DNA of 64,000 nt from Thermococcus nautili (GTDB lineage: Archaea; Methanobacteriota_B; Thermococci; Thermococcales; Thermococcaceae), in the NCBI RefSeq assembly GCF_000585495.1, contig NZ_CP007264.1, positions 930,001-994,000 of the forward strand. Direction: 5' to 3'. The notes beneath the pieces were generated by a model, which was not told the DNA's origin, ran no database searches, and was given only the letters and a program-made list of their open reading frames with translations. Below, in pieces: positions 1-64,000 of the stretch (position 1 is the stretch's first letter; every line of letters starts with the position of its first letter). Both the position numbers and the translations under genes were made by a program.

Positions 1-1312
1 GGCCAACCTTCGGCGGAACCGGAAGGAGCGTGCCGTTGACGGAACGGAACAGGGGGTAGAACTTTCCGTTCACCGTTACGGCAAAGGGAACGTGGGGAAG
101 GACCTTTGAAATTTTCCCGTTCAGGATTATGACCGTGTGGTTGTCCGAAAAACCCAGGAATCCCGCTGGATAGCTCACCGTGAGGTTCCCCACCTTCACG
201 GAAGTCCACTCAATGGGAACTTTCGGCACTTCAACGGGACTCACGTTGGAGTCGTTGAGACAGACGGGATTAAAGGTCGCGTTCTCAACGCTACCGTTCC
301 AGAGGTGGAGCTTAAACCTCCAGAGGCCGTCTTCAAACTTCACCACCGGCTCTTCTGGATAGGCGCCGAGGAAGTACGGCCCGCTGGAGGAGACGTAGAA
401 GAGATAGCTGGAAACCATGTCGGGAACGAGGGTGCAGTTGAGCGGATTTCCCGGACACATTCCCGGACTGAGAACCTCGTAATCGACCACGAGGATAACG
501 CCTTCTCCTCCCCTGTAAACGTCCTCCACCCGAATCGCTGTGATGGGGAACCTAACGCTGGCGCTTCTGCAGACCGTCACGTTGACTGTTTTAACATCAC
601 TCGGGAACCAGAAGCCCTGAACGAGCATTTCGGGGTTTCTCGTGGTGTTCAGATAGAGGAGCGTTATCCTCCTCGTTGTACCGTCCCGTTTGAGGGTGAA
701 GTAAGCCGGGAATGTGCTGGAGTTTGGAACCGTAATCGGCACAGAAAACCCTTTGCTCGCGTTTTCACTCAGGGCAATCCAGAGGTCGCTCACGTTCGCG
801 TAACCCCACTCGCCGGGGCCGATGGACTGAAGTTCAATCCGCCAGCCGTCTATCGAATCGCTGACGTTTCCCCTCGGGAGCCCAAACCACTCCACGTCGG
901 CGGGTTTGATGCAGAAGTCCTGGAAGTCGAGGCGATAAATCCTATCAACCAGCGTCAAGCAGGCCGGTGGATAGTACTCGGTCCAGACGTACCAGCTCCC
1001 GTTGAAGAAAGTAACCCCCCTGTAGGATACCCTCCACGTTGGAAGGCCCAGGGCGGGCGTGAAGTTGAGGAGGTAGAGCTGAGAACCGTTGAAGTAGAGC
1101 AGGTAATCGTGGTCGGAGTAGACCTCGGGCCAGCAATCGACCATGCCGCAGGTGATTCCCCACTGGAGGACGTCCAGATGGATTAGGGCGTCGGTTCCGT
1201 TCGAGAGAACTGAGTACTTCACCTCGTAGACGGGGCCGGGTGACCTAACTTGATACGCCGAGACGGGAACCGCGAGCAACAGGAGCGCGATGAGTGGAAT
1301 CGCCTTCCGCAT
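1..1312 (-). CDS. Secreted hypothetical protein, C-terminus outside window
   Basis: The reading frame opens at ATG 1312 and runs without a stop to the window edge, giving at least 437 residues. The N-terminus (MRKAIPLIALLLLAVPVSA) is a clear signal peptide. The rest is rich in aromatic residues and N-x-S/T sequons, typical of extracellular Thermococcales proteins. I do not recognise a catalytic domain. Its phrasing resembles the CGP-CTERM protein at 22592-24226: an early SNGT motif, repeated LYLLN and FNG(S/T) strand motifs and a late NGT-x-YPLL-like segment. They may be distant paralogs, which would predict a CGP-CTERM tail just outside the window. The divergent side (1313-1498) holds no gene. 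Confidence 0.75.
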   Translation of the reverse strand, partial: MRKAIPLIALLLLAVPVSAYQVRSPGPVYEVKYSVLSNGTDALIHLDVLQWGITCGMVDCWPEVYSDHDYLLYFNGSQLYLLNFTPALGLPTWRVSYRGVTFFNGSWYVWTEYYPPACLTLVDRIYRLDFQDFCIKPADVEWFGLPRGNVSDSIDGWRIELQSIGPGEWGYANVSDLWIALSENASKGFSVPITVPNSSTFPAYFTLKRDGTTRRITLLYLNTTRNPEMLVQGFWFPSDVKTVNVTVCRSASVRFPITAIRVEDVYRGGEGVILVVDYEVLSPGMCPGNPLNCTLVPDMVSSYLFYVSSSGPYFLGAYPEEPVVKFEDGLWRFKLHLWNGSVENATFNPVCLNDSNVSPVEVPKVPIEWTSVKVGNLTVSYPAGFLGFSDNHTVIILNGKISKVLPHVPFAVTVNGKFYPLFRSVNGTLLPVPPKVG

Positions 1313-1498
1313 TCTCCCATCGTATTGGAAGGATAGATTAACACAGAGTGGCCCAGAGGAGTGGTAATCAACCATCGAGTTGCAGTTAGTGGCAGGACTT
1401 AAAAACGTTGCTGGGGGATAAGCGCGTTTAACACTAATGGTTGGAACATTGTATAGGCGGTTCAGCGCAGAATAGAAAGAGACCAAAAGGAAAGGAAA

Positions 1499-3187
1499 TC
1501 AGAATATCAACGGCGCCCGGTACTCGCCCCAGACCTCGCGAAGGACGTCGGTGACCTCGCCGAGGGTCGCGAGGTGCCTGTGGGCCTCGATGATGTAGGG
1601 CATGAGGTTCTCGTCGTCGGTTTCGGCCGCGTTCCTGAGCTTGTCGAGAGCTTCTTCAACCTTCTTGCTGTCCCTCTCGGAGCGGAGCTTCTTTAGGCGC
1701 TCAATCTGCTTCTCGCGGATGCTCGGGTCAACCTTGAGTATCTCGACCTCGAGGGGTTCATCCGTCTGGAACTTGTTGACGCCGACGATTATCCTCTTCC
1801 CTTCTTCGATTTCCTTCTGGTACTTGTAGGCGGCATCGGCAATCTCCTTCTGGATGTAACCGCGCTCTATGGCCCTCATCATTCCGCCCATCTTCTGAAT
1901 CTTCTCGATGTACTTCAGGGCCTCCTCGTAGATGTGGTCGGTGAGCCACTCGATGTAGTAGGCACCTCCGAGCGGGTCAACGGTGTCAACGACACCGCTC
2001 TCGTAGGCGATAATCTGCTGGGTCCTTAGGGCAATCCTTACGCTCTTCTCGGTCGGGAGCGAGAGGGCCTCGTCGTAGGAGTTGGTGTGCAAGCTCTGGG
2101 TTCCGCCGAGAACCGCCGCGAGGGCCTGAATGGCAACGCGAATGATGTTGTTCTCAGGCTGTTGAGCCGTAAGGGTTGAACCTGCGGTCTGGGTGTGGAA
2201 GCGGAGCATCATGGAGCGCGGGTTCTTGGCGTTGAACCACTCCTTCATGATGTATGCCCAGAGCCTCCTCGCGGCCCTGAACTTGGCAATCTCCTCGAGG
2301 AAGTTGTTGTGAGCGTTGAAGAAGAAGCTCAGCCTTCCGGCGAACTTGTCAACGTCCATACCGCGCTCGATGACGGCCTTGACGTACTCTATACCGTCGG
2401 CCAGGGTGAAGGCAACCTCCTGGACCGCGTTGGCTCCGGCCTCTCTTATGTGGTAACCACTTATGCTTATCGAGTTCCACTTCGGTATGTTCTCGGCGCA
2501 GTACATTATGATGTCCGTTGTAAGGCGCATGCTCGGCTGGGGCGGGAAGATGTAGGTTCCCCTCGCTATGTACTCCTTCAGGATGTCGTTCTGAACCGTT
2601 CCGCGGAGCTTCTCCTGGGGAACGCCCTGCTCTTCGGCAACCAGAATGTACATTGCGAGTAAATTAGCGGCGGTCGAGTTAATCGTCATGCTCGTTGAGA
2701 CCTTGTCGAGCGGAATGCCGTCGAAGAGAATCCTCATGTCCCAGAGCGAATCAATGGCAACGCCGACCTTTCCGACCTCTCCCTCGGCCATGGGGTGGTC
2801 GGAATCGTAGCCGAGCTGAGTCGGCAGGTCAAAGGCGACGCTCAAACCGGTCTGCCCCTGTTCGAGGAGGTACTTATAGCGCTTGTTGCTCTCCTCTGCA
2901 GTGGCGTAGCCCGCGTACTGCCTCATCGTCCAGAATCTGCCGCGGTACATCGTTGCGTAGACACCGCGCGTGAAGGGATACTCGCCGGGGAATCCAAGCT
3001 TCTCAAGGTAGTCCCAGTCCTCGCCGAGGTCAGCGGGAGTGTAGAGCCTCTTAATCTCGAAACCGTCATCGGTCATGAACTTCTCCTTTCTCTCCGGCGC
3101 CTTCTGGAGGAACTTTTCAACAGTGGTCTCCTCCCAGCGCTTCTCCTCCTCGCGAATCTTGGCGAGCTTCTCCTTATCGAAGGTCAT
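1499..3187 (-). CDS. Methylmalonyl-CoA mutase, large (catalytic) subunit
   Basis: 562 residues from ATG 3187, preceded by GGTGGT four bases upstream; a GTG nine bases earlier lacks its own Shine-Dalgarno. The protein is the TIM-barrel, substrate-binding half of B12-dependent methylmalonyl-CoA mutase (succinyl-CoA/(R)-methylmalonyl-CoA interconversion). Family motifs seen include [20 protein letters not shown] near residue 80 and [19 protein letters not shown] near 330. The cobalamin-binding domain (DxHxxG) is absent, as expected for archaea, where it is a separate small subunit. That subunit, MeaB and the epimerase are not in this window, so the gene is transcribed alone here. Function is secure from the family; its physiological role in a Thermococcus (propionate or amino-acid breakdown) is inference. 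Confidence 0.95.
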
Positions 3188-3273
3188 ATCAACCACCGCT
3201 TAGGGTAGGGCGGGGAACTATAAAAACCTTTTACATAGCGAAAGGAAGCATTTGGCATTGGATAAAAAGTCCA

Positions 3274-4044
3274 TCAATCCGGAAACTCCCCTTTGACGAG
3301 GAGGAGCCACGTGACTAATAGCAGGCTGGCGGAGGCAACTGCAAAGGCCACCGCAGTCTTCCAGGGCGTTCCGGTCACGCTCAGGCTTTCAAAGCCTGCC
3401 TTCAACATCACGAGGGCCTGGTAGCCGAGGGTCAGCCTCTCGGGGTGCTCGAAGTAGGGAACCTGCGGAAGGAGGAACTGGCCGAGGAAGAGTATCCCGA
3501 ACGTGGCGAGGGTTGCGTAGAGGGGCCTCCTGACGAGGACCGCCAAAAACATCGAGAGCGCCCCGAGAAAGGCCAAAATTACGGCGGTCGAAGCGAGAAC
3601 CGCCCCAAAGTCAACGGCGAGGGCCTTAACCCCGGCCAAACCCGCGCGGTAGGGAAGGGGAGCGTAGAGCCAGACCACCGCGTAGGGGATTCCGAAGAGC
3701 ACGAGGAGTGCAGATAAACCCGCGAGGAACTTCCCGGCAAGGAACTCGCCGATTCCGATGGGCCTCGCGAGGATTAGCCTTATCGTGCCCCTGTCAATCT
3801 CTCCGGCGATGAGGTCGCTCATTATTATGACCGCTATGAGCTGGCCGATTATCCCGAGCCAGTAGTTTGGAAGCAGGTCGGCGAAGAGGTCCTCAAAGCC
3901 CTTCTTAAGAGGTTCAACCCCCGTCCCGCTCGCGTTGGGGCTGAGCAGGTAGATTACCGCCGGGAAAATCGTAACGAGGAAGAGCAGCTTGAACTTCCGC
4001 GAGCGGATTAGCCTTAGAAACTCGGTCTCGAAAACCGGCGTCAT
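3274..4044 (-). CDS. ABC transporter permease (ABC-2 type)
   Basis: 256 residues with about six hydrophobic segments. The start ATG 4044 overlaps the stop of the upstream ATPase gene as ATGA, so the two are translationally coupled. The sequence opens with the short basic cytoplasmic stretch typical of ABC-2 permeases (MTPVFETEFLRLIRSRKFK) and contains the family phrase DLIAGEIDRGTIRLILARPI near residue 90, matching exporters of the NatB/CcmB-like class. The substrate cannot be read from sequence; drug, lipid or ion export are all possible. Confidence 0.88.
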   Translation of the reverse strand: MTPVFETEFLRLIRSRKFKLLFLVTIFPAVIYLLSPNASGTGVEPLKKGFEDLFADLLPNYWLGIIGQLIAVIIMSDLIAGEIDRGTIRLILARPIGIGEFLAGKFLAGLSALLVLFGIPYAVVWLYAPLPYRAGLAGVKALAVDFGAVLASTAVILAFLGALSMFLAVLVRRPLYATLATFGILFLGQFLLPQVPYFEHPERLTLGYQALVMLKAGFESLSVTGTPWKTAVAFAVASASLLLVTWLLLVKGEFPD

Positions 4045-4979
4045 TCCTCCCACCCCGCGTTGAAGCGCTTCATGAGGATTCTCTCCAGCGGACTCGTGTG
4101 GGGCTTGAAGAGCTTCAGCGCGAGGCCGTTCTCGCCTATAAACCGAGGAACCTCCGTGAAGAACCTCTCCGCGAAGCGCTCGTCGAGGCGAACCCGCAGG
4201 ATTCCCTCTTCCTCCCAGACCTCGCGCACGTAAACCTTGTCGCGCAGGAACTCCATCAGCCGGGCGTTGTCCGAGACGACCACGTCGTAGTCGTTGCTCT
4301 CGAACCTCGTCAGGTCTTTGACGCGCCCCTGCTCTATCATCTGGCCGTCCTTGATTATGCCCACGTAGTTGCACGTCCTCTCGATTTCGCTGACTATGTG
4401 GCTCGACAGGAAGACCGTCTTCCCGGCCTTCGCCAGCTCGAGAACCTTTCCTATGAACTCTATCCTGCCGATGGGGTCGAGGTTGCTGGTCGGCTCGTCG
4501 AGGATGAGCAGTTCGGGGTCGCCGATTAGGGCGGACGCGAAGGAAACCCTCTGCCTCTGCCCGCTCGAGAGCTCCCTCACCCTGTTGAAGGCGAGCCTTC
4601 CGACGCCGGTGTAGGCCATCAGCTCCCTCGCCCGCGCCCTCGCTTCCTCCCGCCCAAGGCCGGAGAGCCTGCCCATATAAACCAGAAACTCGAAAACAGT
4701 CATGTCCTCGTATGCCAAGGGCTTCTCGGGCATGTAGCCGACCTTCCTCATGATTTCAACCCTCTCGCGGGGCATCTCAAGGTCTAAAATCCTAATCTCG
4801 CCGTAGGTCGGCTTCAGCGCGCCGGTGAGCATCTTGATTGTCGTCGTCTTTCCTGCCCCGTTCGGCCCGAGAAAGCCGTAAACGACCCCCTTCGGAACCC
4901 TGAGGTCGAGGTTATAAACGATGTTGCGCTTTCCGAAGAACTTGGTGAGCCCGAGGGTCTCAATGGCGTAGTCGGCCAT
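4041..4979 (-). CDS. ABC transporter ATP-binding protein
   Basis: 312 residues from ATG 4979 (AGGTG seven bases upstream). Walker A is GPNGAGKTTT near residue 40, the signature is LSSGQRQR near 140, Walker B is LLILDEPTSNLD near 160, and the switch histidine is in SSHIVSE. The roughly 90-residue C-terminal extension is common in exporters of the DrrA/NatA group. It energises the coupled permease at 3274-4044. The upstream region carries a TATA-like sequence (AGCTTATTAG, about 5013-5022) and the 12-bp palindrome at 5021-5032. Confidence 0.92.
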   Translation of the reverse strand: MADYAIETLGLTKFFGKRNIVYNLDLRVPKGVVYGFLGPNGAGKTTTIKMLTGALKPTYGEIRILDLEMPRERVEIMRKVGYMPEKPLAYEDMTVFEFLVYMGRLSGLGREEARARARELMAYTGVGRLAFNRVRELSSGQRQRVSFASALIGDPELLILDEPTSNLDPIGRIEFIGKVLELAKAGKTVFLSSHIVSEIERTCNYVGIIKDGQMIEQGRVKDLTRFESNDYDVVVSDNARLMEFLRDKVYVREVWEEEGILRVRLDERFAERFFTEVPRFIGENGLALKLFKPHTSPLERILMKRFNAGWEE

Positions 4980-5020
4980 CTTAACACCTAAATTGAAATC
5001 GAAGCGATGCTAATAAGCTT

Positions 5021-5032
5021 TGTGCCGGCACA
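5021..5032. promoter_or_regulatory. Perfect 12-bp palindrome upstream of ABC exporter
   Basis: TGTGCCGGCACA is fully self-complementary. It abuts the probable TATA/BRE of the minus-strand ABC exporter (ATG 4979), a position where archaeal regulators commonly act. The cognate regulator is unknown. Confidence 0.4.
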
Positions 5033-5133
5033 TGTACAAAAACGGAGAGAATGGTTGGCGCTCTGACGGAAACTTTCCCAACGCCCCACAGTCGTTTGAA
5101 CATTTTACAAAGATTGCGCCAAAAGACTAATAT

Positions 5134-5162
5134 TTTTCGAACTTTATTCGAATTCTCGAAAA
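5134..5162. promoter_or_regulatory. Triple TTCGAA-type inverted repeat
   Basis: TTTTCGA (5134-5140) is the inverse of TCGAAAA (5156-5162), and a third self-complementary ATTCGAAT lies between them. The cluster sits just after an AT-rich TATA candidate (about 5127-5135) and before the GTG start at 5181, so it would cover the transcription start. This layout suits a repressor operator; no regulator is assigned. Confidence 0.4.
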
Positions 5163-5180
5163 CTTTGCGGAGGTGGTGGC

Positions 5181-5468
5181 GTGCAGACCGTGGCAAGGAG
5201 GGCCAGCTCCAAGTGGGTCACGGGGCTGAGGCCCCGGCTGGAGGAGGCCTTTTCGCGCGGGGCCTTCGAGGGGACCCTCTTTGGCAGGGCCGAGCTCAAG
5301 GGGCTCGACATGCTGGAGGTCGTTGAGGTAAAGCTCGTCCCAGGAAAGCCCGAGGGGCCGTCCTTCGAGGTCTCGGGTAGAATCGTGACGTTCAAGTTCC
5401 CCGTGGAGAAGGGGGAGAGCCTTGACGACATCTACTACCCCCTGATGGGCATGCTCAACAGGGTTTAA
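5181..5468 (+). CDS. Hypothetical protein, 95 aa
   Basis: Starts at GTG 5181 behind a strong GGAGGTGGT. Predicted mixed alpha/beta soluble protein with no signal peptide or membrane segment, and no family I recognise. The C-terminus reads as a small domain with strands around VVEVKLVPG and GRIVTFKFPVEKG. It is followed after 30 bases by the MBL-fold gene and probably shares its transcript. Upstream lies the TTCGAA repeat cluster. Confidence 0.7.
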   Translation: MQTVARRASSKWVTGLRPRLEEAFSRGAFEGTLFGRAELKGLDMLEVVEVKLVPGKPEGPSFEVSGRIVTFKFPVEKGESLDDIYYPLMGMLNRV

Positions 5469-5498
5469 AGCTTTAAGCTCCCTCCCCAAGTTTTTCTG

Positions 5499-6356
5499 AT
5501 GCTCGTCAAAGGTATAGGCCTCGACAGCTCGGCTCGCTTCACTTTCCAGAGCCACGCCCACAGCGACCACTTCGTCAGCGGGGAGGTTATCTTCGCGACC
5601 AGGGCGACCAAGTTCCTCAGCCACCTGCGCAAGGGCGGTTTCTACCGCGAGGTCAGCTTCGGGAAGAGGTTCTACATCGGCGACGTTAAGGCGAAGCTCT
5701 ATCCAGCCGGCCACATGCTTGGTTCGGCCGGAATAAAGCTCTGGCTCGAGGCCGGAACGCTCTTCTACACCGGCGACACCAAGTGGTTCAAGCTGAGAAC
5801 CGCTGAAAAGAGTCGCTTCCCGAGGGCGGACTTCCTGATAATCGAGGCCACCTTTGGCGTTCCAGCCTTCACGTTCCCCTCGCCGATGGAAGCTGAAAAG
5901 AAGCTAATCGCCTTCGTCGAGGAAGCCATTGACAGGGGGAAGAGGCCGGTTCTCTACGTGAACCAGACCGGGAAAGCGCAGGAGGTCATGAAGATACTCG
6001 ACGTCCACGGAATAACCGTAAGGCCCTCGCGCGAGATGCTGAAAGTGGCGAGGGTTTACTCCAAGTTCGGGGTTCGCTTTGGCAACATCGAGAGGAATGG
6101 AGAGGTAATCCTCCGCTCCTACCGCTCGCCGAGGGTCGAGAACTCTTTGAGTCCCTGGGAGCTTACCGTTTCCGGCTTCGGGAGGCTGAGGCTCAGCAAC
6201 CACGCCGACTTCTGGGAGCTGGTGAGGATAGTGGAAAGGGTGAAGCCTGAGAGAATCTTCACCGTCTACGGCTTTGCCAGGGAGTTCGCGGGAATCCTCC
6301 GGGGGCTCGGCTACGATGCCGAACCCGTGGAAAGAACATCAGAGCTCACAGTTTAA
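5499..6356 (+). CDS. MBL-fold hydrolase, exonuclease/3'-processing-factor-like
   Basis: 285 residues. Metal-binding motifs of the metallo-beta-lactamase fold are clear: SHAHSDHF near residue 20, PAGHMLGSAG near 70, YTGDTKW near 87 and a late SNHADFWEL near 230. This set matches the small YSH1/CPSF-related or DNA-ligase-associated exonuclease group, which act on nucleic acid 3' ends. It is shorter than full beta-CASP proteins (over 400 residues), with no KH domains. Only a weak Shine-Dalgarno precedes ATG 5499. Exact substrate is inferred, not shown. Confidence 0.8.
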   Translation: MLVKGIGLDSSARFTFQSHAHSDHFVSGEVIFATRATKFLSHLRKGGFYREVSFGKRFYIGDVKAKLYPAGHMLGSAGIKLWLEAGTLFYTGDTKWFKLRTAEKSRFPRADFLIIEATFGVPAFTFPSPMEAEKKLIAFVEEAIDRGKRPVLYVNQTGKAQEVMKILDVHGITVRPSREMLKVARVYSKFGVRFGNIERNGEVILRSYRSPRVENSLSPWELTVSGFGRLRLSNHADFWELVRIVERVKPERIFTVYGFAREFAGILRGLGYDAEPVERTSELTV

Positions 6357-6383
6357 CTAACCTCATGGAACTAAAATCGAAAA

Positions 6384-6425
6384 GTTTATAAAGGGTTGAC
6401 TTTTTAGTAACTATCGGTAACCAAA
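6384..6425 (+). promoter_or_regulatory. hsp20 promoter with Phr-type heat-shock operator
   Basis: TATA box GTTTATAAAG at 6384-6393 places the transcription start near 6415. Bases 6403-6425 match the Pyrococcus furiosus Phr consensus TTTnnTnnC-N5-GnnAnnAAA at every fixed position (half-sites TTTAGTAAC and GTAACCAAA). Phr represses by occupying the region from the TATA box to the transcription start, and the site here lies exactly there. The consensus is recalled from the Phr literature. Confidence 0.8.
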
Positions 6426-6452
6426 ATAAAGACCGTCGGGAGGTGATGCCCG

Positions 6453-6935
6453 ATGGTCTGGAGGAGGGACCGCTACTGGGACCCGTTTGACATAATGAGG
6501 GAAATCCAGGAGGAGATTGACGCCATATTCCGCGACTTCATGAGGGGCCCAAGGCTCTGGAGCTACCGCGAGCCGGAGCGCATTGAAATCAGCGAGACCT
6601 GGAGAGAGCCCTTCGTGGACATCTTTGACAGGGGAGACAGGTTCGTTATCACCGTCGAGCTTCCGGGAGTCAGGAAGGAGGACATCAAGCTCAGGGTTAC
6701 CGAGGACACCGTCTACATCGAGGCCCAGATAAGGCGCGAGAAGGAGCTCGAGGAGGAGGGCGCGATAAGAATCGAGCGCTACTACACCGGCTACAGGAGG
6801 GTCATCAGGCTTCCGGAGGAGGTCATTCCCGAGAAGGCGAAGGCCCGCTACAACAACGGCGTCCTCGAAATCGAGCTTCCCAAGAAGGCCCCGAAGAAGC
6901 CCGAGGGCGAGGGTGTCGAGATTAAGATTGAGTGA
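6453..6935 (+). CDS. Small heat-shock protein Hsp20
   Basis: 160 residues starting at ATG 6453 behind GGAGGTGAT. The alpha-crystallin domain covers roughly residues 45-140 with hallmark phrases VELPGVRKEDIKL and YNNGVLEIELPKK. The C-terminal tail ends EIKIE, corresponding to the flexible I-x-I-type anchor. It is an ATP-independent holdase forming large oligomers in the cytoplasm. The Phr operator at 6403-6425 indicates heat-shock derepression. The AAA+ CDC48 gene follows, the same neighbour as in Pyrococcus. A T-rich stretch (GTTGTTTTTC, about 6950-6959) after the stop could end its transcript. Confidence 0.96.
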   Translation: MVWRRDRYWDPFDIMREIQEEIDAIFRDFMRGPRLWSYREPERIEISETWREPFVDIFDRGDRFVITVELPGVRKEDIKLRVTEDTVYIEAQIRREKELEEEGAIRIERYYTGYRRVIRLPEEVIPEKAKARYNNGVLEIELPKKAPKKPEGEGVEIKIE

Positions 6936-7031
6936 AATTGGCTCTTTCGTTGTTTTTCATTTGAAGGGGCTCCGCCCTCAGGTAAAATAAAGCCCGTCAC
7001 AATCATCGCTCACAAAACGGAGGTGGTGTAT

Positions 7032-9422
7032 ATGAGCGAGAGGAAGGAAATCAAGCTTAAGGTCGCGTCCGCTTATCAGAGGGACGTTGGTAGGGGAATC
7101 GTTAGGATTGACAGGAAGGCCATGCGCGAGCTCAACGTCCAGCCCGGCGACATAGTCGAGATTATCGGAACCAAGAACACCGCAGCGGTCGTCTGGCCCG
7201 CTTACCCGGAGGACGAGGGACTCAACATCATCAGAATGGACGGAACAATCAGGAAGAACGCCGGCGTCGGACTCGGCGACGAGGTTACGGTCAGAAAGGC
7301 CGACGTTAAGGAGGCAAAGAAGGTCATCGTTGCTCCAACCGAGCCGATTAGGTTTGGAAGAGACTTCGTCGAGTGGCTCCACAGCAGACTCGTCGGCAGG
7401 CCCGTCGTCAGGGGCGACTACATAAAGATAGGAATCCTCGGTCAGGAGCTCACCTTCGTCGTCACCGCGACTACTCCGGCCGGAATAGTCCAGATAACCG
7501 AGTTCACCGACTTCCAGGTCAGCGAGAAGCCCGTCAAGGAGGTCGCCAAGACCGCAACGCTCGGCGTTACCTACGAGGACATCGGTGGCCTGAAGGACGT
7601 CATCCAGAAGGTCAGGGAGATGATTGAGCTCCCGCTCAAGCACCCGGAGATATTTGAGAAGCTCGGCATCGAGCCTCCGAAGGGTGTCCTGCTCTACGGT
7701 CCGCCCGGAACAGGTAAGACCCTCCTCGCCAAAGCCGTCGCCAACGAAGCCAACGCCCACTTCATAGCCATCAACGGCCCCGAAATAATGAGCAAGTACT
7801 ACGGTGAGAGCGAGGAGCGCCTCAGGGAGGTCTTCAAGGAGGCCGAGGAGAACGCACCGGCGATAATCTTCATCGACGAAATTGACAGCATTGCCCCGAA
7901 GAGGGAAGAGACCCACGGCGAGGTCGAGAAGAGGGTTGTTTCACAGCTCCTGACGCTGATGGACGGTCTGAAGAGCAGGGGCAAGGTCATAGTCATAGGT
8001 GCCACCAACAGACCGGATGCAATAGACCCGGCCCTCAGGAGGCCAGGAAGGTTTGACAGGGAGATTGAGGTCGGCGTTCCGGACAAGCAGGGCAGGAAGG
8101 AGATACTCCAGATACACACTAGGGGAATGCCCATCGAGCCCGACTTCAGGAGGGACAGGGTGATAGAGATACTTGAGAAGCTCCGCGGTGACGAGAGGTT
8201 CAGGGACGTTATAGACAGGGCCATAGAGAAGGTCGAGAAGGCGAAGGACGAGGAGGAGATAAAGAGGGCCCTCAGGGAGCTCGACGAGAGGCTCTACGAC
8301 GAGGTCAAGGCGAGGCTCATCGACGCCCTGCTGGAGGAGCTGGCCGAGGTCACCCACGGATTCGTCGGAGCGGACCTCGCGGCTCTGGCGAGAGAGGCGG
8401 CGATGGCCGCGCTCAGGAGGCTCATCAAGGAGGGCAAGATTGACTTCGAGGCCGAGCACATACCCAGAGAAGTCCTCGAGGAGCTCAAGGTCACCAGGAA
8501 GGACTTCTACGAGGCCCTCAAGATGGTCGAGCCCTCAGCGCTCAGGGAGGTCCTCCTCGAGGTTCCGAACGTCCGCTGGGACGACATTGGAGGCCTTGAG
8601 GACGTCAAGCAGGAGCTCAGAGAGGCGGTAGAATGGCCACTCAAGTACCCGGAGGCCTTCCAGGGACTTGGAATCACCCCGCCGAAGGGAATCCTGCTCT
8701 ACGGTCCGCCGGGAACCGGTAAGACCCTCCTCGCCAAGGCTGTAGCGAACGAGAGCGAGGCCAACTTCATCGCCATCAAGGGTCCAGAGGTGCTCAGCAA
8801 GTGGGTCGGCGAGAGCGAGAAGAACATCAGGGAGATATTCAGGAAGGCTCGCCAGGCGGCTCCAACGGTGATATTCATCGACGAGATTGACGCGATAGCT
8901 CCGCGCAGGGGAACCGACGTCAACCGCGTAACCGACAGGCTCATCAACCAGCTCCTCACAGAGATGGACGGAATCCAGGAGAACAGCGGTGTCGTCGTCA
9001 TCGGTGCCACCAACAGGCCGGACATCATAGACCCGGCCCTGCTCAGGCCAGGAAGGTTCGACAGGCTGATACTCGTGCCAGCGCCGGACGAGAAGGCCAG
9101 GCTGGAGATATTCAAGGTGCACACCAGGAAGGTCCCGCTCGCGGAGGACGTGAACCTCGAGGAGCTCGCCAAGAGAACCGAGGGCTACACCGGTGCCGAC
9201 ATAGAGGCCGTCGTCAGAGAGGCCGCGATGCTCGCCATGCGCAGGGCGCTCCAGGAGGGCATCATCAAGCCCGGCATGAAGGCCGACGAAATCAGGAGGA
9301 AGGTCAAGGTCACCATGAAGGACTTCGAGGAGGCACTGAAGAAGATTGGGCCGAGCGTCAGCAAGGAGACTATGGAGTACTACAGGAAGATACAGGAGCA
9401 GTTCAAGCAGTCGCGCGGTTGA
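7032..9422 (+). CDS. CDC48/VAT AAA+ ATPase
   Basis: 796 residues from ATG 7032, chosen because GGAGGTGG lies six bases upstream; in-frame GTGs at 7023 and 7026 fall inside that Shine-Dalgarno. Layout: CDC48 N-domain (double-psi barrel, about 5-90), CDC48 domain 2 (about 105-175), D1 with Walker A GPPGTGKT at 223-230 and Walker B IIFIDEID near 280, D2 with a second GPPGTGKT at 558-565 and VIFIDEID near 615. A charged helical insertion (about residues 360-440) lengthens D1, as in other Thermococcales. It is a hexameric unfoldase that feeds proteins to the proteasome. It has its own TATA-like GGTAAAATAAAG (about 6981-6992) without a visible Phr site. Confidence 0.96.
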
Positions 9423-9478
9423 CCGCGTGGCACCTTCACATTTTTTAACTTCTTCCGCCTAACCTCTGAGGTGGTTCG

Positions 9479-9946
9479 ATGAGGAGGAAGCTTGGGGTTT
9501 TGGTTTTTCTGGCGGTATTTCTGATGATGTACCTCTATCCACTCTCGATAGTCCCGCTCCTGCTCCTCGCGAGGGAGTGGGAGGAATTCCAGGAGGAGTG
9601 GAGAAAGTCGGCCCTCTTAATAGGGCTCTCAATACCGCTCTATGGGGCGAAAATTGCCCTCGGCATCTCCGGCTGGGCCAAGACCCTTGGAATAACGCCG
9701 GTTCACGTTTCGCCGGCAGTCTGGTGGGGTGTTTACCTAACCTTCACAGCGCTCCAAACGCTGGCGGTTTACTACGTCTACCGCGTTGGAAAGGGGCTGG
9801 GCGACTACGCGAGAACCGGTGGACTCGTAATGCTGATTGCCGTCCCGCTCCACCTGCTCAGCCTCAAGCTCTACTTCATCCTCACGTGGACCGGGTTGCT
9901 CCTGTTCCTGCTCGGTCTTGAAAAGAGAAAGGAGGTGATAGGATGA
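9479..9946 (+). CDS. Hypothetical membrane protein, 155 aa
   Basis: Starts at ATG 9479 behind GAGGTGGT. Four hydrophobic segments (about 7-28, 45-62, 80-98, 112-148) indicate an integral membrane protein. No catalytic motif or known family is recognised. Its stop overlaps the start of the next gene (ATGA at 9943-9946), so the pair is translationally coupled. The T-run after cdc48 (9441-9446) separates it from that gene. Confidence 0.72.
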   Translation: MRRKLGVLVFLAVFLMMYLYPLSIVPLLLLAREWEEFQEEWRKSALLIGLSIPLYGAKIALGISGWAKTLGITPVHVSPAVWWGVYLTFTALQTLAVYYVYRVGKGLGDYARTGGLVMLIAVPLHLLSLKLYFILTWTGLLLFLLGLEKRKEVIG

Positions 9947-10188
9947 TTTACGGAGTCCTGCTCAGCATACCCGAGAAGTTCGTGACCAAGTACGAGGACG
10001 AGGTCAGGAAGACCATCGGCTACGGCATAGCGAGGGGCGACATAATAAGCTTCACCGAGGCCCGCTACAAGGGCGACGTCGCCTTCGTGATGCTCGCCCG
10101 CTCCAACAGGGCCGCGGAGAGGGTTGTAAACGAGCTCAAGGAACTGCCGATAAACGTCAAGGTCATTGAGATTGAGGGCGAGAGCTGA
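9943..10188 (+). CDS. Hypothetical protein, 81 aa
   Basis: Start ATG 9943 overlaps the upstream stop and has GGAGGTGAT in front of it. Small soluble alpha/beta protein with short strands (YGVLLSI, VAFVMLA, VKVIEIE) and a helix between them; family not recognised. Its 3' half and downstream terminator-like ACTTTTTATTG are duplicated in decayed form at 11282-11409, see that entry. Confidence 0.72.
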   Translation: MIYGVLLSIPEKFVTKYEDEVRKTIGYGIARGDIISFTEARYKGDVAFVMLARSNRAAERVVNELKELPINVKVIEIEGES

Positions 10189-10304
10189 TTTGCTCCCCAC
10201 TTTTTATTGCGCTCGTTTTCTTTTTAGGCAACCGGGAAAGAGAACGGGAAAAGTTCCGGCCAGGCCGCGCGGGGCATGAAGGACAGCAGGTTCAACAGGC
10301 TTGA

Positions 10305-10454
10305 TTAAGCAACCCACTCGAGCTCGTAGCCCCTCGCACGGAGCTTCACCATCTCTTCCCTCGCTATTCTCTCGGCCTTCTTTATGTCGTTGGTGACGAC
10401 TATCTTCTCCTTGGGCAGGGTGTTGTTCATATAGTAGACAATCCTCACGAGCAT
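10305..10454 (-). CDS. Small protein, 49 aa (paralog of 10633-10782)
   Basis: ATG 10454, GGTGGT five bases upstream, TAA at 10305. Predicted beta-beta-alpha-beta: strands LVRIVYYM and KIVVTND, a charged helix beginning KKAERIAREEM, a final strand YELEWVA. The neighbouring minus-strand gene at 10633-10782 has exactly the same length, the same secondary-structure order and shared residues (IV at strand 2, AxRIAxxE in the helix, YELE at the end). Their leaders also share GACAAACCCC and GTGATAC. I recognise no family. TATA candidate: the symmetric GTTTTTAAAAC near 10499-10509. Confidence 0.65.
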   Translation of the reverse strand: MLVRIVYYMNNTLPKEKIVVTNDIKKAERIAREEMVKLRARGYELEWVA

Positions 10455-10535
10455 AACACCACCCCCAATGTATCACTGGTGGTGAGGGGTTTGTCGGAGG
10501 TTTTAAAAACATTATTGACCATAGCAATACATCAA

Positions 10536-10563
10536 CGAACAGAATAGTGCGAACAGAATAGTA
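10536..10563. repeat. 14-bp tandem repeat
   Basis: CGAACAGAATAGTG (10536-10549) is followed directly by CGAACAGAATAGTA (10550-10563), 13 of 14 bases identical. It lies between the two 49-residue genes, upstream of the promoter of the 10305-10454 gene. The surrounding 10511-10632 stretch is AT-rich and holds no gene. Confidence 0.6.
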
Positions 10564-10632
10564 CATTGCAGAACAATTATAGACACGAGAACCAATGTGC
10601 TGAAGCATGCAAGGAAGTTAAGAAAGGGGAGG

Positions 10633-10782
10633 TCACTCAAGCTTCTCAAGCTCGTAAACCACAGCGTCCTTCCGCCTGAGCTCCTGAACCGCGATTCTCC
10701 TTGCCTCGTCGGCCGTTTCGGCTTCAAACACTATCGTCTTCCCGCTCTCCTCTCCACCGTGGAGGGTGAGGGCCCACCTCAT
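10633..10782 (-). CDS. Small protein, 49 aa (paralog of 10305-10454)
   Basis: ATG 10782 with GCGGTGAT just upstream, TGA at 10633. Begins MRWALTLHGGEESGKTIVF, continues with a helix containing ADEARRIAVQEL and ends VVYELEKLE, the same beta-beta-alpha-beta plan as its 49-residue neighbour. Lacks cysteines and membrane segments, so probably a small cytoplasmic domain. Function unknown. It is divergent from the JAMM gene and both use one symmetric TATA sequence at 10812-10826. Confidence 0.65.
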   Translation of the reverse strand: MRWALTLHGGEESGKTIVFEAETADEARRIAVQELRRKDAVVYELEKLE

Positions 10783-10811
10783 AGTATCACCGCGGGGTTT
10801 GTCATATTGCC

Positions 10812-10826
10812 AAACTTTATAAGTTT
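10812..10826. promoter_or_regulatory. Symmetric TATA shared by divergent genes
   Basis: AAACTTTATAAGTTT is almost perfectly self-complementary and sits 28 bases before the JAMM ATG (10847) and 37 bases before the ATG of the 49-residue gene (10782). One TATA can therefore serve both directions: a near-leaderless JAMM mRNA and a short-leader small-protein mRNA. TTTGTCA occurs on both sides (10798-10804 and 10839-10845). Confidence 0.6.
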
Positions 10827-10846
10827 ATTGGGGCCAGATTTGTCAC

Positions 10847-11251
10847 ATGAGGCTCATTATAGGGCGAGAGATTATCGAAATGCTCATCGAGATGACCAAA
10901 AACGCCAACGTTGAGGTCTGCGGCTTCCTCTTGGGCCGGAGAGATGGAGAGGGGGTTCTGGTTTCGGAAGTGAGGAAAGTCAGGAACAGGCTCAACTCCC
11001 CGAGCGCCTTCGAGATGGAGCCTGTGGAGATGGTCAGGGTCATTGACGAGGCCGAGGAGAGGGGCCTCGAAGTCGTCGGAATCTTCCACTCCCACCTCAA
11101 ATGCCCACCAGTGCCGAGCGAGCGCGACTTGGAGGGAATGAGGAACTGGCCGGTTGTGTGGCTCATCGTCACACCGGAAGGGGAAGTCAGGGCGTGGGTT
11201 CTGAGAGAGGGAGAAGTGGAGGAAGTTGAAATCGTGGATGAGAGAAGATAA
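10847..11251 (+). CDS. JAMM/MPN+ metalloprotease (desampylase-like)
   Basis: 134 residues, a single JAB1/MPN domain. All JAMM zinc-site elements are present: Glu23 in VEVCGFLLG, His81 and His83 in FHSH, Ser91 and Asp94 in PSERD, spaced H-x-H-x7-S-x2-D. Size and motif match the archaeal JAMM1 enzymes that cleave isopeptide-linked ubiquitin-like SAMPs and release SAMP for sulfur transfer. Substrate is inferred from the family; no SAMP, E1 or MoaE gene is adjacent. Expression is probably from the shared promoter at 10812-10826 with almost no leader. Confidence 0.88.
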   Translation: MRLIIGREIIEMLIEMTKNANVEVCGFLLGRRDGEGVLVSEVRKVRNRLNSPSAFEMEPVEMVRVIDEAEERGLEVVGIFHSHLKCPPVPSERDLEGMRNWPVVWLIVTPEGEVRAWVLREGEVEEVEIVDERR

Positions 11252-11281
11252 AGAAATTTCCTAAGGCTTAGGGTCAACGCT

Positions 11282-11409
11282 GCCTTCGTGATGCTCGCCT
11301 GCTCCAACAGGGCCGCGGGGATAATGGCGAGCGAATCAAAGAACTTTCGATAACCGTTAAGGTCATCGAAATTGCGGACGAGAGCTGATTTACTCCCTAC
11401 TTTTTATTG
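11282..11409 (+). pseudogene. Decayed partial copy of the 9943-10188 gene
   Basis: This stretch aligns with 10081-10209 (3' half of the 81-residue gene, its TGA and the following ACTTTTTATTG) with long identical blocks such as CTCCAACAGGGCCGCG and GAGAGCTGATT. It lacks a start region, has lost one net base in the middle, and its frame reaches TAA early (GAACTTTCGATAA). So it is a non-functional remnant of a duplication. Its terminator-like end is intact and could still stop transcripts from the JAMM gene. Confidence 0.8.
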
Positions 11410-11460
11410 TTGTGCCAATAACGTTAAAAGAGTTTGAACGCTATCCTCCCCGGTGGTCGT

Positions 11461-12195
11461 ATGGACGCAGGCCATATTCTAATCATTGTGACCATCGCCC
11501 TGTATTCACTTGGAAGCGTTGGTGTGCTCCTGTGGTTCTGGTGGAGGGTTCGGCCAAAGCTACCCTCAGCCCTTGCAACAGGCATAGTGGTGGTCTTCGC
11601 TTTCTTTGTGGTGTTCTCCATAGAGCTGATTCTCGCCTTTGCGATAGCCCCTACAGAGAGAACAACTGCAATTCCTATAAAACAGGCGTTTAAAATTTCA
11701 ATCACGGAGGAAACTGTAAAGATATTAATCGTATCGCTGGGCCTTTTTATAGCCAGGGACGATTCTCATTGGACCGATACGAAGCTTACACTCGCGCTCA
11801 TTGCGGGGCTCGTATTTGGCGTTTCAGAGGGAATCGTATACGCGGCAAACCGGCACTACGCTCCCCTCAACCTTGTTATTCTCTTCACCACGAGGACATA
11901 TCACGCAGTTCTGACAGTTACTCTGATGGCGGGGCTCATCCTTGTGTTAAAGGGCAGGAAACTTACCGGAGCACTCATAGCGGCCTCTCCGTATCTGACT
12001 CACGCTTTCTTTGATTACTTCGTGTCCCTAAGGAACTACGTTGGAGCGTCCGTCATGCTCATATTAACCTTTGCGCTGTTCCTCGCCGGGGTCTACCTTC
12101 TCCTGCCGGCAATCGAGGAGGAGAAGAGAACCAGGGAGAAGTTCCGGCACGAGGCCACCGTGAACATCGAAGACCACTGGCTTAAGAAAATGTAA
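11461..12195 (+). CDS. PrsW-family-like intramembrane protease
   Basis: 244 residues from ATG 11461 behind CGGTGGT (longer upstream frames lack a Shine-Dalgarno). About seven membrane segments. PrsW signature elements appear in order: EETVK near residue 80, FGVSEGIVYA near 120, a TYHAVL helix near 150 and THAFFDYF near 185, supplying the conserved Glu and His residues of this family. Bacterial PrsW performs site-1 cleavage of an anti-sigma factor; archaea have no such pathway, so the substrate here is unknown. CPBP/Rce1-type prenyl proteases are the nearest alternative. Confidence 0.75.
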   Translation: MDAGHILIIVTIALYSLGSVGVLLWFWWRVRPKLPSALATGIVVVFAFFVVFSIELILAFAIAPTERTTAIPIKQAFKISITEETVKILIVSLGLFIARDDSHWTDTKLTLALIAGLVFGVSEGIVYAANRHYAPLNLVILFTTRTYHAVLTVTLMAGLILVLKGRKLTGALIAASPYLTHAFFDYFVSLRNYVGASVMLILTFALFLAGVYLLLPAIEEEKRTREKFRHEATVNIEDHWLKKM

Positions 12196-12296
12196 CAAAA
12201 CCCGCAAAACCGTTCGAAGGGGAATGTTCGGCGAGGGAGGAACGAACGAGGAATTCAAAAGACTGAGACTTGAGGCACTCACACAGAGGGACCCGA

Positions 12297-13031
12297 TTAA
12301 TCCTCCCTAATCACTATCTCTATCCTCCTGCCCTCGCGGTAGCCTTTCATGGCCGAAAGCATGCCCTTTATCGTCTTCTCTACCAGTTCCTGAACCCAGT
12401 CCTTCATCGGCAGGACCTGTCCGTCTATCTTGACCGTGACTTTGGGCTTCGAGCTCAGCACAACGCAGTCCTTGAGCGTTTTCTCGCCCCTAACTATCAT
12501 CCTCGCCATCTCGGCGCACTTGAAACCGCAGAGGCCGCAGTCTATGTTTGGCAACATAAATGCCCTTTTCTCGATGAGGTCGGCGAGCCTCTCGGGTTCC
12601 TTCGTCGCGTCAATAACGGGGAGGCCGTCTATCTCCTTAATCCCCGTCGAAGCTATGACCCCGCTCACCGCTATGGCGAGGCCGTCGTTAAGTTCTCTAA
12701 CGTCCTCCTCGCTCCTCGCGCATATCACCTTGGGGACGTGCTGGATTGATTTGAAGCCCTCCAGCAGGAGGAAATCCGCCGAAACCATTGAGAAGAGCGC
12801 GTTTATGTCCTTGGCCTTGAAGAGCACCGCGTCGGTGTCGTGAGCCCTAACGAGAACCGCATCGGCAACCTTCGAGAACCGCCAGGTGTCGCTTCCCTCC
12901 CTGTCGAAGTCGGCGTGCATACTCTTCGCTATCGCGACGCGATAGTTTCTCTCCTTCAAAACCCTCGCGACGGCCTCAACCGTAGTCGTCTTTCCGCTCT
13001 TCTTGAAGCCGACGAAGGCAACGGCCTTCAT
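12297..13031 (-). CDS. MobB-like GTP-binding protein with C-terminal Fe-S motif
   Basis: 244 residues. P-loop GFKKSGKTTT at 8-17 and a MobB-type core to about residue 160, the domain that binds GTP and molybdopterin in guanine-dinucleotide cofactor synthesis. A C-terminal module carries Cys165, Cys168, Cys172 and Cys189 (C-x2-C-x3-C-x16-C), the pattern of a 4Fe-4S domain. Tungstopterin enzymes are abundant in Thermococcales, so a tungsten-cofactor role is plausible but inferred. Preceded by GAGGTGAG, nine bases after the LSm-like gene, so the two are cotranscribed. Confidence 0.85.
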   Translation of the reverse strand: MKAVAFVGFKKSGKTTTVEAVARVLKERNYRVAIAKSMHADFDREGSDTWRFSKVADAVLVRAHDTDAVLFKAKDINALFSMVSADFLLLEGFKSIQHVPKVICARSEEDVRELNDGLAIAVSGVIASTGIKEIDGLPVIDATKEPERLADLIEKRAFMLPNIDCGLCGFKCAEMARMIVRGEKTLKDCVVLSSKPKVTVKIDGQVLPMKDWVQELVEKTIKGMLSAMKGYREGRRIEIVIRED

Positions 13032-13040
13032 GTTCTCACC

Positions 13041-13256
13041 TCACAGCAGGGTTATCCAGTTGAGGTCGTCTATCTTGACTATCAGCTCCTTGGCCCTGTT
13101 GCCCGCGTAATCGGTAACTTCCTTGAGAAGGATTACCTCCTCGTCAAAATCCTCAAGGATTCCCGAAAAGCTCGTCTCGCTTCCAATGCCCACCGCTACT
13201 CTCTTCCCCTTCCAGCGCTCCAGCGTCTTGTCGAGCAGGTACTGTTTCTCGCTCAT
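13041..13256 (-). CDS. LSm/Sm-like small protein, 71 aa
   Basis: Start ATG 13256 (GGGGGTGG two bases upstream); a longer frame begins without a Shine-Dalgarno. After a short helix (YLLDKTLERWKGK) come strands resembling an Sm fold: RVAVGIGSETSFSGILEDFD with the G-x-L-x-x-F-D Sm1 signature, then EEVILLKEVTDY and a late strand. Sm-like archaeal proteins bind U-rich RNA as rings. It is first gene of a two-gene unit with the MobB-like protein. Confidence 0.72.
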   Translation of the reverse strand: MSEKQYLLDKTLERWKGKRVAVGIGSETSFSGILEDFDEEVILLKEVTDYAGNRAKELIVKIDDLNWITLL

Positions 13257-13383
13257 GGCCACCCCCGCCGTTGCTATGTTAGGGACTTTTAATACTTTCC
13301 TGGTTGCCAGATACGATACCAAGACACTGTGACGAAAAGAGAACGGAAAAGTTTATTAACCTCAATGGTCGCCGATAATATGG

Positions 13384-13400
13384 TATCACTATCAGTGATA
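13384..13400. promoter_or_regulatory. TGM element (TrmBL1/Tgr site)
   Basis: TATCAC-TATCA-GTGATA is an exact match to the Thermococcales glycolytic motif TATCAC-N5-GTGATA bound by TrmBL1 (P. furiosus) or Tgr (T. kodakarensis). Flanking G and C extend the arms to eight pairs with a three-base centre. A plus-strand TATA-like AAAAGTTTATTAA lies about 25 bases upstream (near 13347-13359). The next plus gene (13522) has its own GGATATAAAC (about 13483-13492). See findings. Confidence 0.75.
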
Positions 13401-13521
13401 CTAAAGGCCGCGGCCAGGTACCGTCACCCGCCTCCCCTTTCTTTTCCCTGCCCTTCTGCCGTGAAAGATAGGATTTCAAAAAGGATATAAACAAACCACC
13501 GTTCCCCATTCGGGTGGTGAC

Positions 13522-14349
13522 ATGAGACTCGTCACGAAGAACGAAGCCGTTAAGCGCGCGCTCATCGAGGAGCTCAGGAAGGAGGGAATACGCTTCGAGG
13601 TCCGCTCAAGGGAAAGCTATGAAGCCTTCGTCGGCTACCTCATCGAGGGAACGCTCAGGGAAATCGAGGAGAAGATTGAGAACCTTGAGGGGGCCGACGT
13701 CGAGGCGATAAAAGAGGGCTTCCTCTCGTTTAGGGAGAGCCTCAACCACGTCCTTGAGCACCTCAAGGCCGGCGAGAAGGCCGACGAGCTACTCAAAGAA
13801 GGCCTCTGGGTGGCTGAGCTTCTCGACCAGCTCTACCGCAACGGGGCAATAGAGTACGACGGCGTCAACGTCAAGCTCAAGGAGGGAATCAACGTCGATG
13901 AGCTAAAGTTCGAGTTCAAGTTCCCCTTCAACCTCGTCCACGACCCCGGAAAGGTTGAGGAAAAGGTCAAACAGTTCGCCTTCGTTGACCTCGTCATAGA
14001 GCACGAGTTCGAAATCCTTGAGCTGAACATCGCCAAGGTGAACGCCCTCGGAAAGATAGCGAGCAAGTACTTCCCCGAGGACTACCTGCTGAAAGCCTAC
14101 TTCGCCCTCGTCGGCAGGGCAATCCTCGCGGAGGAAATCCTAAAGGCCCTCGGCGACAAGAAAATCCCCGAGGAGGAGCTCATTAAGGGCTTCCTGAGGG
14201 CCTCGCCGATAGCGGTGCCAACGCCGAAGGGAACCCTCGTCATCAACTACTCGCGCGACTCCTTCGAGGAGACCCTCAGGCTTCTCAAGAGGCTCGGCTA
14301 CGTCGAGATAAAGGGCGGAAAGGTCAGGAAGCTCAAGGATTTGAGCTGA
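13522..14349 (+). CDS. Hypothetical protein, 275 aa
   Basis: ATG 13522 behind GGGTGGTGAC. Strongly charged, largely helical cytoplasmic protein with no signal peptide or membrane segments. The last 60 residues (from about GTLVINYSRD) with RLGYVEIKGGKVRKL resemble a winged-helix wing, so a DNA-binding C-terminus is possible. No enzyme motif seen. The upstream region contains a TGM site but its nearest TATA (about 13483-13492) lies 85 bases past it. Confidence 0.7.
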   Translation: MRLVTKNEAVKRALIEELRKEGIRFEVRSRESYEAFVGYLIEGTLREIEEKIENLEGADVEAIKEGFLSFRESLNHVLEHLKAGEKADELLKEGLWVAELLDQLYRNGAIEYDGVNVKLKEGINVDELKFEFKFPFNLVHDPGKVEEKVKQFAFVDLVIEHEFEILELNIAKVNALGKIASKYFPEDYLLKAYFALVGRAILAEEILKALGDKKIPEEELIKGFLRASPIAVPTPKGTLVINYSRDSFEETLRLLKRLGYVEIKGGKVRKLKDLS

Positions 14350-14438
14350 TTTTCCCGTCTCTGATTTTAGAGTAAAACCACTTCCTCTCTCGTCTTTGTC
14401 CCTGTTTCAGCACTCCGACGTTTGCACCCTTGGGCAAC

Positions 14439-14466
14439 CTTTATAAATCTGGTCATTCAAATGACC
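14439..14466 (+). promoter_or_regulatory. Promoter with operator palindrome of the ATPase gene
   Basis: TATA CTTTATAAAT (14439-14448) is followed at once by GGTCATTCAAATGACC (14451-14466), seven-base perfect arms around two bases. It would cover about -20 to -5, so a bound protein would block polymerase. ATG follows at 14481. Confidence 0.6.
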
Positions 14467-14480
14467 AAAATGGTGGTGTT

Positions 14481-15788
14481 ATGGTTCAACCTGATGACTT
14501 TATTTTGGAGCACCTCCTCAACACCCAAAACCTGCTCGCTCCGTACAACAAGCCCCACAGAAGGGAGCTGTATCGCTGGCTTTCCTCAAAACTGAAAGCG
14601 TATCTTGAAAATGAAACTCCGGACACGGTTCTTCTGCTCGGCATAAGGGGAGTTGGGAAAACGACCCTTCTCGCCCAGCTGTACTTTGAGGCCATAAAGA
14701 GAACGAGCCCGAACAACATACTCTACCTCTCGCTCGACAGGCTGAAGGCCCTTGGTCTGGAACTGTTGGAGGTAATTGACGCCTACCGGCGTCTTGTTCG
14801 ACCAAAAAACGCGGTGCTACTGCTCGACGAGGTGCAGTACGAAAGGGACTGGGATTTAAAGCTCAAACTCCTCCATGATGAGAGGCGGTTTCTCATAATT
14901 GCCACCGGTTCATCGGCGATAAAGCTCAGGGAGAGCCCGGACCTTGCGAGACGGGCACTGCACAGGGAGCTCTTTCCGATGACGTTCAGGGAATACCACC
15001 TCCTCAAAACCGGTCGCGAACTTCCCGAGCTAATGGAGAGAATCCTCTGGGGGCAGGAAGTTTCGATGCCCCCAATAACGGAAGATGTGGAACTCTACGT
15101 AAGGGCCGGCTCGATGCCATTGATTCTCGAAATGGAGGAGTGGGAAGTCTACGAGCGCCTGACCGCGATGCTCGACAGGGTTATCTACCGCGACCTCAGG
15201 GACGTGCACGAGTTCGATGCAGAAACTCTTGACAAAACCCTTGACCTCCTCCACCTGCTTGCAACGCCAAAAGGAGAACGCTTCAGCTACGAGAGGCTCT
15301 CAAAGACTCTCGGTCTTGCCAAGGGAACCGTTATGAAGCTGATTGATGCCCTTGAGAAGGCCGGCCTCGTGCAGAGGATTCCCCCTTGCGGTTCGCTCTC
15401 AAAAGCAAAGAGGAAAAGCCCGAAAATCAAGTTTATAGCGGTTCCGATAAAGTCAGCCCTGCTCTTTGGCTCCGGCTTCAGCCTGGGGAAGAAGGAAGTC
15501 TTTGCCTCGTTGCTTGAAGATGTCGTGGCGTTCTATCTGTTCCTCCTCGCAAAGTCCAGAAACGGCAAACTCTGCTACGAACCCGGCAAAGGAGGGGCAG
15601 ACTTCGTTCTCGAGGTGGGTGGAGAGAAGGTCGTAGTGGAAGTCGGTCTCGGCAAGGTCAGAAAAGACCAAGTTGAAAGGAGTATGGAGCGCCTAGGAGC
15701 AAAGAAGGGCATCGTATTGGGTAGCAAGTATGAGGTGGGGGATAGGATAGCGTTTTATCCCTGGCAGATGTTTGTGGCAGGATTTTAA
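14481..15788 (+). CDS. AAA ATPase with DUF4143-type nuclease-like C-terminus
   Basis: 435 residues from ATG 14481 (GGTGGTGTT upstream). Walker A GIRGVGKTTLL near residue 55, Walker B VLLLDEVQYERD near 113 and a sensor region ATGSSAIKL near 140. A winged helix (about 270-310, SKTLGLAKGTVMKLIDALEKAG) follows. The C-terminus contains a restriction-endonuclease-like strand pair (ADFVLEVGGEKVVVEVG). This is a large archaeal/bacterial family of unknown role, often many copies per genome. Its promoter palindrome suggests self-contained regulation. The 3' end overlaps mptE by four bases, convergently. Confidence 0.8.
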   Translation: MVQPDDFILEHLLNTQNLLAPYNKPHRRELYRWLSSKLKAYLENETPDTVLLLGIRGVGKTTLLAQLYFEAIKRTSPNNILYLSLDRLKALGLELLEVIDAYRRLVRPKNAVLLLDEVQYERDWDLKLKLLHDERRFLIIATGSSAIKLRESPDLARRALHRELFPMTFREYHLLKTGRELPELMERILWGQEVSMPPITEDVELYVRAGSMPLILEMEEWEVYERLTAMLDRVIYRDLRDVHEFDAETLDKTLDLLHLLATPKGERFSYERLSKTLGLAKGTVMKLIDALEKAGLVQRIPPCGSLSKAKRKSPKIKFIAVPIKSALLFGSGFSLGKKEVFASLLEDVVAFYLFLLAKSRNGKLCYEPGKGGADFVLEVGGEKVVVEVGLGKVRKDQVERSMERLGAKKGIVLGSKYEVGDRIAFYPWQMFVAGF

Positions 15789-16498
15789 TCCATGAGCTCC
15801 GGGGAAAGGTACTCAATCCTCGCCCTTCCGTTTTTCTCCAGCCACTCCAGCAGTTCCCTTGCAAACTCGAACTTCTTTCTCTTACTCTCCCAGACCAGCG
15901 AGTGCTCCTTCAGTGAGGGTTTGCTCCACTTCCCAACGATATCACCGAAGTCGAAGCCGACCAGCGTTATCTCCCTGGCCCCGAGCTCTTCCGCCAGAAA
16001 GACCGCCCTGTCTCCGTCGGTGAAGCCCCCGAAGTTGTAGATTATGTCCAGGGGCTCTGTCTGACAGGTGCCGAGGATTCTCGACAGGAACGGGACGTAG
16101 GAGACGAGCTTATCTCTGTTGTCCCCGTGGGCGTGGACGACGAGGAAGGAACCTTTGTCGTTGGCGAGTTTTATGTCAGAAATCCTTCCGTCGAGGTCCG
16201 TGACGATTACATCGGGGACGAGGCCGAAGTCGAGCAAAGCCGTCGTCGCCCCGTCTGCAGATATGAGCGTCCCGTCCGAGAAGTCGAACTCCTTCAATGC
16301 GTTTTCAAGGCTTGGACCCGCGCCGAAAACGTAGGCTTTCCGCCCGATTACCGCGTCAAGCTCCTCGCGGAGGATGTACTCATCGCCCTCGAGAAGGAGC
16401 GAGCGGAGTAGCTCAGCCGACTTCCGGTCTTCCTCGATTGAGTAGCCCATCTCCCTCACGATGCGGAGGTAGAAGGGCTCCCAGTCCTCCCACTTCAT
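15785..16498 (-). CDS. mptE: 6-hydroxymethyl-7,8-dihydropterin pyrophosphokinase MptE
   Basis: 237 residues. The archaeal DUF115/MptE fold is recognisable from YVFGAGPSLE near residue 55, LISADGATTALLDFGLVPDVIVTDLDG near 75-100 (substrate and Mg binding acidic cluster) and VVHAHGDN near 120. It makes 6-hydroxymethyl-dihydropterin diphosphate for archaeal folate-type C1 carriers. Start at ATG 16498 because a TATA-like TTCATAAACC lies about 28 bases upstream, giving a leaderless mRNA; an in-frame ATG at 16555 would precede that promoter. Confidence 0.88.
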   Translation of the reverse strand: MKWEDWEPFYLRIVREMGYSIEEDRKSAELLRSLLLEGDEYILREELDAVIGRKAYVFGAGPSLENALKEFDFSDGTLISADGATTALLDFGLVPDVIVTDLDGRISDIKLANDKGSFLVVHAHGDNRDKLVSYVPFLSRILGTCQTEPLDIIYNFGGFTDGDRAVFLAEELGAREITLVGFDFGDIVGKWSKPSLKEHSLVWESKRKKFEFARELLEWLEKNGRARIEYLSPELMD

Positions 16499-16556
16499 AT
16501 GCGTACAATTGGACGGAAGGTTTATGAAGGTTTTCTGGAATGGAGCCAACTTCATG

Positions 16557-16620
16557 TTACAATCTTGTAAAGCTTAACCCATTGTCGTTTAGACAAATTC
16601 AGCCACGAAAGGTTTAAAAC
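16557..16620 (+). promoter_or_regulatory. dpp promoter with two inverted repeats
   Basis: Upstream of the peptide transporter: TTACAATCTTGTAA (16557-16570, six-base arms) and TTGTC-GTTTA-GACAA (16582-16596, five-base arms), then TATA GGTTTAAAAC (16611-16620). Both repeats lie upstream of the TATA, a position more typical of activation than of blocking. Regulator unknown. Confidence 0.45.
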
Positions 16621-16654
16621 ATCAACGAACTTAAAGGAACACTCGGTGACAACC

Positions 16655-18244
16655 ATGAGCAGGTCAAAGCTTGGACTTTTGGTAGTTTTTTTGGTTGTTT
16701 TTTCGGTCGTGGCCAGCGGCTGTATAAGCGGCGGTGGTAGCTCTTCAACGAGCCCCTCTTCGACCCCAACGGCAACGGGCTCGGAGAAGGACACGATAAT
16801 AATCGGCGTCACAGACAAGGTAACAGACCTTGACCCGGCAAACGCCTATGACTTCTACACCTGGGAGGTTCTCAACAACGTTATGGAAGGCCTCGTCAAG
16901 TACAAGCCGGGAACACTTGAGATAGAACCCGCTTTGGCTGAAAGCTGGGAAGTCAACAACGACTCAACAGTTTGGACGTTCCACCTCAGGAAGGACCTCA
17001 AGTTCGACGACGGAACGCCCTTAACGGCGAAGGACGTCGTCAGGAGCATAAACAGAGTAATGACCATTAAGGGTGACCCCTCCTGGCTCGTCACGAGCTT
17101 CGTCGAGAAGGTCGAGGCCAAGGACGACTACACGGTCGTCTTCTACCTCAAGCACCCCACAGCTTACTTCCTCGCGCTCCTAACAACTCCACCCTACTTC
17201 CCGGTCAGCCCGAAGTACGACAACGACAAGATTGACAGCGACGCCACCTACGGAGGTGTCGGGCCCTACAAGATAGTCAAGTGGGTCCGCGACCAGGAGC
17301 TCGTCCTCGAGGCGAACCCCTACTACTACGGCGAGAAGCCAAAGACCAAGAAGATAATCATCAAGTTCTACAACGACGCCTCAACCATGCGCCTTGCACT
17401 CCAGAACGGCGAGATTGACGTGGCTTGGAGGACGCTGAGGCCGACCGACATAAAGAGCCTCAAGGAGAGCGGAAAGTTCAACGTCATCGAGGTTCCCGGT
17501 GGATTCATCCGCTACGTCTGTTTGAACACCAAGATTGACCCGACCAAGGAGGTAAAGGTCAGGCAGGCCCTCGCGGCGGCCGTTGACAGGAACGAGATTT
17601 CCAAGATAGTCTACCAGGGAACGGTTGAGCCCCTCTACAGCCTGATTCCGAACGGAATGTGGAGCCACCTCGACGTATTCAAGGAGAAGTACGGCGACGG
17701 CAACATCGAGCTGGCAAAGAAGCTCCTCAGCGAGGCAGGTTATTCGGAGAGCAACCCGCTCAAGATAACCCTCTGGTACACGCCGACCCACTACGGCGAC
17801 ACCGAAGCCTCGTTGGCTCAGGTTCTCAAGAGCGAGTGGGAGAAGACCGGAATGATTAAGGTCACCATCAAGAGCGCCGAGTGGAACACCTACACCGACT
17901 ACGCGAGGAAGGGCCAGATGATGGTCTACCTCCTCGGCTGGTACCCAGACTACCTCGACCCCGACGACTACACCACGCCGTTCCTCGACAGCGAAGCCAA
18001 CAGCTGGGCCGGAACCGGCTACGAGAACGAGCAGGTGAACGAGCTCCTCAGGAAGGCCCAGACCATAACCGACCAGAACGAAAGGGCCAAGCTCTACGAG
18101 CAGGTTCAGCAGATACTCGCCCAAGACGTTCCCTACATACCGCTCGTCCAGGGCAAGCTCTTCGTCGTTACCCAGAAGAACGTCAAGGGCGTCGTAATCG
18201 GCCCGGACATGATATTCCGCTACTCCACCCTCTACAAGGAGTGA
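16655..18244 (+). CDS. Peptide ABC transporter substrate-binding lipoprotein
   Basis: 529 residues. ATG 16655 was chosen for its upstream CGGTGA; a GTG nine bases earlier overlaps that signal. Signal peptide with lipobox VASGC (Cys23), then a Ser/Thr/Pro-rich linker (about 24-45), then a family 5 extracellular solute-binding domain with DLDPANAYDFYTWEV and YYYGEKPKTKK. It captures peptides (or oligosaccharides; some Thermococcales members bind sugars) at the cell surface for the permeases that follow. A pyrimidine-rich stretch (18243-18270) separates it from the permease genes. Confidence 0.93.
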   Translation: MSRSKLGLLVVFLVVFSVVASGCISGGGSSSTSPSSTPTATGSEKDTIIIGVTDKVTDLDPANAYDFYTWEVLNNVMEGLVKYKPGTLEIEPALAESWEVNNDSTVWTFHLRKDLKFDDGTPLTAKDVVRSINRVMTIKGDPSWLVTSFVEKVEAKDDYTVVFYLKHPTAYFLALLTTPPYFPVSPKYDNDKIDSDATYGGVGPYKIVKWVRDQELVLEANPYYYGEKPKTKKIIIKFYNDASTMRLALQNGEIDVAWRTLRPTDIKSLKESGKFNVIEVPGGFIRYVCLNTKIDPTKEVKVRQALAAAVDRNEISKIVYQGTVEPLYSLIPNGMWSHLDVFKEKYGDGNIELAKKLLSEAGYSESNPLKITLWYTPTHYGDTEASLAQVLKSEWEKTGMIKVTIKSAEWNTYTDYARKGQMMVYLLGWYPDYLDPDDYTTPFLDSEANSWAGTGYENEQVNELLRKAQTITDQNERAKLYEQVQQILAQDVPYIPLVQGKLFVVTQKNVKGVVIGPDMIFRYSTLYKE

Positions 18245-18280
18245 TTTCCTTTTCTTTTCCCACTTTAGTGAGGTGATAGA

Positions 18281-19303
18281 ATGGCAAGGGGACTCGGCAG
18301 GTACATCCTTATCAGGGCTTTAATGATAATCCCGATGATACTCATCCTCTACACGATTGTCTTCTTTTTCCTGAGAATCCTTCCCGGAAACCCGATTTTA
18401 GCCGTTGTCGGAACTAAGAACATCCCTCCAGAGCAGTTGAAGCATCTCGAACACCTGGCCGGCCTCGACAAGCCCCTCTACGTCCAGTACTTCGACTACC
18501 TCTGGAAGATGCTCCACGGAGACTTGGGCGTTACGCTCGCCTCCCCGATGGGCAAGCCCGTTTCGAGCTACATAGCGCTACGCCTTCCCGCGACGATAGA
18601 GCTGACCATATTCGCCTTCACAGTCAGCGTGCTCCTCGGAATAGCCACAGGCGTCCTCGGCGCCGTAAAAAAGGGCACGAAAACCGACACCACGATGAGA
18701 GTTTACAGCATAGTGGCCTACACCCTCTTCATCCCCTGGTTCGGCATGATGCTCCAGTACCTCTTCGGCGTCAAGCTCCACTGGTTGCCGACCTCGGGCA
18801 GGATTGACCCCTCGATAACGTCGTTCCACCCGATAACGGGCCTCTACATCCTCGACAGCATAATCCAGGGCAACTGGACGGCCCTCGGAAGCGTGCTCGA
18901 ACACCTGATTCTGCCGAGCCTCACCCTCGGAATAGTGCTCAGCGGTGCCTACACGAGGCTCGTGAGAAACAACCTCGTTGACGTCCTCAGCCAGGACTTC
19001 GTGAGGGCCTACAAAGCGAGGGGCGTTCCCGATAGAAAGGTCCTGCTCTACGCGCTCAAGAACGCCTTCATTCCCGTCGTCACGCTCATGGGCCTCCAGT
19101 TTGCGATACTCCTCGGCGGAGCCGTTCTGACCGAGACCACCTTCAACTGGCCGGGGATGGGAACGTTCATAATGGACAGGATAAGCTACCGCGACTACAA
19201 CTCGATACAGGGAGCGGTGATAGTGTTCGCCTTCTTCGTCGGCGTAATCAGCCTCATAGTGGACGTCATCTACGCCCTCCTTGACCCGAGGGTGGAGTAC
19301 TGA
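18281..19303 (+). CDS. Peptide ABC transporter permease (DppB type)
   Basis: 340 residues from ATG 18281 (GAGGTGAT upstream). Six membrane segments, an opening GRYILIRALMIIPMILILYT helix and the permease EAA loop near residue 245 (VRAYKARGVPDRKVLLYALKN, with the conserved A-x3-G). DppB/OppB subunits start with a long extracellular loop after helix 1, present here (residues 35-100). It pairs with the DppC-type protein at 19314. Confidence 0.93.
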   Translation: MARGLGRYILIRALMIIPMILILYTIVFFFLRILPGNPILAVVGTKNIPPEQLKHLEHLAGLDKPLYVQYFDYLWKMLHGDLGVTLASPMGKPVSSYIALRLPATIELTIFAFTVSVLLGIATGVLGAVKKGTKTDTTMRVYSIVAYTLFIPWFGMMLQYLFGVKLHWLPTSGRIDPSITSFHPITGLYILDSIIQGNWTALGSVLEHLILPSLTLGIVLSGAYTRLVRNNLVDVLSQDFVRAYKARGVPDRKVLLYALKNAFIPVVTLMGLQFAILLGGAVLTETTFNWPGMGTFIMDRISYRDYNSIQGAVIVFAFFVGVISLIVDVIYALLDPRVEY

Positions 19304-19313
19304 GGTGATGGCA

Positions 19314-20162
19314 ATGATGGTCATCGAAGGATTCGTCAAGCTCCTCCGCGAGAGGAAGCCCGGGAGGGGTCTCTTCATATTCGGCTTCTCCATAGTGCTC
19401 ATCGTAATCCTGATGGCGATTTTTGCGCCCTGGATAGCGCCCCACAACCCGACGGAGATAAGTGCCGACGTATTCCAGCCCCCGAGCTGGAAGCACCCGA
19501 TGGGCACCAACAACCTCGGCCAGGACGTCTTTTCAAGGATAGTCTGGGGCTCGCGCGTAATCCTCTACGTCGTCGCCGTTGCGACAACGCTCTCAATTGC
19601 CATAGGGGTCCCCCTCGGCCTGCTCTCGGGCTACCGGGGGGGCAAGATAGACAGGGTCTTGAGCATGGTAATGGACAGCATCTACTCCTTCCCCTCGCTC
19701 ATCTTAGCCATAGTCATCGCCGTCGTCCTCGGCCCGAGCCCGATAAACACCGCCGTCGCGATAAGCTTCGTCTACGTGCCAACCTACTTCAGAATGGTTC
19801 GCGGGCAGACTCTCAGCCTGAAGGGCCAGCTCTTCGTAGAGGCCGCGAGGGCACTCGGCGTCAAGGACTGGGAGACCATGAAGAAGTACATCCTCCCCAA
19901 CGTCCTGCCGACGGTTCTCGTCGTCTTCACCCTCAGCGTCGCCGATGCCATACTGACGGAGGCAGGCCTGAGCTTCCTCGGGCTCTCTGTAACCCCGCCA
20001 ACGCCTGACTGGGGCTACGACCTGCGCGTTGGACAGCCCTTCCTGCTCGACGGCTACTGGTGGCTGGCCTTCTTCCCGGGAGTTATGATAATGCTCCTCG
20101 CGATGGGCTTTGCCATGATTGGAGAGGCCATCAACGAGAGGCTCTCCCTTGGAACGAGGTGA
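19314..20162 (+). CDS. Peptide ABC transporter permease (DppC type)
   Basis: 282 residues. ATG 19314 selected since GAGGTGAT (19302-19309) is correctly spaced; it follows dppB by ten bases. N-terminal cytoplasmic helix, then six membrane segments, the DppC-type motif HPMGTNNLGQDVFSR near residue 63 and an EAA loop VEAARALGVKDWETMKKY near 180. It forms the heterodimeric channel with DppB. Confidence 0.93.
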   Translation: MMVIEGFVKLLRERKPGRGLFIFGFSIVLIVILMAIFAPWIAPHNPTEISADVFQPPSWKHPMGTNNLGQDVFSRIVWGSRVILYVVAVATTLSIAIGVPLGLLSGYRGGKIDRVLSMVMDSIYSFPSLILAIVIAVVLGPSPINTAVAISFVYVPTYFRMVRGQTLSLKGQLFVEAARALGVKDWETMKKYILPNVLPTVLVVFTLSVADAILTEAGLSFLGLSVTPPTPDWGYDLRVGQPFLLDGYWWLAFFPGVMIMLLAMGFAMIGEAINERLSLGTR

Positions 20163-20167
20163 TGGGA

Positions 20168-21127
20168 ATGCTCCTTGAGGTCAGAAACCTTAGCGTTTAC
20201 TACTACACCCTCTCCGGAGTCGTTAAGGGGGCGGAAGGGGTCAGCTTCAACGTCGAGGAGGGAGAGTGGATAACCTTCGTCGGCGAGAGCGGGAGCGGGA
20301 AGTCAACCGTTGCCCACGCCGTCATGAACCTCGTTCCCTCACCGGGAAAGGTCGTCTCCGGCGAGGTAATCTTCGAGGGGAAGGACATACTCAAGCTCTC
20401 CAAGGAGGAGCTGAGGCAAATCAGGGGGAAAGAGATGACGATGGTCTTCCAGGACCCGATGACGAGCCTCGACCCCCTGCGGACGATAGGCGACCAGATG
20501 ATTGAGGCCATGACCGTCCACGGCGTCCCCGAGGACGAGGCGAGGGAGAGAGCCAAGGAGCTCCTCCAGAGGGTGAATCTGCCCCCGGACAGGCTCGATT
20601 ACTACCCGCACCAGCTCTCCGGTGGCCAGAGGCAGAGGGTGAGCATAGCTATCGCGATGGCCTTCCGGCCGAAGCTCCTCATAGCGGACGAGCCGACGAC
20701 TGCCCTTGACGTCATCGTTCAGGACTCGATAATGGATTTGCTCGACGAGATGAAGGCCGAAGGAACGAGCATCTACTTCGTAACCCACGACATATCGCTC
20801 GCGGTTGAGAGGAGCGACAGGATAGCGGTGATGTACGCGGGCAAGCTCGTCGAGCTCGGAACGGTTGAGCAGATAGTCGAGAACCCGCTCCACCCCTATA
20901 CGAAGGCGCTGATAGAGGCAGTTCCAGACCTGTGGAGCGAGAGGCCGGTCAAGGCGATACCCGGCTATCCGCCGGACCTTAGGAACCCGCCGAAGGGCTG
21001 CCGCTTCCACCCGAGATGCCCGCTCGCAAAAGCCGGCATCTGCGACGCGGAGGAACCGGAGCTGAGGGAGGTCGAGCGCTATCACTTCGTCGCCTGCCAC
21101 TTCCCAGGGGGTGCAAAGGATGAGTGA
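20168..21127 (+). CDS. Peptide ABC transporter ATP-binding protein (DppD type)
   Basis: 319 residues from ATG 20168 (GAGGTGAT upstream). Walker [10 protein letters not shown] near residue 40, signature LSGGQRQRV near 150, Walker [13 protein letters not shown] near 172. The C-terminus has the oligopeptide-transporter cysteine block (GCRFHPRCP...C...ACHF), which in archaeal homologs can bind an Fe-S cluster. It partners the DppF-type ATPase whose gene overlaps its end. Confidence 0.93.
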
Positions 21128-22109
21128 GCCACTCCTAAAAGTCGAGAACCTCAAAAAGTACTTCCCGGTCAGGAGAAGCCTCATCGAGTCACTGAAGAAA
21201 GTCCCACCGAAGTACGTGAAGGCCGTTGACGGAATAAGCTTCGAGATAGCGAGGGGAGAGGTCTTGGCTCTCATCGGCGAAAGCGGTTGCGGAAAAACCA
21301 CCGCCGGGAGGACGGTGCTCAGGCTGATAGAGCCGACAGACGGGAGGGTAATCTTTGATGGGACCGACATAACGAAGCTGAGCCAAGAGGAGCTGAGGCC
21401 CTTCAGGCGGAGGATGCAGATTATCTTCCAAGACCCATACTCAAGCCTGAGCCCGAGGATGAAGATTGGCGACGCCATAGCGCACCCGCTCCTAGTTCAC
21501 GGCCTCGCGGAGAAGGAAGAGGCCAAGGAGATGGCCCTGAAGATGCTCAAGCGCGTCGGCCTGACACCGGAGGAGGAGTTCTACGAGCGCTATCCGCACC
21601 ACCTCAGCGGCGGCCAGAGGCAGCGCGTCGTCATAGCGAGGGCGATGATACTCAAGCCAGAGTTCGTGGTGGCCGATGAAGCGGTCTCGATGATAGACGT
21701 TTCAATGCGCGCCTCAATCCTTGAGCTCCTTGAGTCCTTCAGGGAGGAGTACAACCTCAGCCAGCTCTTCATAACCCACGACATAGCGGTCGGAAAGCTC
21801 ATAGCCGACAGAATAGCCGTGATGTACCTCGGGAAGATAGTCGAGATTGGGCCGACCGACGAGGTGCTGAAGAACCCGGCTCACCCATACACGAAGGCCC
21901 TCATAGACGCCGTTCCCTCGATAGCGCGCAGGAAGAAGGGCAGGAAGTTCAGGGTGAAGGGTGAGGTCCCGAACGCTGTAGATGTTCCGCCCGGATGCCG
22001 GTTCCACCCGAGGTGCCCGTTCGCGACCGAGGAGTGCAGAACAAAGGAGCCGGAGCTCGTTGAGGTTAGCCACAACCACTTCGTCGCCTGCCACCACCCG
22101 CTTCACTGA
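21120..22109 (+). CDS. Peptide ABC transporter ATP-binding protein (DppF type)
   Basis: 329 residues from ATG 21120, overlapping the dppD end by eight bases. Walker A GESGCGKTT near residue 59, signature LSGGQRQRV near 165, Walker B VVADEAVSMID: the usual DEPxSxLD is DEAVSMID, a known variant in archaeal members. It keeps the C-terminal [10 protein letters not shown]...C...ACHH cysteine block. Last gene of the five-gene importer operon. The end overlaps the minus-strand Mut7-C gene by seven bases. Confidence 0.92.
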   Translation: MSEPLLKVENLKKYFPVRRSLIESLKKVPPKYVKAVDGISFEIARGEVLALIGESGCGKTTAGRTVLRLIEPTDGRVIFDGTDITKLSQEELRPFRRRMQIIFQDPYSSLSPRMKIGDAIAHPLLVHGLAEKEEAKEMALKMLKRVGLTPEEEFYERYPHHLSGGQRQRVVIARAMILKPEFVVADEAVSMIDVSMRASILELLESFREEYNLSQLFITHDIAVGKLIADRIAVMYLGKIVEIGPTDEVLKNPAHPYTKALIDAVPSIARRKKGRKFRVKGEVPNAVDVPPGCRFHPRCPFATEECRTKEPELVEVSHNHFVACHHPLH

Positions 22110-22570
22110 CCCCTCAGCTTTTTATCCATTTTCAGCATCTCCCGCCACTGTTTTCCGGGCCAGTAGATTTGTCCACAGTTCTGACAGACGTAGAATTCGT
22201 TGTAATTCTCGTAGACCCTCGGTGGAACCTTGCCTTTAACGGTCTCCTTTGGAACCGCCTTTATCGGTCCGTTGCACTTCGGACAGCGCGCGTTTGCGGG
22301 AAAGAGCTCCCCAAACTGGACGCCGAGGCGCTTCAGCTCTTCAACCTGTCCCTCAAGCGAGTTGGAGTGTAGCAGGAAAGCTTTGACGCCGAGCCGTTCA
22401 GCCCTCTCTGCAAGGGCGACGTCCTTGGTGAGGATTACCCTGCCCTCTTTCTGGGCAACCTCGATTATCTCGTCGTCGTCCTCGATTCCGTAGAGTGTGT
22501 CGTAGCCGTAGAGCCTAAGCCAGCGGGCGAGCCTTCCGAGCATCATGTCGGCGATGAACCTCATTCGCAT
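22103..22570 (-). CDS. Mut7-C type PIN-like RNase with zinc ribbon
   Basis: 155 residues. N-terminal PIN-like domain with conserved acids (FIADMMLGRLARWLR near residue 5, DDDEIIE near 30, ILTKDVALAERA near 47) and a C-terminal zinc ribbon (CPKCNGP...CQNCGQIYW). This is the family annotated as Mut7-C RNase domain, presumed RNA-cleaving. No clear Shine-Dalgarno; ATG 22570 or 22564 could be the start. Confidence 0.82.
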   Translation of the reverse strand: MRMRFIADMMLGRLARWLRLYGYDTLYGIEDDDEIIEVAQKEGRVILTKDVALAERAERLGVKAFLLHSNSLEGQVEELKRLGVQFGELFPANARCPKCNGPIKAVPKETVKGKVPPRVYENYNEFYVCQNCGQIYWPGKQWREMLKMDKKLRGQ

Positions 22571-22591
22571 CGGAAAAAATTGGAAATGGGG

Positions 22592-24226
22592 TTAAAGGCG
22601 TTTGCGGAGCAGGGGCAGAACCGTTAGGAGGACGATGAAGGCGGGCCCGCAGAGCTTTTCATTCACCTGCTCGCTGGTAGCGGTTGTTGTGCTTCCCGTG
22701 GTCGTCGAGACGTTTGAAGGTGCTTCTTCAACGGGCCGAATCGGCGCGCTTCCCCTCATGAAGACGTAGTAAAGCCAGCCCTTTTCGTCGAGCCTCGGCT
22801 GAAGAAGCGGATAGGTATAAACGGTACCGTTTTTGGAGATATGGCCGATAAGAGGTGGAAGTTCGCGAAGGGTCATGGTGTAGTCACCGCTGAAATGAGG
22901 GGAGAAGTAGTAGGTGCCGTTAAAGAAGACGACCCTGGGACAGCAGTAGTACACTATGAATCCGTCGTTCAGGGGGATGACGTAGAGGTATTTCACAAGC
23001 TCCCGGTTGGGCGCGAACTTGAGGAGGGTCTTCAGGGGCAGGTACAGCCTCCTCGGATTGGGCCGGGGTTCTATGAAGGCAACCGAGCCGTTATTGAGAA
23101 AGTCATCGAACCAGTAGACCCCTTGCATCTTCCCCGGCTCCACCCATTCCACTCTAACGAGATTGTTTCCCTCAATGCGGTAATAGCGGTCAACGGTGGT
23201 GTTGTAGACAAGCCCGGAGAGATACTCCTTTAACGTCGGTCTTGGCGAGGGAGGATACGGATTAACGAAATGGTCCTCTGTAACTTCTACGTAACTCCCT
23301 CCTTTGGAGCTAAAGAAGCCTATGAAAATGTTCGAAGCAATAACCGCATCCTCGCTCTCGCTGGTCGGAATCTTCGGAAGAAACCTCTCCCAGCTTCCCC
23401 TATGGCAGAAACCTATGTGAACGCTTTTCGGCTCAATCCCCCTCGAGGGAACCTCAGGAACACTAACCGCGAGAGGGGTTAGGTTCGAGCCAGAGTAATA
23501 TATTACAATCGGCGGAACCTTCTCGTAAGGAATCGTTCTGTTGCCAAATTCGTTGGGGTTCCCAGAGGATGCCGTGAACACGAAGGTGCCGTTAAATCCC
23601 ATCAGCGACCAGCCCGGCAGGTAGATTAAGTAACCGTTTCTCACAGGCACCGCCCGGAGGTAAGGCTGAATCCAGTCGAGGACGTAGCGGTCGAGGAGGT
23701 CTTTGGGAATCAAGAACGAGAAGCCGCCGCCGGAGAACTCCACGCTCCCGTTCTTTATGGTCGGGGAAAGCACGGGAAGAAGGTTCCCGGATTCCGGAAC
23801 GTCCGAAACTCTAACGGCGCACATCTTATTCGTGTCGACTCTGTAGGCGTAAAGAATGCCGTGTATGGTGTCGCGCCCCCACAGATACCAGTCGCGGGAG
23901 AATGTGGCATTAACAACCTGAACCCCCGCTGGAAAAATTGTCTCGTTGAGGTAGTAGAACCCGCTGGAGTTCAAGAGGTAAAGCGTGCTCCTAACCAAGT
24001 CGGGTTCGAACTCGATTCTGGCCAGGTAATCGTCCCAGTCCTCAAGGGGGCCGTTGAGGATGGTGTAAGGGTAGATTACCAGTCTTATCACTGCCGTCGT
24101 GCCGTTCGAGAAAACGTCGGTCTGAACCTGAACCGGGTCCATGACGCAGGGCTGAGACTGAACGAATGGCAGGCTTAATGAGATGATTAGGACCATCAGT
24201 AAAATCATCGGTATGTAACGTTTCAT
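22592..24226 (-). CDS. CGP-CTERM surface-anchored protein
   Basis: 544 residues. ATG 24226 was preferred (GGTGGTGAA upstream) and it puts the signal peptide (MKRYIPMILLMVLIISLSL) at the N-terminus. The extracellular body is rich in aromatics and N-glycosylation sequons, with no catalytic motif recognised. Near the end come a Thr/Ser-rich stalk (TTTGSTTTATS), then CGP, a hydrophobic helix and RKRL: the CGP-CTERM sorting signal found in Thermococcales, thought to be processed and lipid-anchored. May be a distant paralog of the truncated secreted protein at 1-1312. Confidence 0.8.
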   Translation of the reverse strand: MKRYIPMILLMVLIISLSLPFVQSQPCVMDPVQVQTDVFSNGTTAVIRLVIYPYTILNGPLEDWDDYLARIEFEPDLVRSTLYLLNSSGFYYLNETIFPAGVQVVNATFSRDWYLWGRDTIHGILYAYRVDTNKMCAVRVSDVPESGNLLPVLSPTIKNGSVEFSGGGFSFLIPKDLLDRYVLDWIQPYLRAVPVRNGYLIYLPGWSLMGFNGTFVFTASSGNPNEFGNRTIPYEKVPPIVIYYSGSNLTPLAVSVPEVPSRGIEPKSVHIGFCHRGSWERFLPKIPTSESEDAVIASNIFIGFFSSKGGSYVEVTEDHFVNPYPPSPRPTLKEYLSGLVYNTTVDRYYRIEGNNLVRVEWVEPGKMQGVYWFDDFLNNGSVAFIEPRPNPRRLYLPLKTLLKFAPNRELVKYLYVIPLNDGFIVYYCCPRVVFFNGTYYFSPHFSGDYTMTLRELPPLIGHISKNGTVYTYPLLQPRLDEKGWLYYVFMRGSAPIRPVEEAPSNVSTTTGSTTTATSEQVNEKLCGPAFIVLLTVLPLLRKRL

Positions 24227-24307
24227 GCCATTCACCACCAATACAAGGAACAAGCGGTATAAAAACATTGGCATCGCCGTGGAAACCCCACTAGCTCAGG
24301 GGGACAA

Positions 24308-24348
24308 CTTTTATAAGCGCGCACCCTATTTTACAACCATAAAATAGG
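24308..24348 (+). promoter_or_regulatory. TATA box and start-site inverted repeat of the PhnP-like gene
   Basis: TATA CTTTTATAAGC at 24308-24318 predicts a start near 24338. CCTATTTTA (24325-24333) and TAAAATAGG (24340-24348) are perfect nine-base arms around six bases, spanning about -13 to +10. The repeat therefore overlaps the start site, as for an archaeal repressor operator. Confidence 0.6.
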
Positions 24349-24356
24349 TGGTTGCT

Positions 24357-25106
24357 ATGCTCGTCTACTTCATCGGCACCGGCGGAAGCGAGGGGATTCC
24401 TGCTCATCTCTGCACTTGCTCGACCTGCAACGAGGCGAGAAAGTTCGGCTTCGCCCAGAGGAAGCCCTCAACGCTCGCGGTAATTACTGGCAAGGGGAAG
24501 GCCGTTCTCTTCGACGTCGGGACAGACATAAGGGACTTTCTCAACGTCCCGCTGGAGGCCATCTTCCTGACCCACTGGCACCACGACCACATCTACGGGC
24601 TCTACAAGCTCCGCTGGATGGCGAGGGAAACTGTTCTCTACGCGCCTGAGGGGAGCGCCGACGCGCTAATTCTGCAGGACCCGAAGAACCTCCGCCCGAG
24701 AACGCTCAGGCCCTTCGAAACGGTCGAGCTCGACACGCTGAGGATTACTGCGTTAAAGCTCAACCACGGCGTTGAAACCCTCGGCTACCTCATCGAGGAG
24801 GACGGAAAGGGCGTGGCTCTGCTCTATGACACCAAGGGCCTTCCTGAGGAGACGCGGGAGTTTTTAGAAGAGAGGGCCCCGCTCAGGCTGGCGATTGTAG
24901 ATGCGACCTATCCGCCGGGCCTCGACGACCCCTACCACAACAACGTTGACGAAGCGGCCGAACTCGGGCTTAGATTAGCTGAGAGAACCGTTCTGAGCCA
25001 CATCTCCCACAAGAACCTGCCGTTCCTTGAGCTAACCGACTACGTGCGGAAGAGGTGGGGGAACAGGGTTTTAGTTGCCTACGACGGCATGGTTTTCTAC
25101 GTTTAG
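24357..25106 (+). CDS. PhnP-like MBL-fold phosphodiesterase
   Basis: 249 residues from ATG 24357 behind AGGTGGT. The MBL motif is LTHWHHDHIYG near residue 75 and later HNNVDEAAEL and LSHISHKN, and the N-terminus has the additional structural cysteines (HLCTCSTCNEAR) seen in PhnP. PhnP hydrolyses cyclic phosphoribosyl phosphates; whether this archaeal homolog has that substrate is not known, since no phn genes are nearby. Likely regulated through the repeat at 24325-24348. Confidence 0.8.
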   Translation: MLVYFIGTGGSEGIPAHLCTCSTCNEARKFGFAQRKPSTLAVITGKGKAVLFDVGTDIRDFLNVPLEAIFLTHWHHDHIYGLYKLRWMARETVLYAPEGSADALILQDPKNLRPRTLRPFETVELDTLRITALKLNHGVETLGYLIEEDGKGVALLYDTKGLPEETREFLEERAPLRLAIVDATYPPGLDDPYHNNVDEAAELGLRLAERTVLSHISHKNLPFLELTDYVRKRWGNRVLVAYDGMVFYV

Positions 25107-25930
25107 TCATCCTCCGGAAATCCGAGAAAGGCTATTGCAGTCATGGAAGTCGTCTCGGTGTTCGGGTCTCCGACGGGAATTATCCTCCCATCTTTGACCT
25201 CGTAGCCCGTCACAATCCCGCCGTCCTTCGACTGGAGCGCCGTCAGAATCCAGGAGCAGGATAGGTAAACGCTTCTTCCATCCCCCGGTTCTCCAAGGGC
25301 CCGGTAGAGGTAGACGAAAAGGGCGCACTTGTAGGACTGGTAGACGCCGGAGAAGGCCCTGTCCCTGAAACCGCTGCCGTCCCACATGGAGAGCAGACGG
25401 GAGTAGAGGTGAAACGCTTCATCCCTCTTCCCCCGAAGGAGGTCGCTCAAGGCACCGTAAACGACCAAATCGGCGTAGGAGCGCCAGTCGCGCATAACGC
25501 ACGAGCGGTTCGCGGTTTCGAGCTTCAGCGTGAAGGTCACGTTGAACCTCTTCGAATTAACCCTGCCGAGCGTTTTGACTTCGGGGCAGTAAAAGCCGTC
25601 GAGCGGTCTGCCGAGGAGGGGGTCAACCCTGCCGTTGTAGGAAACGCCGTAGGCCGTGAGCGAGCGGCTCACGTTCCTCCCGAGGTCTGAGTTGAGGAGT
25701 TTCAGCGCCCTAACGGCCAGAATGTTGTCGTTGGCGAGCCATATCGTCTCGTTATCCGGATAGGAGGTCACGGAAGCCCTCAGGAGGCCCGCTTCGGGGA
25801 CGTACTGGGACTGGAGGAAGGCCCTCATCGCGGAGGCATCGGGGGTAGGAGCTCGGGCCGGGGGCTCGATTAGGGGAATGGCAACGAGGAGGATGAATAA
25901 GAGCGCGAGTAGAGCGAGCTTCCGGGTCAT
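25103..25930 (-). CDS. Secreted hypothetical protein, alpha-toroid-like
   Basis: 275 residues. ATG 25930 is preferred to GTG 25939; a TATA-like CCTTTATTCT about 25 bases upstream would make it leaderless. Signal peptide (LALLALLFILLVAIPL) then a soluble region. The end contains ALQSKDGGIVTGYE and NTETTSMTAIAFLG, phrases typical of alpha/alpha-toroid repeats in glycan-active or prenyltransferase-like proteins. No catalytic residues can be assigned. Ends overlap the PhnP-like gene by four bases, convergently. Confidence 0.7.
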   Translation of the reverse strand: MTRKLALLALLFILLVAIPLIEPPARAPTPDASAMRAFLQSQYVPEAGLLRASVTSYPDNETIWLANDNILAVRALKLLNSDLGRNVSRSLTAYGVSYNGRVDPLLGRPLDGFYCPEVKTLGRVNSKRFNVTFTLKLETANRSCVMRDWRSYADLVVYGALSDLLRGKRDEAFHLYSRLLSMWDGSGFRDRAFSGVYQSYKCALFVYLYRALGEPGDGRSVYLSCSWILTALQSKDGGIVTGYEVKDGRIIPVGDPNTETTSMTAIAFLGFPEDD

Positions 25931-26074
25931 CAAAGGCACTTGGGGTAGGAGAATAAAGGGCTTGCGGTCGCTGACTTTACACCACGACCAAAAGATTATT
26001 AACTACCGCAGAGCTATGTGCGAATAACACTTTTTAAAGTACTGCGGGGAATCCACAAAATCCGGGTGACGGGG

Positions 26075-26914
26075 ATGGGGGTTGGGGAGATTATAACCGC
26101 AGGAAGGCTCGAAGATGCGGAAACAATGCTCCGGAGCGTGAACCGAGCGGGGCTTGACGAAATGAAGTTGCTCAACTACACCCATAACGTTGTGGAGCTT
26201 GCACTCGCTTTCCTTCAGAGGGATGGGCTTGACAGGGCAGTCAATACGGTTCTATCACTCATCGATGCCCCCGATGATATTTCATGGGGACTCGAGCGGA
26301 TTTTTGAGGAATACCTGGTGGAGTGCACACCCGAGCGCGCCCGCAGAGTGTGGAGGAGAGTTCACCTCATTCCAGAACCGGAGAAGAAGGTCGAAGTCCT
26401 GCTGAAAGTTTTGGACTGTCTGGATGGCGAAGAAGAGAGGAGGAAGGTTCTCTCTGAAGCGTTCGGATGGGCCCTTCGAGTTAGGGGACGCTCCTGGAGA
26501 ACTTACATGCTCTCAAGGGTTCTCTACAGGGTTCACGACCTCGAATACTACGACCTGATGCTAGAGCTCTGCAGAAGGATAAGATGGCGGGAGAGGCGGC
26601 TCGTATTCGAGGACTTTCTCTTCGAAGACGAGAACGCGGAAACATGCGAGGAGTTCGTTGAGACCCTGAGGAAACGCCTCGAGGCCTCGGAGAACGCCCT
26701 CGATACAGTCATCGAGGTTCACCTGAAGTACGAAAAGGAGCTCCTGCGAGCAAAGGGGCTCAACCCGGGGTTTTACAGGCTCCTGCCCTGGAGAACCCCC
26801 GAGGGTGTTATCTTTTACGCGGTTCCAAAACCCCTCTATCCCCTGGCGGTGCTCTACCTGTGGCTGAGGGGTATCGCCGGGAGACGGAGAGTTCGGGTAG
26901 TGAAAGCCGATTAA
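26075..26914 (+). CDS. Hypothetical helical protein, 279 aa
   Basis: ATG 26075 preferred since GGTGAC precedes it and a TATA-like CACTTTTTAAAG (about 26027-26038) would start RNA near 26060; the longer frame from GTG 26018 lies upstream of that promoter. Largely alpha-helical and Arg/Glu-rich, with repeating helix pairs that suggest a TPR/HEAT-like solenoid; a hydrophobic segment near the end (PLYPLAVLYLWLRGIAG) may touch the membrane. No known domain. The gap 26915-27059 holds nothing I can support. Confidence 0.65.
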   Translation: MGVGEIITAGRLEDAETMLRSVNRAGLDEMKLLNYTHNVVELALAFLQRDGLDRAVNTVLSLIDAPDDISWGLERIFEEYLVECTPERARRVWRRVHLIPEPEKKVEVLLKVLDCLDGEEERRKVLSEAFGWALRVRGRSWRTYMLSRVLYRVHDLEYYDLMLELCRRIRWRERRLVFEDFLFEDENAETCEEFVETLRKRLEASENALDTVIEVHLKYEKELLRAKGLNPGFYRLLPWRTPEGVIFYAVPKPLYPLAVLYLWLRGIAGRRRVRVVKAD

Positions 26915-27059
26915 AATCCCGATGAGGCCGAGGGGAAGGCACCTCGAATTGAGATGGCATGTTCATAGGGCTTTACAGGCCGTTACTTGAGCTGGCCGCT
27001 TGCGTGTGGGGTAGATGGGAGGTGAAGTTCCCGCTGCTTACCTTTTCCCAAAAAGGACA

Positions 27060-27905
27060 TCATCTTTTCCCGCAGGGCAGGAGGTCGTAGTTCCCGGTGA
27101 CGTGGGCGCGGAAGGTTTTCCTGACGAGGGAAAGCAGCTCATCATCGTGGACGGGCTCAAGCTCCTCCAGCGGAAGCAATGAAGCCCCCGTTAAATCGAG
27201 TGAGAGCCCCATCCCCTCACCGAAGGCGTCGCAGACCTCCTCAGGGTCGCGGAAGTCCACGGCTCCGGCAACCCACGTGACGGTGTAGCCATCGAGGGGT
27301 TCCACGAGAACGTAGCCGTAGCGCTCCCTCTCAGGGAGGAAAAACCTGTAGAGGCCGTAGCCGATGTCCAGAAGGTTCCCTTTAGCCAGCGTAAGGGAGG
27401 AAGGAACAACGGGCAGGCTCCCGAGGGCCGTCCACTCGGCGAGCTTGGCAACGAAGAGCTCCATATCGTCGAGCCTGAGCGCCCCTTCGAGGTCCGCCCA
27501 GTCGTTCAGGCCGGCAATCAGGAGGACGTCCCATTTGAAAAACTGCCTCAGGAACGCAATCACCTCGTGGCTGTAGGCGTCCCACCACCAGCTCCTCGGG
27601 TTCGGGTGAAGCTCAAGGACCGAAAGCCAGCCAACGCGGTAAATCGAGAAGTCCATATCACGGATTTCCTTTCCCTCAATCGTTTTGATGCAGCGCTTCG
27701 GGAAGAGCACCCCCGAGTACACCCTCACCGGCTCGGGCACTTTTATCCCGTGTCTGTGCCACTCCCGGACGAGCCGTTGCCTTATTTTCTCCTCAAACTC
27801 CCAGTCGACGGGTTTAAAGGTTACCCTGCCGAGCTTGTTGACGATGTTAAGCACTTCGTCCAGCATCCTGTCAAAGAAGAGATAAACGTAGTGGTCAACG
27901 CCCAT
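27060..27905 (-). CDS. Hypothetical protein, tandem paralog A, 281 aa
   Basis: Begins at ATG 27905 (AGGTGATG upstream), overlapping the end of paralog B by eleven bases. No signal peptide or membrane segment. It matches paralog B through LPVVPSSLTLAKGNLLD / LPSGLTLVKKELLD, a following GLY..., a YVLVEPLDGYTV / YVLIKSLDSYKL strand and a DDELL...FRAHV / NEELL...FRAQV end. A Trp-rich centre (SWWWDAYSHEVIAFL) is specific to A. Unknown function. Confidence 0.72.
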   Translation of the reverse strand: MGVDHYVYLFFDRMLDEVLNIVNKLGRVTFKPVDWEFEEKIRQRLVREWHRHGIKVPEPVRVYSGVLFPKRCIKTIEGKEIRDMDFSIYRVGWLSVLELHPNPRSWWWDAYSHEVIAFLRQFFKWDVLLIAGLNDWADLEGALRLDDMELFVAKLAEWTALGSLPVVPSSLTLAKGNLLDIGYGLYRFFLPERERYGYVLVEPLDGYTVTWVAGAVDFRDPEEVCDAFGEGMGLSLDLTGASLLPLEELEPVHDDELLSLVRKTFRAHVTGNYDLLPCGKR

Positions 27906-28689
27906 TCTCCATCACCTGCGCCCTGAAGAACTCTTCGGCCCTTTTAAGCAGTTCTTCGTTCCCGACCTTCTGGCCAATGCGCTTAAGGGGAAGTCCAACG
28001 AGTTTCAAACTGAACCATGCTTTGTCCTCTAAGAGGTCGCGATAGCACTCCTCGTCGGTTAAATCACTCTCCCTAATTGAAACGAGCAGTTTGTAGCTGT
28101 CCAGACTTTTAATGAGCACGTACTCCCCCTCTTCCCTCCAGGGCCTTTCAAGTAACTCATAGAGCCCGTCCTCAAGGTCGAGGAGTTCTTTCTTCACTAG
28201 GGTAAGGCCAGATGGAAGAACCTCAAGCTTTCCCCGTTTCACGGTCTCGACTAACCATTCGTAGAGGAGGAACTGGTTGTCTTCTTCAAAGCCTGCATCT
28301 CTGAGGTCGTGGTCGTCCGTGTAACCGCAGATGAGAACCGCCCCAGTCCTCATCAGCTTTCTGAGGAACTTCATAAGTTCAGGGCTCAGGACGAACATCC
28401 ACATGCCGGTGGAGACTCCAATCTGGAGGAGCGTCATGTTATCCTTCGAGTACGTTTCAACTTCAAGCCAGTCAAGGGAGTCCCCCTCGGTGGTTTTCAG
28501 CTCGTAGTGTAGTTCCCCCACTGCAACAAGTCTAAAGCCCCTCATGTCAAAGATGAACTTCAGGTGCTCCTCCCTTTCCTCCCGCTGGTACGCGAGTTCG
28601 CGGGTGTACCTGAACTCGCGGGGGAGGTTCTCAAGTACTTCCTCCCACGGTTTATCGAACACGGCGAGGGTATAATACGTGGTCCCCAT
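27895..28689 (-). CDS. Hypothetical protein, tandem paralog B, 264 aa
   Basis: ATG 28689 preferred because GGGGGAGTG lies just upstream; ATG 28707 in frame has none. Same architecture as paralog A: an N-terminal DxPWEEVLENL helix, a central PELMKFLRKL helix followed by an AVLICGYTD strand, then the shared LPSGLTLVKKELLD block. Cytoplasmic, acidic. The two form an operon and probably a heteromeric pair or a duplication that has diverged. Confidence 0.72.
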   Translation of the reverse strand: MGTTYYTLAVFDKPWEEVLENLPREFRYTRELAYQREEREEHLKFIFDMRGFRLVAVGELHYELKTTEGDSLDWLEVETYSKDNMTLLQIGVSTGMWMFVLSPELMKFLRKLMRTGAVLICGYTDDHDLRDAGFEEDNQFLLYEWLVETVKRGKLEVLPSGLTLVKKELLDLEDGLYELLERPWREEGEYVLIKSLDSYKLLVSIRESDLTDEECYRDLLEDKAWFSLKLVGLPLKRIGQKVGNEELLKRAEEFFRAQVMENGR

Positions 28690-28887
28690 GTCACTCCCCC
28701 GATTCATAAACGGAAAGAAGGTAAAAAGGTTTCAGTCAAATTCTGAAGCGTACGGAACCTGCCCATCCCTATTGGTCCGGGCGGTAAGCTGGCCAAGCCT
28801 TACAGGTCTCCCACGGCAGGGTGTAATTTCTGTCTGGGTATACAAAACCCCTAAAACTGCCGACCCCTATTTTATCCCGGTGATGCC

Positions 28888-29451
28888 ATGCGAGTCCTTG
28901 AGCTGGCGAGGCGAAGGAAGACCGTGAGGAGTTTTCTTCCGGATAAACCGCCGAGGGAGGACATCCTAAAGGCCCTAAAGGCTGCAAAGGAAGCGCCGAG
29001 CGGAATGAACGCCCAGCCCTGGAGGTTTGTTGTTATTGACGACGACTGGCTGAAGGGGAAAATACGGGAGCTCTGCGAGAGGGAAGAGGAGAAGTTCTAC
29101 TCAAGGACGAAGGGCGACCTGATGGCGTGGCTCAACGCCAAGGGCTTCAAACCGGAGAAGCCGTTCCTCAGCGAGGCACCATATCTGATTCTCGTCTTCG
29201 GCCACACCAGAGCGCCGTACTGGCTCCAATCGACCTGGATTGCCGTAGGATACCTACTCCTCGCGCTCGAAGAGCTCGGCCTCGGGACTGTAACATACAC
29301 CCCACCAAATCCGAAGCCGGTCGAGGAGCTCCTGAACGTCCCGCAGGATTACAAGCTCCAGACGATTCTGCCCGTCGGCTACCCCGCGGACCCGAAGCCG
29401 AAGTACGAGAGGAAAAAGCTTGAGGAGGTCGTGAGTTTCAACGGGTTTTAA
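28888..29451 (+). CDS. Nitroreductase-family FMN protein
   Basis: 187 residues, ATG 28888 behind CCGGTGATG with TATA CTATTTTATC about 23 bases before that. Nitroreductase motifs: RRRKTVRSF near residue 8 (FMN phosphate), APSGMNAQPWRFVV near 36, and LGTVTYTPP near 131 with a late PVGYP. Reduces quinones, nitro or flavin substrates using NAD(P)H; the physiological one is unknown. The end overlaps the PTP gene by 14 bases, convergently. The upstream gap 28690-28887 has no gene, see findings. Confidence 0.88.
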   Translation: MRVLELARRRKTVRSFLPDKPPREDILKALKAAKEAPSGMNAQPWRFVVIDDDWLKGKIRELCEREEEKFYSRTKGDLMAWLNAKGFKPEKPFLSEAPYLILVFGHTRAPYWLQSTWIAVGYLLLALEELGLGTVTYTPPNPKPVEELLNVPQDYKLQTILPVGYPADPKPKYERKKLEEVVSFNGF

Positions 29452-29890
29452 TTGCCCTTTCCAGCTCCTGCAAAAGCTCAATCTGGGACTCGGTTTCGAC
29501 GGCGCACGGTCTGAGCCTCCTGACGCGGTAGAGGGCCTCCCTGAGGGGCAAACGCTTGGAGTACATCAGCCACGCGACCGCTACCGTACCGCTCCGCCCG
29601 CAACCGCCGATGCAGTGAATCAGAACTTTCTTCCCTTCCAGAACCTTCGCTTCAATCCACTGGAGGACACTGAGCAGTTCTTCGAGTGAAGGCGCCGAGA
29701 AATCCGGAATTGGACTGTGAAATACCTCGACCCCCCTCTTTTCCCACTCATCAAGCGAATACGGGAGCTCGAAGTCCTCAACGAGAACGACCACAGAGTT
29801 AAAGACCTGCGACAGCTCATTCAAGCTTTCCTTCGGGGGCAGGGGACCGAATGCAACGTTTTTGTCAATAAAAGTTGCAGGATACCTCAT
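29438..29890 (-). CDS. Dual-specificity protein phosphatase (PTP)
   Basis: 150 residues from ATG 29890 (GGTGGTTC upstream). The signature HCIGGCGRS places the nucleophile at Cys93 and the phosphate-binding Arg at 99; Asp63 in PIPDFSAP is the likely general acid. Size and motif match the small cytoplasmic phosphatase characterised from T. kodakarensis (Tk-PTP). Convergent overlap of 14 bases with the nitroreductase gene. Confidence 0.9.
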   Translation of the reverse strand: MRYPATFIDKNVAFGPLPPKESLNELSQVFNSVVVLVEDFELPYSLDEWEKRGVEVFHSPIPDFSAPSLEELLSVLQWIEAKVLEGKKVLIHCIGGCGRSGTVAVAWLMYSKRLPLREALYRVRRLRPCAVETESQIELLQELERAIKTR

Positions 29891-29994
29891 CCGAACCACC
29901 GCTGAAAACTATGCAACGAAGTAGATAAGCTTTTGGAAAACCGTTAAAAATTCGAACGTCGAATTAGTATGGGTGGAATAGGGAAACCACAAGG

Positions 29995-30003
29995 TTTTTA
30001 AAT
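29995..30003 (+). promoter_or_regulatory. TATA box of DUF2202 lipoprotein gene
   Basis: TTTTTAAAT lies 50 bases before the ATG. Between them are two CATATG palindromes (30010-30015 and about 30030-30035) in a 26-base block, a possible operator. Confidence 0.5.
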
Positions 30004-30052
30004 AGCGAGACATATGTAATAACAAAGTTGCATATGGAGAGGTGAACGAACC

Positions 30053-30802
30053 ATGAGAAGGATTCTTGCCCTGCTACTGCTGGGCATAGTGGCCATGAGC
30101 GTCCTCGGGGCAGGATGCATAAGCAGTGAAACTACCAGCAACACATCATCGTCTTCGTCCCCTACGGCATCACCAACCGAGTCCGACCAGATACCCGTTA
30201 CAGTCAACGAAAACGGCAACATCAACACCGCCGACCTCAAGTCTTACATAGACTCCCTGCCCGCGGGAGAACTGACCCCAGAAGAGAAGAAGGGCCTGCT
30301 CTACATGGTTGAGGAGGAGAAGCTCGCCCACGATGTGTACACCAAGCTCTACGAGAAGTGGGGCCTGCCAATATTCAAGAACATCGCCGAGAGCGAGAGC
30401 ACCCACGTTAACGCCGTCAGGCTGCTCCTTGAGAAGTACAACCTGACCGACCCGACCCAGAACGAGGGCGTTGGGGAGTTCCAGAACGAGGAACTTCAAA
30501 AGCTCTACGACCAGCTCATTGAGATGGGCTCAAAGAGCGAAATCGACGCGCTGAAGGTCGGGGCACTGATAGAGGAAACCGACATAAAGGACCTTGAGGA
30601 GTGGCTTGCGCTGACAGACAAGCTGGACATCATAACCGTTTACGAGAACCTGATGAAGGGAAGCAGGAACCACCTCCGCTCCTTCGTGAGCCAGCTCGAG
30701 AGCAGGGGCGTAACCTACGAACCGCAGGTTCTGCCCAAGGACGAGTTCGAGGAAATCATCAACAGCTCACTGGAAACTGGAGGAAAGGGCAACGGGCCGT
30801 GA
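30053..30802 (+). CDS. DUF2202 ferritin-like lipoprotein
   Basis: 249 residues. Signal peptide with lipobox LGAGC (Cys22) and a Ser/Thr-rich tether (24-45), then a DUF2202 domain: EEEKLAHDVYTKL near residue 86, ESESTH near 111, LIEETDIKDL near 173 and LMKGSRNHLRSF near 200. The paired E/H motifs on helices are those of a four-helix ferritin-like iron site, so metal binding at the outer cell surface is likely. Enzymatic function of the family is not established. Confidence 0.85.
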   Translation: MRRILALLLLGIVAMSVLGAGCISSETTSNTSSSSSPTASPTESDQIPVTVNENGNINTADLKSYIDSLPAGELTPEEKKGLLYMVEEEKLAHDVYTKLYEKWGLPIFKNIAESESTHVNAVRLLLEKYNLTDPTQNEGVGEFQNEELQKLYDQLIEMGSKSEIDALKVGALIEETDIKDLEEWLALTDKLDIITVYENLMKGSRNHLRSFVSQLESRGVTYEPQVLPKDEFEEIINSSLETGGKGNGP

Positions 30803-30827
30803 TTCCCCGCCCAATCCTTTTTCTGCT

Positions 30828-31502
30828 TTACACTTCGACAGCATCGAAGATAAGGACATCGTCCCCCGCAGCTGAAGCCAAGAGCCCACCGTTCCTATCG
30901 AAGACCCACGCACCTCCCGGAGGGTAGCTGTTGACGATGAAGGTTCTAACGCCAAGCAACTTTGCCCGCTCAGCCATCGCCCCAACGTCTTCATTGTTAA
31001 GCTCCCCGTAGTCAGGCGAGTACTCCATCGGCACGAACAGGTAGTCCGGCCTCTTCCGCTTAACCCACTTCGCTATCCTCTTGTTGTAGAGGTCGCCGCA
31101 GATGATTACCGCCACCTTTCCGAACTCCGTTCCGGCGGTCCTTACGGTGTTGCCTGTGCAGAACTTCATCGGCTCCTGGAACTTCCTGTGCTTGAGGAGA
31201 ACCTCACCGTTGCGCCCGATGAGGAGGGCCGAGTTGTAGACGCAGTCCCTGTACGGCTCAAGGAGGCCGAAGACGACGTAAACCCCGACCTTCCGGGCGA
31301 GCGCGCTAACTTTCTCGACTATCTCGTTATAAAGCCCCGCCCCGCTGAAGTCCCACTCCTCAAAGCCGGTCAGGCAGTATTCGGGAAAGACGAGGAAGTC
31401 GGGCCCGTGTTTAAGCACCTCTCGAAAGCGTTTCTCGAACTCCCTCCAGTTGGCCTCAAAGTTTCCAGTTTCAACGCGCATAGGGATTAGCGCTACCCTC
31501 AT
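30828..31502 (-). CDS. Carbon-nitrogen hydrolase (nitrilase family)
   Basis: 224 residues from ATG 31502 behind CGGTGGGAG. The Glu-Lys-Cys triad is Glu41 (VFPEYCLTG), Lys107 (LLKHRKF) and Cys135 (VIICGDLYN). Slightly shorter than typical (260-280) amidases. Substrate of this branch (omega-amidase, N-carbamoyl or other amide) cannot be told. It faces the lipoprotein gene tail to tail with a 25-base gap. Confidence 0.87.
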   Translation of the reverse strand: MRVALIPMRVETGNFEANWREFEKRFREVLKHGPDFLVFPEYCLTGFEEWDFSGAGLYNEIVEKVSALARKVGVYVVFGLLEPYRDCVYNSALLIGRNGEVLLKHRKFQEPMKFCTGNTVRTAGTEFGKVAVIICGDLYNKRIAKWVKRKRPDYLFVPMEYSPDYGELNNEDVGAMAERAKLLGVRTFIVNSYPPGGAWVFDRNGGLLASAAGDDVLIFDAVEV

Positions 31503-31576
31503 TCTCCCACCGCGGGTTGTAGTCCTTTACCGACATAAATTTTTTGAGAACGGAAGGTGTTGGATGTTAGGTACAT

Positions 31577-32785
31577 ATGAACCTGCTCAACCGCTACCGC
31601 CTCCTGATGGTGCTGATGCACACAGGCTTCCTTGGGAACCTCGTGGTCATCTACTACCTCTCCAAGGGGCTGAGCTACGCCCAGATAGGACTCGCCACAG
31701 CCCTTACAGCGTGGGGAATAGTCCTCCTCGAGGTGCCCACGGGCATAGTTGGAGACCGGGTAAGCAGGAAGCTGAGCGTTCTAATCGGGCTGACGCTGAA
31801 CGCCATCGCCACCCTCGTTCTGATATTCCTCAACGGCTTTGCAATGCTCCTCCTCTACGCCCTTCTGACGGCCCTGAGCGTTACCTTCGTCAGCGGGAGC
31901 CTGCAGGCGTGGCTCTTCGACACAATGAGGCACCTCGGCAGGGAGAGGGAGTTCCGGGAGTTCATGAAGGGCACCAAGAGCCTGACGATTCCCGTCTCGG
32001 CGCTGACGCTCGTAATAGGCGCCTTCCTCGCCCAGCTCTACGGATTCACCCTTCCGCTGGTTCTCTCTTTCATCATCGAGGTTGCGATGATAATTCTCGC
32101 GCTCTCAATTCCGGAGTACGGCTTCGAGCCGGTTAAGGAGAGCTACGGAAAGCACACCCTTGGAGCCTTCAGGGAGCTTTTCAGCGGAAGAATCTTCCCG
32201 CTCGTTGCCGTTTCAATCCTCGTCTCGCTGGAGACCAACCAGTTCAGGAAGTTCTTCGAGCCGTACCTCGGCAGGGTTTTGGCCATCTACCTCGGCACGA
32301 CCCTAACAGGAACCCTCGGACTCCTTGGAATAGCCGAGGTCACCGTGAGAACCCTCCCGAAGTTCATTGGGATTAGAATACGGGACTCGTGGAGCCTCAG
32401 GCTCTATTCGGTCGCCCCGGTTCTCGTCCCAATCCTGACGATTTTATCGGTCCTCTACAAAAACCCGCTCTGGATTGTGCTCCTCGGCGTCGTCGCAACG
32501 GTCGTCTCAACGGCCTTTCAGTTCAACATTGCGATAGAGCTTCAACACAGGCTCCCGAGCGAGAAGAGGGCGACGATACTCTCGGCCGATTCGATGGTCT
32601 CGGCTCTGACCATGGGGAGCTTCTACACGGTTTACGGCTTCGCCGTGAACGCCCTCGGGCTTGCGAAGGCGAGGCTGGTCTTTGCACTCGGCCTTCTCGC
32701 GCTCGGCCTTCTCGTGAAGGTGCTTGAAGTTCTGGGACCTTTGGGGGAAGTTCTTAAAGTGGGACACATTAAACGGGAACATTGA
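31577..32785 (+). CDS. Major facilitator superfamily transporter
   Basis: 402 residues with about twelve membrane segments in two halves. The MFS loop 2-3 motif reads GIVGDRVSRK near residue 60, equivalent to G-x3-D-R-x-x-R-K. Related in style to the MFS protein at 43321-44487. Start ATG 31577 has only a weak Shine-Dalgarno, so the mRNA may be short-leadered. Substrate unknown. Confidence 0.88.
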   Translation: MNLLNRYRLLMVLMHTGFLGNLVVIYYLSKGLSYAQIGLATALTAWGIVLLEVPTGIVGDRVSRKLSVLIGLTLNAIATLVLIFLNGFAMLLLYALLTALSVTFVSGSLQAWLFDTMRHLGREREFREFMKGTKSLTIPVSALTLVIGAFLAQLYGFTLPLVLSFIIEVAMIILALSIPEYGFEPVKESYGKHTLGAFRELFSGRIFPLVAVSILVSLETNQFRKFFEPYLGRVLAIYLGTTLTGTLGLLGIAEVTVRTLPKFIGIRIRDSWSLRLYSVAPVLVPILTILSVLYKNPLWIVLLGVVATVVSTAFQFNIAIELQHRLPSEKRATILSADSMVSALTMGSFYTVYGFAVNALGLAKARLVFALGLLALGLLVKVLEVLGPLGEVLKVGHIKREH

Positions 32786-32805
32786 AGGAACGGGAGGCTT
32801 GTAAA

Positions 32806-33729
32806 ATGAGAACATACTCCTTCGGCACCGAGACCGTTCCTGTCGCCCTCGCCGGCGACTTGCTCGTCGGGAGCGTCCACGACGGGAAGCACTACAGAAT
32901 CATGCTCGCGAGGCTTGATGGCGAAGAGATAATAGAGACCCGCTTTTTGGCGGGGGAGAACGACTGGGAAGGACACAGCGGAGTTAAGCTCGACGACGGC
33001 TACCTCATCGGTGGGGCGGTTGAGGGAATTGCAACGCCCGATGGCGGTGAGGGCTGGAAGGCATACCTCGCGAGACTTGATGAGAACTTAAACGTTCTCT
33101 GGGAGCTGAAGCTCGACGTTAGAAGCAACGGGGCCGTTCACTCAATCCTGCCCGCGGGGGATGGAATCATCATAGCGGACGAAACCGGGAGGCCAGGAAA
33201 CAGGGGCTTCTTCGTGGGGAAGGTCTCCCCGGAAGGTGAGCTCCTCTGGCTGAAGGATTTTGGAAGCTGGGACGACATCCTCTTCACGGTCCTTCTCCCA
33301 TCGGGAAACGGCCTAAAGCTCATCGGGAGCGTCAAAGATAGGCGCTGGGAGGTCAGGGCCTTTGACTTCGATGAAAACGGCGAGCTTCGTGGCGAGGAAG
33401 CCCTTGCGGAGGGGATAGCGCTGACGGCCTGCCTCTGGAACGGAGAACTCGTCCTGGCCGGCTACCGCGGGGAGAATTTCTGGCTCAGGATTGGTAAAAG
33501 GGATGTTGAGCTCGGGAAGGGTAGCGCGACCTCGCTTCTGCCCCTCAAAAATAAGCTCCTCGTTGGCGGCGAGCTCGAAGGGAACGCGGTCGTCGTTGAA
33601 ATATCCGAGGGAAGGGAGCCCAAGGTTCGGAAGCTCTGGGAGAACGGCTGGGTAGAGGTTTTAGGGGAGGGAATTGTCGCGGGCGTGACGGAGGATTGGG
33701 AGATGGTCATCGCCCGCCTCTCCTCCTAA
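32806..33729 (+). CDS. Hypothetical beta-propeller-like protein, 307 aa
   Basis: ATG 32806 with GGGAGG ten bases before; a longer in-frame start overlaps the MFS gene and lacks it. The sequence repeats beta-strand units of the form LARLDxxLNVLWELKL, GFFVGKVSPEGELLWLKDF and RAFDFDENGELRGEE, resembling a five- to six-bladed propeller. No signal peptide, so cytoplasmic. No catalytic residues seen. Confidence 0.7.
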   Translation: MRTYSFGTETVPVALAGDLLVGSVHDGKHYRIMLARLDGEEIIETRFLAGENDWEGHSGVKLDDGYLIGGAVEGIATPDGGEGWKAYLARLDENLNVLWELKLDVRSNGAVHSILPAGDGIIIADETGRPGNRGFFVGKVSPEGELLWLKDFGSWDDILFTVLLPSGNGLKLIGSVKDRRWEVRAFDFDENGELRGEEALAEGIALTACLWNGELVLAGYRGENFWLRIGKRDVELGKGSATSLLPLKNKLLVGGELEGNAVVVEISEGREPKVRKLWENGWVEVLGEGIVAGVTEDWEMVIARLSS

Positions 33730-33883
33730 TAGCCTTTATTCCAGCATAGACAAAGCCAAAGTGAAGACCGAGAGCGGGTTCACAAGTACCACTGAAACCA
33801 ACGTCATGAAAAACGCTTAAAACTCCCTCATGGAGTAAACGCTTATAAAGGGTTTTTATTTTTATTAGGTTTTGGGGAGTGGG

Positions 33884-34558
33884 ATGTTAAGAGAAAAGAC
33901 CAAACAGCTGACTCTCTTCGCGCTCGTCTGGTTCCTCTGCATCAACTGGGGGCTTGAAATTGTAATCGGCATGGCTTTTAAAGGTGCAACCGGCTCGTGG
34001 ATTTCAAAAACCGCTTACGTTTACCTTGCCAAGGTATGGACGATAAACCTTCTGAAGCTTTTGGCGGGAATTCTAACACTCAAATGGCTGGGCCTGAATT
34101 TCAGGGACTTAACAAGCGGAAAATTCGGAAGAAAAGAACTCGCCTACTCGACCGCGGTTGTCCTGCTGTTCCTCGCCGTTGAGATAGCGTATTTTGGAGG
34201 AAGTTACTCCTTTCAGATTATCCGTGAGTTCCACTATCACCTTCGCATCTCCCCAAACGAATGGCTTGCCGTCCTGTCGTTGGCCTCAGAGTATGTCTAT
34301 TACGTCATTGAAATCATGATGGTAAACCTTCTCTACGTTGGGGCATTGAAGATTGGCGGTAAAAGGCCAGCGGTTTTACTGCCAACGTTCCTCTGGGGCT
34401 TTGCCCACGTTCTCAACATCATAATCGTCCCACCTATTCAGGCCTTCCTGCTTGGAGTGTACATGATGCTCTTCGCCCTGCTGACCTACGGACTAGCCCT
34501 AAAAACGAGGAGCCTTAAGGTTCCAATTTTCATATGGCTGGTTACGATGGCCCTGTGA
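33884..34558 (+). CDS. CPBP-like membrane protein
   Basis: 224 residues from ATG 33884 (GGGGAGTGGG upstream; TATA GCTTATAAAG at 33841-33850). Six membrane segments. The arrangement SEYVYYVIEIMMV near residue 145 and LWGFAHVLNI near 175 recalls the CPBP (Rce1/abortive infection) motifs EExxxR and FxxxH, but the double Glu and Arg are not intact, so proteolytic activity is doubtful. A degenerate family member. Confidence 0.65.
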   Translation: MLREKTKQLTLFALVWFLCINWGLEIVIGMAFKGATGSWISKTAYVYLAKVWTINLLKLLAGILTLKWLGLNFRDLTSGKFGRKELAYSTAVVLLFLAVEIAYFGGSYSFQIIREFHYHLRISPNEWLAVLSLASEYVYYVIEIMMVNLLYVGALKIGGKRPAVLLPTFLWGFAHVLNIIIVPPIQAFLLGVYMMLFALLTYGLALKTRSLKVPIFIWLVTMAL

Positions 34559-34580
34559 AACGATAACCGGGGGGAGTGCG

Positions 34581-35726
34581 GTGATTAACCGCCTAAACCT
34601 TCACTTAAACCTTGACTTCAAAAAGGGAGCGCTGGAAGCAGAGGCGAAGTTAAAGCTGGCCGGAAAAGCGGGAACCTTCCTCCTCAACAGGGGCCTGAAA
34701 GCGGACTCCGCGAGCGTCCCGTTTTCATGGCGCTTGGAGGGTCTGGGGGGCTTTGAGGCCTTTAAGACCAGCGTCGTTCGGCTTAAAGAACCGCTCGAGG
34801 AAGTCGAGCTTAACTATTTGGGAAGGCTTGAGAGCTATGAAAGCGTCCTCCCCTACCTCAAGGACTCCATAAGCCGGGGGTACACCCTACTCAGAACGGA
34901 CTCGCTCTTTTATCCAATCCCGTCGGAGCCGGACTTTGAAAGCATCATCAAGTCGGTCGTGGGCCCCGAATTTAACGCGGAAATAACGGTTGAGGGCGTT
35001 CCAGAGGGGTTGGTGGTCGCTTTTGGTGGAGAAATATGCGGGAACCGGCTGAGAATCGAGGGCACAAACAGGCTCGACATTGCCATAGCGCCCTTCACAG
35101 TGATTGAAGAGGAGCCCTTCAGGCTTTTCGTTCTCAGCGAGGAAGGAATTGAAAGAACGCTCAAACTGCTTGGGAAGGCATACGGGTTTTATTCGTCCAT
35201 CTTAGGGCACAGAGCGGGAAAGTTCACCGTCATCGAGACGCCGGAGGACTACGGCGGGCAGGCCGGGAAGGGCTACGCGCTCGTCTCCGGAAGCTCGCTC
35301 AGGGCCGAGATACCTGCGAACCTCTACCATGAGCTCGCCCACCTCTGGAACCTGAGGGCAACGCCCGATGCACACCTAAGCAGGTTCTTCGATGAGGCCT
35401 TCGCCAACTACCTGGCGGCGCTGGCGATTAGGGAGATACACGGCGAGGAAGCGTTCAACAGCTTCATTGAAGGCCTGAAAAGGGACTACGAGGTCATCGT
35501 TAGGCGCTTTCCAGAGGCGGAGAAGCTCAGACCATCGGAGTGGGGGAGGCTCGGCCTCTGGGAGCTCTCCTACACGAAGGGCGCGCTGATTCTGTACGAG
35601 CTCCACCGGCGGGCAGGTGATGCGTTCTACGATGTCCTAAGGAGGCTCCTAAAAGAGGAGAAAGTGGGCTTCGAGAGGTTCAGGAGAATCGTGAAAGAGG
35701 TCGCGGGCATTGAGGTTACCGTTTGA
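34581..35726 (+). CDS. M1-like zinc peptidase
   Basis: 381 residues from GTG 34581 behind GGGGGGAGTG. Gluzincin motif YHELAHLWN near residue 252 with the third ligand Glu in RFFDEAFANY 18 residues on (HExxH-x17-E, one residue shorter than classical M1). The N-terminal half is a beta-sandwich like that of M1 aminopeptidases. Shorter than typical M1 enzymes (over 600 residues), lacking the C-terminal helical domain. Signal peptide absent, so cytoplasmic. Its tail overlaps the minus-strand gene at 35716 by eleven bases. Confidence 0.8.
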   Translation: MINRLNLHLNLDFKKGALEAEAKLKLAGKAGTFLLNRGLKADSASVPFSWRLEGLGGFEAFKTSVVRLKEPLEEVELNYLGRLESYESVLPYLKDSISRGYTLLRTDSLFYPIPSEPDFESIIKSVVGPEFNAEITVEGVPEGLVVAFGGEICGNRLRIEGTNRLDIAIAPFTVIEEEPFRLFVLSEEGIERTLKLLGKAYGFYSSILGHRAGKFTVIETPEDYGGQAGKGYALVSGSSLRAEIPANLYHELAHLWNLRATPDAHLSRFFDEAFANYLAALAIREIHGEEAFNSFIEGLKRDYEVIVRRFPEAEKLRPSEWGRLGLWELSYTKGALILYELHRRAGDAFYDVLRRLLKEEKVGFERFRRIVKEVAGIEVTV

Positions 35727-35913
35727 AAAGAGACGGGAGCTGTGGGGAGAAATGCTCTCCAAGCTCATCAACCACATCCTCGGGAAGGCCCTCAGCCCTG
35801 AGAATACGCTTAAAGCTCCGCCTCGCCCGGTTGGTTATCCTCACTAGCCCGGCGATTTTAAACGCGAGCGATGGAAGGCGGAGAAAAAAGCGGAGAAAGG
35901 AAAGAGGGTTCAT
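35716..35913 (-). CDS. Small basic protein, 65 aa
   Basis: ATG 35913 overlaps the stop of the 35910-36407 gene (ATGA), so it is translationally coupled. Basic, with an amphipathic helix region (LRLPSLAFKIAGLVRITNRARRSFKRILRAE) and an acidic end with GLPEDVVDELGEH. No family assigned. The translational coupling and uninterrupted frame make it a real gene rather than a shadow. Confidence 0.65.
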   Translation of the reverse strand: MNPLSFLRFFLRLPSLAFKIAGLVRITNRARRSFKRILRAEGLPEDVVDELGEHFSPQLPSLFKR

Positions 35914-36407
35914 TCGCTACCCCCGTCGGTCTTTTTATCCCCTCCAAACCCCTGAGGAAAGCCCGGAACCTGGAACCTTCCGCCATGTCCCTTTATAAGG
36001 CCGCCTAGCATCTCCATGAGCTTCTTGCCGGGGTTTATCGAGTCCATGTACTCCTTGGTGAGCTCAAGCGCCGCTTCCTTGTCCATGCCCGCCTCGACGA
36101 GGTTCTTGTAGAACTCCGCCACGCTCCTACCCATTGCCTGAACCCTCTCCGGGCTGTAGAGCTCGTTGAGGAGCTCTTTCAGCGGCTGGAGGATGTCCTC
36201 CACCATGTCGCCAACCTTCTCCATGAGGAGGGGTATCTTCTCCAAATCCTTGTCGCCCTCGTAGGTCTGGATTAGGTCTTCCACTATCTCGGCCTTCTTT
36301 TTGAGAAGCTCGACCTCCTCCTCAGTTTTTGCGTTCCTTATCCCCTCGACCAGCTCGTCGAGGAGTTCCTCCAGCTTCTCCGGTGCTCCAACCTTCCCGT
36401 TCACCAT
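35910..36407 (-). CDS. Hypothetical acidic helical protein, 165 aa
   Basis: ATG 36407 (GAGGTGGTTGAT upstream). Coiled-coil-like first half (EKLEELLDELVEGIRNAKTEEEVELLKKKAE) and a disordered Gly-rich end (GFPQGFGGDKKTDGG). Middle gene of a three-gene unit with an upstream HTH regulator, so it may act together with it. No known domain. Confidence 0.7.
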   Translation of the reverse strand: MVNGKVGAPEKLEELLDELVEGIRNAKTEEEVELLKKKAEIVEDLIQTYEGDKDLEKIPLLMEKVGDMVEDILQPLKELLNELYSPERVQAMGRSVAEFYKNLVEAGMDKEAALELTKEYMDSINPGKKLMEMLGGLIKGHGGRFQVPGFPQGFGGDKKTDGGSE

Positions 36408-36408
36408 A

Positions 36409-36855
36409 TCAACCACCTCGATAATCATTAGCCCGGTCAAAGTTAATCGGGATTCCGATTATTTTGAGCCACTTTTTGACCACCTTTTTTGAGAGGGCGT
36501 AGGTCTTTCCCCTCTCGCCGGGAACCTCAACGACGATTCCCATCTCCTTAAGCTCCTTCAGCTTGGTCCTCACGGTGTTCCGCGAGGCCTTTCCGCGCCT
36601 GCCCTTCAGCTCCCGCGCTATCTCGCTCACGTTCGCCCGCTTGAGGTCGAAGAGAATCCGGACGATTTCCCTCGATATGGGGTCGGTAACCTCTGGAACG
36701 GCCACCTCTATTCCCAGCCCGCCGTACTGGGCGTAGAGGTTGATAAGGCGAAGATAAGCCTGCGCCAGCTGGGAAACGAGGGCAAAGCTCTCCCTGAGCT
36801 CTTCGAGCGCCTTCCTGAGCTCCTGTACTTCCCTAGCGAGTTCCTCATCGGGCAT
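36409..36855 (-). CDS. Winged-helix transcriptional regulator
   Basis: 148 residues. An N-terminal coiled coil (ELAREVQELRKALEEL) allows dimerisation and the C-terminal half is a winged helix (NVSEIARELKGRRGKASRNTVRTKLKELKEMGIV, with the wing VVEVPGERGKTYALS). Stop and next start are one base apart. Direct repeats in its own leader (36871-36898) suggest autoregulation. Confidence 0.85.
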   Translation of the reverse strand: MPDEELAREVQELRKALEELRESFALVSQLAQAYLRLINLYAQYGGLGIEVAVPEVTDPISREIVRILFDLKRANVSEIARELKGRRGKASRNTVRTKLKELKEMGIVVEVPGERGKTYALSKKVVKKWLKIIGIPINFDRANDYRGG

Positions 36856-36870
36856 GGTTAATGATTGGGT

Positions 36871-36898
36871 GGTCAGTCCTTTAGCGTTTCCGGTCAGT
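36871..36898. promoter_or_regulatory. Direct repeats, probable HTH autoregulatory site
   Basis: GGTCAGT occurs at 36871-36877 and 36892-36898, exactly 21 bases apart, about two helical turns. They lie 15-45 bases upstream of the regulator ATG (36855), just downstream of a TATA candidate (CCATTAAACT on the minus strand, about 36905-36915). Confidence 0.5.
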
Positions 36899-36916
36899 GG
36901 TGAGCAGTTTAATGGC

Positions 36917-37417
36917 TCACCACGAGAGGCCTTCCGTCAGGTTGAGGAGCTGGGAAGCCATGCTTTTTGTGACGTTGCCCCTTGTCCACTCCCGGTACAT
37001 CCCCGAAACCTCGCGGTCAATCTGCAGGAGGACGTCTAGGTTCTCGGCCACGGGTTTTCTCGGGTCTTCGCTGTTCTTAGCGTGGTTGAAGAAGTCGGCT
37101 AGGTTTGAGGCTGCAACGTGAACGTTCCAGTAAATTTCCTCCCCGGTGGCCTCGTAAAGGGACGAGGAAGCTTCACTGAGCATGAGGGAGCAGAAGGCGT
37201 ACCTTCCAACCCTCTCCCTAACGAGTTCCTCGCTCGCGTTGTTTTCGAGCATCGTTTCGAGGGCACCCAGGTCCGACAGACAGAAGAGGGCGGTGTTGGA
37301 GACGGCCATTAGGCCAGCCCTGGCGTCATCAACCTTAGCGCTCTTCTCGTGGTAGGCGTAGCCAAGGGAAGCCGAGAGGACGAGCAGGGCAACGATGATT
37401 GCGATGAGGCGATTCAT
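36917..37417 (-). CDS. Secreted or membrane-anchored hypothetical protein, 166 aa
   Basis: ATG 37417 (GGGTGGTGTT upstream). An N-terminal hydrophobic segment (LIAIIVALLVLSASLGYA) acts as signal peptide or anchor, followed by a helical soluble domain with a conserved-looking FCLSDLGALETML and N-x-S/T sites. Divergent from the GNAT gene over a short intergenic region (37418-37483) containing a near-symmetric CCTTAAAAGG. Confidence 0.68.
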   Translation of the reverse strand: MNRLIAIIVALLVLSASLGYAYHEKSAKVDDARAGLMAVSNTALFCLSDLGALETMLENNASEELVRERVGRYAFCSLMLSEASSSLYEATGEEIYWNVHVAASNLADFFNHAKNSEDPRKPVAENLDVLLQIDREVSGMYREWTRGNVTKSMASQLLNLTEGLSW

Positions 37418-37483
37418 TAACACCACCCAGCGTAATTGGGAAAGGCCCTTAAAAGGTTTCCCCAACTTAGGGCGGTGATGTTC

Positions 37484-38290
37484 ATGCTCATACGCGAGGC
37501 AAGGCCGGAAGATAGGCCCTTCATCGAGGAGATAGCGAGGCTGACCTGGGACGGCGAGGATTATCTAGCGCGGGTCTTCGACGAGTGGCTTGAGGACGGA
37601 GGTTTTTACGCCCTCGAGGTTGACGGAAAGGTCGTCGGAACGACAAAGCTAACCATTCTGCCCGGAAAGGTCGGCTGGCTCGAAGGATTGAGGGTTCATC
37701 CCGACTACCGGGGCAGAGGCTTTGGGCGGAAGCTCCACGACTTCATGCTCCAGCTCGGTGAGAGACTCGCGAGGGAAGGCAGGATTGAGGCCCTTGAGTT
37801 CGCAACCTACTTCCTCAACCGCGAGAGCATCTCGATGGCCGAAAAGACAGGCTTCCACGTCAAAGCGAAGTTCTTCGTTTTCGGGGCGAAAACCGGGGAC
37901 TTCCAGCCGGAAGAGCCCGAGCAAATCGAGCCAGAGCTGAGCGACCTGACGCTCGGCCTCATTCCTGTAGGTTGGCGCTTCGTGAGGAGGAGCGAGGAGG
38001 CTTTAGACTGGATTCGGGAAAACGCCTACATTTACGACTTCAACGGCTTCCACTTCCTCGTCTCAAGGAAAGGAGCGATGTTCACGCCCCTCGACGTCGG
38101 CCTGGCCACGCTCAAGGCGATGCTTCCTGCTATGGCATGGGTGGCCCGCGAGAGGGGGAAGGAGAGATTTGATGTTATGCTCCCGAGCGGGGTCAAACCG
38201 CTCCTGCCCGGGCTCAAGAGACTCGGACTCCTTCCCTGGGACGGGACTGAGGAGCCGAACGTTCTGGTTTTCAGGAAGAAGCTCACGTGA
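37484..38290 (+). CDS. GNAT family N-acetyltransferase
   Basis: 268 residues. ATG 37484 preferred to ATG 37478 because GGCGGTGAT (37471-37479) is then properly spaced. Acetyl-CoA motif A: LRVHPDYRGRGFGRKLHDFML near residue 73 (R/Q-x-x-G-x-G/A as RGRGFG). The C-terminal third (from FSVRRS...) is a second domain typical of two-domain GNATs. Substrate unknown. Confidence 0.88.
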   Translation: MLIREARPEDRPFIEEIARLTWDGEDYLARVFDEWLEDGGFYALEVDGKVVGTTKLTILPGKVGWLEGLRVHPDYRGRGFGRKLHDFMLQLGERLAREGRIEALEFATYFLNRESISMAEKTGFHVKAKFFVFGAKTGDFQPEEPEQIEPELSDLTLGLIPVGWRFVRRSEEALDWIRENAYIYDFNGFHFLVSRKGAMFTPLDVGLATLKAMLPAMAWVARERGKERFDVMLPSGVKPLLPGLKRLGLLPWDGTEEPNVLVFRKKLT

Positions 38291-38311
38291 GAGCAAAACA
38301 GGGGGACCATC

Positions 38312-38491
38312 ATGATATTCGCCCTCTCAGCAGAGCGGATGAGAGAGCTGCTGCCTCCAGATAGCCCGGGGCCTTCCGGAGTGGTTCAACGAGGCCGGCC
38401 TTAGGGCCATTGAACGGGATTTAAGGACGGAGTAGACCCATATCCCGAGTGGAACGAGCCGGCGCCGATTTACGTAAAATGCCTGCGGTAA
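38312..38491 (+). pseudogene. Frameshifted remnant of a protein gene
   Basis: Three good coding stretches in different frames follow each other: MIFALSAERMRELLPPDS from 38312, GLPEWFNEAGLRAIERDL, and PYPEWNEPAPIYVKCLR ending at TAA 38489-38491. Two shifts separate them and the middle frame also stops. Parent protein not recognised; the fragments may be the two ends of a longer gene with an internal loss. Confidence 0.55.
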
Positions 38492-38510
38492 AAAGAAAAC
38501 GGGCGGACGG

Positions 38511-38789
38511 TCATTCTTCTATAAACTTCTCTATCTTCTCCACCTTCTCCTCAATTCCCCCGAGCCTCTTCTCAATCTCCTCAAGCTTCCTCGCCAGCTG
38601 AGACGAGTCCCGGGACTCCTCCGGGATGGTACGAACAACTCCCCAGGACAGGGCCGACGAGAGCAGGAGGACGAACACAACGCCAAAAATCGCGTCATCC
38701 GGTGTGAGTTCCATTCCCCAGAGGATTCCTATGGAAACGACGATTGCGAAGGCCCAGATTCCCGCCAGGAAGATGGTCCTACTCCCCAT
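38511..38789 (-). CDS. Small membrane protein with coiled-coil tail, 92 aa
   Basis: Two membrane segments (about 5-24 and 34-52) and a charged helical tail (LARKLEEIEKRLGGIEEKVEKIEKFIEE) that should form a coiled coil in the cytoplasm. Overlaps the 3' end of the ArsR-type regulator gene by eleven bases, so they are cotranscribed. Family unknown; perhaps the regulator's sensing or partner protein. Confidence 0.75.
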   Translation of the reverse strand: MGSRTIFLAGIWAFAIVVSIGILWGMELTPDDAIFGVVFVLLLSSALSWGVVRTIPEESRDSSQLARKLEEIEKRLGGIEEKVEKIEKFIEE

Positions 38790-39078
38790 CCAACCACCCC
38801 CTTATGGACTCGGGACTTACGTGAAGCTCAAAGGGAAGGAGCTCATAGAATCGAAGGGCCTTGCCCCTCTCCTCATCAATCACAAGCCTGCTTTTCACGA
38901 TTCCGGCCTTTTCAAGCTTTTTCAGGTGTATCTTTGCCAGCCCCCTGCTTACTCCCAGGGAGCGGGCTATCTCGTTGAGGTACATTGGCCTTCCCTCTTC
39001 CGCGAGCAAGGCGACTATCCTGAGTCTGAGCGGGTGTCCAAGGCCGTCAAGGAGCTTCGCTATCTCCTCCAGCCGCAT
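38779..39078 (-). CDS. ArsR-family HTH regulator
   Basis: 99 residues. ATG 39078 chosen; an in-frame ATG at 39096 falls ahead of or at the predicted start site given the TATA at 39113-39120. Winged-helix with DGLGHPLRLRIVALLAEEGRPMYLNEIARSLGVSRGLAKIHLKKLEKAGIV, the ArsR pattern. No metal-binding cysteine motif, so it responds to something other than thiophilic metals. Repeats in its promoter imply autoregulation. Confidence 0.85.
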   Translation of the reverse strand: MRLEEIAKLLDGLGHPLRLRIVALLAEEGRPMYLNEIARSLGVSRGLAKIHLKKLEKAGIVKSRLVIDEERGKALRFYELLPFELHVSPESIRGWLDGE

Positions 39079-39120
39079 GTAATCACTCACTAACATGTAA
39101 TCATTTGATTACATTTAAAG
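39076..39120. promoter_or_regulatory. ArsR promoter with repeated GTAATCA operator
   Basis: CATGTAATCA at 39076-39085 and 39094-39103, with the inverse GATTACAT at 39107-39114: ATGTAATC-ATTT-GATTACAT is a perfect eight-base-arm palindrome (39095-39114). Minus-strand TATA CTTTAAAT at 39113-39120. Three half-sites cover the region from TATA to the ATG. Confidence 0.65.
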
Positions 39121-39197
39121 GTTTCGGCACTGACCAGTCGAACCACAGGGAAGAGAAAAATCTTTAAATCTGGAGCGTAATCTGAACGGGGCTTCAA

Positions 39198-40379
39198 ATG
39201 CGCTGGAGCGAGATTCCGAAGGATGCCAAAGCCTACATGCTCTACCACACGCTCATTGCTCCCGGCCTGATAGTCTGGATACTCTTCCCGCTCTACCTCA
39301 TGGAGACCGGCTACTCAATCTTAGAGGTCGGGGCGTTCTTCACAGCGGTCAACATAATCGCGATTCCCCTAACTTACCTCTTCGGCCGGCTCTTCAACCG
39401 CTGGGACATCAAGAAGGGCCTCATCGCGATAGACGTTTTAGACGGCATCGCCTACGTTTTGTACGGCCTTGCCAAGGGTGCGATAGCTCCAATTATGCTC
39501 TTCGCCGGCAGAACGATTGAGAAGCTCTCGACGGTTCTCTATCCGCTCTACCGGGCCTACGAGCAGGTAATCTACCCGGAGGACAAGTACGAGGAAATCT
39601 TTGCCTGGCATCTCCGCTTGCCCGAGATATCTCGGCTTATCACCTTCCCGATTATGGGCTACATCCTCGGCTACGTTTATCCGGGGCCGGAGAGCTACCG
39701 TTGGGCGTTTCTGCTCTTCGGCCTCTTCTCGGCCGTCACGGTAGCGTACATCTGGCGGTTCCTCCCTTCCGTTGGTCGGGAGGAGAGGATAACACCGGAG
39801 GGCTTCACCTTCAAGGCCGGCGAGTTCAAGCTTCTCCTCGCCTTCGAGGCCCTGCTGACGCTCGCTTGGTCTTTAGCTCCTGAAATCGTGCTGATTAACT
39901 ACGTCGTCTTCGTGCTCCACAAGACCGTGTTCGAAGTGACGCTGATAGCCTGCGCGAGCAGTCTGGCTTCGATAATAGGAACCTACGCGAGCGAGAGGGT
40001 TCCGAAGGGGAAGGGATTCCAGGCGATAGGGGCTGGCATGCTGATTAACGCATTCTACGCGCTGGTGATGGCCCTCTCGCCACCCTTCTGGCTTGCCCTC
40101 CTCGTCTACGCGGTCGGCGACTTCGGGAGCACTTTCTGGTTCCCCTTCTACCGCTCCTGGATGTTCAAGTTGATTCCAAAGGAGAAGGCCAGCGAGTTTC
40201 ACTCGGCGATATCGAGCTACCGGAAGCTCCTCGCCCTCTTTACGCCCTTCGTTGCGGGAGCGCTGGCAAGCCTTCACCCAACGCTGCCCTACGCTGTGAG
40301 CTTCGGGCTGTTCCTTTTGGCGGGGGCGATGTTCTGGTGGCTGGCTAGGAAAGGTATTTATTCAAGAACCGCGAGTTAG
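39198..40379 (+). CDS. Major facilitator superfamily transporter
   Basis: 393 residues with about twelve membrane segments. A mid-loop RAYEQVIYPEDKYEEIFAWHLRLPEISR near residue 118 is an unusually charged cytoplasmic segment. Motif GRLFNRWDIKKG corresponds to the 2-3 loop. Head-to-head with the ArsR operator region, which could also control it. Substrate unknown. Confidence 0.86.
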   Translation: MRWSEIPKDAKAYMLYHTLIAPGLIVWILFPLYLMETGYSILEVGAFFTAVNIIAIPLTYLFGRLFNRWDIKKGLIAIDVLDGIAYVLYGLAKGAIAPIMLFAGRTIEKLSTVLYPLYRAYEQVIYPEDKYEEIFAWHLRLPEISRLITFPIMGYILGYVYPGPESYRWAFLLFGLFSAVTVAYIWRFLPSVGREERITPEGFTFKAGEFKLLLAFEALLTLAWSLAPEIVLINYVVFVLHKTVFEVTLIACASSLASIIGTYASERVPKGKGFQAIGAGMLINAFYALVMALSPPFWLALLVYAVGDFGSTFWFPFYRSWMFKLIPKEKASEFHSAISSYRKLLALFTPFVAGALASLHPTLPYAVSFGLFLLAGAMFWWLARKGIYSRTAS

Positions 40380-40392
40380 GAACGTGGTAGGG

Positions 40393-40665
40393 ATGAGTGA
40401 GGTTGTGGTTTCAAAGAGAGACGTGTTGACATACGAGAGGCTAAGAGTAATCTCCGAGCTGGCACCCATACGTGAGAGAGTGAGAGCCTTCGAGAAGAAA
40501 TACGGCATGACGCTGAAGGAGTTTGAGAGAAAACTTACGAACTCGGAAGAATCCTTCGAGGCCTGGGACGACTACATCGAGTGGAAGGCCTATGTCAAGA
40601 AGCTTGAGGAGCTGGAGAAGAGGCTAAAGGAGATTGAACATGCTGAGAGAGTTAGAATCGCTTGA
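40393..40665 (+). CDS. Putative antitoxin of TumE-type pair, 90 aa
   Basis: ATG 40393 (GTAGGG upstream). Charged helical protein (VRAFEKKYGMTLKEFERKL; a coiled-coil end KKLEELEKRLKEIEHAE). Its 3' end overlaps the TumE-like gene by 26 bases, the compact layout of toxin-antitoxin modules. Antitoxin assignment is inferred from position and size, since the sequence itself matches no family I can name. Confidence 0.65.
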   Translation: MSEVVVSKRDVLTYERLRVISELAPIRERVRAFEKKYGMTLKEFERKLTNSEESFEAWDDYIEWKAYVKKLEELEKRLKEIEHAERVRIA

Positions 40666-41014
40666 GAAGAGCTCAGCAGTCAAAAGCTACGAAATCCTCG
40701 ACTACAAAGAAGGGGACAGCTTTTATTTCCTGAAAATCAGGGCAGAGCTAATAGATGGGAGCGTTCTTTACATCCGGGAATTCGTATCGGAGGATGAGTA
40801 TAACTACTCTTTTCAATGGCAGAAGGACGGAAAGCTTATAGTCCGCTGGGACAACGCTCCACACCACAAAGATGTTGAGACTTATCCCCACCACAAGCAC
40901 GTCGGCTCAAAAGACAACGTCCAGCCTTCAAAAGAAATCTCTCTTGAGGACATCCTGAGAGTTATTGAGGAGAAAATTAAACCCCAGTCCTCAGCCTCCA
41001 GCCATCTATGCTGA
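40640..41014 (+). CDS. TumE-like toxin (DUF6516), 124 aa
   Basis: ATG 40640 behind AGGAGATT. Contains the hallmark WDNAPHHKDVETYPHHKH near residue 71, preceded by YNYSFQWQKDGKLIV, which I recognise as the TumE/DUF6516 motif. Family members are annotated as toxins of the TumA/TumE type. The His-rich block suggests a nuclease or metal-binding active site; no activity is asserted. Its end overlaps the minus-strand nucleotidyltransferase by 38 bases. Confidence 0.78.
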   Translation: MLRELESLEKSSAVKSYEILDYKEGDSFYFLKIRAELIDGSVLYIREFVSEDEYNYSFQWQKDGKLIVRWDNAPHHKDVETYPHHKHVGSKDNVQPSKEISLEDILRVIEEKIKPQSSASSHLC

Positions 41015-41726
41015 AACCGCCCATCTTCTCAAGGACGTGGTTTACTAACACCTCGGCGTTCTCGGTTTTGACTTCTTTCATGGCCCTGAGGAAGAGGGCA
41101 ACGAATTCATCATCCGGAAAATTCGGGAAGAGATAAGCCCTTCTGAAGGCCTTATCGCTGAAGAGCCGATAAACTTTGTCCGCAGGGGGTATTTCAGTCC
41201 CGAGAAATCGGGCGTAGGACTCAAGCGCCCTCTTCAGGGTCAGGTGATAGAGGTAAGCGTAGTCTGGGTTTCCCCTTTCCTCGGCGTTCTTTAAACTGTC
41301 CAGAGCGTCCCAGAGGAAGTACTTGGCCAGCTCGACTTTCAGAGGGTCCGGCTTTGGAAACGGCTTCCTCATGTACTCCTCGGCCTCGGCTCGAAGGGTC
41401 TCTACAATACCTGCCTTGTCGAAGAGGACTTTTCCGGTTAGGATTATCCTCGCGGTGCTCCTGCTGTTTTGAACCAGCTCCTCCTCGAAGTACCTCCTAA
41501 CGGCCCGCACTGGGTTCGCGAAGTACTCAATCAAAAAGCCGTCCACGAAAACGTTTCCCCTCTCCCGCCAGTCCACATCGTCGGAGAGGATTACGTAAAC
41601 GTCCACGTCCGAGCGGGGAGTTTGAAGACCGAGGGCGTAGCTTCCCGTGAGGATAGCGGCCTCGACGACCTCGCTTTCCTCCCAGGGCTTGAGGAACTTT
41701 CCGAGGGCAACTTCCCAGGGACGCAC
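40977..41726 (-). CDS. Nucleotidyltransferase-domain protein
   Basis: 249 residues from GTG 41726 (GAGGGGTGAT upstream). Pol-beta-type active-site GSYALGLQTPRSDVDVYV near residue 28 (G-S-x10-D-x-D), then a third acidic position in GFLIEYF. The remaining helical part (about 125-245) resembles a HEPN-like bundle fused to the transferase. Candidates: an MNT/kanamycin-type enzyme or a toxin-modifying antitoxin. The start lies six bases from the next gene's stop. Confidence 0.78.
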   Translation of the reverse strand: MRPWEVALGKFLKPWEESEVVEAAILTGSYALGLQTPRSDVDVYVILSDDVDWRERGNVFVDGFLIEYFANPVRAVRRYFEEELVQNSRSTARIILTGKVLFDKAGIVETLRAEAEEYMRKPFPKPDPLKVELAKYFLWDALDSLKNAEERGNPDYAYLYHLTLKRALESYARFLGTEIPPADKVYRLFSDKAFRRAYLFPNFPDDEFVALFLRAMKEVKTENAEVLVNHVLEKMGGFSIDGWRLRTGV

Positions 41727-41732
41727 CGCAAA

Positions 41733-42620
41733 TCACCCCTCATAAAGCCTCGCGTAGACCTCCTCAAGGCTCGGCTCCGTCCTTTTAATTTCCTCGACCC
41801 TCAGGCCGGCTTTCACAAGGAGTGCGTTCACCTCCGACGGCTCGACGTTCCTCAGGGCTATGTAACCATTCACGACCTCGGGGGAATAGCCCCTCTCCCG
41901 GAGAACCGCGATGGCCCTCTCAACATCGGCCACCTTCACGAGGACGGCCTCTTCCGCCGGCGCACTCTTCCTGAACTCCCCCAGGCTTCCGGAGAAGAGA
42001 ACCCGACCCTCGCGGATTACCGTCACGGTGTCGCAGACCTCATCGACGTCGCTGAGGATGTGCGTCGAGAAAACGATGGAGGCATCCTTCTTCCTTGCGT
42101 ACTCCCTCAGGAACCGCTTGAACCTCAGCCTCCACTCGGGGTCGAGGCCCCTCGTCGGCTCGTCGAGGATTAGAACCTCGGGGCTCCCGAGAAAGGCCCG
42201 CGCTATCGCAACCCTCCTCCGCGTCCCACTGGAGAGGGAGGAGACCTTTTTGTCCGCGTATTCTTCAAGTTCGAAGAAGTCGAGGAGCTCTCCAAGCTCA
42301 TCCTCGTCGTAAACCCCCTTCAGCAGGGCGTAGCGCCTGAGGTTGTCGAGGACAGTGAGGTTTGGATAGAGGAGGTCGTACTCCGGAAGGTATCCAATTC
42401 TCGCCCTCACCTCTGGGTTCTTGAGCGGGTTGACTCCGAGTACCTCAATCCGGCCGGAGTCGGGGACGAGGAGACCGAGAATAAGGCGAAAGGTTGTCGT
42501 CTTGCCGGCCCCGTTGTGGCCGAGGTAGGCGTGGATTTCGCTCGGCTTTACGGTCAAGCTTACCCCGCGGAGGACTTCTTTTCCCCTTATGGCCTTCCGG
42601 ACGTTCTCAAGGACTATCAT
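41733..42620 (-). CDS. ABC transporter ATP-binding protein
   Basis: 295 residues from ATG 42620 (GAGGTGGTTC upstream). Walker A YLGHNGAGKTTT near residue 34, signature LSSGTRRRVAIA near 133 (Q of LSGGQ replaced by T), Walker B VLILDEPTRGLD near 152. About 80 extra C-terminal residues, as in exporters of the NatA/DrrA group. Works with the membrane protein at 42630-43298. Confidence 0.9.
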   Translation of the reverse strand: MIVLENVRKAIRGKEVLRGVSLTVKPSEIHAYLGHNGAGKTTTFRLILGLLVPDSGRIEVLGVNPLKNPEVRARIGYLPEYDLLYPNLTVLDNLRRYALLKGVYDEDELGELLDFFELEEYADKKVSSLSSGTRRRVAIARAFLGSPEVLILDEPTRGLDPEWRLRFKRFLREYARKKDASIVFSTHILSDVDEVCDTVTVIREGRVLFSGSLGEFRKSAPAEEAVLVKVADVERAIAVLRERGYSPEVVNGYIALRNVEPSEVNALLVKAGLRVEEIKRTEPSLEEVYARLYEG

Positions 42621-42629
42621 GGAACCACC

Positions 42630-43298
42630 TCAGACGAGCACCATCCTCTCAGCGAGGCGGTCGCCCAGGGACCTCACGATTGTGAGTGAGGGAATTGAAA
42701 TCCCAGCCGAAATGGCAAGGGACAATACGAGGGCGAGCTTCAAGGACAGAACGTTTCCAAAGTATTTCGGGACGTAGAGGGGAACAAAGAACGCCACGAA
42801 ACCCACGGCAACTTTCACGGCGCTGAACCACGCGGACTGGAAGAGGAGCGTCGTTAGAATCACGAAGAAAGTGAAGGTGAAGAGCAGGGGCATTGAAATC
42901 AGCAGGCCAGAGAGCATGAGGGTCAACGGAATGTGAGCCCCGCTGTGCCAGGCGAGAAACAGTCCAATGAAGCTTCCCAGGAGGATTCCAGTCACTTCAA
43001 TGACGAACCCGGCAAGCGTTTTGAGTAGAATGAGGCGCGTGGGAGGAAACGGGAGCGAGAGAAGGAGCTCGTGAATGCCAAGGAGCTTCTCCCGGAAAAC
43101 CGCCCCGCTGAAGAAGAGCGGGAACATTATGGCGAGTGAAACGCTTGCAAGGCCGACGATTGTCCCGCTCGAAACTGGAAACCAGCTGGACAGCCAGTAG
43201 ATTGTCGCCGTTACCCAGGGGATGGAAATCAGATTAAGCCCTATGTGCTTCGCGGTGTACTTTACTTCTTCGCGGAGCTGGGCGAGTGTTAGCTTCAT
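42630..43298 (-). CDS. ABC-2 type membrane protein
   Basis: 222 residues, ATG 43298 behind TCGGAGG. Six membrane segments; the loop FREKLLGIHELLLSLPFPPTRLILLKTL near residue 70 is the ABC-2 signature region. Upstream of its ATPase gene with nine bases between. Confidence 0.85.
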   Translation of the reverse strand: MKLTLAQLREEVKYTAKHIGLNLISIPWVTATIYWLSSWFPVSSGTIVGLASVSLAIMFPLFFSGAVFREKLLGIHELLLSLPFPPTRLILLKTLAGFVIEVTGILLGSFIGLFLAWHSGAHIPLTLMLSGLLISMPLLFTFTFFVILTTLLFQSAWFSAVKVAVGFVAFFVPLYVPKYFGNVLSLKLALVLSLAISAGISIPSLTIVRSLGDRLAERMVLV

Positions 43299-43320
43299 TT
43301 CTTTGCCTCCGAATATTAAG

Positions 43321-44487
43321 TTAGGTGCTCACCATTCTAAAAACCCATATGTAAATGAGGCCAAGGAGAGCAAACACAGGTATCATAAGGGCAAAACTTC
43401 CGACGAGTCCAGAAAAATTCACCAATCTGCCAATTAGAGCGTAGAACAAGGCGCCAACCAAAGCGGAGGCGCTCATCCTCGTCGAGATTATTGTACTGCG
43501 GTACTCGTTTGGAATGACATCATTGATTAAGAGAGTGTAACCGGTGAAGTAAATCGTCTCTCCGAGGGAGTATAGAGCCAGTGCCAAGACACCTATAATT
43601 TTGGCGTGCATTCCAGCGAACAGCAGATAGGAGAGGAGCATCAATGAAAGAGAAACCCTAAACAGCGGAGCGTGGGATTCCTTCTTACCCTTTCCAACCC
43701 ACAAAATCAGAAATCCTGCCAATATTCCCATCACGGATTTCAGAGAGTAGAGCAAGCCAAGAGTTTCCACTTTGAGGTTAAGAACGTTGGTAAAGTATAG
43801 TTGCCACACGTATATGAAGTGTAAGTGGGGAAGTGTAAAGAGCATATCCGCGATAAAAAGGTAGCGCAGAATGTGAGTGTGGATAATGAAGGAAATACCC
43901 TCCCTAACTATTGACAGGATACTCTTCCCCTTATCTCCGTAGTTTTCGTTAAGAAGGAGAACCGCAAGAAGGGCCCCGAGAAAGTTCAGGACGGCCGCGG
44001 CGTAGAAAACACTCCTCATCCCTGTGAGAGCAACGATTGTGGCAGTGATAATACCTATCAGGAGTGAATTCGCACTGTTTATCGACCTCAACAAACCGTA
44101 GGCCTTCTTGGTCTCATTCCTTTCCAAACCCCGGGTTTTGACCTCTGTGAAGTACCAAGCCTGAAGGGTCCCCGAGATGAAGGAAGAACCAAGAGCGGCA
44201 AGGGCATAGGCTGGAGCACATACGAAGAAGTTACGGAAAGCACCTATGAGTGCCATGCTGAGGCCGTAAAGGAGCAGACCGATGGCGAGGGTTTTCCTTC
44301 TTCCGTACCTGTCGGCAATTCCGCCTGTAAAAACGTCGGTTGCAAACATGACGAGAAGATAGAGCGAATACAGGTAGCCAACCTGTGAATAGCTCAGACC
44401 AAGGGCATCCTTGAAGTAAACTGTGAGAACAGGCGTTATGATGTTTCTGCTGTAAAAGATAACAACACTAACCAGAATCATTTTCAT
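43321..44487 (-). CDS. Major facilitator superfamily transporter
   Basis: 388 residues with about twelve membrane segments and the MFS motif GGIADRYGRRKT near residue 55. No clear Shine-Dalgarno; ATGs at 44487 and 44481 are both possible. The gene reads visibly more AT-rich than its neighbours (many ATA, AAA, TTT codons), a possible sign of transfer. Upstream 44488-44644 is AT-rich without a gene. Confidence 0.85.
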   Translation of the reverse strand: MKMILVSVVIFYSRNIITPVLTVYFKDALGLSYSQVGYLYSLYLLVMFATDVFTGGIADRYGRRKTLAIGLLLYGLSMALIGAFRNFFVCAPAYALAALGSSFISGTLQAWYFTEVKTRGLERNETKKAYGLLRSINSANSLLIGIITATIVALTGMRSVFYAAAVLNFLGALLAVLLLNENYGDKGKSILSIVREGISFIIHTHILRYLFIADMLFTLPHLHFIYVWQLYFTNVLNLKVETLGLLYSLKSVMGILAGFLILWVGKGKKESHAPLFRVSLSLMLLSYLLFAGMHAKIIGVLALALYSLGETIYFTGYTLLINDVIPNEYRSTIISTRMSASALVGALFYALIGRLVNFSGLVGSFALMIPVFALLGLIYIWVFRMVST

Positions 44488-44644
44488 AGAGATTGAGTTC
44501 AGCGATTTGGAAGGGTGGGGAGGAAAGGGAATAGAAACACCCCCACATCAGATAATAGACAAATCCAAGAACCAAAAAGAATCTCGGAATTTAAAACTTT
44601 CTAGATACATGGGTTGACAACCGGACGTTAAAATGAAAATGCCG

Positions 44645-45211
44645 TCAGAACTCCGGAATCCTTATCGGTGCCTGGAGCTCCTTCTCGTTCTTCTCAAGGT
44701 TGGTCGCAAGCATTCTGATTCTCTCGCAGCCCTTGATTTCCCGAATGAAATCGGCGACGCTCCTCGGCACCAAATCCTCCCATGGCTTCCCCTCGACCAT
44801 GCGCTTCCTTATCTCCGTTGCCGAGAGGATGTCCTTCCTGAACATCGGCTGAACGATGACCTCGTAGCCCTTCTCGCGGAAGAGCTGGGCGACGAGCGAG
44901 TTCCCTGTGAAGACGACGTCGAAGCGGGGCACCATACTAACCACGTAGGTCGCCCAGATGGCGTTGAAGTTGATGTCCGGGAGAGGAATCAGGTAGTAGC
45001 GCTTCTTTGGGAACTCCGCTTCATCGAGGGCCCTTATCAGCATCTCCATCCTCTCGCTCGTCGTGAAGGGATTCTTTAGGGTGTGGCTTGCCTGGGCGCT
45101 CCCGATTCCGATAATGACCTCGTCAACCTGCGAGAATACGAACTCCAAAGCTTTCATGTGCCCGTTGTGGACGGGCTGGAAACGACCGACGAAGAGACCG
45201 CGTTTGACCAT
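44645..45211 (-). CDS. nadM: Nicotinamide-nucleotide adenylyltransferase
   Basis: 188 residues from ATG 45211 behind GAGGTGGTTG. Nucleotidyltransferase motif GRFQPVHNGH (His15, His18) and C-terminal ILSATEIRKRMVEG (the I-S-x-T-x-x-R site). Converts NMN and ATP to NAD+, the last step of NAD synthesis; the archaeal NadM type. It follows the VapC-like gene by 13 bases. Confidence 0.93.
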   Translation of the reverse strand: MVKRGLFVGRFQPVHNGHMKALEFVFSQVDEVIIGIGSAQASHTLKNPFTTSERMEMLIRALDEAEFPKKRYYLIPLPDINFNAIWATYVVSMVPRFDVVFTGNSLVAQLFREKGYEVIVQPMFRKDILSATEIRKRMVEGKPWEDLVPRSVADFIREIKGCERIRMLATNLEKNEKELQAPIRIPEF

Positions 45212-45224
45212 GCAACCACCTCGT

Positions 45225-45701
45225 TCAACCTTTTTGAACAACCCGTTCAGTTTCGCCGAACGAATCACCTATGACAATTTCTATTCCCTCACTCTTGGCG
45301 GCATCGAGGAAGTCGGAATCGAGGGTAACCAGAGTTAGGTCATAGAATTTCGCAGTGGCAAGGATTAGGGCATCATTGGGGAGCAAGCCGTAATTCAGAA
45401 CGAACTCAAAGGCCTTTTCTTCTATCTCCTCAGTGAGGGGAAGCTCCGAGAAATTGTCCCTGAGGTAGAGATATACCTTCTCAAGCTTATCCCTGTGTTT
45501 TCCAATCTCCTCAGGATTGCCCCTTAGCGTAAGGTAGCTCTTGCCAGTAACGAGTTTTAGAAAAACAAACAGGACTTCGCTGAAAATTATTGGATTTGTA
45601 AACTTTGGGTTGTTTTCAATGGACTGGAGCACTTGCTTGGCAACGGGATTGCCCTTTAAGACCTCAATAATAACCGACGAATCAACCAAAGAGCTCCTCA
45701 T
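45225..45701 (-). CDS. vapC: PIN-domain toxin (VapC type)
   Basis: 158 residues, ATG 45701 inside the end of the antitoxin gene. PIN acids: Asp7 in LVDSSVIIEVL, Asp near 110 in LLPNDALILATA and Asp near 129 in TLDSDFLD. An RNase toxin by family; its tRNA or rRNA target is unknown. Confidence 0.88.
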   Translation of the reverse strand: MRSSLVDSSVIIEVLKGNPVAKQVLQSIENNPKFTNPIIFSEVLFVFLKLVTGKSYLTLRGNPEEIGKHRDKLEKVYLYLRDNFSELPLTEEIEEKAFEFVLNYGLLPNDALILATAKFYDLTLVTLDSDFLDAAKSEGIEIVIGDSFGETERVVQKG

Positions 45702-45882
45702 AGGCCTCCAACCTCAGCTCCTTGGCACTCTTCTCGCTCCTGACGATGCCGAACACATCATCGAGGGTAACCCTCGGTCCCTTCTTTCCGCCTTCAAACG
45801 ACTTAACCAAGGCCTTTATCTCCCGCTCAAACAGTCGCTCCATGCCGTCTGGAACGCGAACCCGAAGGGTTATCTCTCCCAT
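45682..45882 (-). CDS. vapB: VapB-type antitoxin, 66 aa
   Basis: ATG 45882 behind TTAGGTGGG (the GTG nine bases upstream overlaps this). The N-terminus EITLRVRVPDGMERLFEREI fits a ribbon-helix-helix/AbrB-type DNA-binding strand; the C-terminus SAKELRLEAYEELFG is the segment that wraps the toxin. Overlaps vapC by 20 bases. Assignment by pairing. Confidence 0.78.
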   Translation of the reverse strand: MGEITLRVRVPDGMERLFEREIKALVKSFEGGKKGPRVTLDDVFGIVRSEKSAKELRLEAYEELFG

Positions 45883-45926
45883 TTCGCCCACCTAAGTTAA
45901 TTACACTATTTTCCTCAAAACACTTT

Positions 45927-46718
<792 letters not shown>

Positions 46719-46747
46719 TTAACGGTTCGGCTTTAAAGGGTTTGGAG

Positions 46748-48349
46748 ATGAAGGTGAAGAGAACGGCCGTCCTTCTGATACTCGCGCTCATCGTGCTCGC
46801 GTCCGGTTGCCTCGTGAAGCCACCGGCGAAGGTTACCTTCTCGATTGACAAGACGACTGTACCCCCCGGCGGAACGTTCCACATAATCGTGACCGTCAAC
46901 AACACGGGAAAGGTCGGGCTCGTCGGGGCCACACTAATCCTGGGCAACGACAACTTTCAGATAGTCCAGGAGCCAAGGTTTCCGCCCGTTCTAAAGGTCG
47001 GCCAGTCAACCCAGCTCGTCTGGATAATCCGCGCTCCCTCAAGGCCCGGAATATACACCTTCCAGGTCTCCCTGGAACTGCGGGACGAACTTAAGAGAAC
47101 CTGGACGGGTTTCTACGGCCACTTCAGGATAACCGTCTCCACAGAGGAGAACGTTCCGGTGAGGCTCTCGCTGAACGTGAGCGCACCCAAGAGGGTTTTC
47201 GGAGGCGACGAGATTCCCGTAACCGTTGAGATAACCAACGAGTACGACGAAGAGGTCGAGCTCCTCAAGGTGAGCTTCGTGCCCCTGCCAGGGATGAAAG
47301 TTCTCGGGGCGCCAACACCTCCGAGGGTTATCCCCCCAGAGGAGAGCGTGACCCTCCGCTACACCTTCAAGGCACCCTACGCCTACCGCGACGGTTTCGT
47401 CTCGGTTCTCGTCCAGTACCGCGTCGGAACAGCTGAGAAGAGCATGGCAAAGAGCTTTAGAATTCAGGTCGTCTGGCAACCCTGGGAGGCAACGGTCGAA
47501 CAGCTGAAGGAAGCGTACGGGGAGAACTACGCCTGGACGGCCAGCGGGCACATCGTTGACAGGTACTGGGAGGAGAAGTACAACTCAAGCTCGGTTTTCA
47601 ACGCAACGACGTTTAAACCCGCAACTCTGGCGATAATCGGGAACGCGAGCTCCGAGTACCAGGCGGCGGTTGAGCTTTACAAGTGGATTAAGGCAGTCTA
47701 CAATTTCACGGACAACACGACGACCCTCAACCCGAAGGAGCTTCTCAGGATGGAAACCATAAGCCCGAGGGAGGCCCAAATCCTAATAACGGCGATGCTC
47801 AGGTCAATAAACGTTCCCGCCAGGGTTGTAGGCCTCTACAACGGCGTTGACTGCACTGCCCATCCAATTACGGAATTCTACACCGGCGACGGCTGGTACG
47901 TGATTGACTTCAGCCACGACTTCATAGGTCCCCTGGACGAGTACCTGGCCAGTCCATACTTCCCCAGGCTCTACCAGCTCATAACGACCAGGGGCTACCG
48001 TCTCGTGGCCCTCAAATACGGAACCGGCCTCCACAACCACGTTGACGTCACGACCCAGTTCACGAACGACCTCGAGGACAGGCTTATGAACGTGATTATG
48101 AACCGTGTAAAGCCGTCTCTCCGCTCCAAGCTTGACCTCGTCCTCAACGGCCTGAACGAGCAGGAGAAACTCTACGCGCTCTTCCTCTTTGCGTCGGCAC
48201 CCAACGAGGCCGAGCTGAACGAGGTCCTCTCAGAGTGGAGCGCGGACAAAATCCAGAAAAACATAAAAGTCCTGTACGAGTTCTACAGGGACATACCCTG
48301 GCGCGATGATTTCACTTACTACTGGAGGGTCTTCACGGGTGAGGTGTGA
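46748..48349 (+). CDS. Transglutaminase-like lipoprotein, active-site Cys apparently lost
   Basis: 533 residues from ATG 46748, the first Met of a signal peptide with lipobox LASGC (Cys21). Two CARDB/NEW3-like beta domains follow (about 30-130 and 135-240; for example [22 protein letters not shown]). The C-terminal part is a transglutaminase-like fold: [19 protein letters not shown] near 345, then [17 protein letters not shown] near 370. The position of the catalytic Cys reads SPREA, so the enzyme may be inactive; His and Asp equivalents remain. Probably surface scaffolding. Confidence 0.82.
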
Positions 48350-48885
48350 TGATAGCGGTGCTCAGACTCGGCCACAGGCCGGAACGGGACAAGAGAATAA
48401 CCACTCACGTGGCCCTGACGGCGAGGGCCTTCGGAGCCGACAAAATAATCATCGCCGCCGAGGAAGACGAGCACGTCAGGGAGAGCGTTGAGGACGTCGT
48501 GAGAAGGTGGGGAGGGCCGTTCGAGATAACCTTCGACCCCAGCTGGAAGAAAATCCTGAGGGAGTGGCGCGAGAAGGGCGTTATAGTCCACCTGACGATG
48601 TACGGGGTGCACATAGACGACGCGATGCCGAAGCTTAAGGAGGAGCTTAGGGCTGGAAAGGACTTCCTCATCGTCGTCGGCGCCGAGAAGGTTCCCAGAG
48701 AGGTTTACGAGCTGGCCCACTACAACGTGGCAGTTGGCAACCAGCCCCACAGCGAGGTGGCGGCTCTGGCGGTTTTCCTCGACAGGCTCCTCGACGGTGA
48801 GGGCCTGAGGAGGGAATTCGAGGGAGCGAAGCTCAAAATAATTCCGCAGGAGAGGGGGAAGAAGGTAATCCAGCTCGACGGGTGA
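48349..48885 (+). CDS. tRNA (cytidine(56)-2'-O)-methyltransferase Trm56
   Basis: 178 residues. ATG 48349 shares one base with the preceding stop. Archaeal SPOUT methylase family: opening [27 protein letters not shown], then [11 protein letters not shown] near 83 and the trefoil-knot cofactor region [30 protein letters not shown] near 110-140. Methylates C56 in the tRNA T-loop; archaeal proteins of this family use no guide RNA (except in some crenarchaea). Confidence 0.9.
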
Positions 48886-48890
48886 AGGAA

Positions 48891-49461
48891 ATGGTCCTCA
48901 ACAGGTATCGAGAGAACGTCAGGGGCTACCTTGAGGCGATAGTTAAACCCCTCGCAAAGGCCGGACTGACGCCGAACGCGGTTACTGTGATAGGCCTTCT
49001 CCTAAGCCTCCTCGCGGTCTACCTCTACTACCTCCGCGAGCCGAGGTTAGCAGCTTTAACCCTCCTGATAGGTTCTCTCATTGACGCCCTCGACGGAACT
49101 TTAGCGAGGCTGACAGGGAAGACGAGCCGCTTCGGGGCCTTCCTCGACTCGACCTTCGACAGGATAAGCGACGGCGCGGTGCTCTTTGGAATAGCGCTCG
49201 GAAGTCTCGTCGACTGGCGCGCTGCCTTCCTGACGTTCATGGGAAGCTACTTGGTGAGCTACGAGCGCTGCAGGGCCGAGCTGGCCGGCTCAGGAAAGCT
49301 CGCGGTGGGTATAGCCGAGAGGGCGGAGAGGCTGATAATCCTGATGGTTTTCTCGTTCCTCGGGGCGAAGATACGTCAAGTACGGCGTCTACATAGTCGG
49401 AATACTCGCGTGGATAACCGTCGTCCAGAGGTTTTACGCCGCCTACCAGAGGCTGAAGTGA
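48891..49461 (+). pseudogene. Archaetidylinositol-phosphate synthase, one-base frameshift
   Basis: From ATG 48891 (GGGTGAAGG upstream) the protein has the CDP-alcohol phosphatidyltransferase motif D65ALDG-x2-AR-x8-G-x3-D-x3-D90 intact. At 49368-49372 the frame breaks: skipping one base resumes a good membrane end (YVKYGVYIVGILAWITVVQRF) ending in TGA at 49459-49461. Unrepaired, translation would run to 49703, antisense over the next gene. This enzyme makes the inositol lipid precursor of archaea and is expected to be essential, so a sequencing error is likely; a real mutation or recoding cannot be excluded. The restored length is about 189 residues. Confidence 0.8.
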
Positions 49462-49531
49462 AGAAGAGGGGAATGACGAAAATTTCGCTATCTGAGGCTC
49501 CGATGAAGAGCCCTGCCGTTGCCGACCCCCA

Positions 49532-50236
49532 TCATTTTTCCATCAGGCCCTTCACTATTTCAACGACGTCGCCGAGTTTGGAGACCACGAAGTCGCAGTT
49601 GCCCCAGAGCTCCCTCTTCTCGGTCTTCGGGTCGAGGAGGACGCTCGTCATGCCGACGTTCTTGGCTCCAACGCAGTCTTTCTTCGGGTTGTCGCCGACG
49701 TAGAGGGCCTCCTCCGGCTTTACACCCGCCTTTTCGAGGGCCAGCTGGAAGGGCCTCGGGTGGGGCTTGAAGTAGCCCGCTTCCTCGCTGGTGGTTATCG
49801 AGTCGAAGAGGTCGTAGATTCCGAGTGCTTTTAGGTGGCTCTCGATGTAGTCGTTGTCCGAGTCGGTTATGATTCCCACGTGGAGGCCGAGCGCCTTGAG
49901 CGCCTCAATCGTCTCGACGGCATCGGGGAAGAGTTCCCCATAGCGAGCGTGCATTTCAAGGCTGATGTTCCAGAAGTCCTTTGGAACCGAGAAGCCGTAG
50001 CGCTCTGCGACGCGCCTTAAAGCTTCCGTATCGACCTCGCGGATTTTCCTCGCCTCTTTGCCTGCCAGTTCACTGAAGAGCCTCGAGCTCTCCTCCTCGT
50101 AGGCCCTCCAAACCTCCTCGGCGTTGAGCTCGGCGTTGGCCCTCCTGAGAACCTCGCGGATTATGTTGAGGTGCGTTACGTTTTCGCCGTCCTTCGTTAT
50201 GAGCGTCCCGACGAAGTCGAAGAAGACCGCCTTCAT
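49532..50236 (-). CDS. HAD-family hydrolase
   Basis: 234 residues from ATG 50236 behind ACGGTGGTG; a much longer upstream frame has no Shine-Dalgarno. Motif I reads FFDFVGTL, with Val where most phosphatases have the second Asp (DxDGT); motif II GIITDSDN near 120, Lys in YFKPHPRPF near 153 and motif IV YVGDNPKKD near 180. The DxVGT variant is nearer to dehalogenase-like members, so phosphatase activity should not be assumed. Confidence 0.82.
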   Translation of the reverse strand: MKAVFFDFVGTLITKDGENVTHLNIIREVLRRANAELNAEEVWRAYEEESSRLFSELAGKEARKIREVDTEALRRVAERYGFSVPKDFWNISLEMHARYGELFPDAVETIEALKALGLHVGIITDSDNDYIESHLKALGIYDLFDSITTSEEAGYFKPHPRPFQLALEKAGVKPEEALYVGDNPKKDCVGAKNVGMTSVLLDPKTEKRELWGNCDFVVSKLGDVVEIVKGLMEK

Positions 50237-50378
50237 TTTCACCACCGTTTTTAGGTTCCATAAGGGCGTTAAAACGCTTCCCGCCGGGAAGACGAATTTC
50301 ACCCGAAAATATTTCGAATGGTTGTAGGTCTGACGGAAAAAGCTGAGAAAGGCTTTTATCGTAGGACAACCCCCTTTT

Positions 50379-50669
50379 ATGGCGGAGGTGAGGAAAATCG
50401 AGGCCATACTCCTCGTCTGGGGCGTTAGGGACGAGGTTCTGGAGAAGCTCCCCGTGAGCGGGCAGTGGCTCTACGGGGAGTACGACTTCATAGCCAAGGT
50501 GGACTTCGCGGGAGAGGAGGAGATGGAGGAGTTTGAGAAGACCCTCAGGCACCTCATCAACGGAAACACCTTCAAGCTCATGCCGGTTAAGCTTTCAGCC
50601 GTTAAGAGGGAGGTCGAAGGGGAGGAGACTATAGCGCTCCTTGAGAGCGTTAAAGCTTCGGCCCCATGA
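50379..50669 (+). CDS. Lrp/AsnC ligand-binding-domain-like protein, 96 aa
   Basis: ATG 50379 with TATA-like GGCTTTTATCG about 27 bases upstream and hardly any leader. Read as a lone RAM domain: IEAILLVWGVRDEVLEKL, GEYDFIAKVDFAG, EEFEKTLRHLING, FKLMPVKLSAV. No HTH. Such stand-alone modules bind amino acids and can act as partners of full-length Lrp proteins. The 3' end overlaps the ASCH gene by 20 bases, convergently. Confidence 0.72.
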   Translation: MAEVRKIEAILLVWGVRDEVLEKLPVSGQWLYGEYDFIAKVDFAGEEEMEEFEKTLRHLINGNTFKLMPVKLSAVKREVEGEETIALLESVKASAP

Positions 50670-51219
50670 TTCCTTTCTTCTTCAGCTCCTCGTAGGCCCT
50701 TCTCAGCGCGTCCCTTATAAGGTAGCGCTTGTTCAGGCCGCCGAGCCTGTAGGCGGCTTTCCTGAGGCTTCCCGTTTTGAGGAAAAGCTCTATCAGCTTC
50801 CTGTCCTCCTCGGACAGGTCGAGGTACTTTAACGCCTTCTCGGCTATCTCAACCGGCAGGTTGCCCTCGTAGGCGTAGTCCGAGCTCATAACCGGTTTGT
50901 CAAACTTCTCCACGAGGCGGAAGACTATCACGTGGGCCTTGGAGTCGTCGTTTACGTACTTGTAGTGCTCCTTCAAAGCCCTAATCAGCTCCTCCCTGCT
51001 CGAGAAGCCGTCGAGGAATGCATCTTCATCGGTGAGCTCCTTCACAGTTTTGCTCTCGACCCTCTCGATTACGGCCTTTCCGAGGGCGTAGCCGCCGGCG
51101 TGGATTAGAACCGTGTCCCCCTCCCTGAGGTTCGGTTTTCTGCCCAGCCTGACGGTTGCTCTCTTCTTCCCTTTCAGTATAGCATCGGCGTACTTCCCAT
51201 CGAACTCGAGGTGCTTCAT
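50650..51219 (-). CDS. ASCH-domain protein with C-terminal HTH-like part
   Basis: 189 residues from ATG 51219 (GGTGAGG upstream). ASCH core: [13 protein letters not shown] near residue 15 (G-x-K-x4-R) and [11 protein letters not shown]; the last 70 residues ([26 protein letters not shown]) look like an HTH. ASCH domains bind RNA and may be involved in translation or coactivation. Overlaps the upstream ASCH gene by four bases. Confidence 0.8.
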
Positions 51220-51554
51220 CGCCCCTCACCGATGAGCTTGAACTTTATGGCGATAACACCGTAGCGGTTCTCCTTCCACTTGGGGTAGAGGTTGTGGAAC
51301 CTCTTTACCGCCCTCTCGAAGCTCGGCTCGTCGGGAAAGATTTTCTTTATGGGCTCCTCGCGCAGAACCTGTCTAAACGTCTCGTAGCGCTTGACCTCGG
51401 TAACAACGGCCGGAACCGAGTCGTTGAAGATGAGCTTGTCCCCGGGCTGAATTTTCCTGAGTTGCGGGTAAGCGACGCGAACCTCTATCCGCTTCTGGCC
51501 GGACTTTATGAAGTCCAGATACTCTTCCTTGACGAACAGTCTGTAAACCTTCAT
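51216..51554 (-). CDS. ASCH-domain protein, 112 aa
   Basis: ATG 51554 behind GGGAGCG; longer frame lacks a signal. A minimal ASCH domain: [14 protein letters not shown] near residue 14, [11 protein letters not shown] near 35 and [12 protein letters not shown] at the end. First gene of a two-ASCH operon (four-base overlap with the next). Confidence 0.82.
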
Positions 51555-51622
51555 CTTCGCTCCCGAAGAAAGTTCAGGGAAACTTTTAAAGGCTTTGGGG
51601 CGTAACCTTATTGGGAGTGACC

Positions 51623-51787
51623 ATGAGAAGGGCTCAAACTGCACTGGAATACCTATTCATGCTCGCAGCGGTTCTCGTGCTCGTGCTCATGGCGACGAGG
51701 GTCGTCCTGAACTCAATGAGAGACCTCAACAGGAACGTTAACAACTACGTTGACAGCGTCAGGAAAGAGCTCCTCGAAAACCTGTGA
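51623..51787 (+). CDS. Class III signal peptide pilin-like protein, 54 aa
   Basis: Short gene, ATG 51623 (GGGAGTGACC upstream), TGA at 51785-51787. Begins [19 protein letters not shown]: the Q-x-x-x-E-Y motif of euryarchaeal class III signal peptides, cleaved just before the Gln, plus the hydrophobic assembly helix. Only about 20 residues follow the helix, so it is one of the shortest pilin-like proteins. Its peptidase gene starts ten bases after the stop. Confidence 0.8.
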
Positions 51788-51796
51788 GGTGGAAGC

Positions 51797-53014
51797 ATGG
51801 ACGCGGTTCCGCTTCTGGCCGGGCTAGTCATGGGTTTGGTGACCTCCTACACCGACCTGAAGACCGGTTTTATCTTCGACAACCACGTTTCCGTTCTTTT
51901 AGCGTTCGTAGGGAAGTTTCTCGGCTGGGATGAGGACGAGGAAGAGATTTCCCTCCCGAAGTGGCTCGTCAAACTGCCGGTCCCGGCCGTGGAAGTTGGC
52001 ATAATCTACTACCTCTACAAGGGGCTGAGTGAGGGTAGCGTTCTGGTCGCGCTATCGGGAATAATAGCACTGTTCGTGGGGCTGATTCTTGGCCTGCTCC
52101 TCTTCTACATCGGGGCGTGGGCAAGCGGTGACGCCATCATCCTGGCCGGTTTCTCCGCCCTCCTTCCGTATCCACCGGACACAGCCAGGATAACTGCCCC
52201 GTACTACATCCACTACCCGCTCTATCCAATAGCAATTCTCCTCAACGGCCTCATTGCGGTGTTCCCATTCATTTTCATCTACGCTTTCGGTGTTATAATC
52301 GCAAGAAAGCGCTTCTCAGAGCTCAGGGAGATATTCGTCTCGGGAGCGGGCCTCACCATTGAGCTGTCCCTCTGGATTATGGGGGCCCTTGGAGTAAAGG
52401 TCATCCTGGAAGAGGGACTCGGCGTCTCACTGAACCCCATCCTCGGCTGGCTCCTCGCGATAGTCCTCATAACAATCTTCGGCAAGCTCAGGAGAATCGG
52501 AGACGTCGCCGGAGCGCTCGTCCTGGCGTACCTCCTCTACCTCTCCCCCGAGAACACACTCCTGGCATTCCTGAGGCTCCTCGCGTTTCTCTACGCCTTC
52601 AAGGTGTTCCTGGCACTCGTCAAGTTCATAAGGAGGAACGTCCTCATCGAGGAGGTTCCGGTTGAGGAGCTGAGGGAGTGGGACATACTGGGAGAAACAA
52701 TCTTCGAGAAGGACGGGGAAATCGGGCGCGACAGAACCGACCCCTTCGAGAGGCTCAAGGTCGCGCTCCTGAAGGCGGACCTTTCGCTCCTCAAGCCGGA
52801 CTACGGGAAGGTCATAGCATCACCAACGGCGGAGGGACTCACGAAGGAGCAGATTGAGGAACTCAAGAGGCTCGTGGAGAAAGGAAAGCTTGAGAACAGG
52901 TTCCTTAGAAAGAAGGCGATGCCCTTCGCACCGGCGATATTCCTCGGCTTCCTGATAAGCTACTTCATCGGTGACCTGTTCTGGCTCCTCGAGCTCAAGC
53001 TGATGGGCCTTTAA
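51797..53014 (+). CDS. Prepilin peptidase, A24 family (EppA/FlaK-like)
   Basis: 405 residues from ATG 51797 behind GAGGTGGAAG. Aspartic protease residues Asp20 (SYTDLKTG) and Asp112 (GAWASGDAIILAG; the G-x-G-D motif reads A-S-G-D). About ten membrane segments, plus a cytoplasmic domain near residues 285-370, larger than FlaK/ArlK (about 230 residues), as in EppA. It should process class III signal peptides, including the pilin gene directly upstream. Confidence 0.85.
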   Translation: MDAVPLLAGLVMGLVTSYTDLKTGFIFDNHVSVLLAFVGKFLGWDEDEEEISLPKWLVKLPVPAVEVGIIYYLYKGLSEGSVLVALSGIIALFVGLILGLLLFYIGAWASGDAIILAGFSALLPYPPDTARITAPYYIHYPLYPIAILLNGLIAVFPFIFIYAFGVIIARKRFSELREIFVSGAGLTIELSLWIMGALGVKVILEEGLGVSLNPILGWLLAIVLITIFGKLRRIGDVAGALVLAYLLYLSPENTLLAFLRLLAFLYAFKVFLALVKFIRRNVLIEEVPVEELREWDILGETIFEKDGEIGRDRTDPFERLKVALLKADLSLLKPDYGKVIASPTAEGLTKEQIEELKRLVEKGKLENRFLRKKAMPFAPAIFLGFLISYFIGDLFWLLELKLMGL

Positions 53015-53104
53015 AGTTTTAAGGCCTTCCCCCCATTTTCCACCGGCCCGGCGCCCGCCCTCCCTGGGGAATCGTGAACCGGGGGTTCCGGCCGGGCCGA
53101 CAGG
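53008..53104 (+). ncRNA. Probable H/ACA guide RNA with its promoter
   Basis: A GC-rich island: GGCCCGGC (53045-53052) pairs with GCCGGGCC (53091-53098), followed after one base by ACA (53100-53102). Above it a pocket (GCCCGCCC / TTCCG) leads to an upper stem and a kink-turn-type apical loop with GA (53069-53070) and TGA (53075-53077). ACA is about 14 bases from the pocket, the spacing for pseudouridylation guides. TTTAAAG at 53010-53016 would start RNA near 53041. The guide target was not determined. The RNA itself would span about 53041-53104. Confidence 0.65.
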
Positions 53105-53149
53105 GGGATGACGAGCTTTTGCTTTGCCGAGCGGTGAGGAGCACGCCCT

Positions 53150-53770
53150 TCACCGACCCCCTATCAGTCCCTCAACTATTTCCCGCACTTCTCTCAGGCT
53201 CTCGACGACGTGGTCGCCTTCGACTCCCTCGTGCGGGTTTATCGCTATCGCCACGTCCGCCTCGCGGAACATGCTGAGGTCGTTGAAGCCATCTCCAACG
53301 GCCACCGTCAGTTCCGGTTTGAGCTCTTCCTTGAGCCTTCTGAGTATCGCGCCCTTCCCCTCGAAGTCCACAGCGGGAATGACGCCGGCAACTTTTCCGT
53401 CCTTGAAGACCAGCTCGTTGGCGAAAACGTAGTCCGCTTTAAGCTCCCTCGCGACCCTTCCGGCCAAACACATCAGCCCGCTCGAGAGGAGGGCTATTTT
53501 GAAGCCGTTCTCGCGCAGGAAGTCCATCAGCTCAAAGGCGTAGTCGTTGTACTCAACCGAGTCCGCCCACTCGAGGATTTCTTCCTTTTTTCTGCCGAGC
53601 CAGAGGGAAGCGTCCAGCTCCGCCCACTTCGCGTAGTCTATCTTTCCGGCAAAGAAGAGCTCCGCGTACTCCTTCCCCTTCTCCCATGTGCCGAACTTCT
53701 TGTGGAGCTCGACCCAGCTCGAGCGCGCCTTTACAAGGGTCCCCTCCACGTCGAAAGCTATGAGCCTCAT
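53150..53770 (-). CDS. HAD-family phosphatase, SerB-like
   Basis: 206 residues from ATG 53770 (GGTGATAG upstream). Motif I FDVEGTLVK (Glu in place of the usual second Asp), motif II LLSSGL near 95, motif III and IV GDGFNDLSM near 165. The cap and overall length resemble phosphoserine phosphatase. Substrate could be phosphoserine or a sugar phosphate. Confidence 0.83.
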   Translation of the reverse strand: MRLIAFDVEGTLVKARSSWVELHKKFGTWEKGKEYAELFFAGKIDYAKWAELDASLWLGRKKEEILEWADSVEYNDYAFELMDFLRENGFKIALLSSGLMCLAGRVARELKADYVFANELVFKDGKVAGVIPAVDFEGKGAILRRLKEELKPELTVAVGDGFNDLSMFREADVAIAINPHEGVEGDHVVESLREVREIVEGLIGGR

Positions 53771-53809
53771 TCTATCACCAGGTTATGAAGAGGGACCGAA
53801 CTTAAAAGC

Positions 53810-54469
<660 letters not shown>

Positions 54470-54500
54470 CTACCCCTCTGGAAAGAAAAGAATAAAAGGC

Positions 54501-56435
54501 TCACGACGACCTGGCCTGGTACCAGGCTATCGCTATTATTATCCCCGCGCCGATTACCACTCCGATGACCAACCAGATTAGCTTCGTCTTGAGCGGGGTG
54601 TAGGGGACGCTTGAGGTGGTCGTTGAGGTTACCGTCTTCGTTTTTATCTCCGTCTGGGTCTTGGTAACCGTTATCGTGACGGTGGAGTTTATCCTCTCCG
54701 TAATCGTCTTCGTGGTCGTGAACGTCGTCGGCGCCGTTTGGTTCTCCTTCTCAGTCCCGGCACTGAGGACGGTTATCGAGAGGCCGGTCTCGTTGACGAC
54801 CCCTGGAACCGAAACCACCGCTATCTTGAAGGATTTCTCTCCGGGGGTGTAGGGAATCAGGACGAAGCTAACGACGCTCTCGTTGCCAGGAGGTAGGTAG
54901 AGGGGAAGGACTATCCTGCTTCCGCTGGCGAAAACGTTACCAGATGACGCCATCGCAACACCGGGCGGAACGGTTAGGGTCAGGTTCGCGGGAAGCGTCT
55001 CGTCCCCGGTGTTCCTGACAACGACAGTCAGGTTAACGGGCCGGTAGAGGGAGGCGTTGGCCGGGGCCGAAACCCTAAGGGAGTACTCGACCCTGGTCGG
55101 CTTAACGTTCAGGGTAAGTTCGTTGGAGGAGAACTTAAGGAGGGTGTATCCCCCGCAGGCGAGCTCGTACGGGGCCATGGCAGTGACGGTGACCCTTCCG
55201 GCGGAGACGTTGCCCGACTTCATCGGTAGAACCGCGAGCTTAAACTCCTTCTTTTCTCCCGGCGCCAGGGACTTCAGGAAGAACTCCGTTTCGGAGAGCA
55301 CCTTGACGTCGCCCGGAACGAACTTGACGGTGAGGTTGGAGAGGGCAACGTTGCCCGTGTTTTCAACTTCAACTGTTAGGGTCGTTGGAAGGTACTGCCT
55401 GGCGTTTCCGTCCCGAAGGGAAACGAGAACGTTGGCAACCTTGTCAGGGGAGGGGAGCTCGTTGGGGTTTATGAAGCTCGCGAACTGGGCAGTTCCGTTG
55501 GCGTCAATGGAGAGGGGAATAACGGTGAGACCCTTGTGGTAAAGGAGCGTCGAGACGTTGGAAACTATGAGGGAAGTCGAGGCGAGAACGACCTGACATG
55601 GGTTGAGGAGGGAAACCTTGAGCTTGTTGCCGAGGTGGTAGTCGTAGCGGAACACGTAGGGACCGAGGGTCTTGGTCTGGCCCGGAGCGAGGGAGAAGAC
55701 CTCGTTTGGAACGATTGTGAGGTTCATCGAAACGCCGAGGAAGTGAACGTCAACCTTGGTGTAGTTGAGCCCTATGAGGTCGTCCACCTTGACCAAGAAC
55801 GGGCCGATGACGCTCTCGTTGCCAACGGGCAGGGCGTATGTCGTGTTGTCGTAGGAGAAGAACACCGTCTCGATGAACCCGCTCGTTGCGTTCTCAACCT
55901 TTGCCCCGGTGAAGGTTACGGTTTCACCTGCAAAGGAGAAGCTCTCGTTGAGCTTCAAATAGCCAGAGTAAACGGGAAGGAAGCCGGAAACGTTGGCGAC
56001 GAGATTCTCGAACTTGAAGGAGGACTTAAAGGTCTTGCTCTCGTTTCCATAGGTGACCTTCAGCTCAACCCCGTCCTTGCCAACGGAGAGCACCTCTATC
56101 GTGTAGGGCCCGAGGGTGACGTTCTGGCCGGGCAGGACGTAGGGGAACTGGGCAGAGAGAAAAACGAGCGACCTGGAGCCAAGGAATACCTTTTCGAACG
56201 TCAGGTTCAGTTCACCAAGGGAAAGCACGCTGCCGAGAGGAAGCTTTTTCATCCCGCTCCAGTTGGGGGTGGAAACGTCGAGGAGGAGCGAGCCGTCGTC
56301 CAGCGAGACGTCCTTAACCGTCACCGTGTAGTTGCCCACCCCGACGGTCGAGGACACCCCTATGTAACCGGTGAACGTTGATGCCCCAACGAGCGGAAGG
56401 AGCAGGATAAACAGGAGAGCGACCAGCCTCTTCAT
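54501..56435 (-). CDS. Secreted, C-terminally anchored protein at the end of the archaellum operon
   Basis: 644 residues. Start ATG 56435 overlaps the arlJ stop (ATGA) with GGGGGTGAT upstream, so it is translated with arlJ. Signal peptide (RLVALLFILLLPLVGA), several beta-sandwich repeats including NEW3/CARDB-type units near 345-420 and 460-555 (LTVEVENTGNVALSNLTVKF, LTVVVRNTGDETLPANLTL), a Thr-rich stalk (from about 575), one membrane helix (LIWLVIGVVIGAGIIIAIAW) and a short basic end. Extracellular and rich in N-x-S/T. Possibly a surface component that couples the archaellum to the S-layer; not part of the standard arl set. Confidence 0.85.
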   Translation of the reverse strand: MKRLVALLFILLLPLVGASTFTGYIGVSSTVGVGNYTVTVKDVSLDDGSLLLDVSTPNWSGMKKLPLGSVLSLGELNLTFEKVFLGSRSLVFLSAQFPYVLPGQNVTLGPYTIEVLSVGKDGVELKVTYGNESKTFKSSFKFENLVANVSGFLPVYSGYLKLNESFSFAGETVTFTGAKVENATSGFIETVFFSYDNTTYALPVGNESVIGPFLVKVDDLIGLNYTKVDVHFLGVSMNLTIVPNEVFSLAPGQTKTLGPYVFRYDYHLGNKLKVSLLNPCQVVLASTSLIVSNVSTLLYHKGLTVIPLSIDANGTAQFASFINPNELPSPDKVANVLVSLRDGNARQYLPTTLTVEVENTGNVALSNLTVKFVPGDVKVLSETEFFLKSLAPGEKKEFKLAVLPMKSGNVSAGRVTVTAMAPYELACGGYTLLKFSSNELTLNVKPTRVEYSLRVSAPANASLYRPVNLTVVVRNTGDETLPANLTLTVPPGVAMASSGNVFASGSRIVLPLYLPPGNESVVSFVLIPYTPGEKSFKIAVVSVPGVVNETGLSITVLSAGTEKENQTAPTTFTTTKTITERINSTVTITVTKTQTEIKTKTVTSTTTSSVPYTPLKTKLIWLVIGVVIGAGIIIAIAWYQARSS

Positions 56436-58162
56436 GGAATCACCCCCAGGAGATAGGCCACAATCTCGGCGTTTCCGGCACCCATGCTCATCATCTTCGC
56501 CATGAGGCTCTGGCCGAGGTACATTCCAACCGCGAATATCCAGGCGAGTATGACGAAGTACCTCGCGGAGCCGAGGATGTGTCCGCCGTCGGCGAGCTTG
56601 ATGACCATTGCCGCGAGGAGGGAGTGGAGAACCATCAGGGCGAGCATGATGTAGGTCAGGAACGCCATTCCGGAGGGCGGGATTATGTGGATGAGGTCTC
56701 CGATGTAGTTGTTGGCGAGGTTGAGGTTCATCTGGGAGAACATCTGGCTTATCGAGACGGCAACCTGGAACGACGCCGCGAGGGAGAACGCAAAGGCGCC
56801 GGTCAGACCGTAGATGATGCCTATGAAGCTCGCTATGCTCTGCTGTCTCTTCCTCCTGAGGCGGACGAGCCTCTCAAAGTTCCTGCTGATGATGAGACCG
56901 ACGTAATCGGGCTCGGCACCCATCCTGAGGCTCTCGCGGAATATCTCCGAGAATATACCGATTAACCAGCTCCCGGTTCCGGCGATGAAGAAGTCCCAGG
57001 CCCTGTCCCTGTCAACGCGGATGGCGAGCCTTCTGTACAGTGCCTTGATGTCGTCGGTGAGCGAACCGAAGTCGTGGGCGCTGAGGTACTTAAGGACGAG
57101 CACGAGTGAGGCACCGCTCGCGGCAAGGGACGAGCTCAGACTCCTGATGAAGGCCGGAAAGTTCTCGTCCTTCCTGAATATGGATTTCTCCTCCTTGTCC
57201 ACGACGCGCCCGAGGTAGTAGAACGGGGTCAGGATTAGCGCGAGAGCGAAGGGCGTTGGAATTGCGAAGCGGGGCCTTATAATCAGCATGTAGACCAGCG
57301 CGGTTATAATCATGCCCATGACTGAGTAAATCGCGGCGCGCTTTATACGCTCCCTGCGCGGGTCCCGTATTCCCCTGCTGTCCGCCCATATTGGGTCCTC
57401 GGGCATTCTGAACTTGACGACGAGCAGGATTCCCAGCTCGGCCGCGAGGGTCATGGCAACGGCGTAGAGGCCCATCCTGCCGATGTCCATACCGGTGATT
57501 ATCGGACCGATGATGACGAACGAGGCTATGAAGACGACCGAGATGATGATTGACTCGTAAATCTCCTTGAAGATGTCGAGGTCGTAGAGGGCGCCCTCGT
57601 AGAAGGTCTGATAGTCATCCATAACGGTCTGCTGCTCCTGGAAGAGGTACTCCTTCAGGTCAACACCGCTGTCGAGGGAATACGCGAGCCTGTCAAGGAA
57701 GTCGGCGAACATCTGGCTCGGAGTTCTCCTAGCGAGGAAGCGGAAGGCCTCCGGCATCGAAAGGTGGAGCCTGTTGACTATGGTGTGAACCTTCTTGAGC
57801 TCGCTCGCTATTGCACCGAGTTTAGGGTCCTGGGCGAGGATTTTGATGAGGTCGGAACGGCCCATCTCGCTCGTTGAGAGCACGGCGAAGTAGGTTATGA
57901 AGTAGGGCATCTTCGAGTTGATTGATATCTTCTTCGAGTCCGCCACGATGTAGGGGTAAACGGCCGCGTAGATGAGGAGGATAATCGGAATTAGGAACAT
58001 CAGCACCCTTAGGCCGGCGGGGATTGGAAAAAGCCTCGCCATCAGGCCGACGACTATGAAGAGAACCGCTGAGATTCCCATGTAGGGCAGCAGGACTTTC
58101 TTGAGGTAGGTTTCCATGTTTAGGTCGGCCTTGGTGAAGATGCTGATTTTCTCGTCGGCCAT
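56432..58162 (-). CDS. flaJ: Archaellum assembly membrane protein ArlJ (FlaJ)
   Basis: 576 residues from ATG 58162 behind GAGGTGAT. Two TadC/T2SF-type domains, about seven to nine membrane segments, with SMPEAFRFLARRTPSQMFADFLDRLAYSLDSG near 145 and a second copy SAARYFVIL later. The platform protein on which ArlI acts; it anchors the rotor or assembly machinery in the membrane. Eleven bases separate it from arlI. Confidence 0.94.
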   Translation of the reverse strand: MADEKISIFTKADLNMETYLKKVLLPYMGISAVLFIVVGLMARLFPIPAGLRVLMFLIPIILLIYAAVYPYIVADSKKISINSKMPYFITYFAVLSTSEMGRSDLIKILAQDPKLGAIASELKKVHTIVNRLHLSMPEAFRFLARRTPSQMFADFLDRLAYSLDSGVDLKEYLFQEQQTVMDDYQTFYEGALYDLDIFKEIYESIIISVVFIASFVIIGPIITGMDIGRMGLYAVAMTLAAELGILLVVKFRMPEDPIWADSRGIRDPRRERIKRAAIYSVMGMIITALVYMLIIRPRFAIPTPFALALILTPFYYLGRVVDKEEKSIFRKDENFPAFIRSLSSSLAASGASLVLVLKYLSAHDFGSLTDDIKALYRRLAIRVDRDRAWDFFIAGTGSWLIGIFSEIFRESLRMGAEPDYVGLIISRNFERLVRLRRKRQQSIASFIGIIYGLTGAFAFSLAASFQVAVSISQMFSQMNLNLANNYIGDLIHIIPPSGMAFLTYIMLALMVLHSLLAAMVIKLADGGHILGSARYFVILAWIFAVGMYLGQSLMAKMMSMGAGNAEIVAYLLGVIP

Positions 58163-58172
58163 TGGCATCACC

Positions 58173-59813
58173 TCAGACCCTGAAGCTCAAGCCTTCGAGA
58201 CCCCTGAGGTAGAAGGCCTTGATTTCCTTGTAGACGTCCCAGTAGTTGGTTATGCCGAGCTCGACCATCCTCTGGAGGATTCTCGCGCGCAGGAAGAGCT
58301 CATTGTAGATGTCCTTGGGGTCTTCGTAGCCGGCAATCTCGGCTATCTTCCTCTCAAGGATGTAGGAGTTGTTGAAACCCCTGAAGATGTGCTTGTCCGC
58401 AACGGGGTCCCACTCGAAGACGTTCCTCGTCGCAACTCCTCCGAGCTCCTCGTAGTAGCCCTCAATCTCGACGACGCTCACCGTTCTCCTCAGGAACTTA
58501 CCCCTGACGTAGACCGCCTGCTGGAAGACCGCTATGTTAAGGTTGTCAATGAAGGTTATCGGGACGTTTATCGGATGGCCGGTGAAACGCTGTATCATCT
58601 TCTTGATGTCACCCGCGTGGAAGGTGCTCATGACCGGGTGACCGGTCTGCATTGCCTGGAACGCTATAGCTCCTTCGGCACCACGAATCTCACCGACGAT
58701 GATGTAGTTCGGCCTCGAACGCAGGGCCGCCTTGAGGAGGTCGAACAGGGTAACACGGCTCTCCTCGGGACCGCGCTCACGCGTGATGAGCCTCTGCCAG
58801 ACGGGGTGGGGAACCTGAACCTCCGGCGTATCCTCGGCGGTGAATATCTTTGAACCGGGCTTGATGAAGGGGATAATGGAGTTCAGCAGGGTGGTCTTAC
58901 CGGAAGCCGTCTCACCACATACGAAGACGCTCATACCGTACTCGAGGGCTATCCAGAGGTAGGCGGCGACCTCTGCGCTGAGCGTTCCCCACGCTATCAG
59001 CTGGGTGATGCTTATCGGCGTCGCCGAGAACTTACGGATTGTCGCGCTCGGACCCTTGATGGAGATGTCCGGCGAGTAGATGATGTTTATACGGGAGCCG
59101 TCTGGTAGAGCACCGTCAACTATCGGGTTCCTGTCGCTGACGGGCCTTCCAATGCGCTCCGATATGTTCTTGAAGTAGTCAGCGAGCTTGACGTCATCGC
59201 CGAAGGTTATGTTGGTCTGCATCATCTCGAATATCTTGTGGACGAGGGAGACGTTGTTGGCACCGATGATGTGGATATCCTCAATGTACGGGTCCCTCGC
59301 GAGGGGCTCGAGGGGTCCGATACCTATGATGTCCCTCTTGATGAGGTAGCGGAACTTCTCCATCTCATCCTTGGTTATAACGAAGCGCTGGCCCTTGCCG
59401 AAGGGGCTTCCCTTACCGGACTTGACGAGGCTCAAGACGGCCTCATCGAAGAGGGCATCGAGGAACCTCTCAAACTCCTCCTGCTCCTCCGGAATGTCCC
59501 TGGTCGGGGCTATCTCAAGGATTTTGTCACGGATTTTGTTGTACTTCTCCTCCTCTTCCCTGCTCTCTATCCTTGGCTCGATGACGATGTAGCGCTTTTC
59601 GGCGGTGGCGGGGTCGGCGTAGATGTGGATGAATATCGGGTCTCCCACTGGGTAGATGATGTTGGGGTACATTATCTCCTTCATGTCCCTGCTGAGCTGG
59701 GCGTGGAACTCCGGCATCTTGCCGTACTTCTTCCTAAACTGGTCAACGTACTTGCGAAGGTGGGGGTTCCTCGCCATTGCCTCCTCAAGGGTGTCACTGA
59801 CCACCTGCGCCAT
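58173..59813 (-). CDS. flaI: Archaellum motor/assembly ATPase ArlI (FlaI)
   Basis: 546 residues, ATG 59813 behind GGTGGTGTG. N-terminal domain, then RecA-like ATPase with Walker A CGETASGKTTLLNS near residue 300, Asp box GSKIFTAEDTPEV near 323, Walker B IIVGEIRGAEG near 382 and His box MSTFHAGD near 404. Drives assembly and rotation as a hexamer. Confidence 0.96.
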   Translation of the reverse strand: MAQVVSDTLEEAMARNPHLRKYVDQFRKKYGKMPEFHAQLSRDMKEIMYPNIIYPVGDPIFIHIYADPATAEKRYIVIEPRIESREEEEKYNKIRDKILEIAPTRDIPEEQEEFERFLDALFDEAVLSLVKSGKGSPFGKGQRFVITKDEMEKFRYLIKRDIIGIGPLEPLARDPYIEDIHIIGANNVSLVHKIFEMMQTNITFGDDVKLADYFKNISERIGRPVSDRNPIVDGALPDGSRINIIYSPDISIKGPSATIRKFSATPISITQLIAWGTLSAEVAAYLWIALEYGMSVFVCGETASGKTTLLNSIIPFIKPGSKIFTAEDTPEVQVPHPVWQRLITRERGPEESRVTLFDLLKAALRSRPNYIIVGEIRGAEGAIAFQAMQTGHPVMSTFHAGDIKKMIQRFTGHPINVPITFIDNLNIAVFQQAVYVRGKFLRRTVSVVEIEGYYEELGGVATRNVFEWDPVADKHIFRGFNNSYILERKIAEIAGYEDPKDIYNELFLRARILQRMVELGITNYWDVYKEIKAFYLRGLEGLSFRV

Positions 59814-59814
59814 A

Positions 59815-60513
59815 TCACACCACCGCCGCTATCTCTACTATCAGCCCCACCTTCGGCTCAACGCGGAAGGGTATAATCTTCTGGAAGACGCCCTTGGCGT
59901 TGTTGTACTTGACTATGGTTGCGGAGTTCTTCAGGTCACCACCGAAGACCTTCACGCTCAGCCTTATGAGCATCGTCGAGGCCTCTTCAAGGACGAAGAG
60001 CGAGTCGCGGTCAATTTCCTCGGTGTTCGCGGTGAGTATAATCACCTTGTCAAGTGAGGCCATCTTCTTCACGTAGAGGAGGAAGTCCCTAACGGCAGAC
60101 GGGTCCTGCTCGCGCGAGAGGAGGGATGAGAATGAATCGATTATCATGACGTCGGGCTCCCAGAGGCGGGGCTCACCAAAAAGCCTGCTCAGGAACTTTC
60201 TCTTCTCGCTCACACCGCTCAGGAGGGGATAGAGGGAGACGAATATGAGCTTCTTTCTGATTAGAAAAGGGATTATCCCATAGCCCAGGGACTCCATCTG
60301 CTTTATGTACTCAACGGTGGTGTACTGGCTTGAGATGTAGCTCGCGGTGTAGCCGTTCATGAGGAACCCGTAGAGGAGCCTCTGGACGAAGATGGACTTA
60401 CCGCTACCCCTGTCACCCTCGACGAGCATAATCGTCCCGGCAGGGATTCCACCGCCGAGACGCCTGTGAAGCTCGTCGCCCTTGAGCTCTATCTTGAGCA
60501 GTTCCTCGACCAA
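59815..60513 (-). CDS. flaH: Archaellum ATP-binding protein ArlH (FlaH)
   Basis: 232 residues if it begins at TTG 60513, which is spaced correctly from GGTGGT; GTG codons at 60525 and 60522 in the same frame belong to the Shine-Dalgarno itself. RecA-like with Walker A VEGDRGSGKS and Walker B VMIIDSFSSLLS near 125. Binds ATP without clear hydrolysis and works with ArlI and ArlJ. Confidence 0.9.
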   Translation of the reverse strand: MVEELLKIELKGDELHRRLGGGIPAGTIMLVEGDRGSGKSIFVQRLLYGFLMNGYTASYISSQYTTVEYIKQMESLGYGIIPFLIRKKLIFVSLYPLLSGVSEKRKFLSRLFGEPRLWEPDVMIIDSFSSLLSREQDPSAVRDFLLYVKKMASLDKVIILTANTEEIDRDSLFVLEEASTMLIRLSVKVFGGDLKNSATIVKYNNAKGVFQKIIPFRVEPKVGLIVEIAAVV

Positions 60514-60555
60514 TGTGACCACCACCGTCTCGCTTTATTTTAGCCGGTCAGTGGC

Positions 60556-61035
60556 TCACGGAGCCGTGAATACAAGGCTCCTCTTGACCCCGTTCTCAAG
60601 GACAACAGTTATCGTGTAGGTCTGACCTGAAGTCAGAGCCGTATCCAGGGTTACCTTAATCACGCCAACCTGGTATGGCTGAAGGGAGGTTATGGTGTTC
60701 CCGCTGGTGTCCTCAAAGGAGAGCTGGCTCGCTGGAACGAGGTTCCCGTCTATGAACACCTGAACGGCATCGCTCGTGAAGGGGATTATCTCCTTGCCCA
60801 CGTTCTTGATGTAAAACGTGTAGGTGTAGGGACCGGTTCCGCTTACGGGAATGTGGTTCGGGTCGTTTATTATCGCGAAGTCCGTCCTCAGCCGGTCGGC
60901 CAGCATCGCGCCCCTGTCGTTGATTCCGTGGGCTATGTCGTTGGTGACGTAGGCCAGAGCGCCGGCAACGCTTCCGGCGACGAGTATTGCCACGATGAAC
61001 ATGATGAGCTCACTCGCTGGCCCTCCTGCCGCCAT
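60556..61035 (-). CDS. flaG: Archaellum stator protein ArlG (FlaG)
   Basis: 159 residues from ATG 61035, which shares its first base with the arlF stop and follows GGAGGTGAG. N-terminal helix (SELIMFIVAILVAGSVAGALA) then a beta-sandwich domain. With ArlF it forms the periplasmic stator that binds the S-layer. Confidence 0.9.
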   Translation of the reverse strand: MAAGGPASELIMFIVAILVAGSVAGALAYVTNDIAHGINDRGAMLADRLRTDFAIINDPNHIPVSGTGPYTYTFYIKNVGKEIIPFTSDAVQVFIDGNLVPASQLSFEDTSGNTITSLQPYQVGVIKVTLDTALTSGQTYTITVVLENGVKRSLVFTAP

Positions 61036-61511
61036 TAGCTCACCTCCGTTGGGCATTGAATATAGTACGGGCCAACCTTATACGTGGACGTACCGGTGTC
61101 GTAATAGTACTCAATCAGCAACGTACATCCGTTGTCAAAGCCCAGCAGGACGTAGTTGGTATTGCCGCTGGTATCGGCGCCGTTGGTGACGGTTACCGTG
61201 TAAGACTTACCGGGAATCAGATACCCGAGGTCAACAGACGACACGTAATCACCGTTGTGGAGGATTGCAATCCCGCCGGTTAGGGTCTGACCGCGATACT
61301 TAAAGGTGACATCAATGTCAGAGGCGCCCGAAGCGGTGACGCTAATATCACTAACATCAAAGTGAAGCCTCGAAAGCCTCATCTCATACCAATACTCCTG
61401 GGCGGCCTGAACGTTGGTGTAGGTGTTGTCCCAGGCTGTGTAGAGCGTCCCAGCCACCATTAAAAATGAAATGAAGATTATCGCTGCACTCGCTGAGACG
61501 CTGAATCCCAT
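61035..61511 (-). CDS. flaF: Archaellum stator protein ArlF (FlaF)
   Basis: 158 residues from ATG 61511 (GGGGGGCGG upstream). Hydrophobic N-terminal anchor (ASAAIIFISFLMVAGTLY) and a beta-sandwich domain that binds S-layer protein. Stop overlaps the arlG start by one base. Confidence 0.9.
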   Translation of the reverse strand: MGFSVSASAAIIFISFLMVAGTLYTAWDNTYTNVQAAQEYWYEMRLSRLHFDVSDISVTASGASDIDVTFKYRGQTLTGGIAILHNGDYVSSVDLGYLIPGKSYTVTVTNGADTSGNTNYVLLGFDNGCTLLIEYYYDTGTSTYKVGPYYIQCPTEVS

Positions 61512-61534
61512 AGGCCGCCCCCCGGATTGCTCCT

Positions 61535-62956
61535 TTAGATGCCGTAGAACTCATCGAGCGTCTTCTCGAGCATCTTGATTTCCCTTTCCAGCTTGTCAAG
61601 GACGTTCCTGTTAATCCTGAGTCCCCTAAGGCGCTCGATGAAGAGCAGGCTTATGAGGTGGTCCTGAACGGTGAGCTTCTCGGCCGGCTTCCACTCGGGG
61701 TCCCTGTGGTGCGGTCTGGTGCCCTTGGCGTAGCGGAGCAGCTGGTTGAGCACCTCCTCGCTTATCCAGCCGATTTCGTAGTAGAACTCAAGCACCCTTT
61801 CAAGGTTCTGTATGCCGACCCTGTCTATGAGGAACCCGAGCCACTTGAGCGCTATCATGGTGGAAACGATGTCCTCGGGTAGCTTCTCAAGCCTGGCCTT
61901 CCTTGGCTCCTCCTCGAAGAGAAGGCTCGCGATGTCCTCGGGAATCTGGAGCTTTTCAGCCATGCCAACACCACCTTCCTCCTTCTTTTCTTCAACAACT
62001 TCATGAGCGGGAACCTCTTCAATCGAAACTTCACCAACTTCCTCGGGAAGGGCTTCCGCGACTTCCTCAGCCCCCTCCTCAGGGGCCTCAACTACCTCCA
62101 CTTCCTCCGGGGCCTCGACCTCAATCTCCTCAACTTCTTCAGCCTCGGGAGCTTCTGGAGCCTCTTCAACGACTTCAAGCTCTTCGCTCGGCGCCTCGAC
62201 TTCCTCGATGGCCTCTGGAACCTCCTCAACCTTGAGCTCCTCAACTTCCTCGACCTCGGGGACTTCGGTTACCTCCTCAACCTCGGGAACTTCCTCGATT
62301 TCCGTGACTTCCTCGGCCTCTTCGGCCTTCTCCTCGGCCTGGGCGAGCTCGGCCTGGGCCTCGGCGACAGCCTGCTCCGCCGCGGCAAGCTCCTCTTCGC
62401 TGACCTCTTCGCCGGCCTCAATCTTGGCCTGGAGCTCTTCAAGCCTCTCCTGCGCCTCCTCAAGCTTCTCGGCGGCGGTCTTCTCCTCAACCTTCTCCGC
62501 GAGCTCCTCAACCTTCTTGTGGAGCTCCTCAAGCTTCTCAACGAGCTCGGATGGGGCCTCCTCTTTCTCCTCCTCTTCAAGGAGCTCCTCAAGCTTGCCA
62601 ATCTTCTCGTGGACTTCCTCAACCTTCTTCGAGACGGTTTCGGCCTTCTTCTCGTGGACGTCGAACTTGGCCGTTTCAAGGGTCTCAACGAGCCTGCTCA
62701 GCTGCATGCTGAGGTCGGTTAGCCTCTTGCCGAGCTCGTCAACGCGCTTGCTGAGCTGTTCGTACTTGGTAACCTGGTTGCCGTAGGTTTCGAGGACCTT
62801 CTGGATTATCTTCTCGAGCTGTTCGTAGGTAAGGTTCTCCTTTCTCGCTATCAGCTTCTCCCTGAGGTCGTTGATGATGACGCTGGGAACCTTGCCCTTG
62901 AGCTCCGCGAGCTTTGCGTTGATGTCTGCCTCAGTGACGAGCCTTGCCATCTCCAT
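61535..62956 (-). CDS. flaD: Archaellum cytoplasmic protein ArlD (FlaD/E type)
   Basis: 473 residues from ATG 62956 (GGAGGTGTG upstream). N-terminal helical domain (1-60), coiled coil (about 60-200), a very acidic low-complexity linker of Glu, Val, Pro and Ala (about 200-325), then the conserved FlaD/E domain (about 345-473: LRYAKG, HLISLLFIERLRGLRINRNVLDKL). Part of the switch complex linking chemotaxis to the motor. A second ATG at 61963 with its own AAGGTGGT lies within, see findings. Confidence 0.92.
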   Translation of the reverse strand: MEMARLVTEADINAKLAELKGKVPSVIINDLREKLIARKENLTYEQLEKIIQKVLETYGNQVTKYEQLSKRVDELGKRLTDLSMQLSRLVETLETAKFDVHEKKAETVSKKVEEVHEKIGKLEELLEEEEKEEAPSELVEKLEELHKKVEELAEKVEEKTAAEKLEEAQERLEELQAKIEAGEEVSEEELAAAEQAVAEAQAELAQAEEKAEEAEEVTEIEEVPEVEEVTEVPEVEEVEELKVEEVPEAIEEVEAPSEELEVVEEAPEAPEAEEVEEIEVEAPEEVEVVEAPEEGAEEVAEALPEEVGEVSIEEVPAHEVVEEKKEEGGVGMAEKLQIPEDIASLLFEEEPRKARLEKLPEDIVSTMIALKWLGFLIDRVGIQNLERVLEFYYEIGWISEEVLNQLLRYAKGTRPHHRDPEWKPAEKLTVQDHLISLLFIERLRGLRINRNVLDKLEREIKMLEKTLDEFYGI

Positions 62957-62959
62957 GCG

Positions 62960-63439
62960 TCACACCTCCGCGAGCACCTCATAGATTATCGAATCGAGGT
63001 CAACGCCGTAGCCGGCGAGCACCTTTATGTCATTCTTTATCTGGGCAATTTCAAGCTTTAAGTCTTCCAGTTCCTTCCTGAGCTCCTGTATCTCACTGGT
63101 GAGCGGGTTCTCCTGTCCCATCTGCTCCTTGAAGGGGTTTATCTCCTGGCTGATGACCTCGTAGAGCATCATGACGTCCTTGATGGTCTTGTCGAGCCTG
63201 TCTATGTCGTCGCGGAGCTCCTGTATCTGCTTCTTGAGGGTGTCAATGCTTATCTTTATCCTCGGGATGTCGTTCTCAATCTCGTTTATCCTCTCGAGTA
63301 TCTGCGTAATCTGCTCGTTCTCCTGCCTGCTCTCAACTTCCTCTTCGAGCTCCTCAACTTCCATCGGCTCGGGGGTGGTGGGGGTGGGTTCCTCCTTGGG
63401 CTTCTTCTTGAATAAAGATGAAAGGAAGTCAAGGGCCAT
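62960..63439 (-). CDS. flaC: Archaellum cytoplasmic protein ArlC (FlaC)
   Basis: 159 residues from ATG 63439 (GGGGTGGG upstream). A short N-terminus with basic stretch (FLSSLFKKKPKEE) and Pro-rich linker, then a coiled coil with NEIENDIPRIKISIDTLKKQ and a conserved end DIKVLAGYGVDLDSI. Associates with ArlD in the switch. The gap to arlD is three bases. Confidence 0.9.
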   Translation of the reverse strand: MALDFLSSLFKKKPKEEPTPTTPEPMEVEELEEEVESRQENEQITQILERINEIENDIPRIKISIDTLKKQIQELRDDIDRLDKTIKDVMMLYEVISQEINPFKEQMGQENPLTSEIQELRKELEDLKLEIAQIKNDIKVLAGYGVDLDSIIYEVLAEV

Positions 63440-63451
63440 TTTCCCACCCCC

Positions 63452-64000
63452 TCACTGGAGCTCCATCAGGTTGTCTGTGTAGGTGCTCGGGGTGGTGAAG
63501 TCTATGACGCCACCCGCTCCCGTCTCGGGTATGACCTTACCGGTAACCTTGGTTCCGGGGCCGATACCGTAGCCGTCAGTGTAATCGTTGTTGTCGTCAA
63601 AGGGTATAGTCCAGAGGGCTATTCCCGCGATGTCGCCCCAGCTCAGGGTCGGGTGCTGCCAGCTTCCGCTGAGGCTCTCGTCGTTGTCCGAGACGACTAC
63701 AATTCCGAAGAGCATCTTCTTATCGTTGGTCATGGCGTAGTAGAGGTTCTTCCAGAGGTTCTCGACGGTGTTGTCCGTGCCGGTAAGCGCTGTGTACGCA
63801 GTAGGAGCAGCGGCAAGGACGCCATTGCTGTTCTCTCCAACGTCAGGGAACACGTTGCTGACGTCTCCGCTGTAGAGGAAGTAGTTTTCAGTAACCCCAT
63901 CCTCCTGGGGGTCAACGTACCTGTAAACCGCCATCACCTTGCCGTCGCTGAGGACGACCTTGACGTGGGCGAGGTCAATTCCACCGCTTCCCGCGTTGGG
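63452..64000 (-). CDS. Archaellin (FlaB family), N-terminus outside window
   Basis: The reading frame enters from the window edge and ends at 63452; 182 residues are visible. The visible part is the C-terminal beta domain of an archaellin: AGSGGIDLAHVKVVLSDG, an acidic calcium-like segment and the ending FTTPSTYTDNLMELQ. The class III signal peptide and assembly helix lie outside. It is the gene directly before arlC, so probably the last archaellin of a multi-archaellin cluster. Confidence 0.85.
   Translation of the reverse strand, partial: PNAGSGGIDLAHVKVVLSDGKVMAVYRYVDPQEDGVTENYFLYSGDVSNVFPDVGENSNGVLAAAPTAYTALTGTDNTVENLWKNLYYAMTNDKKMLFGIVVVSDNDESLSGSWQHPTLSWGDIAGIALWTIPFDDNNDYTDGYGIGPGTKVTGKVIPETGAGGVIDFTTPSTYTDNLMELQ

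Follow-up and report, generated by a model that had tools for sequence, protein, structure and literature searches.

A conserved 49-residue protein with a putative TrmBL1/Tgr operator, and its distant paralogue, in the Thermococcales

Two 49-codon genes beside a JAMM gene

The window analyzed here is a 64,000-nucleotide stretch of DNA (positions 930001-994000 of the 1.98-Mb genome of Thermococcus nautili). Its minus strand carries two adjacent genes of exactly 49 codons, ORF1 and ORF2, next to a plus-strand gene for a JAMM/JAB-domain protein (Table 1), an arrangement recognized in an earlier note made from the letters alone. That note took 49 codons to be too short for common gene callers, which is doubtful given that the default minimum of Prodigal is about 90 bases.

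Table 1. Features of the ORF1-ORF2 locus, in window coordinates
Feature	Position	Strand	Description	Basis
ORF1	10305..10454	-	49 aa, MLVRIVYYMNNTLPKEKIVVTNDIKKAERIAREEMVKLRARGYELEWVA; beta-beta-alpha-beta microprotein	relatives, dN/dS, AlphaFold2
Shine-Dalgarno of ORF1	10457..10466	-	G-rich, GGGGTGGTG type	sequence; G-rich block kept in leaders
TGM-type operator of ORF1 (putative)	10471..10487	-	CCTCACCACCAGTGATA in this genome; centered on predicted transcription start	leader counts, column conservation
Predicted TATA of ORF1	10500..10509	-	TTTTTAAAAC	sequence; TATA-like block kept across ORF1 leaders
ORF2	10633..10782	-	49 aa, MRWALTLHGGEESGKTIVFEAETADEARRIAVQELRRKDAVVYELEKLE; ORF1 paralogue	relatives, dN/dS, AlphaFold2
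Shine-Dalgarno of ORF2	10786..10791	-	GGTGAT; the "GTGATAC" of ORF2 in the earlier note	sequence
Near-symmetric TATA in ORF2/JAMM gap	10815..10825	.	suits a short-leader ORF2 transcript and a leaderless JAMM transcript	sequence
JAMM/JAB-domain protein	10847..11251	+	134 aa; neighbor, membership in the system putative	Pfam Prok-JAB 5.5e-19; NCBIfam desampylase model, 76 bits (cut-off, 130)

Both ORFs belong to families of conserved proteins. In profile searches of six-frame translated genomes, relatives of ORF1 were found in 45 of the 61 genomes of genus g1, the GTDB genus of the window, and in three further genera of its family (g11, g13, and g14), with no match in genus g12 and absences from some complete genomes. 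Relatives of ORF2 were found in 53 of the 61 genus-g1 genomes and in no other genus of the phylum; those with names in databases are all Thermococcus. Neither ORF has relatives in the viral contigs searched or in one other archaeal phylum searched (23 genomes), and the main text of the transcription-start papers on T. kodakarensis and T. onnurineus holds no usable mention of either. Median dN/dS is 0.175 for ORF1 and 0.145 for ORF2, third codon positions are the most variable in both families, and lengths are near-constant (48 to 49 residues within the genus). Homologues with synonymous-biased change are therefore present, and both ORFs stand as real genes under purifying selection.

AlphaFold2 monomer models agree with the proposed beta-beta-alpha-beta layout (pLDDT, 94.1 for ORF1 and 92.5 for ORF2). 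Conserved residues in the family alignments are MLxR, YY, P, E, and A/A/A/E/E for ORF1 and KWxLTL, GG, G, and A/A/E/A/EL for ORF2. Neither protein falls in a Pfam, NCBIfam, or PHROG family (the best PHROG match is no better than E 0.08); a sequence search of the PDB returned short helix matches alone (FtsH and others), and Foldseek comparison of the models with the PDB gave no match with E < 0.2.

The surrounding region has features of its own. A conserved 81-aa gene with no confident family match lies 3′ of an AAA ATPase gene (window 9943-10188). A 129-bp direct repeat (window 10081-10209 and 11282-11409, 83% identical) is composed of the 3′ end of this 81-aa gene and a T-rich tail and recurs beyond JAMM, beside a gene for a PrsW-like membrane protease; the second copy is found in this genome alone among the loci compared.

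Distant paralogues with different leaders

The proposal that ORF1 and ORF2 are tandem paralogues holds, at some evolutionary distance. An hhalign comparison of the two families aligned residues 15-48 with a probability of 92% (P = 5.9e-7). In six-frame searches of whole genomes, the ORF2 profile retrieved ORF1 as its sole second match in five genomes (E, 2.5e-4 to 9e-3), and the ORF1 profile retrieved ORF2 in three (E, 0.004 to 0.007). Each family forms its own clan in a tree. Full-length identity is just ∼18 to 27% and similarity is concentrated in residues 15-48, so that convergence of a helix motif and strand layout in adjacent but unrelated small proteins has to be considered. Against such convergence, the partner ORF was the sole other subthreshold match in all eight of these genomes, and the two proteins are alike in length, strand, adjacency, and predicted fold. 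We therefore regard non-homology as quite improbable, and distant paralogy as supported by the profile comparisons. A search for a third copy in this genome with the ORF1 profile gave ORF1, ORF2 (E 0.195), and a weak match within an 869-aa frame.

ORF1 is probably the older form, given its wider distribution and its JAMM neighbor in other genera; in the genus ancestor, ORF2 would then have arisen or have been placed into the gap separating ORF1 from JAMM. In two genomes (G011 and G021; loci L104, L105, L107, and L108) the two ORFs lie far apart, with ORF1 still near a Cdc48-type AAA ATPase gene but ORF2 toward a MobB gene, and the pair is thus separable without loss.

The earlier note also held that promoter and gene had been duplicated as one unit, citing two leader elements common to both genes, GACAAACCCC and GTGATAC. 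Both elements do lie upstream of both genes in the window, but they do not amount to a shared, duplicated promoter. Among the 29 genomes holding both ORF1 and ORF2, GACAAACCCC occurs in both leaders in only one, the present genome. In the other genomes the longest words common to the two leaders are mostly at the level of shuffled sequence (median, 7), and the longest other common word is a TATA word. Across relatives the coding sequences show homology and the leaders do not, and a palindrome described below belongs to the leaders of ORF1. GTGATAC itself has different roles in the two leaders. That of ORF2 contains the Shine-Dalgarno sequence GGTGAT, in agreement with the GGDGRD Shine-Dalgarno motif of T. 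onnurineus (PMC5316973), and abuts the ATG; that of ORF1 is the right half of the palindrome and a putative operator half-site. It lies 16 nt 5′ of the ATG, and ORF1 has its own Shine-Dalgarno sequence closer to the start codon.

Two other interpretations of the ORF1 leader were examined and rejected: an upstream GTG start inside the motif, given the good Shine-Dalgarno sequence just 5′ of the conserved ATG, and an RNA hairpin, given that the predicted transcription start lies near the dyad. Many genomes also share an GTTCATTGATG-like element, located tens of bases 5′ of the ORF1 TATA.

A glycolytic-type palindrome upstream of ORF1

The Thermococcales Glycolytic Motif (TGM), TATCAC-N5-GTGATA, is bound by TrmBL1 in P. 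furiosus and by Tgr in T. kodakarensis (PMC4706686, PMC4158304); where it covers the start site, downstream of BRE/TATA, it confers repression that inducing sugars release (PMC4158304). Of 47 ORF1 leaders, 42 carry this motif with no more than two mismatches (13 exact, 19 with one mismatch, 10 with two), compared with ∼0.2 of 47 in shuffled leaders, a count drawn from related genomes and thus not one of 42 independent events. The remaining five exceed two mismatches, and three of them (L103, L118, and L122) have no recognizable motif. Among 42 ORF2 leaders a single one comes within two mismatches and none is better, and the core TCACN5GTGA is present in 34 of 47 ORF1 leaders versus 0 of 42 ORF2 leaders. 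The ORF1 motif lies mostly 13 to 19 nt from the ATG, and its half-site columns are conserved at 0.60 to 1.00, compared with ∼0.4 to 0.6 for most flanking positions outside the TATA and Shine-Dalgarno blocks.

In the present genome (G000) the ORF1 site has 10 of the 12 consensus bases, with CCTCAC as its left half. By itself this site does not reach significance (the window has 2 matches, versus 0.87 expected), and the case therefore rests on its conservation and on the kinds of genes that the other genomic sites adjoin. From the ORF1 TATA at ∼10505, transcription is predicted to start at ∼10478, and the dyad of the palindrome is at 10479; the site is thus downstream of the TATA and over the predicted start, the placement of the repressed class.

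Sites of this kind are rare and mostly adjoin genes of sugar metabolism. Exact TGMs number 0 to 5 per genome in the genus, and a reversed control gave 0 in all but three genomes. Five genomes examined in detail hold 15, two of which belong to ORF1 and one to the site at window 13384; the remainder lie by genes for GAPN, the glucose-6-phosphate isomerase/ADP-glucokinase pair, GH57, and alpha-amylase and also adjoin the sugar phosphate mutase/mannose-1-phosphate guanylyltransferase pair. The present genome has 13 sites of the form TCACN5GTGATA (reversed control, 0), nine of which adjoin glycolytic or starch genes and one of which is that of ORF1. The nine neighbors are ADP-glucokinase, ADP-phosphofructokinase, aldolase, phosphoglycerate mutase, enolase, GAPN (assigned by an aldehyde dehydrogenase domain and likeness to a G011 gene), POR delta (assigned by a ferredoxin domain and adjoining porB), a GH57 glucanotransferase, and a maltose-forming amylase. 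The other three sites are at window 13384, at a DUF4870 gene, and at the start of a KaiC/V4R gene. Targets found by ChIP-seq in P. furiosus include many of the same enzyme kinds, among them POR delta, whose promoter is bound and repressed by TrmBL1 there (PMC4706686). The left half-site of POR delta in the present genome, ACTCAC, is of the same grade as the CCTCAC of ORF1. The genome also encodes a PF11495 regulator (E 6e-54, 344-aa frame), a putative counterpart of TK1769/PF0124.

Taken together, the conservation, the placement, and the genomic company of the site make it likely that TrmBL1 binds the ORF1 leader, and almost as likely that ORF1 is induced by sugar. We know of no report that names ORF1 as a TrmBL1/Tgr target.

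The site at window 13384-13400 is an exact TGM that follows a plus-strand TATA-like stretch at a distance of ∼27 nt, between a small LSM-like gene (a label without a confident family) and a 275-aa gene. It recurs in place at five other loci (L090, L140, L137, L138, and L139), and in L138 and L139 it is directly followed by an ORF of ∼35 residues (MMPEAVVDGSVAL...RPRWPD). It may mark a second sugar-controlled small gene or a short RNA.

Competing explanations and a proposed role

The gene neighborhood suggests another function, put forward in the earlier note: ORF1 and ORF2 would be accessories of the JAMM protease in SAMP or protein turnover, with a shared symmetric TATA coupling the expression of ORF2 and JAMM. 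A near-symmetric TATA does lie in the gap between their closely placed divergent promoters, JAMM adjoins ORF1 or ORF2 within a few hundred bases in most genomes, and the ORF1-JAMM linkage is frequent, extending as divergent neighbors to the three other genera with ORF1. Mapping beyond adjacency, however, showed that presence and absence are uncoupled: four genomes have both ORFs and no JAMM match (G015, G019, G030, and G094), two retain ORF2 but likewise lack a JAMM match (G024 and G029), six have JAMM elsewhere on the genome (G011, G021, G036, G009, G003, and G028), and JAMM is present without either ORF in most of genus g12. The TATA upstream of ORF2 is kept in relatives even where JAMM is gone. 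No aligned member of either family has a C-terminal Gly-Gly, all endings being of the ELEWVA or ELEKLE type, and the TGM points toward sugar metabolism instead. The link to JAMM is positional, with no support beyond neighborhood, and an accessory role in SAMP or protein turnover appears improbable.

A second alternative accepts the palindrome but assigns it to some regulator other than TrmBL1/Tgr, perhaps a further member of the TrmB family, or to action at the RNA level, which would place ORF1 outside the glycolytic regulon. Some genomes do carry several TrmB-family genes. The motif is, however, identical to the TGM consensus and its other genomic sites are mostly of known TrmBL1 target kinds; as for the RNA level, a start near the dyad, predicted from the TATA-to-start spacing (PMC5316973), would leave only half of the palindrome transcribed. 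We consider this explanation unlikely. That the two proteins form an antitoxin-like or phage-inhibitor-like pair is far less credible still. Their models do resemble phage T4/RB69 Dmd and T7 Gp2 in the PDB (TM 0.73 to 0.76), each a small three-stranded sheet with a helix, but so small a fold (three strands, 49 aa) finds matches among many proteins that are unrelated, all Foldseek E values exceed 0.2 (those for Dmd and Gp2 exceed 1), and no sequence similarity to these proteins was seen. The viral contigs and PHROG searches described above likewise gave no relative, and no toxin-like partner was seen.

The explanation we favor, and consider probable overall, is that ORF1 is a TrmBL1/Tgr-controlled small protein of growth on sugar and that ORF2 is a diverged copy without the switch. 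In the absence of sugar, TrmBL1/Tgr would occupy the TGM over the ORF1 start site and repress the gene; inducers derived from maltodextrin would release it from the promoter, and ORF1 would then be made during growth on carbohydrate alongside the glycolytic and amylase genes. ORF2, which lies upstream of ORF1, has its own TATA and Shine-Dalgarno sequence and no TGM, and the copies have therefore split in regulation, such that ORF2 may provide a related activity under other control. With 49 residues and no catalytic-looking conserved residues, ORF1 would most plausibly bind a partner, as a noncatalytic binder or adaptor for some enzyme or machine that growth on sugar requires; a role as a protein-binding regulator is nevertheless a tentative assignment. 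More speculative is the idea that sugar-induced ORF1 acts directly on central carbon metabolism to tune one of its steps, as a hitherto unrecognized posttranslational arm of the TrmBL1/Tgr glycolytic regulon, and that ORF2 is its constitutive partner or competitor.

Archaea have small proteins that regulate metabolic enzymes, such as sP26, which acts with glutamine synthetase in Methanosarcina mazei. ORF1 would share with sP26-type regulators its small size and a predicted condition-dependent promoter, a likeness proposed at the level of mode of action. As in the repressed glycolytic genes of the TrmBL1/Tgr regulon, the palindrome of ORF1 lies over the predicted start, and the motif sits at the usual enzyme genes of this genome. 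ORF1 differs from established members in its size of 49 aa, in having no known protein family, in a membership that is predicted from sequence, and in being absent from the g12 genomes, probably Pyrococcus.

This locus illustrates that a conspicuous neighbor, here JAMM, can point the wrong way when the promoter does not. With ORF1, the predicted glycolytic regulon of the Thermococcales, which is among the best studied regulons in archaea, would gain a conserved small protein that belongs to no known family. ORF1 offers a concrete, testable condition (growth on maltodextrin versus peptide) in a genetically tractable genus, with ORF2, the paralogue without the motif, as a natural control.
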